From a bacterium (GTDB lineage Bacteria > Sysuimicrobiota > Sysuimicrobiia > Sysuimicrobiales > Segetimicrobiaceae): a stretch of DNA of 34,195 bases. The stretch is from the NCBI GenBank assembly GCA_035703895.1, contig DASSXJ010000277.1, positions 1 to 34,195 of the forward strand. The letters are read 5' to 3'. Of this stretch, positions 1 through 34,195 are shown piece after piece. A program made the position numbers and the translations under genes. Under the pieces are notes generated by a model. The model had not been told where the DNA came from. It searched no databases and saw nothing but the letters and a program-made list of their open reading frames with translations. Within the stretch, counting starts at the first letter, position 1. Each line of letters begins with the position of its first letter.

Positions 1-671
1 GTCGCGCAGGCCGTGAAGCCCGCGTTCATGATGAAGTTCTGGCCGAAGACGTGAAACAGCGGGAGGAACAAGGCCAAGCGATCCCGCCGCGTGAAACCCG
101 CGTGGTGGACCGTCGCATACATGTTGGACACGACGTTCCCGTGCGTCAAGACGGTGCCCTTGGGAAACCCCGTCGTGCCCGAGGTATACAGCAGGACGGC
201 AGGGGCATCCGGGTGCATCTCCAGAGCCCCGACCTCAGCGGTCCCTTGGGCCATCCAGCCATCCAAGAGGACGTTGCCCCCAGGGTCGCCTGCGCACACG
301 ATCACGGCCTCCAGCGCGGGGCATTCCCCGCGAGGAATGTTGGGAAGGAGATCGCCAACGGTGAACAGCATCTTCGAGCCCGAGTCGTTGAGAATGTACT
401 TGACTTCATCCGACTTGAAGAGGGCATTGATCGACACGACCACGGCCCCCGATTTCAATGCCGCGACGTAGCACAGCGCGAATGCCGGGGTGTTCGGGAG
501 GTACAACGCCACGCGGTCGCCCGCCTCCACGCCGTGCGCCCTGAGCGCGCTCGCAAGCCGGTTGGCTCCGGTGTTCAGATCGGCATAGCCGATGGACGTC
601 CCTTCGAACAGGATCGCGGGATGGTCGGGGAAGAATCTCGCCGCGCGCTCGACATGCTGGGCGATATTCAC
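1..671 (-). CDS. Acyl-CoA synthetase (AMP-binding), N-terminal part, cut by window edge
   Basis: The reading frame gives the first 223 residues of an adenylate-forming enzyme that would activate a carboxylic acid with ATP and load it onto CoA in the cytoplasm. The family's P-loop, YTSGTTGFPKG, lies at residues 162-172, and a second conserved stretch, LFHVFG, lies near 206-210. The first 110 residues match the usual N-terminal fold (an LFEG..YADL segment, then GDRVALYLPN and INALFKSDEV). The start is GTG at 669-671, preceded by AAGGAGAAGG at 675-684. The adenylation subdomain and catalytic lysine lie beyond base 1. Chain-length preference cannot be judged from this part; long-chain fatty-acid and aromatic-acid ligases share these motifs. 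No stop or frameshift is seen in the visible part. Confidence 0.93.
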   Translation of the reverse strand, partial: MNIAQHVERAARFFPDHPAILFEGTSIGYADLNTGANRLASALRAHGVEAGDRVALYLPNTPAFALCYVAALKSGAVVVSINALFKSDEVKYILNDSGSKMLFTVGDLLPNIPRGECPALEAVIVCAGDPGGNVLLDGWMAQGTAEVGALEMHPDAPAVLLYTSGTTGFPKGTVLTHGNVVSNMYATVHHAGFTRRDRLALFLPLFHVFGQNFIMNAGFTACA

Positions 672-839
672 GAACCTTCTCCTTCACGCGCAAGTTCCCA
701 ACAATCGGGCGCGGGGACGTGTCTGCCGCTCACATCCCTTCCTTGGGCGCATCGAGAGAATCCTGCCGGCTATCGGTGGCGAGCAAACGGTGGCTCGATG
801 GGGCGTGGTGCGCTGAGGCGGTGGGGCGGGGACCGGTGA

Positions 840-1070
840 TTACTTCTCTTTACCTTCGGCCATCTGTGCGATGCTCGCTCCGCGCCGTTCCGGAGGAGTC
901 TCCAGCATCCATCTGACGCCGCCTTCGTCCCATCCGCCTTCCCGGAGGATCAATTCCGCGATGGCGAGGAGACCGTCCCTCGCGGCCTCTTGCAGGGACA
1001 CCCCTTTGCTCTCTGCGAGCGCCGCGTAAAATCCCGCGGCCCATGGTGGGAGGGTAATGTGCACATCCAT
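840..1070 (-). CDS. Small hypothetical protein, 76 aa
   Basis: This is a short acidic soluble protein with no family I can name. It opens with a short beta-like stretch (MDVHITLPPW), followed by two predicted helices around residues 14-45 rich in Ala, Leu and Glu. That beginning, a strand then two helices, is reminiscent of ribbon-helix-helix DNA-binding proteins, but no diagnostic residues are present, so this is only a suggestion. The start ATG at 1068-1070 follows an ACGAAGG sequence at suitable spacing. It lies about 170 bases upstream of the acyl-CoA synthetase on the same strand, and the bases between hold nothing recognisable. No toxin-like partner is next to it. Confidence 0.6.
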   Translation of the reverse strand: MDVHITLPPWAAGFYAALAESKGVSLQEAARDGLLAIAELILREGGWDEGGVRWMLETPPERRGASIAQMAEGKEK

Positions 1071-1186
1071 ATGCCTTCGTCTACCTGTATTGCCCCGCTT
1101 CGCAGGAAATCAGACGGGCAGCCGTCATCGTCTACTGCCGGTCTCGATGAGAGGAACCACGACGGCCGGCCCCGTACCCCTGGAAC

Positions 1187-1534
1187 ATGAGCGCTGAGCC
1201 CCCGCTGCCGAATCAGTCTGATCGGATCCTTGCGGCCCTCGCGTATCCGATATGGATCATCGCCCTCGTCATCGTCTTGACGGACATCAAAAAGGATCCG
1301 TTCATGCGGCATCACGGGTGGCTTGCGCTCTTTTGGGCGATTGCCTGGGTCATCCTTTTGTTCGGATGGGGGATCGTGGCCAGCCTGCCACTCCTCCACT
1401 GGCTGTTCTTCTTCGCCCCCCTCCTCTGGCCCGCGTTTATCATTTCGTCCATCTACTATGCGATCCAAACGTACAATGCCAAGCCGTTTACGATTCCCAT
1501 TGTGAGCGATTGGGCGCAGCGGTATTCCATGTAA
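1187..1534 (+). CDS. Small multi-spanning membrane protein (DUF4870/Tic20-like)
   Basis: This is a 115-residue integral membrane protein. A short polar N-terminus (MSAEPPLPNQSDR) is followed by hydrophobic segments at about residues 14-31, 45-65 and 68-90. A central basic/polar loop contains TDIKKDPFMRHHGW. A helix, then a conserved-looking loop with basic residues and a HHGW-type motif, then two close helices is the pattern of DUF4870 and Tic20-like small membrane proteins, whose function is largely unknown. The assignment rests on pattern memory rather than alignment. It stands alone, divergent from the small gene at 840-1070, with about 115 bases between their starts. Confidence 0.75.
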   Translation: MSAEPPLPNQSDRILAALAYPIWIIALVIVLTDIKKDPFMRHHGWLALFWAIAWVILLFGWGIVASLPLLHWLFFFAPLLWPAFIISSIYYAIQTYNAKPFTIPIVSDWAQRYSM

Positions 1535-1685
1535 GACCCCCGCCGCGTCGAAGCGCTCCCTTCGGCTCTGAAGTCCCTCCCTGCTGCGCCTCTGTGACGT
1601 CCTATATACAGAGGCAAAAGGGCACCCATCTAGACAGGCGAGGCGGACTCGTGGTGACCTCGACTCCATCACGCGGCGAGAAGAC

Positions 1686-1919
1686 ATGCAGTTGCTGCTA
1701 GGACACTGTCCCAGATGCAACCATCGCGTTGGAAGGGTCCGCGGGCAGTTCTACTGCTTGCGCTGCCATGCATTTCCGCTCGATCCCGGCAAAACGGCTC
1801 CCGGAAGCTATCGGGACGAAGAGTTCCCGGATTCCATCTTCTGGTCGGCCGGACGGATCTACGCCTTTTTATATCTGCGTAATCGGCTCGACGACGAAGA
1901 ACGAGACGGTCCCCGATGA
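1686..1919 (+). CDS. Small putative zinc-ribbon protein, 77 aa
   Basis: The N-terminal half carries two CxxC knuckles, HCPRCNH (Cys8 and Cys11) and YCLRCH (Cys24 and Cys27), spaced as in a zinc ribbon. This is the only reason to assign a metal-binding role. The C-terminal half is charged and ends in an acidic/basic tail (LDDEERDGPR) without known motifs. The ATG is preceded by GGCGAGAAG, a modest ribosome-binding site. The gene ends 22 bases before the stop of the convergent Kelch gene. It is too short to classify further; it could be a nucleic-acid-binding or protein-interaction module. Confidence 0.55.
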   Translation: MQLLLGHCPRCNHRVGRVRGQFYCLRCHAFPLDPGKTAPGSYRDEEFPDSIFWSAGRIYAFLYLRNRLDDEERDGPR

Positions 1920-1941
1920 CGCTCGCGGGATAGACGCGCCG

Positions 1942-2910
1942 TCACGGCAATGTGAACATCTCGTTGACGGTCGATGGGCGGCTCCCCCCGTTGACCAGTC
2001 CTCCCGCGGGGATGCAGATGGCGTTGCCCACGGTTGCCGCGCCCGTCCCGTGACGAGGCGTCAGCATCGGCTGCATCGTCGTCCACCGGTCCGTGGTCGG
2101 GTCGTACGCCTCGTTCTCCGAAAATACGCCGCCGGCCCGCTCGCCGCCGAACACGAAGATCCATCCATTGAGGACGGCCGCGGCCACGCCGCTGCGCGAG
2201 GTGGGCAGCGGAGCCCGCGGCAGCCAGGAATCGCCGGACGAATCATACATGTCGTGCAGGCTCGTGTTGTATTCAAAGGTGTTGAACCGGCCGCCGATCG
2301 CGTGAATCCTCCCCCCCACCACGACCAGCCCCAGGTGATCGCGGCCCTCCGGCAGCGGCGCGCGCTGGGCCCACGCGTTCGTCGTGGGATCATAGACTTG
2401 GTGGACCCCGACGCTGACCACGTCCCGGCCGCCGATGATGTGGAGCTTCCCCCCAAGCTCCACCGCGGCGGCGGCGCCGAGCTTCTGCGGAAGAGGTGCG
2501 AGCGCCCGCCACCGGTCCTGCGCGACGTCATACTCATTGGCATCGGCCACGGCGTTTCGGTTCTGCTCGATGAAGCCTCCGAAGGCGTACACCCTGCCGT
2601 TGAACCCCACCGTGACGACATGATTCAATCCGCGGGGCATGGGGGCACGATCCCGCCATGTGTTTGAGGCCGCATCGTACTCTTGATTGAAGGGCTGGTC
2701 CACACGGCCGCCGGCATAGCCGCCGAGCACATAGACCTTCCCGCCGGCTGTGGCCACTCCGACCTCGGCGCGGGCCAGTGAGAGCGGTGCCTTGGTAAGC
2801 CACCGGCCTCGCCCAGACGGCGTGGCAGCGTTCGCGGCCGGCGTGCCGGCCAGTGCGGCGCCCGACCATCCCCAGGCCACTCCCCCGGCGAGGAAGGCCC
2901 GGCGCGTCAT
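1942..2910 (-). CDS. Exported Kelch-repeat beta-propeller protein
   Basis: This 322-residue protein has a Tat-like signal (MTRRAFLAGG, then an Ala-rich stretch ending near residue 28) and about six Kelch repeats. The repeats begin near residues 59, 107, 156, 202, 251 and 298, each with a GG doublet after a hydrophobic strand (VYVLGG, VYAFGG, LHIIGG, IHAIGG, IFVFGG) and most with a later YD...W signature. Six blades would close one propeller. Kelch propellers mainly bind proteins or sugars; some are oxidases, but no oxidase motif is visible. A longer reading frame begins at 3006, but the ATG at 2910 has a CGAGGAT site and gives a proper signal peptide. It starts 16 bases after the VOC dioxygenase stop and is probably co-transcribed with it. 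Confidence 0.88.
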   Translation of the reverse strand: MTRRAFLAGGVAWGWSGAALAGTPAANAATPSGRGRWLTKAPLSLARAEVGVATAGGKVYVLGGYAGGRVDQPFNQEYDAASNTWRDRAPMPRGLNHVVTVGFNGRVYAFGGFIEQNRNAVADANEYDVAQDRWRALAPLPQKLGAAAAVELGGKLHIIGGRDVVSVGVHQVYDPTTNAWAQRAPLPEGRDHLGLVVVGGRIHAIGGRFNTFEYNTSLHDMYDSSGDSWLPRAPLPTSRSGVAAAVLNGWIFVFGGERAGGVFSENEAYDPTTDRWTTMQPMLTPRHGTGAATVGNAICIPAGGLVNGGSRPSTVNEMFTLP

Positions 2911-2926
2911 TGGTGCGATCCTCGGG

Positions 2927-3796
2927 CTACGCTTCGAGCACGTCAACGCGGACGCCCGAGGGATCAGTGACCGCGATGGCCTTCCCGGCATCTTCGAATG
3001 GCACACGGCGATCGCGCAGGTGCGCCCGAAGCGGCTCGAGCATGTCGGCCGGGATGGCCCACGCGTACCGCATCAGGCCGGTTGCCCCTTCTGGTGAGCG
3101 CCGGCCTTGCGCCCACGTGTTGAGGCCAACATGGTGATGGTAGCCTCCCACAGAGAGAAACAGCGCCCCGGGGTACGAGCGCTGCGTCACGTCCAAGCCC
3201 AGCCCGCCCGCATAGAAGCGTTCCCCCTCGGCTAGATCCCCGACGTGCAGGTGGATGTGACCAAATCGCGTTGCGGGGGAAAGCGGACCCGACGCTTCCG
3301 TTTCCCGGAGCAGGCCGGCCATGTCCAACGGCTTGGTCACCATCTCAACCCCGCTGGGACCGACGGACCATGCGTCCTTGGGGCGGTCCCGGTAGAGCTC
3401 GATCCCGTTCCCCTCAGGATCCCTGAGATACACCGCTTCGGATACCCCGTGGTCGCTGGCGCCGTCGATCCGCCTCTTCGCTTCGAGAAACCGGCGGATC
3501 ACGGCGGCAAGGGAGGCGCGATCGGGCTGCAGGAGCGCGAAGTGGTAGAGCCCGATGGACGGGTGGATATGCTTGGGTGCTCCGGGGTCGTGGACGAGTT
3601 CGAGCGTGAGCGCCCTCCCGTTCGGCGCCAACTCGACGCGGCTGGCGTCCCGCTTGCGGACGGGCATCCCAAGGGATTCGGAGTAGAAGGGCAGGACTGC
3701 TTCAAGATCCCGGACCCGCAGCGCAAGCCCGCGCAGAACGGACGCGGCCGGCAGGCGGAATGCGGTACCGGCGTGCGAAGCGACTCGAGAGCTCAT
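2927..3796 (-). CDS. Two-domain VOC (glyoxalase/extradiol dioxygenase) protein
   Basis: Two vicinal-oxygen-chelate modules lie in tandem, giving about 289 residues, the layout of CatE-like catechol 2,3-dioxygenases. With residues counted from the GTG at 3821-3823, module one spans about 30-145, with a candidate metal His in GLYHFALL (His94) and Glu in GNGIELYRD (Glu142). Module two spans about 186-298, with GHIHLHVGDL (His189) and a HHHVGLNTW run. The likely reaction is Fe- or Mn-dependent ring cleavage of a catechol-type substrate in the cytoplasm, but VOC members also include isomerases and resistance proteins. I chose ATG at 3794-3796 as start; an in-frame GTG at 3823 adds nine residues but has no ribosome-binding site. 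It leads a two-gene unit with the Kelch gene. Confidence 0.88.
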   Translation of the reverse strand: MSSRVASHAGTAFRLPAASVLRGLALRVRDLEAVLPFYSESLGMPVRKRDASRVELAPNGRALTLELVHDPGAPKHIHPSIGLYHFALLQPDRASLAAVIRRFLEAKRRIDGASDHGVSEAVYLRDPEGNGIELYRDRPKDAWSVGPSGVEMVTKPLDMAGLLRETEASGPLSPATRFGHIHLHVGDLAEGERFYAGGLGLDVTQRSYPGALFLSVGGYHHHVGLNTWAQGRRSPEGATGLMRYAWAIPADMLEPLRAHLRDRRVPFEDAGKAIAVTDPSGVRVDVLEA

Positions 3797-3919
3797 GTTG
3801 GTGTCGACAGACTCCTCGCTCACAGGCGAAGTGATGGATTCGGTCCGAGATTTGCGCGGTCCTCCCGTGACCCTGCACCATCGAGGACCAGAGGTGGAGT
3901 GAACTTCGCGTCCAAGTGA

Positions 3920-3940
3920 TATAATGTGTGATGAAAGGAG
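3920..3940 (+). promoter_or_regulatory. Perfect -10 box and adjacent ribosome-binding site
   Basis: A consensus TATAAT lies at 3920-3925 and an AAAGGAG Shine-Dalgarno at 3934-3940. Transcription would begin near 3932, so the mRNA leader would be only about 17 bases before the ATG at 3949. No good -35 hexamer is seen at the expected place. Confidence 0.5.
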
Positions 3941-3948
3941 TCACTCAG

Positions 3949-4446
3949 ATGCTAAAGGGAAGAATGGGTGTGCTGACCGGCGTAGCTGTTGTTGCGACGT
4001 TCGCGGTCGGGCTCGTCCAAACCCCGGCAGCATTCGCGGATGTGCCATCCCCTGCGGGAACGGTGGGTGGAGGGATCATCATCTTCGCGCCGGCCCCCGT
4101 TGTGGCTCCCCTGGTGGCACCCTCCAGTCCGTCCCTCGTCGCGCCGCGGGGCGGGCTCACCGTGCCGGTCCCGACGACCCCCAACGCGCCCGGCCCAGCC
4201 CTCGCGAACATCATGCTCCTGACGCCGACGCCGGCCACCGGCTCATTGGTGGTGCCCCTGTCGGGACCGACATTCACACAACTTCAACTCGTGATCCCTG
4301 GGCCGAATCCGGCCCAGAATACGACCGTCGGCCTCCAACAACTCCTCAGCACGCTGCTCGCGTCTCCTGTGAAGGGGAGCTCGGGCACGTCCTCTTACGG
4401 AACCCCTGTCATTCCGATCACCGTCTACGCATTGCCGTCTAGGTGA
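3949..4446 (+). CDS. Secreted Pro/Val/Thr-rich hypothetical protein
   Basis: The product is a 165-residue protein with a typical signal peptide (a basic MLKGRMG start, then a hydrophobic core, ending near TPAAFA). The mature part is rich in Pro, Val, Ala and Thr with repeated PxxVAP and PTTP-like stretches, and has no Cys. This composition suggests an extended wall- or surface-associated protein. No catalytic motif or known domain is visible. The start at 3949 is fixed by AAAGGAG eight bases upstream; the in-frame ATGs at 3928 and 3931 lack such a site. It is followed by the muramidase gene on the same strand about 100 bases later, so a shared role at the cell wall is possible but unproven. 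Confidence 0.75.
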   Translation: MLKGRMGVLTGVAVVATFAVGLVQTPAAFADVPSPAGTVGGGIIIFAPAPVVAPLVAPSSPSLVAPRGGLTVPVPTTPNAPGPALANIMLLTPTPATGSLVVPLSGPTFTQLQLVIPGPNPAQNTTVGLQQLLSTLLASPVKGSSGTSSYGTPVIPITVYALPSR

Positions 4447-4477
4447 AGAACGAGGTACACCGGTAGCGCCCACGCCC

Positions 4478-4492
4478 CTCTTACGGTAAGAG
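4478..4492 (+). promoter_or_regulatory. Near-perfect inverted repeat upstream of the muramidase gene
   Basis: CTCTTACGGTAAGAG has two 7-base arms around a central G. It lies about 55 bases before the start of the NamZ-like gene, where an operator would sit. It could also form a 6-bp hairpin, but no T-run follows, so a binding site is more likely than a terminator. Confidence 0.35.
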
Positions 4493-4547
4493 CTCCACGG
4501 CCGGGTGATTCTATCGAGCGTCCTGTAGGTTCGACGGAGTGCCGGCG

Positions 4548-5813
4548 GTGACGAGCCGGTGGGATCGCCTGACTCGGCGTCAATTCCTGCACTCGGCCGG
4601 GGTGATGGGATTGACATCCCCCGCTATCCATCCCGCTCCTCCAAAGGCGGAGGTCAACGGAATGGTGCGGACGGGACTCGAGGTGTTCATCAGGAATCCC
4701 CCTGCCGCGCTGCGCGGCAAGCGTGTGGGGCTCATTACGAACCCGAGCGGCGTTGATCCCAACTTCCGGAGTACCGTGGACCTCTTGGCGGCACGCCGCG
4801 ACCCCCATCTCGTCGCGCTTTTTGGGCCGGAACACAGTATCCGCGGAAACGCCGGCGACACCATCCCAGATACCGTGGACGCCAGGACTGGGCTTCCGGT
4901 CTACAGTCTCTACGGCGACGCGAAGGGCCCGACTCCGGCTATGCTCGACGGCCTTGACGCACTCATCTTCGACATTCAAGACATTGGTGCCCGTTTCTAC
5001 ACGTACATCTCAACCATGGCGTTGGCCATGAAGGCAGCGGCGGGGAGCGGGATCCGTTTCGTCGTCCTCGATCGGCCCAACCCATTAGGAGGACAGATGG
5101 TGGGGGGCCCTGTTCTGGATCCACCCTGGAGCTCGTTCATCGGCATGTATCCCATTCCCATCATGCACGGGATGACGATCGGAGAGCTGGCCCAACTCTT
5201 CAACAACGAATACGGCATCGGTGCCGATCTTCTCGTCGTCCCAATGGACGGCTGGCAGCGGTCGATGTGGTTTGACGACACCGAACTCCCCTGGGTGATC
5301 ACTTCCCCCAACATTCCACACTTCCAAACGGCGATCTTGTACCCGGCCCTGGGGCCGGTTGGCGACACCAACCTTTCGGTAGGAGTGGGCACCACAAAAC
5401 CATTTGAGTTTGTCGGCGCGGCCTACGCTCAGCCGTGGCGCCTCCGAGCGGCACTAGAGGCCCGTCATCCCGGGGGGGTCGCCTTCCGGGAAGCCTACTG
5501 GCGGGGGGCGCCATGCCCGTCCGCAAGTGGATTCGAGTACGGGGGCGTCGAAATCCGTGTGATTGATCGAACAGCCTATCGCCCGGTGCATCTCATGATG
5601 CAAATCCTTGACGCCGTGGTGCGACTCTATCCGGACGAGTTCGAGTGGGGCGCGGCGCATGGGGACCGGTACACCTTCGATTTGGAGATGGGCACCGACC
5701 AGGTCCGGCGGGACCTCACCGCGGGGAAGGTGCCGCAGCAGATCGAGGCAGACTGGCAGCCGAAGCTCACGGACTTCCAGAGGATCAGAACTCAATACCT
5801 GCTGTACCGCTGA
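4548..5813 (+). CDS. namZ: Exo-beta-N-acetylmuramidase NamZ-like (DUF1343) protein, Tat-exported
   Basis: A 421-residue protein of the DUF1343 family, whose characterised members (NamZ, GH171) release N-acetylmuramic acid from the ends of peptidoglycan fragments. Family hallmarks are present: GLITNPSGVDP near residue 63, FGPEHSIRGNAGD near 91, the LPVYSLYG segment, IFDIQDIGARFYTYI near 140, LDRPNPLGG, and MHGMTIGELA. The N-terminus carries a twin-arginine motif (LTRRQFLHSAG), so export in folded form is expected. I placed the start at GTG 4548 because GGAG at 4536-4539 is eight bases away; GTG 4539 would add three residues and overlap that GGAG. No partner amidase, glucosaminidase or MurNAc kinase gene is nearby. 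Confidence 0.9.
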   Translation: MTSRWDRLTRRQFLHSAGVMGLTSPAIHPAPPKAEVNGMVRTGLEVFIRNPPAALRGKRVGLITNPSGVDPNFRSTVDLLAARRDPHLVALFGPEHSIRGNAGDTIPDTVDARTGLPVYSLYGDAKGPTPAMLDGLDALIFDIQDIGARFYTYISTMALAMKAAAGSGIRFVVLDRPNPLGGQMVGGPVLDPPWSSFIGMYPIPIMHGMTIGELAQLFNNEYGIGADLLVVPMDGWQRSMWFDDTELPWVITSPNIPHFQTAILYPALGPVGDTNLSVGVGTTKPFEFVGAAYAQPWRLRAALEARHPGGVAFREAYWRGAPCPSASGFEYGGVEIRVIDRTAYRPVHLMMQILDAVVRLYPDEFEWGAAHGDRYTFDLEMGTDQVRRDLTAGKVPQQIEADWQPKLTDFQRIRTQYLLYR

Positions 5814-5839
5814 CCGTTCGGATCAGTCGGAAACCCGGA

Positions 5840-6535
5840 TCACGGTCGGCCGGCGGCCAGGATGTCAATATGCCTGATCTTCACTGGGTCGAGTGGCCGG
5901 TCGCCCGGATCGCGCGGCATGCGCGCGATCCGCTTCACGAGCTCCACAGAATTTTCATCGCACTGGCCAAAGATGGTATAGCCGGTTCCTTTGGGAACGA
6001 GGCGGGACCCCCGCTGACATCCGCCCTCGTCAAGACAAGGGTTCAGGCCAGGCTGTGCTTTTTCCGTGATGAAGAATTGCGAGCCGTTCGTGTTGGGGCC
6101 GGCATTCGCCATGGCAAGACGCCCTGGACGATCAAAGAGCAGGTCGGCATGCAGTTCGTCTTCAAATTTGTACCCCGGGCCTCCTGTACCCGTCCCCAGC
6201 GGATCGCCGCCCTGGATCATGAACTCCGGGATGACGCGATGGAAAATGACCCCGTCATAAAACGGATGGTTGTGTTCAACTTTGCGGGTGCCGGGGTGGA
6301 TCCAGTCCTTCTTGCCTGTAGCTAGACCAATAAAATTGGCGACCGTCTTGGGAGCCTTGTCAGGGAACAGCTCGCATCTCAGATCGCCCGCCGTGGTGTG
6401 AATGATGGCCGTGGGACGGACAGCGCTGTTGCTTGCGGCCATGGCCGGTGCGGCAAGGGTCAGAAACAGGAAAAACATCATGAGCACGCCGCAGCATCGC
6501 GCTTCATGCGTGTGTCGAAACGACGAGGCTTGCAT
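5840..6535 (-). CDS. Secreted cyclophilin-type peptidyl-prolyl isomerase
   Basis: The 231-residue protein has an N-terminal signal (hydrophobic [17 protein letters not shown], cleavage near residue 33) and one cyclophilin domain. It would speed cis-trans isomerisation of prolyl bonds during folding of exported proteins. The active-site stretch [15 protein letters not shown] is at 98-112 with the catalytic Arg at 100, and GSQFFIT follows at 151-157. An insertion with two Cys ([11 protein letters not shown], about 166-175) might form a disulfide. The first ATG (6533-6535) is preceded by GGGAGG at a rather long distance; an ATG near residue 19 would still leave a shorter signal. The gene converges on the NamZ gene with 26 bases between their stops. 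Confidence 0.94.
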
Positions 6536-6768
6536 ACGTCACTGTCATCCTCCCAGCGCGTGACCAGACAACGGCGGAACGAGCGATCACGATCAGAAAA
6601 TGTCCGGGTGTCATTTTCGTGGACGAAAGGCAAATCCCTCGTCGCGGCTATTCCAGGATAGGCCGCTCGAATGGGCCGCCGAGGCCCGGGAGGTTTGTGA
6701 ACCGCTTCATCGCCCCATCGTCCTCCGTCGTCTAGGATGCCGGTATAACCGCGGGGGAGGAAGACCCG

Positions 6769-8127
6769 ATGATGCGCAGAGCCATCCTCTCAACAATCCT
6801 GAGTGCCGCCCTAGCGGCGTCGCTGTTCGTCGCGCCCGGCCACGCCGCGGTCCCATTGACCGTGCGCCTCTCGCGCCCCCAGATGGTCGGGCACGGGCGG
6901 GTGCGGGTCGATGTCACGATCGCGGGGCTCCATCCCGAACTCCATCCCACCATCCAGAGCAATGCCACGCTGAACGGCCAACCGATCCAAGGGCAGGCTC
7001 TGCCGGTGATCGCCTCCCGCATCCCCACGTTCATTGATCTGCCGGCGGGCCGGATTCGAATCGGGGGCGACGCGTCCGTGGGAGAGTTCACGCCGGTGCC
7101 CCCGCTCGAGGACAACATGCCCGCAGTCATCGAGGTGACGGTGCGCCAGGGCGATGAGGTGGCCACCGCTCGACAGATGGGCGTGCTGCTCTTGCCCACC
7201 ATCATCGTCCCCGGCTACCTGAACGATATGACCGGGACGCCGGGCCCGGCGATCATGACGGTTCTCGAACAGCGGGGCTATCGTGCTGCGGCGCCGTCGC
7301 CCACCCTGTTCTGGTTCACGTATCCCTCCCGGAGGCTCAGCCTGCAAGACGGCGCGCGGGCCCTTGCGACCTATGTTCGTGACGTCGTGCTTCCCACAAC
7401 GTACGCCGCTCGTATCAATGTCGTGGGGTACAGTCTGGGGGGCCTCCTGACGCGGTGGAACCTCACGTTCGAACCCGGATGGGGCCGGCTCGTGAACCGG
7501 TTCGTGATGGTCGGGGTGCCGAACGAGGGGGCGGTGATGCCTTATGTCGACGGGTGGTATCCTCTGGCCGCTCCGTGGACACGGACCCCCGCGGCCCGCA
7601 GTCTGCTCCCGACGTTCCCCTTCTGGCGTCCGGCGTCCAACGGACCGTGGGGCTACCCGGAGGACGCTCAGAACCCGGTACTGGCGTACCTCAATGCGCA
7701 TCCGTTGCCTGGCGGGATCCGAACCTACGCCTTCTACGGGAATCGGCAACCCGATCCCGACGGCCGCGGTACCTGGGCTGGGATCACAGGCCGGCTGCCG
7801 AAGGCCGGGTTCTCCTCCGGGCCCGGCGACGGGATCGTGCTGGTCGCCAGCGCGCTCGGGTTGCCCATCAACGGCGGCGCCGGCGTGCCCGGTCTGGCCG
7901 ACCATCTCGTCATGAAGGTGGATCTTGGAAACGTCCGCCACCTGTCGCTTCTGGAGGCGGCGATCGCGCGGGTTGCGGATGTGTTAACCGATCGAGATCA
8001 GGAGAGTGGAAGGTGTCTTGCGGCGTTTGGGAGGAGTTCAGCGAAACTCCTCGCTCTTGTTTTCAGTCCGCACCAGACGAATGACCGATGCAAAAGTCTC
8101 GCGAGCCAGAGTCACCGCCTAAGATAA
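6769..8127 (+). CDS. Secreted alpha/beta-hydrolase (lipase-like)
   Basis: This 452-residue protein has a signal peptide (MMRRAILSTILSAALAASLF, cleavage after about residue 27). It continues with a beta-rich N-terminal region to about residue 140, then an alpha/beta-hydrolase domain. The nucleophile elbow is GYSLGG with Ser222. A plausible triad is completed by Asp354 (GPGDGIVLV) and His391 (VRHLSLL). The strand and loop IIVPGYLNDM near 145-154 would supply the oxyanion hole. It probably hydrolyses lipid or other esters outside the cytoplasm; the substrate cannot be read. The last 45 residues look unlike the rest and may be a disordered tail. GGGGGAGGAAG just before the ATG fixes the start. 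Confidence 0.85.
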   Translation: MMRRAILSTILSAALAASLFVAPGHAAVPLTVRLSRPQMVGHGRVRVDVTIAGLHPELHPTIQSNATLNGQPIQGQALPVIASRIPTFIDLPAGRIRIGGDASVGEFTPVPPLEDNMPAVIEVTVRQGDEVATARQMGVLLLPTIIVPGYLNDMTGTPGPAIMTVLEQRGYRAAAPSPTLFWFTYPSRRLSLQDGARALATYVRDVVLPTTYAARINVVGYSLGGLLTRWNLTFEPGWGRLVNRFVMVGVPNEGAVMPYVDGWYPLAAPWTRTPAARSLLPTFPFWRPASNGPWGYPEDAQNPVLAYLNAHPLPGGIRTYAFYGNRQPDPDGRGTWAGITGRLPKAGFSSGPGDGIVLVASALGLPINGGAGVPGLADHLVMKVDLGNVRHLSLLEAAIARVADVLTDRDQESGRCLAAFGRSSAKLLALVFSPHQTNDRCKSLASQSHRLR

Positions 8128-8159
8128 GACGTTGCCATGGCGGCCGGGACGGATACGCC

Positions 8160-8188
8160 TTGATCTCTCCGAAGAGGTATGTTATATA
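8160..8188 (+). promoter_or_regulatory. Candidate sigma70 promoter for the ANTAR regulator
   Basis: TTGATC at 8160-8165 and TATATA at 8183-8188 are separated by 17 bases. A transcript from here would carry a leader of about 210 bases before the ATG at 8407. The surrounding bases are AT-rich for this window. Confidence 0.45.
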
Positions 8189-8236
8189 CTGTTTGACGGC
8201 GAGTCCGCTCCCTTGATACCCCGCGGATACGTCTGA

Positions 8237-8284
8237 GAAGCCGGCCATGAAGCCTTCGGCGCGCTCTGGAGCGCCGAGGGCTTC
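8237..8284 (+). promoter_or_regulatory. Leader hairpin with a competing arm, upstream of the ANTAR regulator
   Basis: A 14-bp hairpin occupies 8249-8284: GAAGCCTTCGGCGC pairs with GCGCCGAGGGCTTC through one U-G pair around an 8-base loop. A second copy of GAAGCC at 8237-8242 could pair with the same GGCTTC (8279-8284) instead. The two folds exclude each other, the usual layout of a transcription or translation switch. No T-run follows, so it is not a plain terminator. Because the downstream protein has an RNA-binding ANTAR domain, self-regulation through this leader is possible. Confidence 0.45.
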
Positions 8285-8406
8285 ACTGTTTCTGGACGGA
8301 ATGGCGTGGACCCCGATGTCCGTGCCTGCTTTGCCTCGATCCCCGCAGATCCAGGCAGCCCGAGTTATGTTCAACGGCGTTCAATCCTATTATGGAGGAA
8401 TCATTG

Positions 8407-9006
8407 ATGGCTGGGCGGGCATTACCGGTTACGGGAAAAAGAATTGTGACCGCGGACGACGAGGCGATCATCCGAATGGGTGTGCGGTGCATCCTGGAGG
8501 ATGCGGGGCATCGGGTCGTGGGAGAGGCCTCCTCGGGGAGTGAGACTCTTAGACTGGTTCGCGAGTTGTCTCCGGACCTCGTCCTGCTCGACATCCGAAT
8601 GCCTCCCCCGGACGGGATCGAAGTGGCACGCCGCTTGAAGACAGACTTCCCCGTCCCCATCGTCTTTTTGACCGCCTTCAGCGACCGCACGCTCCTGGCC
8701 GAGGCCGCGGAAGCCGGAGGGTATGCATACATCGTGAAACCCGTGAATGAAGGCGAGGTCCTCGCCGCGGTGGAGCTCGCCAGTGCCCGGTGGAGCGAGC
8801 TACACGCCGCCAAAGATGCCCTGGAAACCCGCAAACTCGTCGAACGTGCGAGGGGAATCTTGATGCGGAGATTAGGCCTCAGCGAGGACGACGCATACCA
8901 CCTGCTTCACCGGCGGAGTCGCCATCTCCGCAGGTCGATGCGGGAGGTGGCACAGGACGTCCTCCTCGCCGATGAGGCCTTCCGGCCGCGTAACGCGCCC
9001 AAGTAG
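8407..9006 (+). CDS. Response regulator with ANTAR RNA-binding output domain
   Basis: The 199-residue protein joins a receiver domain (about residues 10-125) to an ANTAR domain (about 139-192). The receiver has the acidic pair Asp17/Asp18, the phosphoacceptor Asp62 in LVLLDIRMP, Thr89 and Lys111. The ANTAR part shows the typical KLVERARGILMRR.GLSEDDAYHLL signature, with a helical linker before it. Proteins of this class (AmiR, NasR, EutV type) are activated by a sensor kinase or ligand protein and bind paired hairpins in mRNA leaders to prevent termination. GGAGGAA at 8394-8400 fixes the ATG at 8407; an ATG at 8392 overlaps that site. No histidine kinase is encoded nearby, so the sensor must lie elsewhere. 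Confidence 0.93.
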   Translation: MAGRALPVTGKRIVTADDEAIIRMGVRCILEDAGHRVVGEASSGSETLRLVRELSPDLVLLDIRMPPPDGIEVARRLKTDFPVPIVFLTAFSDRTLLAEAAEAGGYAYIVKPVNEGEVLAAVELASARWSELHAAKDALETRKLVERARGILMRRLGLSEDDAYHLLHRRSRHLRRSMREVAQDVLLADEAFRPRNAPK

Positions 9007-9501
9007 GTCTGATGCAACGACGGCTCAAGGAGCGTCGGCCGGGCACGCTATTTCCCCTTGGGCCTCCGCCCGGGTCGCGGACTGACCCCATCCCGGGTCC
9101 AGGGGATGATCACGGCGCGCAATCGCCGCGTCAAAATCCGATGAGAGGCGGGGCTCCCGCCCCAGGAATTTTTTTCCCGTTCCGGCCGATTCCCTAACGA
9201 ACACGCAAGGGAGCCGGTCACGATCCAGTGGCGGCAGCCGGACTAAGTGCCGCACCGCACCTGCGTGAGGGGTACCTTGCCCCGCGCAGTAGTTCTCGTG
9301 GCGTGATGTCCTAGCCGTCCTCCGCCGCCGTCCATAGATTGATCAGCCATCTCTCGGGCGGGTCGAGTCAGATCCCGCGGCGAAAGCAACGTGACGATTG
9401 GAACGAGGAGGACAGCATTTATGGGGGCTCGTCTCAAAACCATTGAACGCATCCCGGTAACGCTCGGTGAGCCTCGCGTGCGCTGGGAGGGACGGCGCGG
9501 C
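9007..9501 (+). other. Gene-free stretch between the response regulator and the RND adaptor
   Basis: No convincing gene is seen on either strand over about 495 bases. The stretch holds the possible terminator at 9147-9175 and a strong GGAGGA site at 9407-9412 ahead of an in-frame ATG at 9421. The frame from 9421 to 9502 has weaker third-position G/C bias than the gene that follows, so I treat it as leader, but it may be a 27-residue N-terminal extension of the adaptor. Confidence 0.5.
9147..9175 (+). terminator. Possible intrinsic terminator after the response regulator
   Basis: GGCGGG (9147-9152) can pair with CCCGCC (9156-9161) across a 3-base loop, and seven T residues follow at 9169-9175. 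The seven bases between stem and T-run make it imperfect. Confidence 0.35.
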
Positions 9502-10845
9502 ATGCTGATGCGGCGCGTCTCCCCAATCGCTTTGGGTCTGCTCGGGTTTGCGCTCGTCGCCTGCACCTCGTCCCGCGGAACCGCGCGGGATCCCGCGCCC
9601 GGCCCACCCCCGCCCGCCGTGGTGGTGACGGAAACGATCCAACGCACGGTTCCGATTTACGATGAGGGCGTGGCCCAGACGATTGCGCTCCAGACGGTTG
9701 CCTTGCGTGCGCAGATCGCGGGGACCCTCGAGCAGGTGCTCTTCAAGGAAGGCACGGAAGTCAAGCAGGGGCAGGCGCTCTTCGTCATCGATCAGCGCCC
9801 GTATCTCGCCGCGCTCCAGTCCGCCCAGGCTCAACTCGCCACGGCGCGTGCCGGCCTGCAGCAGGCGCTCGAGCAGGTGCAGTTGCGGCAGGCGCAAGCG
9901 CAGCTCACGGGGCTCCAGGCGACCCTGGTGAATGCCCAACAACAAGTCAGCCGAGATCGATACCTGGTGGCGCAGGGGGCCGTGGCGCAACAACAGTTAG
10001 ATAACGATACCGCTACGGAGAAGGCGGCGGCGGCCAATGTGGCCGCCCAGGAGGCCGTCGTCAAGAATGCCGCGCTCTCAACGCAGGTAGGTATCGAGCA
10101 GGCGCGGGCCGGCGTCCAGCAGGCCCAAGCCGCCGTCACGCAGGCGCAACTGAACCTTGTCTATACGAAGGGGCGCGCCCCGGTCGATGGAATCGTCAGC
10201 CTGCTGAGCGTCGACCAGGGCAACCTCGTCGCCGTGAACCAGCAGGTCGCCACCTTGTCTACCGTGGATCCGATCATTACGCAGTTTCCGCTCAGTGAAG
10301 TGACGTTTCTCGCCCTCACCAAGCGAACGGCCGCCGGCGCCCAGAATCCGGGTGGGGCGGCCCGGATCGCGTCGTCGTTCCAGCTCATCCTCCCCGACGG
10401 CAGCGTGTATGCTCATCCGGGTACGTTCCGAACGGTCAACAACGCCGTGAATGCGCAGTCTGGGACGATCCTCATGCAGGCCTTGTTCCCGAACCCGGAG
10501 CGGCTGCTGCGGCCGGGCATGTACGCCCAGGTCCGCGTGAAGACCGAAGACCGCCCGAATACCGTGCTCGTCCCCCAGAGTGCGGTGCAGGAGGTGCAGG
10601 GCGCCAAGACCGTCTTCGTGGTCGGGCCGGACAACTCGGTCGCCGTGCGGACTATCACTGACGGCGGGTCGTATGGACCCTTCTTCGTCGTCCTGAGCGG
10701 CCTGCAGGCCGGCGAGCGCGTGATCGTGGAAGGCATACAGAAGGTGCGGCCCGGCGCCAAAATCGCCCCGACGCTCCGGCCCGCGCCGCCCACGCCTCCA
10801 AGCGGCCTGTTCTCCCCGAGCCGGCCCCGGAGCCTGCCGTGCTGA
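9502..10845 (+). CDS. RND efflux periplasmic adaptor (membrane fusion) lipoprotein
   Basis: The 447-residue adaptor links an inner-membrane RND pump to an outer-membrane channel. It begins with a lipoprotein signal whose lipobox LVAC places the acylated Cys at residue 21. It continues with a biotinyl-lipoyl half ([20 protein letters not shown]), a long Gln/Ala-rich coiled-coil hairpin (about 95-215), the second lipoyl half ([17 protein letters not shown]), beta-barrel and membrane-proximal parts. This is the AcrA/MexA order. The start at 9502 has GGGAGGG ten bases upstream; a longer form from ATG 9421 has a better ribosome-binding site but puts the lipobox about 48 residues in. Its last 7 bases overlap the pump gene, so the two are translationally coupled. 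The C-terminus is Pro-rich. Confidence 0.93.
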
Positions 10846-13800
10846 GCCAGTTCTTCATTCACCGCCCGATCTTCGCGATGTCAATTTCGCTGTTGATCGT
10901 GCTTGTCGGCGCGCTGTCGTACACGACCCTACCGCGGGAGCAGTACCCGAATATCAGCCCGCCTACCGTCACCGTGCAGACGACGTACGTCGGGGCGAGC
11001 GCTGAGGTCGTCGCGCAGAACGTCGCCGTGCCGATTGAGGAGGCCGTCAACGGCGTCTCGAACGCGCTCTACATGCAGTCCCGCAGCACGTCCTCCGGGC
11101 AGTACACGCTCACCGTCACATTCAACCTGGGGACCGACCCGGACATCGATGCGGTCGCCGTCCAAAACCGCGTGAGCCAGGCCGCGGGGAACCTCCCCGC
11201 GGCCGTCAACACCCTCGGGATCACGGTACGGAAGGCGTCCCCCAACTTCCTGATGGGCTTCGCGATTTACTCGCCCCAAGACAGCTACGATCCCGACTTC
11301 CTCAGCAACTATGCCCTGATCCACCTCGTCGACCCTCTGGTGCGCGTCTCCGGGGTTGGCGACAATCTCGTCTTTCCGCAGCGGAGCTACGCGATCCGGG
11401 CCTGGCTACGGCCGGACGCGCTGGCAGCGCTCAGCCTGACCGCGGGGGACGTCACCTCCTCCCTCACGGCGCAGAACACCGTTGCCCCTGGAGGAATCCT
11501 CGGCCAGCCCCCGACCGCCGGCCAGAACCCGCAGTTTCAGTACACAATCAAAGCCAACAGCCAGCTCGCCGATCCGCGCCAGTTTAGCCAGGTCGTCGTC
11601 AAGACGCTCGCGGACGGCAGCATCGTCCGGCTCAAGGACGTCGCGCGCACCGAGCTGGGGGTGCAGGACTACGGCACGTATGGTTATTGGAAGAGCCATC
11701 CTGCCGCGCTCGTGATCTTGCTCCAGAGTCCCGGGTCGAACGCGCTCCGGGCGTCTCAGGGCGCGCGGACCGTCATGGCAGGGCTGGCCAAGACCTTCCC
11801 GCCCGGGATCGCCTACGATGTCATCTTCGACACGACTAATTTCGTGACCGCCGCACTCAGCGACGTGGAGCGGACGCTGGGGCTGGCGTTCCTGCTGGTC
11901 CTCCTCGTCGTCTTCGTCTTCCTGGGCACGGCCCGGGCGTCGCTCATCCCGATGGTCGCGATTCCCGTCTCCCTCATCGGTACGTTCGCGGCCTTCAATG
12001 CGCTGGGCTTCACCATAAACATCTTGACCATGTTCGCCCTTGTCCTGGCGATCGGGCTCGTGGTGGATGACGCGATCGTCGTGGTCGAGGCGGTCGAACG
12101 CCACATCGAGGACGGACTCAGCTCGGTGGCCGCGGCCGAGCAGGCGATGCGCGAGGTGTCGGGCCCGGTGATCGCGATCGCGTTGGTCCTGGACGCCGTC
12201 TTCGTCCCCTCCGCCTTTATCGCGGGGATCAGCGGGCAGCTCTACCGCCAGTTCGCGCTGACCCTGGCCACGTCCGTGACCCTCTCGGCCCTGGTAGCCC
12301 TCACGCTCACGCCGGCGCTCTGCGCAATGCTGCTGCGCGGGCGCACCCCCTCACGGACCCTGCTCGGCCGGATCCTCGGGGGGTTCAACGCCGGATTCAA
12401 GCGGGTGACCGACGCCTACATCAGGGGTCTCGGGCGCGCCCTCCGGGCGCGCTGGCTGATGCTCGGCCTTCTCGTGCTGATCGCCTTCGTGACGGCGCAA
12501 CTGCTGAGGCTCCTGCCGTCGACCTTCGTGCCCATCGAGGACCAGGGCTTCTTCGTCTCGGCCTTCAGGCTCCCCGACGGGGCGTCGTCGGACCGTGCGG
12601 AGGCCGTGGCGCGCAAGGCCATCCGGTTCATCCTCCAGGACCCCGGTGTGCAAGGGGCTGCGACCGTCGGTGGATACGACGTGCTCAGCCAATCGGTCAA
12701 TTCCAACACGTTCGCGATGTTCGTCTTGCTCAAGCCGTGGGACCAGCGGCGGTCCCGTGACACCCAGCTCTTCGCGATCCTAGCGCGCGCCAATCGCGAG
12801 TTCGGCAGCTATCCGGAGGCCATCGGCTTCGCGTTTCCGCTGCCGCCGCTCCCGGGCGTAGGGAACGTCAACGGCTTTCAGTTCATGGTCGAAGACCTGA
12901 ACGGTACTGGGCAGCTTGATCGGCTCGCGCAGATCACGCAGGGAGTCATCGGTGCCGCGAGCCGCCGTCCGGAAGTGACTTCTCTGTCGACCGGCTTCAG
13001 CACGAACGTTCCACAGTACAACGTCCAGGTGAACCGAGACAAAGCCGGCACGATGGGCGTCCCGGTCGACAGCGTCTTTCAAAGCCTCGGCGCATTTCTG
13101 GGTGGGCTGCAGGTCAACAACGTCAACCTTTTCGGCCGGGTCTACAAGGTCATGATCCAGTCCGAGCCGCAGTACCGGATGATGCCGACCAATATTCGGG
13201 GAATCTACGTCCGTAGCACCGGCGGGGATATGGTACCGTTGAGCACGCTGGCCACGATCACCCCGGGTACCGGTCCGAGCCTCGTCACCCGCTACAACGG
13301 GCTCTACGCGGCCGAAATCGATGGCCAGGCTCCGTTCGGAGCCAGTTCGGCGCAGGCCCTCACGGTGATGGAGAAACTCGCGCCAACCACACTCCCGAGC
13401 GGATACGGATACGAATGGACGGGGCTGGCGCTGCAGGAGAAGGAAGCGGCGGGGGCACAGGCCCTGATCTTCGCGCTTGCCCTCGTGCTGGTATTCCTGC
13501 TCCTGTCCGCGCTGTACGAGAGCTGGAGCATCCCCCTGAGCGTGATTCTCGGCGTGCCGCTGGCCGCGTTCGGCTCGCTCTTGGCCGTCTTTCTCCGTGG
13601 TATGTTCCTCCGGGACGTCCAGAGCGATGTATACGTGCAGATCGGATTGGTCATGCTCGTCGGCCTGGCTGCGAAGAACGCGATCCTGATCGTGGAGTTT
13701 GCCAAGGACAAGCACGACAAGGAGGGCCTGCCGGTCCTCGATGCCGCCATTGCCGGGGCGCGGCTTCGCTTCCGTCCGATCCTCATGACCTCGCTGGCGT

Positions 13801-14162
13801 TCATCTTCGGCGCGACGCCCCTGATGTTCGCGTCGGGGGCCGGCGCGAACTCCCGCCATTCCCTTGGTACCGGCGTGGTCGGCGGTATGACCATGGCCAC
13901 CACGCTCGGCGTGTTCTTCATTCCCGTCCTCTACGTGCTCATGGCCGGAACAGGATGGCGGCGCCGGCGTCCTCCGGCAGCGCCCGAGCCAACCGAACCA
14001 CCCGTACCGCCCACCATGCCGGCCGCTCCCGAGCCCGCAGCGCCGGCGATCGCCCCGAAGCCGGCACCGCCGGCGATCGCCCCGAAGCCGGCACCGCCGG
14101 CGGATTCGACCCAAGCCGGGCGTGAGCCAAGCGCCCGCCCCGACAAAGGGAAAACCGGATGA
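10839..14162 (+). CDS. RND multidrug efflux pump, HAE1/AcrB-like
   Basis: This 1107-residue inner-membrane protein would be the proton-driven drug or solvent exporter of the tripartite pump. It starts with the family's [15 protein letters not shown] helix and has the large periplasmic PN/PC loops, with segments such as [16 protein letters not shown] and [11 protein letters not shown]. The proton-relay acidic pair in TM4 is present (Asp410-Asp411 in [17 protein letters not shown]) and so is the TM10 lysine ([16 protein letters not shown]). The start is GTG, overlapping the adaptor gene. After the last membrane helix there is an unusual tail of about 65 residues rich in Pro and Ala, containing a repeated PAIAPKPAP unit. 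No outer-membrane factor gene lies in this window, so the pump must borrow a TolC-like channel. Confidence 0.96.
14042..14102 (+). repeat. 27-bp tandem repeat in the pump's C-terminal tail
   Basis: A 27-base unit beginning GCCGGCGATCGCCCCGAAGC starts at 14042 and again at 14069, with a partial third copy at 14096. It encodes PAIAPKPAP-type repeats in frame, so unit number can change without breaking the gene. Confidence 0.85.
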
Positions 14163-14343
14163 GCATGCCGTCCTGACACGGTCCTCGAATCGAACGAAGG
14201 TCGGATTGCCCTCAGGGTGACATCTCCGCCGGCCAATCCACGCACCCCCGTTCTGCGAATACCGTGATGACGGAAGGGACTGCCATCGTGCGCTCCACCC
14301 GGGGATGGCGGTCGGCTTCCGACAACACAAGGGGGTGTACGTG

Positions 14344-15540
14344 ATGGTTCGATTTAGACCCTGGCTTTCCGCACTGGCGCTGGTCGTGTTGGCAGCGATG
14401 CTGATTACGCCCAGGCTGCTGGTGGCCTCGAACCACGACGACGGCGAAATGGACCTCAAGGGACGGGCCCTGCACACCACGGACTTCTTCGTGTTCCGTG
14501 AACAGGACCAGAACGCAACCGCCGGCGCCGGTGACTTGGTATTCGTCATGAACGTGAATCCACGGTCGCTTCCGCGTCAAGAGTACTCCTTCAGCACGGG
14601 GGCCCAGTACGACATCCACGTGACGCGCGTCAGCGACAATAACGCGACGCCGACAGGCAAGACGGACGCAATGCTGCGGTTCGAGTTCGGCGCGCCGGCC
14701 CAGGATGGGTCGCAGCCCATCAAGATAACGGCCGTCCGTGATGGCGTCACGAGCACCGCTGCGGGGACACCGCGGACAACGCCGCTCGCGGCCGCGGCGG
14801 CGCCCATCGTGACGCAGGCCACGGTAGCCGGCGGTACCCTTTCGGTGTTCGCAGGCCTACGCGAAGATCCGTTCTTCTTCGACGTCGAGCAGTTCTTCAA
14901 GGTGCGGGCCGGCGCCCTCGGGATGGGCCCCAAGGTCGGGTTCCGCACGCCTGGCTATGACTTCACTGCCGGATACAACGTGCTCTCGATCGCCGTGAGA
15001 GTTCCGCGTGCATGGCTCCAGGGCGCGACGTCGGCGACCACCTTTGACGCTTGGAGCAGCGTGACGACCGGCGGAAAGCAGGTTGCACGGCTCGCCCGGC
15101 CGGCGATCGGCGAGGGCCTGCTCACCACCACGGCCTACCAGAACGCACTCAACGGTGTCGGGCCGGACTTCGAGGCCGCAGCGCTGGCAGGGCACAAGCC
15201 GGAGGCCGACGCTGCCGGGCCCATCGTCGCGGAGGCAAAGAAGACGCTCATGGCGTTCGGCAACGATGACAAGCGCGCCACCGCGCTCCTGGTGGCGTTC
15301 CTGCCGGATGTGATGCGGATTGACACGATGGGACCGAGCGGGTACGCGGCTGCGCTCAACGCAAAGGGCAGCCCGATTCGCGGCCGCAAGATCACGGACG
15401 ACGTCATCCACATCACGCTCTCGGTCGTCACAAACGGCGCGGTTGCGACCGACAACGTCTCGTACACCGGCCCGAACGGTGGGGGGACGGCTCACAAGCC
15501 GCTGCTGAACAGCTTCCCGTACCTCGCGGATCCGAACTAG
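14344..15540 (+). CDS. Exported DUF4331-family protein
   Basis: The 398-residue protein has a signal peptide (MVRFRPWLSALALVVLAAML, cleavage before SNHDDGEMD). It matches the DUF4331 pattern: an early Ser/His/Asp cluster, then DFFVFREQD, FVMNVNP and, later, LREDPFFFDVEQFFK with GYNVLSIAVRVPRAWL, and an end with NSFPYLADPN. The family's function is unknown; its early conserved acidic/His cluster suggests metal binding, but that is inference. ATG 14344 has GGGGG eight bases upstream; an ORF from 14305 is longer but spoils the signal. It is the first of three closely spaced plus-strand genes (DUF4331, TPR, HupE/UreJ) that probably form one unit. A hairpin follows its stop. Confidence 0.87.
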   Translation: MVRFRPWLSALALVVLAAMLITPRLLVASNHDDGEMDLKGRALHTTDFFVFREQDQNATAGAGDLVFVMNVNPRSLPRQEYSFSTGAQYDIHVTRVSDNNATPTGKTDAMLRFEFGAPAQDGSQPIKITAVRDGVTSTAAGTPRTTPLAAAAAPIVTQATVAGGTLSVFAGLREDPFFFDVEQFFKVRAGALGMGPKVGFRTPGYDFTAGYNVLSIAVRVPRAWLQGATSATTFDAWSSVTTGGKQVARLARPAIGEGLLTTTAYQNALNGVGPDFEAAALAGHKPEADAAGPIVAEAKKTLMAFGNDDKRATALLVAFLPDVMRIDTMGPSGYAAALNAKGSPIRGRKITDDVIHITLSVVTNGAVATDNVSYTGPNGGGTAHKPLLNSFPYLADPN

Positions 15541-15554
15541 CCCCTCGGGGACTC

Positions 15555-15587
15555 CGGGCGCCGGCAAGCAACTCTCGCCGGCGCCCG
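15555..15587 (+). other. Strong hairpin between the DUF4331 and TPR genes
   Basis: CGGGCGCCGGC pairs perfectly with GCCGGCGCCCG over 11 bp around an 11-base loop. No T-run follows, and the TPR gene starts 29 bases later. It may be an mRNA-stability or partial-termination element that lowers expression of the downstream genes. Confidence 0.5.
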
Positions 15588-15615
15588 TCACCCACAAACC
15601 TCCTGGAGGATATCG

Positions 15616-17004
15616 ATGAGCGCTACACCTACGGGGCCGCGCCGGCAGCTGCTCGCGATCGCCACAGCCGTGACGATGATCGGGACCGCGCTTATGGTGG
15701 TTGCCGTACCGAGGCTGCGACCCGGGCTGCACGCAGCGGCCGACCGCCTCGGCATAACGCACCTCGCCGCGAGGCCCTCGGCGTACCGCTACCAATTCAA
15801 GCGCCCGCCTCGAGGCGCGATCACGAGCCTGCTCCGAGACGAGATCGCCTTCTACGAGAGCCGCATCGCCAGGACGCCCCAGAGTGGCCTCGATCGCGCG
15901 GGGCTCGCCGGAGCCTACTTGAAGATGGCCCGCGTGACTGGGGACCTACGTTGGTACCTCCTGGCCGAGAATACAGCGGGGGAATCGCTCGCCAACCTCC
16001 CGATGAGCAATGCGTCGGCCACCCTGGTGTTGGCACGGGTCGCCGAGGCGCGGCACGACTTTGTCATGGCGATCCGCCTCGCCCGCGGAGCGGGACCGAG
16101 CGAGGAGGCCCTCCCGATCGTCGTCACCGCCAACCTTGCGCGGGGCGATGTCCCTGCCGCGGCCCCGGCGGCGACGGAGCTGCTGGCCACCACTCCCTCC
16201 TTGCAGGGGTACGCGCTTCGCGCGCTCGTCGAGGTCGCCCGTGGCCAGGACGCAGAGGCGGAGGCCGATTTCCAGCGGGCGCTGGCGATGGAAGAGCCGG
16301 AAGAAGTCGCCAGCTCAACGTGGGTGCGCAGCCTGTATGGACGCTTCCTCTATCAGCACGGGCGTCTTGAGCCTGCGCGCGAGTTGTTCAGCGAGGCGCT
16401 GCGTATCCTCCCCCAGTATCCGCTGGCGCTGACGGACCTTGCAGTGCTCGAACTGCGACAGGGACGGCATGCCGCGGCGATCGATCATCTCACGCAGATC
16501 GTTACGGTCTCGGCGGCGGCACCGAACGTGTACGATCACGTTGTCCTGCGCGGCCTCGCGAAGGCCAAGGAGATCGAGGGCCGCCGCGACGAGGCGGCCC
16601 GGTTCTGGGCCGACGCCGAGGCGCGCCTGCGTCAGGACGAAGCCTCCGGGGCGTACGGCCACCGGCGTGAGCTGGCCCGCCTGCTTCTGACGCGCGGCCA
16701 CCCCGAGGACCTCCCTGAGGTCCTGTCTCTGCTGCGGGCAGAGCTCGCGGTCCGCACAGATCCGGACACGTTCGATACATTGGCGTGGGCGCTCTCACGC
16801 GCGGGGCGGTGGCGAGAGGCAGACCGTGCGGCTCATCAGGCGCTGCGGTGGGGAGTGCGAGACGCCCGGTACTTCTACCGCGCGGCGACGATCGCCCAGG
16901 CATTGGGGGACACGAAACAGGCTGGCATGTATCTCAGGTTGATGCGGACCGCGGACCCGACGTTCGATGCGCGTGCGTTGGAGGTCGCCGGGATCGGACT
17001 GTAG
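15616..17004 (+). CDS. Membrane-anchored tetratricopeptide-repeat protein
   Basis: The 462-residue protein has one N-terminal membrane segment at about residues 11-31 (LLAIATAVTMIGTALMVVAV). The rest is helical, with TPR-like repeats. Recognisable TPR signatures include YGRFLYQHGRLEPARELFSEAL, LTDLAVLELRQGRHAAAIDHL and LAWALSRAGRWREADRAAHQAL (two or three conserved repeats plus degenerate ones). TPR superhelices are protein-binding scaffolds, so it probably holds a partner on the outer face of the inner membrane. The start has GGAGGA close upstream. It sits between DUF4331 and HupE/UreJ genes on the same strand, about 83 bases before the latter. Confidence 0.87.
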   Translation: MSATPTGPRRQLLAIATAVTMIGTALMVVAVPRLRPGLHAAADRLGITHLAARPSAYRYQFKRPPRGAITSLLRDEIAFYESRIARTPQSGLDRAGLAGAYLKMARVTGDLRWYLLAENTAGESLANLPMSNASATLVLARVAEARHDFVMAIRLARGAGPSEEALPIVVTANLARGDVPAAAPAATELLATTPSLQGYALRALVEVARGQDAEAEADFQRALAMEEPEEVASSTWVRSLYGRFLYQHGRLEPARELFSEALRILPQYPLALTDLAVLELRQGRHAAAIDHLTQIVTVSAAAPNVYDHVVLRGLAKAKEIEGRRDEAARFWADAEARLRQDEASGAYGHRRELARLLLTRGHPEDLPEVLSLLRAELAVRTDPDTFDTLAWALSRAGRWREADRAAHQALRWGVRDARYFYRAATIAQALGDTKQAGMYLRLMRTADPTFDARALEVAGIGL

Positions 17005-17087
17005 TCGTGGCAGGCGATCGCGGGCCCGGCGGCGTGCCGGCGGTCTGCGCGGAGTCGCAAAATCGAAGAAGGGGCGAGGTGAATTCG

Positions 17088-18218
17088 ATGGCACGGCGAT
17101 GGAGATGGAGTCTGGTCCTGGCGGCGGTCCTCCTGCTCGGTTGCGCTGTGGCGGCACCGATGGCGCAAGCACACTGGGCCGACCAGGCCGCGGCCGAGGT
17201 CGTGGTGGTTGGATCGACCGCGCGCATGACATTGACCGTGCCGACAGGGCTCCTGGCGTTTGCCGACGACAACCGAGATGGCCGGCTGTCCGACGAGGAG
17301 ATCCGGGCCCACCGGGAGGACCTGCGGCGTTTCCTTGATGAGCGGGTCAGCGTGCTCGGTCGCTACCAAAGGCCGGGTGGGGCGAGCGTGCAGGAGGTAG
17401 GCATCCTCACCGTCGAGCCGGGGTCGGGCACTCCGGCCGTCGGTCCGGCCCGCCTCGCCCCCACCACGCACACGACGCTCGCGCTCAGGTACACGTGGCG
17501 CGCTCCGATCACCGCACTCTCCATTCACTACGATCTCTTCGTCCCCAACGTCTCCACCGCGAGCTGCCTCGCGACAATCCTCCAGGACGGGCAGGTCCGC
17601 AACGTCGTGTTCACTCCTGAGCACCGCGAGACGATCATCGCCTTCGGCCACACCCCGGTGTGGCAGGCCACCGGCGGTTTCGTCACGCTCGGCATCGAGC
17701 ACATCCTCACGGGGTACGACCACATGTTGTTCCTGCTCAGCCTGCTGATGCTGGGCGGCAGTCTGCGGCAGCTCATCAAGATCGTCACGGCATTCACCGT
17801 GGCGCACTCGGTGACGCTGTCCCTCGCCGTCCTCAACATCGTGGCGCTGCCCTCGCGTTGGGTGGAGAGCGCGATCGCGCTCAGCATCGTCTATGTGGCG
17901 TCCGAGAATGTCTGGCGCGGCAGCAGGTCGCTGCGCCTCCGGTGGCTCGTGACGTTTGGCTTTGGGCTCGTACACGGTCTCGGATTCGCCTCCGCCCTCC
18001 AGGAGATGCACCTGCCGCAGGCCAACGTCGCCGCATCGCTCGTGGGGTTCAACGTGGGAGTAGAGATCGCGCAGATCCTCGTCGTCACCCTGGCCTATCT
18101 GACGTTGGATGTGATCCGGAATCGGACGTGGGCGCCGTCGTTCCGGCAGTGGGTCTCGGTCGCCACCGCGCTCGTCGGGGTCGTCTGGTTTATCCAGCGC
18201 GCGCTGCTGTCATCCTAA
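17088..18218 (+). CDS. HupE/UreJ-family membrane protein with a periplasmic EF-hand loop
   Basis: The 376-residue protein has a signal peptide (cleavage near APMAQA, residue 28), an extracytoplasmic domain of about 165 residues, then about six membrane helices. The membrane half has HupE/UreJ motifs: GIEHILTGYDHMLFLLSL (202-219), TAFTVAHSVTLSLA (234-247) and GFGLVHGLGFASAL (291-304), with His residues in helices as in metal or small-molecule transporters. HupE and UreJ are linked to nickel supply, but no hydrogenase or urease gene is near, so nickel is unproven. The soluble part carries an EF-hand loop at residues 60-71 (DDNRDGRLSDEE) with ligands Asp60, Asn62, Asp64, Ser68 and Glu71. The ATG at 17088 is preceded by GGGGCGAGGTG. 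A longer open frame upstream is antisense noise in the TPR gene's frame. Confidence 0.87.
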   Translation: MARRWRWSLVLAAVLLLGCAVAAPMAQAHWADQAAAEVVVVGSTARMTLTVPTGLLAFADDNRDGRLSDEEIRAHREDLRRFLDERVSVLGRYQRPGGASVQEVGILTVEPGSGTPAVGPARLAPTTHTTLALRYTWRAPITALSIHYDLFVPNVSTASCLATILQDGQVRNVVFTPEHRETIIAFGHTPVWQATGGFVTLGIEHILTGYDHMLFLLSLLMLGGSLRQLIKIVTAFTVAHSVTLSLAVLNIVALPSRWVESAIALSIVYVASENVWRGSRSLRLRWLVTFGFGLVHGLGFASALQEMHLPQANVAASLVGFNVGVEIAQILVVTLAYLTLDVIRNRTWAPSFRQWVSVATALVGVVWFIQRALLSS

Positions 18219-18284
18219 CGATCAAAAGGTGGGGCGCAACGTTCTCGGGCCCCTCCACGTGCAAAGCTTAATGAGGCCAATCAT

Positions 18285-18794
18285 CTACTTGAGCGGAAAC
18301 AATGGCGAGGCCCAAAAGATCTTCTTATCTTTGTGGAACAAGACGGTCGAGGGGGTAAGAATGGATTGAAAGCCGATGCTGTCCGAGAGGGTGAAATCCG
18401 GCATGCCGGATGAGCTGACTTCGAGTGACGCTCGCTGGGTCTCGAAAGGATCGGAGAGCACAACCCTGGGACCGTCCGACGCAACGACGAGTCCGAGCCG
18501 AGACTTCCCCGCATCATCATACAGCGTCAGCGCAGGACCGTCGGAACCGACGCCGAGGGAGGCGCGGGTCCGACCCGCGGCGTCCACGACCTGAATCGTG
18601 CGGGCCCGAATTTCGGCCGGCCGCAACGAGTCTCGAACGATCCACAAGGCGAACGCCGTCACAAGTCCCAGCACGATGACGCTGAGCCCCCATCCCACCA
18701 TCGTCAACTGCAGCCTCCGTTCCATAGCCTTCAGGACGGTCTCCAGAGCGTCGACGCTCCCAGCAGGCACCATCTCATACTCTTTTCTTTTCAT
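18285..18794 (-). CDS. Single-pass membrane protein with short beta-repeats
   Basis: The 169-residue protein has a short cytoplasmic N-terminus, one membrane helix (about residues 33-53, VGWGLSVIVLGLVTAFALWIV) and an extracytoplasmic part made of three to four repeats of about 22 residues. The repeats follow the pattern hydrophobic-x-D-x-x-G-x-x-R-x-x-L-x-V-x-S-D-G-P (for example VVDAAGRTRASLGVGSDGPA). This suggests a small beta-solenoid or beta-roll; similar repeats occur in uncharacterised bacterial proteins. The function is unknown. The ATG at 18794 is well supported by GAGGGAG five bases upstream; a longer frame to 19049 reads through the intergenic region and is rejected. It converges on the HupE/UreJ gene. 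Confidence 0.8.
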   Translation of the reverse strand: MKRKEYEMVPAGSVDALETVLKAMERRLQLTMVGWGLSVIVLGLVTAFALWIVRDSLRPAEIRARTIQVVDAAGRTRASLGVGSDGPALTLYDDAGKSRLGLVVASDGPRVVLSDPFETQRASLEVSSSGMPDFTLSDSIGFQSILTPSTVLFHKDKKIFWASPLFPLK

Positions 18795-18965
18795 TGTGCT
18801 CCCTCTGAAGGTCGTATCAGGGCTGTGAGAAGGTCTTTGGGTCTTGAGTCCGGAAGACGCATGCCGGTTACCTACTCTTATTGTGTGCCCAACTTGCCCT
18901 GCGACCATGTCAGCATTCGGTTGGCGTGGTTCCGGCGCACTCAACAAAGCGGGAGGGACGGAAAG

Positions 18966-19037
18966 ATGAAACCAGGAGTATCTAAGAAGGTGGCGACGCT
19001 GGCCGCTGGAGCGAAGCTCCCAGGGGATATCGGGTAG
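18966..19037 (+). CDS. Possible 23-residue peptide ahead of the MOSC gene
   Basis: ATG at 18966 has a strong GGGAGGGA site six bases upstream and encodes a basic/Gly-Ala peptide (MKPGVSKKVATLAAGAKLPG plus three residues) ending six bases before the MOSC ATG. It could be a leader peptide or a chance frame. No family is recognised. Confidence 0.25.
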   Translation: MKPGVSKKVATLAAGAKLPGDIG

Positions 19038-19043
19038 GACGCT

Positions 19044-19697
19044 ATGCACATCGCTTCCGTGAACGTGTCCCTTCCCCGCGAAGTGGTCTGGAAGGGCAAG
19101 CGGGTCACGACCGGGATTTTCAAAGAACCGGTCGAGGGCCCGGTCACCTTGCGCACCCTCAATCTGGACGGGGACCAGCAGGCCGATCTATCAGTCCACG
19201 GAGGGCCAAGTAAAGCGGCGTATGTGTACCTGGTGGAACACTACGAATATTGGTGCAGGGAATTGCCTCAGATGACGCTGCCCTGGGGGATGTTCGGCGA
19301 AAATCTCACCGCCGAGTGGTTGCGGGAGGACGCTCTCAACATTGGGGATCGGTTTCGTGCGGGTTCGGCGGAAGTGATGATCACCGAGCCCCGCCTGCCG
19401 TGCTACAAACTAGGCATCAAGTTCGGACGGGAGGACATCATCAAACGCTTCCTCGCCAGCGGCCGGACAGGCTTCTACGTCGCCGTCGTGCGCGAAGGCC
19501 CGGTTGAAGCCGGGGACGCGGTCGAGCTGATCGAGCGCGACAAGCACGGTGTCACGGTCGCCGATATTACCCGCTTGTATGCGCACGACAAGAACAATCG
19601 GGACCTGTTGCACCGTGCCCTGCAGGTCCCCGCGTTGCCCGAAAGCTGGAGGGGGTACTTCCGACATCGGATCGAGAATCTCTCGGCAGCCACGTGA
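19044..19697 (+). CDS. MOSC-domain protein, YiiM-like
   Basis: The 217-residue protein matches the MOSC domain with the YiiM-type arrangement. Key parts are DLSVHGGPSKAAYVY (48-62), GMFGENLT (82-89) and the conserved Cys120 in EPRLPCYKL. A C-terminal helical segment follows (after about residue 165, ITRLYAHDKNNRDLLHRAL). MOSC proteins bind or use molybdenum cofactor, and YiiM acts in reduction of N-hydroxylated bases, so a Mo-dependent reductive detoxification is plausible but not shown. The start ATG follows GGGTAGGACGCT. Its Mo link fits the molybdenum oxidoreductase operon about 2 kb downstream on the other strand, though they are separate transcripts. Confidence 0.9.
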   Translation: MHIASVNVSLPREVVWKGKRVTTGIFKEPVEGPVTLRTLNLDGDQQADLSVHGGPSKAAYVYLVEHYEYWCRELPQMTLPWGMFGENLTAEWLREDALNIGDRFRAGSAEVMITEPRLPCYKLGIKFGREDIIKRFLASGRTGFYVAVVREGPVEAGDAVELIERDKHGVTVADITRLYAHDKNNRDLLHRALQVPALPESWRGYFRHRIENLSAAT

Positions 19698-19735
19698 AAT
19701 CGAGATAGATATCAGGGCGGCAGGCGGACCCGGTC

Positions 19736-20695
19736 CTATGGCGGACCGGACTTCGGCACGAGGAGCTTCGGCAGCCGGGTTGCGAGCGCCGCGCGCTGGG
19801 GTTCGAGCCAAGGCGGCAGCTTGAGGTGCGTGCCCAAGGCGGCAAAGGACTCGTCAACGGTGAAACCCGGAGTATCAGTCGCGATTTCAAACAGGACACC
19901 GCCGGGCTCTCGGAAGTAGATCGACCTGAAATACTGGCGATCCCTCACCGGTGTGACGCTCAAGCCCGCCTCAATAATCATCTCCCGCCACCGCTGCTGA
20001 GCCTCCTCATCTGACGCTCGCCACGCGATGTGGTGAACCGTGCCCACCGATACGTGGCCTGGCGATGCGTCCGGAGCGGTCACCACGTCGACCCGTGTGG
20101 CTAGATGTCCATCCCCCACCGCGTATCGCCGCCGGTGCCCGACTGCCTTTGCGAGGTGGAAGCCCAGCACCCCAGTCAGCAGCGCATCGGTGTCATGGTA
20201 CGCATGCTCGAGCAACGCGACGCTGTGGAACCCTCGGATCGCCTGCGACACAGGCACGGGCGCAGCCGTCCACGGATGCCCCAGATCCGTCCTGGAATCT
20301 GCGACGAGTTCGAGTTGCAGCCCGTCGGGGTCCGAAAACTCAAGGATCGATTCATCGAACAGGGACTCCAGTCGCTCGACCGGGATCTCACGGCTCCTGA
20401 GGCGATCCTCCCAAAATCCGAGCGACTCAGGAGGGACAGAAAACGAGACGACAGTCGCCTGCCCCACGCCGTGGCGTCCTCGGGGGGCCCCCGGCCAAGG
20501 GAAGAACGTCAGAACAGTGCCGGGACGCCCGAGTTCATCCCCAAAGTACAAGTGATACGTCCCGGGATCGTCGTAGTTGACCGTTTGTTTCACAAGGCGC
20601 AGACCCAGGATCCCCGCATAGAACTCGACGTTGTGCTGGGGGTCGCCGGCAATCGCCGTAATGTGATGAATACCAAGAAGCCCCTCGACATCCAA
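19736..20695 (-). CDS. Ring-cleaving dioxygenase, MhqO-like (VOC family)
   Basis: The 319-residue protein has two VOC modules, residues 5-135 and 150-275, as in the hydroquinone-type ring-cleaving dioxygenases (MhqO/MhqA). The three metal ligands expected in this family are visible: His11 (GIHHIT), His222 (TVHHIAW) and Glu270 (GVLFEIATD). It would open a hydroquinone or catechol ring with O2 in the cytoplasm, often as a quinone-stress defence. The C-terminal 40 residues (PPWLEPQRAALATRLPKL) resemble the family's usual tail. It lies just downstream of the DUF6510 gene on the same strand, only 4 bases after that gene's stop, so it may be the last gene of the Mo/FAD operon. Confidence 0.92.
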   Translation of the reverse strand: MDVEGLLGIHHITAIAGDPQHNVEFYAGILGLRLVKQTVNYDDPGTYHLYFGDELGRPGTVLTFFPWPGAPRGRHGVGQATVVSFSVPPESLGFWEDRLRSREIPVERLESLFDESILEFSDPDGLQLELVADSRTDLGHPWTAAPVPVSQAIRGFHSVALLEHAYHDTDALLTGVLGFHLAKAVGHRRRYAVGDGHLATRVDVVTAPDASPGHVSVGTVHHIAWRASDEEAQQRWREMIIEAGLSVTPVRDRQYFRSIYFREPGGVLFEIATDTPGFTVDESFAALGTHLKLPPWLEPQRAALATRLPKLLVPKSGPP

Positions 20696-20699
20696 TTGG

Positions 20700-20963
20700 T
20701 TACCGCCCGCCGCTGATTTGAAGGACCCGCGCTCCGCGCATGTCCATCCAATATTGCCCTTTCACATGCGCAAGCCGAATGAGGGCGGTGTCACAAGAAG
20801 GGCAGCGCACCACCGTGCCCATCCCGTGAATGTACGCGGCGAGCGCGCCGATCGGACCGGTCGCCCCACACCCCGCACAGGTCGCCTGGGTGGCGGTCAT
20901 GTCGAAGGGGAAGACCTCGTGCAGGATCCCCCCTGCCGCATTGCCGTCCAGTCGGTTTTCCAT
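20700..20963 (-). CDS. DUF6510-like small zinc-ribbon protein
   Basis: The 87-residue protein follows the DUF6510 pattern as I recall it: LDGNAAGGILHEVF, then CAGCG, GALAAY, RCPSCDT and YWMDMRGARVL. Cys29, Cys32, Cys54 and Cys57 form a likely zinc- or iron-binding site. The ATG at 20963 overlaps the stop of the FAD-reductase gene as TGATG, with AGGAGGCG just before it, so translation is coupled. A TTG one codon upstream is less likely. Its function is unknown; its constant place after a FAD reductase and a sulfite-oxidase-like protein suggests it is an accessory or electron-transfer partner of that module. Confidence 0.85.
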   Translation of the reverse strand: MENRLDGNAAGGILHEVFPFDMTATQATCAGCGATGPIGALAAYIHGMGTVVRCPSCDTALIRLAHVKGQYWMDMRGARVLQISGGR

Positions 20964-21721
20964 CAAACGCCTCCTGTCGGGCCGAATCGTTCAGTCTTGA
21001 CGGAAGACACAGCGTATCCCAGTGCCACCACGCCCGTCGCCGCTGTCTCGACGAACAGGGTGGGGCCGCAAATGTACGCGAGGGGATGGTCCTCGGCAGG
21101 CCACGCCACTTCCCGCAGCAGATCGCCGTCGATGCGGCGACCATACCCCGTCCAGCCCGGCGGTTGCTTTCGGGTGAACGTGTAGATCACCTCCAGCGCC
21201 CCATCGCGGCGCGTCAAATCATCGAGCTCATCGCGGTAGATCACCTCCTCTTGCGAGCGCGACGAGTAGAGCAATCGAGTCGGCACCGTGCTGCTGACCG
21301 CCCGGCGGTGCCGGATCATGGCCATCAACGGCACAATGCCCGATCCCCCACCGACGAGGAGGAGCGGCCCGCCCACGGGCGCCTCCCAGACGAAGTACCC
21401 GCCGATGGGCCCCCGCAGCTCCAGGTGGTCACCAACCTGTACCTCGTCAACCAGATACGGCGACACCTCCCCGTCGTCAAGCCGTTCGACGGTAATCGTC
21501 ACCTTCCGCTGTTCCTCGGGCGGTGAGGCAATGGAGTAACTCCGCTCTGCTTGGTAGCCGTCTTCTGCCGTGAGCCGCACATCCACGTGCTGGCCCGGCC
21601 GGTGCCCGGGCCATTCCGGCAGCGCCAGCGTCACGCTTCTCGCCCGCGCGGTCTCCGTCCGTGTCTCCACGACCTCGCCGAGCTGCCAGGTCAGTCGCCG
21701 GCGTATCGTTGTTCCTTCCAC
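20963..21721 (-). CDS. FAD/NAD(P)-binding oxidoreductase (ferredoxin-reductase fold)
   Basis: The 252-residue flavoprotein has an FAD-binding beta-barrel (RSYSIAS at 60-66 contacts the flavin) and a nucleotide-binding domain (GGGSGIVP at 124-131, YICGP at 216-220). This is the ferredoxin-NADP reductase layout. There is no [2Fe-2S] ferredoxin domain with a Cys cluster, so it probably passes electrons from NAD(P)H to a separate carrier. Its first 31 bases overlap the end of the sulfite-oxidase-like gene, and its stop overlaps the DUF6510 start, so all three are co-translated. I infer that it is the electron donor for the Mo protein, but no experiment is implied. Confidence 0.92.
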   Translation of the reverse strand: MEGTTIRRRLTWQLGEVVETRTETARARSVTLALPEWPGHRPGQHVDVRLTAEDGYQAERSYSIASPPEEQRKVTITVERLDDGEVSPYLVDEVQVGDHLELRGPIGGYFVWEAPVGGPLLLVGGGSGIVPLMAMIRHRRAVSSTVPTRLLYSSRSQEEVIYRDELDDLTRRDGALEVIYTFTRKQPPGWTGYGRRIDGDLLREVAWPAEDHPLAYICGPTLFVETAATGVVALGYAVSSVKTERFGPTGGV

Positions 21722-22296
21722 GGATCACCAAGGTTGTGATAGCCGAGTGTTTCCCAGAAGCCCGGCTCATCCTCATCGACCAGGCGCAGACCCCGCACCC
21801 ACTTCGCACTCTTCCAGAAGTACAGATGGGGCACCAGCAGCCGCGCCGGCCCACCGTGCTCGGGCGGGATGGGCTCACCTTCGTAGGCATCCACGATCCA
21901 CGCCTTGCCGTCCGTCACTTCCTCGCGAGGAAGGTTCGTGGTGTAGCCGCCGTCGCAGAAGGCGACGACGTAGTCGGCTTCGGATTTCACCTGCGCCAGC
22001 AGCGTGTCAAGGGAGACCCCCTCCCAGTGCGTGTCCAGTTTCGACCACTTGGTGACGCAGTGGATGTCGACGATCACGGACTCATGCGGCAGAGTGCGCA
22101 GTTCGTCCCAGGTCCAGCGCTTAGGCTGCTCCACACTGCCGAGAACTGAGAAATCCCATCGGTCGAGCGGCGTGTGCGGAGTCGGACCGGCCGACAGCAC
22201 GGGAAAGCCCCGCTCCAGATACTGTCCGGGCGGGAGACGTCCCGCGATGGCGCTCTCCTCTCGGCGTCCTCGGAAGCCTCGTGAAATGAAGCTCAT
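21691..22296 (-). CDS. Sulfite-oxidase-like molybdopterin oxidoreductase
   Basis: This 201-residue protein is a single sulfite-oxidase-type Mo-binding domain without the haem or dimerisation domain of the larger enzymes. The candidate Mo-ligand Cys80 lies in VDIHCVTKWS, followed by the typical THWEGVSLDTLL and, later, GGPARLLVPHLYFWKSAKWV and the ending NLGDPWKEQRY. It has no signal peptide, unlike MsrP/YedY, so it appears cytoplasmic. The N-terminal FISRGFRGRRE motif is typical of this short subgroup. The ATG at 22296 has GGGAGGTGA about five bases upstream; a longer ORF to 22323 is less likely. The substrate is unknown (a sulfoxide, sulfite or N-oxide). Confidence 0.91.
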   Translation of the reverse strand: MSFISRGFRGRREESAIAGRLPPGQYLERGFPVLSAGPTPHTPLDRWDFSVLGSVEQPKRWTWDELRTLPHESVIVDIHCVTKWSKLDTHWEGVSLDTLLAQVKSEADYVVAFCDGGYTTNLPREEVTDGKAWIVDAYEGEPIPPEHGGPARLLVPHLYFWKSAKWVRGLRLVDEDEPGFWETLGYHNLGDPWKEQRYAGD

Positions 22297-22438
22297 GCGG
22301 TCACCTCCCACTGCGGGTGCCATTTGAAGGCCTAGTCACGGCTGTACGTCGCGGGCTCGCGGGGCTCCTGGTCTCCCGATCGCGGCTGAGCCCATCTCGT
22401 CAAAGGAGCAGGCGCAAATCGCGAAGAAAGCCAAACCC

Positions 22439-23398
22439 ATGGCCACACGTGACGCGGCGGGAATGTCAGGCGTCATCCCGCAGCCGGTGGTCGCACCGCT
22501 CACGCGTGCCGCGATCTTTTTGATCGTGACCGTAAACTCGGGCACGGAGAATCAGGCGGCGGTGCGATCGCTCTGCGGAGACCTCGCCGGGCTGCTGCGT
22601 GCGGTTGGGTTCCGCGACCAGGACGGACAACTTTCCTGCGTGATCGGGTTTGGATCTGACGCCTGGGAGCCGCTCTTCGGACTTCCGCGGCCTGCCGAGC
22701 TTCACCCGTTCCGCGAGATCTTGGCCGGACCGCGCCATGCCGTCTCCACCCCCGGCGACATCCTCTTCCACATCCGCGCCAAGCGGATGGACCTCTGTTT
22801 CGAACTGGCCACGCAGCTCATGGCGCGGCTCGGTAACGCAGTGTCCCCTGTGGATGAGGTACACGGCTTCCGCTACTTCGACAATCGCGACCTGATCGGG
22901 TTCGTTGACGGGACGGAGAACCCAAAGGAGCAGGCGGCGATCGAGGCCACCATCATCGGCGACGAGGACTCCGCCTTCATCGGGGGCAGTTACGTCGTGG
23001 TACAGAAGTATCTCCACGATTTACATGGATGGAATGCGCTGTCGACAGAGGCGCAAGAGCGCATCATCGGCCGTACAAAGCTCTCGGACATCGAACTTGA
23101 CGACGCCGTGAAACCCACCTCGGCGCACAACGCGTTGACATCGATCGAAGAAGACGGACAAGAGCTCGAAATCCTCCGTGACAACATGCCCTTCGGTGAG
23201 GCCGCGAAGGGGGAATTTGGCACCTATTTCATCGGTTATGCCCGTTCGCCTCACAGGATCGAGCAGATGATGGTGAACATGTTCGTCGGCCGGCCGCCCG
23301 GCAACTATGACCGGTTGCTGGACTACAGCCGCGCTGTCACCGGTACCCTCTTCTTCGTGCCCTCCGTGACGTTCCTGGAGGGCTTGGCGGCCGGTTAG
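22439..23398 (+). CDS. Dyp-type haem peroxidase, YfeX-like
   Basis: The 319-residue protein is a dye-decolorising peroxidase. It has GFVDGTENP at 154-162 (catalytic Asp157), the proximal haem ligand His230 (TSAHNAL) and the distal Arg247 (EILRDNMPFG). The short form and order match the YfeX group. It would oxidise porphyrins, dyes or other phenolic substrates with H2O2. No Tat or Sec signal is seen, so it is cytoplasmic or enclosed. ATG 22439 gives a weak GAAAG site; ATG 22463 would align better with YfeX starts. Past its TAG stop the same frame stays open for 44 codons (see findings). It diverges from the Mo operon. Confidence 0.93.
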   Translation: MATRDAAGMSGVIPQPVVAPLTRAAIFLIVTVNSGTENQAAVRSLCGDLAGLLRAVGFRDQDGQLSCVIGFGSDAWEPLFGLPRPAELHPFREILAGPRHAVSTPGDILFHIRAKRMDLCFELATQLMARLGNAVSPVDEVHGFRYFDNRDLIGFVDGTENPKEQAAIEATIIGDEDSAFIGGSYVVVQKYLHDLHGWNALSTEAQERIIGRTKLSDIELDDAVKPTSAHNALTSIEEDGQELEILRDNMPFGEAAKGEFGTYFIGYARSPHRIEQMMVNMFVGRPPGNYDRLLDYSRAVTGTLFFVPSVTFLEGLAAG

Positions 23399-23652
23399 CC
23401 CGCGGCGGCGCCGGTGGTCGCGCCATCGGTCCCCGAGACGGTTGCGGCCAAGTTCCTCCTACATGTGAGATCCGGTGAGCTTCTGCGCGGATTGTTTCTG
23501 CCCAGGCTAGAGAAGGGCGATACAGCGAAATAGAGGGGACCAGCCACTCATTCATACTATGGCATATCGGGGGAGAAACGAAAACCGAATACGTGTATAC
23601 CGAATCCCTGTTCCCTGAGCCAGCGACAACCCTCGGAACGAGCCCCTACACC

Positions 23653-24483
23653 TCAGATCTCACGAGCGATCGCAAGTTCCACCGGCCACCCGATCTCCTG
23701 CAGCGCGTTTGCCAACCGCTCGGCCTGCGCGCGCGTGTGATACGGCCGGGTCACAACCCTGAAGTCCTCTCCAATCCGCGCAACATACACGATGTACCCT
23801 CTGCTTCGAATGAGGTGCATCATGCTGTCGGCGGTGGCACGGTTAACGAACTCTCCGAAACTCACCGCGTATCTCGCGAGCGTGGCCCGGGGTGGCTCGG
23901 TGCCTGTGGCGCTGGGCGCCCCGCGAGGCAGCTCAAGCGCCCGCGTGGCAGGAGGGACTTGCACGTTCCCTGAGGATCCGGGCTCGGCGGGCACAGGAGG
24001 GGCAGGATGCTTCGCGAATGTGGCCGTCGCCCGCTGGCTCGACGCAGGCGGATTTGGGATCTTCTCGGGGACCCGCCCGGTCCGCAGCGGAGTCATCAAG
24101 AAGACTGCCGCAATTGCCGCAGCCGAGGCGAGGGCGCCCCAGGCGACCATACCTCTCCGTACCGGCCGCTGCTCCACCTCGTGCGGCGTCTGGGCCGCGG
24201 CATCCAGCATCCGCATATACTGGCGCAGCCTGCGCAAGGTGTGTAATGGACGGATGCCGGTGTGGAGGCCAGCCAGCTCCTCGTTGAGTTCCCGTTCGAT
24301 ATGGCGCCAGGCATGACGCCACGCATACGCCTCTATGAGGGACGGGTCCGTGGGGCCATGCAGTGGAATCCCCTGTGGATCAAACAGATACAAGCGCCCT
24401 TCGACGTCTCTCACCCGGTAGCCGTCAGGCAGAGACGGCTCCATCAGCAGTGCAACGGCCTCTAGTTGGTGATTCATACACAT
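23653..24483 (-). CDS. Membrane protein with C-terminal SPOR domain
   Basis: The protein of about 276 residues has a cytoplasmic N-terminal part, a single membrane helix at about 112-130 (GMVAWGALASAAAIAAVFLM), a Pro/Ala-rich linker (about 140-205) and a C-terminal SPOR-like domain (207-276, with YAVSFGEFVNRATADSMMHLI and YHTRAQAERLANALQEIGW). SPOR domains bind denuded glycan strands of peptidoglycan, often at the septum. The N-terminal domain contains YRVRDVEGRLYLFDPQGIPL, a small beta-rich module I do not recognise, then a charged helix (WRHIERELNEEL). No close ribosome-binding site marks the start; ATG 24477 is an alternative. Confidence 0.75.
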   Translation of the reverse strand: MCMNHQLEAVALLMEPSLPDGYRVRDVEGRLYLFDPQGIPLHGPTDPSLIEAYAWRHAWRHIERELNEELAGLHTGIRPLHTLRRLRQYMRMLDAAAQTPHEVEQRPVRRGMVAWGALASAAAIAAVFLMTPLRTGRVPEKIPNPPASSQRATATFAKHPAPPVPAEPGSSGNVQVPPATRALELPRGAPSATGTEPPRATLARYAVSFGEFVNRATADSMMHLIRSRGYIVYVARIGEDFRVVTRPYHTRAQAERLANALQEIGWPVELAIAREI

Positions 24484-24588
24484 ACGTAATGCCCACAATT
24501 CACCTTTCGTAGTCAGGTACGATGGCGAAGGTGAGCGGATCGTTCCCAGTCACACGCCAACACGGTCCTGCCAGGCAAAGGCGCAGCA

Positions 24589-24954
24589 TCAAATCCAAAC
24601 GTCATTCTTCGCAGTCCGACCACCGCCCGCGTGCCCTGTATTGAGCACCCCGCGCGGTTCAATCAGCAGTACTTTGACCTCGTGTTCTGCGTAAGGCTTG
24701 TGCTCAACCCCTTTTGGAACGACGAACATCTCTCCAGCCGAGACATGGACAGCGCCATCGCGAAAATCGATCCGCAGATCGCCTTCGACCACGATGAACG
24801 TTTCGTCCGTATCTTGATGGTCATGCCAAATAAAATCGCCCTGCAGCTTCACGACCTTGAATTGATAATCGTTCATTTCTGCAATGACCTTCGGTTGCCA
24901 TGGCTCGTCGAATAATCCGAACTTTTGCGCGAAGTTGACCGATTTGTAGCTCAT
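24589..24954 (-). CDS. Single-domain cupin protein
   Basis: The 121-residue protein is a small double-stranded beta-helix (cupin). The metal-binding motif is His44, His46, Glu51 and His85 in FIWHDHQDTDETFIV and GVEHKPY, the classic two-motif pattern. It is probably a metal-binding enzyme or a sensor of small molecules in the cytoplasm; which cannot be told. The start has GGAGAGGAGAGGG immediately upstream, very strong. It stands alone, divergent from the CoA-transferase gene with 250 bases between. Confidence 0.93.
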   Translation of the reverse strand: MSYKSVNFAQKFGLFDEPWQPKVIAEMNDYQFKVVKLQGDFIWHDHQDTDETFIVVEGDLRIDFRDGAVHVSAGEMFVVPKGVEHKPYAEHEVKVLLIEPRGVLNTGHAGGGRTAKNDVWI

Positions 24955-25086
24955 GGTACCCTCTCCTCTCCGTTGTTCTTGAGCGGGCCAACACGCCTCT
25001 GGCCGGATCGGGCTTGGGGGTCGATATCGTCGTCAGGAATAGGATTCGAGCAGACTCCTGAGCCGCCCCCCCTGAATGTCATGCCG

Positions 25087-25105
25087 CCCGGCAGTCATTG
25101 CCGGG
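25087..25105 (+). other. Short perfect hairpin in the cupin/CoA-transferase intergenic region
   Basis: CCCGGCA (25087-25093) pairs with TGCCGGG (25099-25105) around a 5-base loop. There is no T-run. It may be an operator or RNA hairpin in the leader of the CoA-transferase gene; nothing else is recognisable in the 250 bases between the two genes. Confidence 0.3.
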
Positions 25106-25204
25106 AGCGGCTTCTCCGGCCAGGCGGGGAGTGGACGTGACCGAATCGAAGATTGTATCGTTCACGGAGGGTGACGGCCTGTCCCCTTTTCAGGGAGGTA
25201 TCGG

Positions 25205-26425
25205 ATGGTTGATAGAGGTTCCGCGCTGAGCGGCATCCGGGTCATCGATCTCACGCAGTTCGAGGCCGGCACCTCGTGCACCGAGACGCTGGCGTGGTTG
25301 GGAGCGGACGTGATCAAGGTGGAACCGCCTGGTCACGGTGAACAGGGCCGGCGTGCATCGACCGACGTCCCCGGCCTCGACTCCTATTATTTCCTGCTCC
25401 TCAACGCCAACAAGCGCTCGGTCACTCTCAACCTCAAACACCCAGAGGGGCGCCGCATGCTCGGGCGCTTGATTGAAAGGGCCGACGTGTTCGTAGAAAA
25501 CTTCGCCCCCGGCATCATCGAGCGTCTCGGGTTTGGCTACGACGAACTCCGCCGGATCAACCCGCGAGTCGTCTACGCACAAGTCAAAGGCTTCGCGCCC
25601 GACGGTCCCTTCGGGACATTCCCCGCGTTTGACATGATTGCTCAGGCGGCAGGTGGCGCCATGAGCCTCACCGGTGACCCGGAGGGCGTGCCTATCAAGC
25701 CGGGGCCGACGATCGGTGACACTGGAGCCGGCCTCCATTTGGCGATCGGAATCCTGGCCGCCCTCTTCCAGCGGGAACGGTCGGGATTCGGCCAGCGCGT
25801 GGAAGTCGCCATGCAGGAAGCGGTGCTTAACTATTGCCGGATCTCCTTTGCCCGCCAGCTGCTCACCGGCAGTCCGGCCGAGCGGTGGGGGAACCAAAGC
25901 CAGCTGGGGATGACGGCCCCGAGCGGCATCTACCCTTGCCGGCCGGGCGGTGCCAACGACTACGTGTTCATCTACACCAGCAGGGCCGGCAACCACCAAT
26001 GGGAGCGCCTGCTGGGGGTGATCGGACACCTCGATCTGAAGGACGACCCTCGCTTCGGGAACCCGGTAGTGCGGGCTGCCAACGCGGCGGCGATCGACCC
26101 GCTGATCTCGGCGTGGACCCGGCAGTACACAAAACGAGAGGCGATGGAGCGCCTGGGTCGGGCGGGGGTGCCCGCGGGGGCGATTTTCGACACCCTTGAG
26201 TTAACCGAGGACGAGCATCTCAATCGGAGGGGAGCGATCGTCAGCGTTGATCACCCCACGCGGGGCACGATCAAGATGCCGGGCTGGCCGGTGAAGATGG
26301 ACCGCTCTTACGTACGGGTCGAGGCGGCCCCCCTGCTCGGCCAGCACAATCGCGAGGTGTACGAGGAACTCCTCGGGCTGGACGGAGTTGCGATGGCTCG
26401 ACTGGGTGAGGAGGGCGTGATCTGA
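25205..26425 (+). CDS. Class III CoA-transferase, CaiB/BaiF (formyl-CoA-transferase-like)
   Basis: The 406-residue enzyme moves CoA between two carboxylic acids. Family features are visible: the opening GIRVIDLTQFEAG, LGADVIKVEPPG (33-43), NANKRSVTLNLK (67-78), VENFAPG (97-103) and the likely catalytic Asp143 in AFDMIAQAAGG, where formyl-CoA transferase has its key Asp. The start has AGGGAGG eight bases upstream. It is 11 bases ahead of a ThDP-dependent lyase-like gene, so the two are one operon. That pairing recalls frc/oxc for oxalate, but the lyase does not look like a true oxalyl-CoA decarboxylase (see that gene), so the donor may be formyl-CoA made by a 2-hydroxyacyl-CoA lyase. Confidence 0.93.
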   Translation: MVDRGSALSGIRVIDLTQFEAGTSCTETLAWLGADVIKVEPPGHGEQGRRASTDVPGLDSYYFLLLNANKRSVTLNLKHPEGRRMLGRLIERADVFVENFAPGIIERLGFGYDELRRINPRVVYAQVKGFAPDGPFGTFPAFDMIAQAAGGAMSLTGDPEGVPIKPGPTIGDTGAGLHLAIGILAALFQRERSGFGQRVEVAMQEAVLNYCRISFARQLLTGSPAERWGNQSQLGMTAPSGIYPCRPGGANDYVFIYTSRAGNHQWERLLGVIGHLDLKDDPRFGNPVVRAANAAAIDPLISAWTRQYTKREAMERLGRAGVPAGAIFDTLELTEDEHLNRRGAIVSVDHPTRGTIKMPGWPVKMDRSYVRVEAAPLLGQHNREVYEELLGLDGVAMARLGEEGVI

Positions 26426-26436
26426 AGGAGGCTTCG

Positions 26437-28056
26437 ATGACAGGAAACGAGATCTTGGCGCGCTGCCTCAAAGACCTAGGGGTGGAGGCGATCTTCTTCC
26501 TGATGGGCGGCCCAATGATCGACTGCGAGAACGCCTGTCTGGGAGAGGGTATCCGAATGATCGACGCCCGCCACGAGCAGGCGGCCGCTATGATGGCCAA
26601 CGCCTACAGCCGCCTCCGCCGGCGACCAGCGGTTTGCATGGCCTGCAGTGGTCCCGGTACGACCAACCTGGTCACCGGTATCGCCAACGCGTTTGTGGAC
26701 TCGGCTCCTGTGATTGCGATTGGTGGATCGAGTCCAGTCTCCCATATGGGCATGGGGGCTTTCCAGGAGACCGATCAGGTGGCGATCTTCCGGCCGATCA
26801 CGCGCTGGGCAGATCGCTGTTTCGACCCCAGACGCATCCCGGAGTTGGTGCGAATGGCCTTTAGCCACGCGTTCGGCTCTCGGCCGGGGCCGGTCTTCCT
26901 CGACATGCCGGGAGACATCCTCTACCGAGAGGTTCCAGAGGATCAAGTGCGCTGGGCACCGGCCGCCGTTGGTCGCCAGCGGCCGCCGGGGGATCCTCAA
27001 ATGGTTGAGCGCGCCCTCGAACTCATCGCCGCCTCCGAGCGCCCGATCTTGATCAGCGGAAGTGGAGTGCTTTGGGCAGAGGCGGAGGTAGAACTGCGGA
27101 CCCTGGTCGAACGGGGGAAGATCCCATTCTTCACCACCCCTCAGGGACGGGGGGTGATCCCGGAAGACCACCCCCTATGCTTCTTGGGTGCCCGCGGCGC
27201 CGGCTGGCGGGAGGCGGACCTTATCGTGCAGGTGGGGACCCGCCAGAACTACGTCATCGGCTACGCTCGGCCACCCCGCTGGAGTTCGGACGCGAAGCTG
27301 ATCCAGATCGACATCGATCCTGCCGAGATCGGACGCAACCGGCGCGCGGATGCCGGCATCGTGGGCGACGCCAAAGCCGTGCTCGCTCAACTACTTGCCG
27401 CCGGTGACGGCGCGCTTCACTCCGAGCGGCGGACGCGCTGGAACTCCTACCTGGCCGGTCTGAACGAAGTGAGGCGGGCCGAGCAGGAAAAGCGAATGTC
27501 CGCCGACGGCCGGCCCATTCATCCCCTCCGCCTCTGCAAGGAGGTCCGCGACTTCCTGCCCCCCGACGCGATCCTCTGTGTCGACGGGCAGGAGATCCTC
27601 AATTACGCCCGCAGCGCGATTCTCTTCCTTGCGCCGCACAGTCTCAACTCCGGCCCCTACGGCTGCATGGGCGTGGGGCTGCCGTTTGGACTGGGGGCAA
27701 AGGTCGCCATGCCGGACAAACTCGTGGTTGTCCTTCATGGCGACGGCTCCTTCGGCCTAAACGCTATGGAGATGGACACCGCCGTCCGGCACCGTCTGCC
27801 CGTGATCTGTGTGATCTCGAACAATGGGGGGTGGACGGCCACCGACCGATTCAAAGTCGGCCGCGAGCTCGGCTTCACCCGTTACGACCTGATGTTCGCG
27901 CCCATTGGCTGCCACACCGAGCATGTGGAGGACGCCGCTCTCATCCGGCCGGCCTTGGAGCGGGCGGCAGCCAGCGATAAGCCCGCGGTGGTCAATGTCG
28001 TCACGGACCCCACCGCCCGGGCCCAGACCGTTCGCTTCGCCGACTACTCAACCTGA
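26437..28056 (+). CDS. ThDP-dependent enzyme, resembles 2-hydroxyacyl-CoA lyase / oxalyl-CoA decarboxylase
   Basis: The 539-residue enzyme has the three-domain layout of the acetolactate-synthase superfamily. The activating Glu47 is in DARHEQAAAM, and the ThDP/Mg motif GDGSFGLNAMEMDT...SNN spans 435-463. At the position where oxalyl-CoA decarboxylase has Tyr-Glu (GDYEE), this protein has GAFQETDQ (107-114), as human 2-hydroxyacyl-CoA lyase does (GAFQE). I therefore favour cleavage of a 2-hydroxyacyl-CoA to formyl-CoA and an aldehyde, and less so an acetolactate or sulfoacetaldehyde-type reaction. The start has AAGGAGG close upstream. The 11-base distance to the CoA-transferase supports a joint pathway. 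Confidence 0.9.
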   Translation: MTGNEILARCLKDLGVEAIFFLMGGPMIDCENACLGEGIRMIDARHEQAAAMMANAYSRLRRRPAVCMACSGPGTTNLVTGIANAFVDSAPVIAIGGSSPVSHMGMGAFQETDQVAIFRPITRWADRCFDPRRIPELVRMAFSHAFGSRPGPVFLDMPGDILYREVPEDQVRWAPAAVGRQRPPGDPQMVERALELIAASERPILISGSGVLWAEAEVELRTLVERGKIPFFTTPQGRGVIPEDHPLCFLGARGAGWREADLIVQVGTRQNYVIGYARPPRWSSDAKLIQIDIDPAEIGRNRRADAGIVGDAKAVLAQLLAAGDGALHSERRTRWNSYLAGLNEVRRAEQEKRMSADGRPIHPLRLCKEVRDFLPPDAILCVDGQEILNYARSAILFLAPHSLNSGPYGCMGVGLPFGLGAKVAMPDKLVVVLHGDGSFGLNAMEMDTAVRHRLPVICVISNNGGWTATDRFKVGRELGFTRYDLMFAPIGCHTEHVEDAALIRPALERAAASDKPAVVNVVTDPTARAQTVRFADYST

Positions 28057-28108
28057 GTGGGGATGATCAGAGGGTGCTCCTGCCACTCGAGACCCAGTGC
28101 GAGACCGG

Positions 28109-28378
28109 TTACCCCCCGAAAAGCTGGGCGATAAGCCTGTTGGCAGCCTTACCCGCGTGTTGACTTTCAGCGGCTGGAATGTTCGTGGACGGTGTAGGAG
28201 ACTGTCCGGCACGCTTCTCCTCATAGAGCCCATCTAGGCGAATGGTCAGCTGTTGAATTTGCTGTCTGACTAAGGTGAGATTATTATCCCTCATCAGTCC
28301 CTGGGTGCGCCGCAACGTCTGGATTTCCAACGTCGTCCGTATGATGTCTTGCTGCACTTGCTCGATCGTGCGGATCAT
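28109..28378 (-). CDS. Small coiled-coil protein, 89 aa
   Basis: The protein is almost entirely helical with heptad-like spacing (MIRTIEQVQQDIIRTTLEIQ and LTLVRQQIQQLTIRLDGLY), then a flexible Ser/Pro linker and a final short segment ending in RLIAQLFGG. It has no membrane segment. It may be a structural or adaptor protein; no family is recognised. GAGGGAG six bases before ATG 28376-28378 decides the start over the longer frame from 28414. A likely promoter is at 28400-28427, which places the first ATG of the longer frame upstream of the transcript's start. Confidence 0.7.
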   Translation of the reverse strand: MIRTIEQVQQDIIRTTLEIQTLRRTQGLMRDNNLTLVRQQIQQLTIRLDGLYEEKRAGQSPTPSTNIPAAESQHAGKAANRLIAQLFGG

Positions 28379-28399
28379 ATTATGCTCCCTCATTGTTTG

Positions 28400-28427
28400 T
28401 GTATACGCCTTCACAAGCGATCGACAA
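28400..28427 (-). promoter_or_regulatory. Candidate sigma70 promoter for the coiled-coil protein
   Basis: Read on the minus strand, TTGTCG (28422-28427) and TATACA (28400-28405) are separated by 16 bases. Each matches the consensus in four of six positions. The predicted start is about 15 bases before the gene's ATG. Confidence 0.45.
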
Positions 28428-28512
28428 CCGCGCAGCGTTCATAACCCCTTGTTGCCCTGGGGCCAAACGTGCCGGACTGGTTTTCGTCACTTTTCATTCC
28501 TTCGATACAATA

Positions 28513-28541
28513 AACCATCCGTTCGGCTAAACGAGATGGTT
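28513..28541 (-). terminator. Hairpin downstream of the sugar ABC operon
   Basis: AACCATC and CGTT pair with AACG and GATGGTT, with one bulged A and a 6-base loop, about 50 bases after the stop of the last operon gene. On the minus strand it is followed by a short T-containing stretch (TATTGTATC), so it may end the operon transcript. Confidence 0.35.
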
Positions 28542-28591
28542 GAATGGTCAGGCCCCACGCCGCATGAACGGCAGGGACATTCGTGCTCCTT

Positions 28592-29584
28592 TCAGGAACC
28601 GCCCGTCGCCCTCAGCAGGGTCTCCTGAACCAGGAGCTCGTGGTCCAACGTCCGATCCGGGGGTCGCAGGCCCTCCACAGCGCCGAGGAACGAGTCGAGC
28701 TCGAGTGCGTACAGCGTCTGGCGGGACTGCGCCGGCACTGGGACCCGCTGCTCACCTGACGGATACTCGCCTTGGGCCTCGATCAGACACAGTCGGATCG
28801 GGCCGGCAGGTTCAAATGGTTCCATGATGGCACTTCCCCGGGTCCCGTAGACCTCGAACCGGCGGGCGGTGGGCGGCGGCTCCATCGCCGAGATGTCCAC
28901 TACGGCCAAAGCGCGCGGGTAGGAGAAGATTCCCAAGGTGTTGTCGGGGAAGCCGGGCAGGGCAACGCCGTTGCTACGCAAGAACGCCCGGACCTCCTGT
29001 GGGCGTCCGAGCATCCACACGATCTGATCCAGCATGTGTCCCGCAAGATCGAAGAAGATACCTCCAGCATGGCGGGCGATCACCCGTTGCGCAGCCTCTG
29101 GAATCCACGTCGACATGTGCGCCCGTACGGCGAAGACCTCGCCGAGCAGGCCGGACCGCGCCCAGCCTACGATCCGCTGGAAGCCACCATGGTACCGGAA
29201 CATATAGCCGACCTGGATGAGCAGACCCCGCGTGCGGGCCAGCGTCACCACTCGCTGCCAGCCCTCCCAGTCATCGCCCGGAGGTTTGTCGTACCAGACG
29301 TGCTTCCCGGACCGAACGACCGCCTCCGTCTGCGCGAGGCTCTCGTCGTTTCGGCCTTCGGAGGCGACGGCGATGATTGTCGCATCTTCGAGCACGGGCG
29401 CGGGCCCATCGAACCATCGCACGCCCTCATAGGGACTGCCCGGGCCGTCCAGCTCGCCCCGCCGCCCCGCGTCCGGCTCAATGACGCCGACGAGCTCGAC
29501 CCGGGGATGCCCGCGCATTGCCTGGAGCTTTCCCGCCGCGTGTCCGTGCCGGGTTCCGTACTGCGCCATCCGAATCCGTCCCAT
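28592..29584 (-). CDS. Gfo/Idh/MocA-family oxidoreductase (second of two)
   Basis: The 330-residue protein has an N-terminal NAD(P)-binding fold and a C-terminal alpha/beta domain of the glucose-fructose oxidoreductase family. The dinucleotide loop is less usual (QYGTRHGHAAG, residues 8-18, rather than a plain GxGxxG). The EKP motif is replaced by YDKP (98-101), with Lys100 kept. GGIFFDLAGHMLDQIVWMLG matches the family's catalytic-His segment. It probably oxidises, or epimerises via oxidation, an imported sugar or inositol-like polyol. It is the last gene of the operon, 19 bases after the other dehydrogenase. Confidence 0.9.
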   Translation of the reverse strand: MGRIRMAQYGTRHGHAAGKLQAMRGHPRVELVGVIEPDAGRRGELDGPGSPYEGVRWFDGPAPVLEDATIIAVASEGRNDESLAQTEAVVRSGKHVWYDKPPGDDWEGWQRVVTLARTRGLLIQVGYMFRYHGGFQRIVGWARSGLLGEVFAVRAHMSTWIPEAAQRVIARHAGGIFFDLAGHMLDQIVWMLGRPQEVRAFLRSNGVALPGFPDNTLGIFSYPRALAVVDISAMEPPPTARRFEVYGTRGSAIMEPFEPAGPIRLCLIEAQGEYPSGEQRVPVPAQSRQTLYALELDSFLGAVEGLRPPDRTLDHELLVQETLLRATGGS

Positions 29585-29603
29585 GGCGCCTCCATGTGCC
29601 GCC

Positions 29604-30836
29604 TCACGACGACGACGGCAGGTCCCGGTCGTCGTCTCCCCACATGCGCTCGCCCCGCAGCAAGAAGGCGCGGATGTCGTACCGTCCAGGCCGCTCAGGG
29701 ATCAGGTGTCCCGACTCCACCATCAGGTCGAGGGGATTCACCCGCGTCTTGAGCGGGAGCACGACCTTCTCGTGACACCGGGCCGACTCGTAGATGGCGT
29801 GGATCATCTCCAGCGCCTTGTACCCGTTCTCGCCGCGGCCGCGATGGCTCACAACGGCGCCCTCGATCCAATCCGCCAACTCGTCAGCCTGCGCAGCCGC
29901 ACCCTCCCGCCACTCGAAGCGGCTCCCCTCGTCGGCGAGCCGGTAGAACTTTCCATCGGGCTGCTGCGTCTGCCACACGCCTCCCGTCTCCCGGTTCAGG
30001 AGATGGAGATGTTCCGTCGTGAGCGTGATCATGCCGTCCGTGCCGTAGATGTGCGCCCCCTGGAACAGGGCCGGCCCCACATCCGACAGAATCGCGGCCC
30101 GCGCACTCCGCTCGAACTCGAAGACCGCGACGGCGCAGTCCTCGATCCGCGTCGTCCGCTCGTAGCGGTCCGTCTTTCGCTCGATGTTCCCCATGACCCA
30201 CCGGCACTCGTCGTCGGCCAGCAGATAGCGGAACATATCGGTTTGATGAGACGAGTAATTAGGGAGTCCCTGCCCTCCGAAGCTCAGCAACAGCGAGACA
30301 CGACCGATGGCTCCATTCGCGATCAGCTCGCGCGCGAGCGTGTAGGCCGGAAGGAAGCGCCGCTGGTGGCCGATGACCAGCTTTGTCTGATTGCGGTGGC
30401 ACGCGATAAGCATTTCATCGGCGCGTGCGATCGTCTCCGCCATCGGCTTCTCGCACAGGATCGCCTTGGGATGCCGCGCCGCGGCGGCGATGGTCCACGT
30501 CGCGTGGCCCGTATGCCACGTGCAGACGGACACGACATCGAGCCGCTCGCCATCTAACATGGCGGAGGGATCCTTGTAATGCACCGTGCGGAGGCCGAAC
30601 TGCTTGTCGATCTCCCCCATGGCCTCCGCATCGAGATCGGCGAGCGCGACGATCTCGTAGCGCCCGCTAGCCAGGTAGCCGTCGACGTGATTCCGCGCCA
30701 TCTTGCCGCAGCCGATGACGCCCACGCGGAGGCGCGGCGCGGCCGGCGCTTTGCGTCTCTCCCCTGTCCCCCGAGCCCCCGCGGATCGCCGCCTGGGCTC
30801 TCGTGACCGCCGTCTCGACTGCGCCCCTGAGCTCAT
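29604..30836 (-). CDS. Gfo/Idh/MocA-family oxidoreductase (first of two)
   Basis: The 410-residue protein has a classical Rossmann loop (VGVIGCGKMARNH, Gly42 to Ala47) and an EKP motif (LCEKPMAE, Glu129-Lys130-Pro131). Lys130 is the expected catalytic base partner. The C-terminal domain includes GTDGMITLTTEHL and EDCAVAVFEF. The reaction is NAD(P)-dependent oxidation of a sugar or polyol. The first 35 residues are Arg/Ser/Ala-rich and look unstructured. Its ATG overlaps the permease stop as ATGA (30833-30836), so translation is coupled and this extension may reflect that overlap. It supports the idea that the operon both imports and processes one sugar. Confidence 0.92.
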   Translation of the reverse strand: MSSGAQSRRRSREPRRRSAGARGTGERRKAPAAPRLRVGVIGCGKMARNHVDGYLASGRYEIVALADLDAEAMGEIDKQFGLRTVHYKDPSAMLDGERLDVVSVCTWHTGHATWTIAAAARHPKAILCEKPMAETIARADEMLIACHRNQTKLVIGHQRRFLPAYTLARELIANGAIGRVSLLLSFGGQGLPNYSSHQTDMFRYLLADDECRWVMGNIERKTDRYERTTRIEDCAVAVFEFERSARAAILSDVGPALFQGAHIYGTDGMITLTTEHLHLLNRETGGVWQTQQPDGKFYRLADEGSRFEWREGAAAQADELADWIEGAVVSHRGRGENGYKALEMIHAIYESARCHEKVVLPLKTRVNPLDLMVESGHLIPERPGRYDIRAFLLRGERMWGDDDRDLPSSS

Positions 30837-31684
30837 CCTTTGATGGCCCCCATCGTCAAGCCTCCCGCCAGGAACCGTTGGACGACCAGTGAAAGCGCAA
30901 GGATCGGCACCGTGATGATCGTGGCGGCCGCCGTCAGCCCGCCCCAGTTGACGTCCTCGAACGAGACGAAGCTGTAGACTGCCATCGGGAGCGTAATCGT
31001 GTCTTTGCCGCCGAGGATAAGCACGAAGATGAAGTTGTTCCAGGAGGCAATAAAGCTAAGGATCGTCGCGGCGACGATCCCCGGCAGGCTGAGGGGGAGT
31101 ACGATCCGTGCAAAGGTGGCCACTCGCGAGCAACCGTCGATCAGCGCCGCGTCCTCGAGATCCCGCGGGATGTCTTCGAAGAACCCCGCCATGATCCAGA
31201 CGATCATCGGGAGCACTACGATGATGTGGGTGAGGATGATGCCGACATGGGTATTGATCAAGCCGAGTTGGCGGTAGATCACGAAGAGAGGCACCAGGAA
31301 CGCGATGCCCGGTAAGATCCGCGCGGTCAACACGAAGAATCCGAGCGCCGCCTGGCGGTGGCGCGCCATGCTGTAGGCGGCGGGCAGCCCGCAGACCAGG
31401 CCGACGCCGACGGCGGAGACCGCGATGATTGTGCTGTTCAGCATATACGAGAAGAACGAGTTCTTGGTGAACACGTCGATGTAGTTTTGGAGGGTCGGCC
31501 TGAACACCCATAGCGGCGGATAGGCTGTCACCTGGACGTTGCTCTTGAAGGACGACAGGATCATCCACCCGAGGGTGAAGAGAAAGAAGAGGAGAAGACT
31601 CGACAGGGTGACGTAGAACACTACGCCTTCAATGATCCTCGCCACGCGCCGCCTCGCGCGGGGACTCACCGTCCGCTGCGGCAT
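30833..31684 (-). CDS. Carbohydrate ABC transporter permease (MalG-type)
   Basis: The 283-residue inner-membrane protein has about six helices and the conserved EAA-type loop that contacts the ATPase (IPRDLEDAALIDGCSRVATF, then LPLSLPGI). Its place second in the permease pair and its length match MalG-like subunits. It would form the channel with the upstream permease for import of a sugar or polyol. The ATG has GGGAGGCGGG upstream. It begins 16 bases after the other permease stops. The ending GAIKG with stop overlaps the next gene. Confidence 0.95.
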   Translation of the reverse strand: MPQRTVSPRARRRVARIIEGVVFYVTLSSLLLFFLFTLGWMILSSFKSNVQVTAYPPLWVFRPTLQNYIDVFTKNSFFSYMLNSTIIAVSAVGVGLVCGLPAAYSMARHRQAALGFFVLTARILPGIAFLVPLFVIYRQLGLINTHVGIILTHIIVVLPMIVWIMAGFFEDIPRDLEDAALIDGCSRVATFARIVLPLSLPGIVAATILSFIASWNNFIFVLILGGKDTITLPMAVYSFVSFEDVNWGGLTAAATIITVPILALSLVVQRFLAGGLTMGAIKG

Positions 31685-31700
31685 TCGCCCGCCTCCCGTC

Positions 31701-32651
31701 TCAGGCCCACGCGCGCTCCCGGGCCTTGATCCACGCTACACTCGCTACCGCCACGATCAGCGTGAAGACCACGATCACCGCGGAGCCGTACCCCAGGTCC
31801 AAATACTTGAACGCCTGGCTGTACGCGTAGATGTACAGTGTCTCGGACCCGAAGCCGGGCCCACCCGCCGTCATCACCCAGATGAGGTCGAACACCTTGA
31901 GCGCGTCGATGGTGCGGAACATCAGAACAATGACCAGGACCGGCCGCAGAAGCGGGAGCGTGATCCGTGTGAAAATCTGCCAGCGCGACGCCCCGTCGAT
32001 CATGGCCGACTCGAACGGTTCCAGCGGGAGCGACCGCAGGCCCGCCAGAAGGATGAGCATCGCGAACGGCGCGAAGTGCCAGACGTCGACCATCACGATG
32101 GTAGGAATTGCCAGTCGGGCGTCGGCGACCCAAAGACTCGGGGGCAGGCCGACGAACCGGAGGAAGTAGTTGAGCACGCCCAGGGTCGGGTTGAACATCA
32201 TCATCCACACGAGGGAAGTCGCTACGGGCGTCGCGACCATCGGCAGCAGGAATGCCGTGCGCGCCCACCGGACACCGCGGAAGTCGCGGTTCAGGATGAG
32301 GGCCATCACCATGCCGAGGACGATCGATCCGGTAACTGAGAGCACAGTGAAATAGACGGTGCGCCCGAACGCGTCCCAGAAGCGACTGCTCGCGAACACG
32401 CCGACATAGTGCGCCAATCCGATGTTCGCATAGTGCTTGAGCGTCAGATCGTACCGCCGCGTACTCAGGAGAAGGGTGTAGACGAGCGGGTAGACGATGA
32501 GGCCGAGAACGAGCAGTAACGTGGGCAGTGGAAACAACACGTGCAGGTGCCGGTCGACGAAAGCCACCGCCCGGGCGCGGCGGGACGACGGATACCCCCG
32601 TGCCGGACCGACCCAGGGGCCGGCGGCCGGAGCTGAGTCGCGGGACGTCAA
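31701..32651 (-). CDS. Carbohydrate ABC transporter permease (MalF-type)
   Basis: The 316-residue permease has six predicted helices and the EAA loop (EPFESAMIDGASRWQIFTRI, then LPLLRPV). The N-terminal 30 residues are polar. It belongs to the sugar-uptake CUT1 type. The likely start is an uncommon TTG (32649-32651) that overlaps the stop of the binding-protein gene, and no strong ribosome-binding site lies close, so translation probably depends on coupling. A GTG about 28 codons inside is an alternative that would remove much of the polar N-terminus. Confidence 0.93.
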   Translation of the reverse strand: MTSRDSAPAAGPWVGPARGYPSSRRARAVAFVDRHLHVLFPLPTLLLVLGLIVYPLVYTLLLSTRRYDLTLKHYANIGLAHYVGVFASSRFWDAFGRTVYFTVLSVTGSIVLGMVMALILNRDFRGVRWARTAFLLPMVATPVATSLVWMMMFNPTLGVLNYFLRFVGLPPSLWVADARLAIPTIVMVDVWHFAPFAMLILLAGLRSLPLEPFESAMIDGASRWQIFTRITLPLLRPVLVIVLMFRTIDALKVFDLIWVMTAGGPGFGSETLYIYAYSQAFKYLDLGYGSAVIVVFTLIVAVASVAWIKARERAWA

Positions 32652-34021
32652 GACTTCTTAGCGCGCTCCTCCTTCAGCAGCTCGACGCACTCGTTGTAGG
32701 CGACGTTGAGGGCGGCCTTGACGTTGCCCCCCTGAATGGCTGTGACGATGACCTGACCGATGTAGTCGCGGGCCTTGGAGACATTGGTAATCGACAGGGG
32801 CGCCGCCCCCGGGTAGTTGATCTGGGCCGACGCGCGGCCCGCCTCCAGGAACTCCGGGTCGAGCGCCTTCACGACCTCAGGATCGCCCCAGGCCGACTGG
32901 CGGGGCGCCAGGCCTCCTTTGAGCATGTACTGCTTAGACGTCTTCCGATCGCTCATGTACTGCACGAGGTACCAGGCCGGGGCTTTCTGCTTCGTGAGGC
33001 CGGAGATCGCGAGCCCGTTCACCCCGGGCGCGTAGGCGGACAGCTTTCGCCAGTCACCCGACCGGGGGCCCTGGGGGGCCACGGCGTAGCCGACCTTGTT
33101 CACGATCGCGGATTTCGACGGGTCGGAAAAGATCGTGATGAACGTGATGTCATCGAAGAGCATCGCCGCCCGTCCCTGGCTGAAGATGCTTGTGACCTCG
33201 GCCCAATGATTGTTCACTGACCCCGGAGGCCCATACTCACGCAAAATCGATCCCCACCATTCGAAGGCGGCTTGGGCTTCCGGCGTGTTAAAGGCCACAT
33301 CGCCGCTCTGGCGATTGAACCACTGCCCACCAAAATCGTAGAGGACGGGGGCAAACATCGACGTGGCGGCGGCGCCCTTGCCCCGGAGCACGATCCCGAA
33401 GACCTGCTTGTTGGTGCCCTGGTAGATCACCTTGGCGGCATTTCGGACATCCTGCCATGTCTTGGGGCGCTCGAGCTTGAACTGCTGGAAGAGATCCCGC
33501 CGGTAATAGAGAATCGGCAAGGCCGAAGCGCGGTCAGGGACGATCGGGATCTGTCCCTCGACCGTGGCCGCCTCGCGCAGGTTGGGAAGGAAGTCGTTCC
33601 AGGCGAACTCCGGGTTGGTTACCTCGGCGTTTCCGATCATTGGTCGTAGATCGGTATACCAGCCCGAGGTGAAGAACTGCCGGCCCTCTTGGCCGTAGTA
33701 GCTCAAATAGACATCGAGGTCGGTCGTGCCGGCCAGGTGCTCCACCTTCACCTTCTGGCGCCACAAATCCTCGGGCAGCATCTCCCACTGCACCTTGATC
33801 CCGGTCAGCTGTTCGAATTCGGACAGCCGAGCCTCCTGGATCTCCGACAGCGGGAATTTGAGGGTGAGCACGCGCAGCTTGGCTCCAGCGTGCTTTCTCC
33901 AGTCGAACGCGGCCCCAGCCGCGGAGACCGGAGAGCCGGCCCGGTTCAAGGCGGCCAGTGCCGAACCGCCGGCGAGGGCGACGGTACCAAGGAATCGGCG
34001 CCGGGAGAGATGGATCGCCAT
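32648..34021 (-). CDS. Sugar ABC transporter substrate-binding protein, Tat-exported
   Basis: The 457-residue extracellular solute-binding protein (family 1, MalE-like) has a twin-arginine signal (IHLSRRRFLGTVALAGG, then a hydrophobic stretch to about residue 34). The mature part shows KLRVLTLKFPLSEIQEARL, LEQLTGI-type and DLDVYLSYYGQEG segments, and later YAVAPQGPRSGDW and GLAISGLTKQKAPAW. The sugar cannot be named. The ATG at 34019-34021 has AGGAGG eight bases upstream; a longer frame to 34165 is rejected because it would run across the promoter. It is the first gene of the operon and probably sets its uptake specificity. No ATPase gene is in the window; a shared MsmK/MalK-type subunit is expected elsewhere. 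Confidence 0.94.
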   Translation of the reverse strand: MAIHLSRRRFLGTVALAGGSALAALNRAGSPVSAAGAAFDWRKHAGAKLRVLTLKFPLSEIQEARLSEFEQLTGIKVQWEMLPEDLWRQKVKVEHLAGTTDLDVYLSYYGQEGRQFFTSGWYTDLRPMIGNAEVTNPEFAWNDFLPNLREAATVEGQIPIVPDRASALPILYYRRDLFQQFKLERPKTWQDVRNAAKVIYQGTNKQVFGIVLRGKGAAATSMFAPVLYDFGGQWFNRQSGDVAFNTPEAQAAFEWWGSILREYGPPGSVNNHWAEVTSIFSQGRAAMLFDDITFITIFSDPSKSAIVNKVGYAVAPQGPRSGDWRKLSAYAPGVNGLAISGLTKQKAPAWYLVQYMSDRKTSKQYMLKGGLAPRQSAWGDPEVVKALDPEFLEAGRASAQINYPGAAPLSITNVSKARDYIGQVIVTAIQGGNVKAALNVAYNECVELLKEERAKKS

Positions 34022-34109
34022 GGCTCGTCCTCCTCTGGTCTCGGCAATCGGTACCGCCCACACTCGGCCCGGGAGATCTGCGCCGTGCCGGCAGCGTGAG
34101 AGCGGATCG

Positions 34110-34138
34110 AGTATAGTCCAAGGCGCCACACGCGTCAA
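34110..34138 (-). promoter_or_regulatory. Strong sigma70 promoter of the sugar ABC operon
   Basis: On the minus strand, TTGACG (34133-34138) and TATACT (34110-34115) are separated by exactly 17 bases, each matching the consensus in five of six positions. The transcript would begin near 34103, about 80 bases before the ATG. No regulator gene is next to it, and I see no clear operator palindrome. Confidence 0.7.
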
Positions 34139-34195
34139 CCGGAGTTCGCACTTTCCGAGCAACAAGATCCCGCTCTCGCGCCGCCCGATGCGTCC

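Follow-up and report, generated by a model that had tools for sequence, protein, structure and literature searches.

Three adjacent genes in the 34,195-nucleotide stretch of DNA analysed here (the window), from a bacterium of the phylum Sysuimicrobiota, probably constitute a single module that handles a transition metal outside the cytoplasmic membrane, nickel or cobalt being the likeliest candidates and copper a less likely one. They encode a DUF4331 protein, a TPR protein and a HupE/UreJ permease (Table 1). We consider the metal role well supported because of the exchange of permease types among relatives, a fold match and the N-terminal motifs of the encoded proteins. The original prediction of a metal or small-molecule uptake or sensing system is thereby narrowed to a metal, there being no indication of any other small molecule.

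A conserved cluster of three genes

As first described, the three genes follow one another on the plus strand with short gaps (75 and 83 bp), and all are intact. The best starts are ATG codons at 14344, 15616 and 17088, each with a purine-rich stretch resembling a ribosome site on its 5' side. The DUF4331 protein matched PF14224 with 185.5 bits (curated cut-off, 27), the alignment starting at S29 of the predicted mature protein and reaching its C-terminus, and the third gene product matched PF13795 (HupE_UreJ_2) with 167.9 bits (curated cut-off, 24.5). The TPR gene gave a match to TPR_2 (E 1.6e-12) together with other Pfam TPR matches. This protein had been called a membrane-anchored scaffold; a hydrophobic stretch at approximately residues 11-32 of its sequence supports a predicted anchor, while 'scaffold' stays a guess. 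On the 3' side of the triad, window positions 18285-19049 (minus strand) encode a 254-amino-acid protein that has a single hydrophobic segment and matches nothing in Pfam.

Table 1. Positions of the three genes and of their predicted features in the window
Feature	Position	Strand	Basis
DUF4331 protein, 398 aa, exported	14344..15540	+	PF14224, E 2.6e-54; AF2 model
DUF4331 signal peptide, predicted, 28 aa, ends LLVA	14344..14427	+	Sequence; -3/-1 rule, 129 homologues
DUF4331 predicted mature N-terminus Ser-Asn-His, ATCUN-type NH2-X-X-His	14428..14436	+	His31 conservation, position-3 rule
TPR protein, 462 aa, predicted N-terminal membrane anchor	15616..17004	+	Pfam TPR matches; hydrophobic stretch
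Anglerase-type HupE/UreJ permease, 376 aa	17088..18218	+	PF13795, E 1.7e-49; AF2 pLDDT 85
HupE signal peptide, predicted, 28 aa, ends AQA	17088..17171	+	Sequence; Ala at -1 in homologues
HupE extracytoplasmic domain, starts H-W-A-D (His1), predicted metal capture	17172..17648	+	Foldseek; His29 conservation
HupE_UreJ_2 transmembrane permease domain	17679..18122	+	PF13795
H-x5-D-H motif (HILTGYDH) in permease	17700..17723	+	Invariant His205, Asp211, His212

Within the window's phylum, PF14224 was found in 13 of 43 genomes and PF13795 in the identical 13. Identical sets would arise by chance at about 3e-11 (1 in 43-choose-13) if the genomes were independent, a figure not to be taken literally because they are related. 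The order DUF4331-TPR-HupE held throughout 14 loci of the same phylum, except at contig ends. A scan seeded with DUF4331, covering one genome for each of 84,980 species, yielded 80 loci, mostly from Cyanobacteriota and otherwise from Deinococcota and the window's phylum; a TPR gene lay within 2.5 kb in 76 of these and a permease gene within 6 kb in 64. Further samples, drawn regardless of neighbours, contained a TPR gene and a permease gene, respectively, in 12 and 11 of 14 cyanobacterial loci, in 10 and 6 of 13 loci from other phyla (about half having no permease within 6 kb) and in 6 and 4 of 8 plasmid loci. The order of the triad is far beyond chance. A conserved order in distant phyla had been named beforehand as the test of the grouping, and it was found: the combination occurs in five phyla, Sysuimicrobiota, Cyanobacteriota, Deinococcota, Actinomycetota and Pseudomonadota. 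These include an actinomycetotal plasmid record listing DUF4331, TPR and a 'nickel transporter', and plasmid records from Alpha-, Beta- and Gammaproteobacteria with DUF4331, TPR-like and HupE/UreJ genes; one Bacteroidota plasmid carries DUF4331-TPR only. A metagenome-assembled genome labelled Tatlockia (Gammaproteobacteria; L059) groups with Cyanobacteriota in the collection and in the tree, and is probably misnamed.

As a control, the same models were applied to 438 kb of sequence separated by over 6 kb from any DUF4331 gene and found zero TPR or permease homologues; the absence of permease matches there indicates that the permease link is not incidental. This bears on the idea of an extracellular matrix or surface-protein sorting system to which the permease is linked only by accident. 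Such a system might be suggested by a PEP-CTERM-like secreted protein family encoded 5' of DUF4331 in 23 scan loci from cyanobacteria (e.g. L065 8944-9768), and by a weak match of the TPR protein to PrsT. However, the PrsT match is far below the cut-off and the PEP-CTERM-like gene is present in a minority of loci, and we regard this explanation as very improbable.

The dependence between the two families is one-sided. Outside the window's phylum, 26 genomes contained HupE_UreJ_2 and 12 contained DUF4331; 3 had both, and in 2 of these the genes were adjacent. Since 23 of the 26 carrier genomes have the permease family without DUF4331, the permease does not generally depend on DUF4331. An RND pump encoded 5' of the triad was considered as a further part of the module and rejected, being absent near the triad in relatives; the other window neighbours are not kept either. 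A viral origin was likewise discarded, as no viral contig encoding the TPR protein was found.

The N-terminus of DUF4331

His31 was invariant in a 55-row alignment of DUF4331 proteins that included a member only 26% identical. Cleavage two residues before this His satisfied the -3/-1 rule in 125 of 129 exported members (Ala at -1 in 111), and alternative positions did so in at most 55, in a set that required a small residue two before the His and was thus biased toward the alternative with His at position 2 and not toward the reported cut. The predicted mature protein began with (S/A)-X-His in 125 of the 129, the ends being SDH (101), SSH (14), SNH (8) and others (6); these counts lack independence, many of the sequences being cyanobacterial and related, although diverse members show the pattern too. 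The PF14224 domain begins at the predicted mature residue itself. Most of fifteen further DUF4331 matches without the pattern represented the C-terminal half of a split gene or a gene cut at a contig end; the others were one His-less duplicate copy and the type that has no signal peptide. In five loci (L185, L188, L216, L219 and L220) DUF4331 is split over a pair of neighbouring genes, and X-X-His is usually retained in the N-terminal half.

Members without a signal peptide provide a second view of the same end. All eight examined start M/V-S-X-His, where X is H or N (in L250, by re-reading the annotated start). The initiator residue is removed before Ser, so these proteins would have the same S-X-H end as the exported members. 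That two processing routes lead to one end suggests that it is the combination of free amine and His3 that counts. A free NH2-X-X-His is the definition of the ATCUN motif (PMC7701195), and the mature DUF4331 N-terminus is accordingly worded here as a predicted ATCUN copper/nickel motif.

The AF2 model of DUF4331 (pLDDT 86) has a beta-rich domain followed by helices. Foldseek found no match for it in the PDB at E<=1e-3, and a search for a known fold through PDB sequence relatives returned only designed-repeat matches that were apparently spurious. Residues 19-41 were modelled with low confidence, as expected for a flexible metal-binding tail, which this fits without proving it. Alternatively, the X-X-His might be kept for structure, catalysis or partner recognition, DUF4331 being no metal carrier at all. 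Conservation of the entire stretch S-X-H-X-(D/E), and not of the His alone, would suit this view, as would a protein with no assigned fold. Yet two routes place the His at mature position 3, which is difficult to account for unless the free amine has a role; the N-terminal region is of low confidence in the metal-free model, and the neighbouring genes are metal genes. We therefore think this explanation unlikely, and favour metal binding.

The third gene and the exchange of its permease

In the window's HupE the predicted signal peptide is immediately followed by a His (AQA before the cut, HWAD after it), as in most third-gene permeases, and Ala occupies -1 in 81 of the 85 homologues that have the site; as for DUF4331, we infer the cleavage site from sequence. 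This residue, His29 (His1 of the mature form), was invariant in the alignment of HupE homologues, as were His205-x5-Asp211-His212 and His240 in the permease domain. H-x5-D-H is the nickel-site motif of HupE, and HupE nickel permeases carry it together with further conserved His in their transmembrane segments; the window's domain is a candidate nickel transporter. The N-terminal domain gave as its top Foldseek match 9GCE (probability 1.00, TM 0.51 by target length, E 1.1e-3), followed by the zinc-binding ZrgA and PA4063; the E-values are modest (~1e-3) because just one domain aligns. 9GCE shows the Ang-1 domain from a HupE/UreJ-2 protein with copper bound, and the secondary structure of the HupE model agrees with the published description of the anglerase (PMC12537917). 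The model thus points to a fold like that of the Cu/Ni-binding 'anglerase' domain, and the domain starting with His1 is predicted to capture metal. At two loci (L096 11300-11872 and L104 7792-8331) the third gene is cut down to the His-starting domain, the permease being lost.

The permease itself is exchanged while its partners stay. In many cyanobacteria the third gene carries the same N-terminal domain on a NicO permease (PF03824), which replaces HupE_UreJ_2, and in another DUF4331 branch NicO is joined to a different His-starting domain (HPLGNF). Mapped on the DUF4331 tree, permease type changed at least 10 times, or at least 9 times without the two truncated rows (L096 and L104); 6 changes fall within the window's own branch, and 7 are forced by well-supported branches when all rows are used. 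A remote DUF4331 branch without TPR adjoins a HoxN/NixA-type nickel/cobalt transporter or HupE/UreJ, some of its members lacking such metal neighbours. Rhizobium loci L253 (3001-5235) and L250 (3536-5205) place a DUF4331 without a signal peptide beside a HoxN/NixA-type transporter or a short HupE, with no TPR. A P. aeruginosa plasmid (L256 2911-5854) has a row of DUF4331, c-type cytochrome, DUF4198 and HupE/UreJ genes with no annotated TPR gene; DUF4198 is a secreted nickel-binding protein (PMC12537917). A small secreted protein of the C-Y-x-x-D-x-x-G-x-P-C type is encoded 3' of NicO-type permeases in cyanobacteria (L083, L085, L086, L089, L091, L097, L101, L103, L054, L056-L059 and L075), and is a possible fourth component.

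The 4.4 Mb genome of the window (337 contigs) contains, on contig C152, a second DUF4331-TPR pair with no adjacent permease (L003 1951-6972 and 10411-13308); two NicO-type genes lie 3.4-6 kb downstream on the opposite strand. The pair follows genes for a molybdopterin oxidoreductase and a cupredoxin-like protein. Another locus adjoins an apparent molybdenum-enzyme gene set and one has an adjacent c-type cytochrome, so that the module might be thought to assemble an extracellular metalloenzyme or redox protein and not to transport. These enzyme neighbours are not conserved, however, whereas the permeases are, and we consider assembly improbable.

A model for metal handling and its relation to known systems

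In the model that we prefer, DUF4331 would be exported and, on removal of its signal peptide, expose Ser-Asn-His, whose histidine and free amine, along with two backbone amides, would serve as ligands for Cu(II) or Ni(II). The protein would thereby capture or buffer the ion and hand it to the His1 domain of the permease, which would move it across the membrane; the TPR protein, probably membrane-anchored, likely joins the two. The associated permeases belong to nickel/cobalt families, which is why we prefer these metals to copper, although ATCUN and Ang-1 sites in published work also bind copper, often more tightly.

The direction of movement is less clear, and the uptake originally proposed is moderately favoured because of the extracytoplasmic capture domains, without being settled against efflux. 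The known cases among HupE and NixA-type relatives are importers. HupE is termed a nickel permease in PMC12537917, and a capture domain fused to the permease on the extracytoplasmic side suits import better. On the other hand, NicO relatives include exporters, so direction may be outward, and the same module could export or detoxify, DUF4331 sequestering excess metal in the envelope while the permease expels ions from the cytoplasm. In NCBIfam, PRK10019, a model for nickel/cobalt efflux, is the best match of a NicO variant, a CDF cation-efflux gene comes directly after one DUF4331 gene, ECF sigma and ChrR-like anti-sigma genes lie near many cyanobacterial loci, and carriers lack a full urease match. 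Export is in our estimation a real possibility, if the less probable one.

The sigma factor genes also bear on the suggested sensing role, which stands as circumstantial. Of the 80 scan loci, 32 contained a gene of one ECF sigma factor family and 24 a gene of a ChrR-like anti-sigma family, and another anti-sigma type occurred at 7 loci in the window's phylum; the ECF sigma and ChrR-like cupin anti-sigma genes are mostly upstream of, and divergent from, the module (e.g. L077 9137-9718 and L084 68-685). No member of these families lies next to the window's own triad. Riboswitch control was discarded, as seven relative loci gave no match in Rfam. Carriers in the window's phylum had no full urease match and no full-length or clear nickel-hydrogenase match, so that a classical nickel customer is missing, and coupling to either enzyme was not seen within the phylum. 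COX1 is nearly universal in the phylum and so does not discriminate.

The third protein is known in kind. Like the anglerase HupE/UreJ-2 proteins (Ang-1, mainly of Pseudomonadota, and Ang-2, of Actinomycetota; PMC12537917), it has a predicted signal peptide, His1 and a C-terminal HupE_UreJ_2 permease, and both have a beta-sandwich with helices between strands 2 and 3, although identity to 9GCE is only about 16% over the fold match. It differs in lying in a DUF4331-TPR cluster and in having relatives that often carry NicO in place of its permease domain; the anglerase paper makes no mention of DUF4331, tetratricopeptide, NicO or ATCUN. The NicO or RcnA-type nickel-cobalt transporters (PF03824) of many cyanobacteria share the third slot and the N-terminal domain, whereas the window's permease belongs to PF13795. 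Serum albumin and human CTR1, in which the NH2-X-X-His end belongs to a copper transporter, use this end for Cu(II)/Ni(II) as is predicted for DUF4331 (PMC7701195); there is no sequence kinship and DUF4331 is of the bacterial envelope, making this a functional analogy and not membership. DUF4198 proteins (PMC12537917) are, like DUF4331, exported and encoded beside HupE/UreJ, and the two occur together on one plasmid, but they are different families with different motifs (His1 in DUF4198, His3 in DUF4331). The open literature searched, which leaves most subscription and bioRxiv-only work outside, contained no mention of DUF4331 or PF14224, although the same search did find DUF4198/DUF6702. Within the limits of that search, we found no earlier description of the cluster, of the exchange of permeases or of the motif in DUF4331.

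Although DUF4331 is a widespread family, it does not appear in the literature searched. We put at about even the chance that it founds a bacterial family of ATCUN metallochaperones with interchangeable HupE, NicO and NixA-type permeases and usually a TPR partner. If true, this would give a function to the whole family and to an operon conserved among cyanobacteria, soil bacteria and further groups. ATCUN chemistry, familiar chiefly from peptides and from blood, would also gain a place in the metal traffic of bacteria, with metal passing via two successive free-N-terminus sites, X-X-His and then His1, to a permease.
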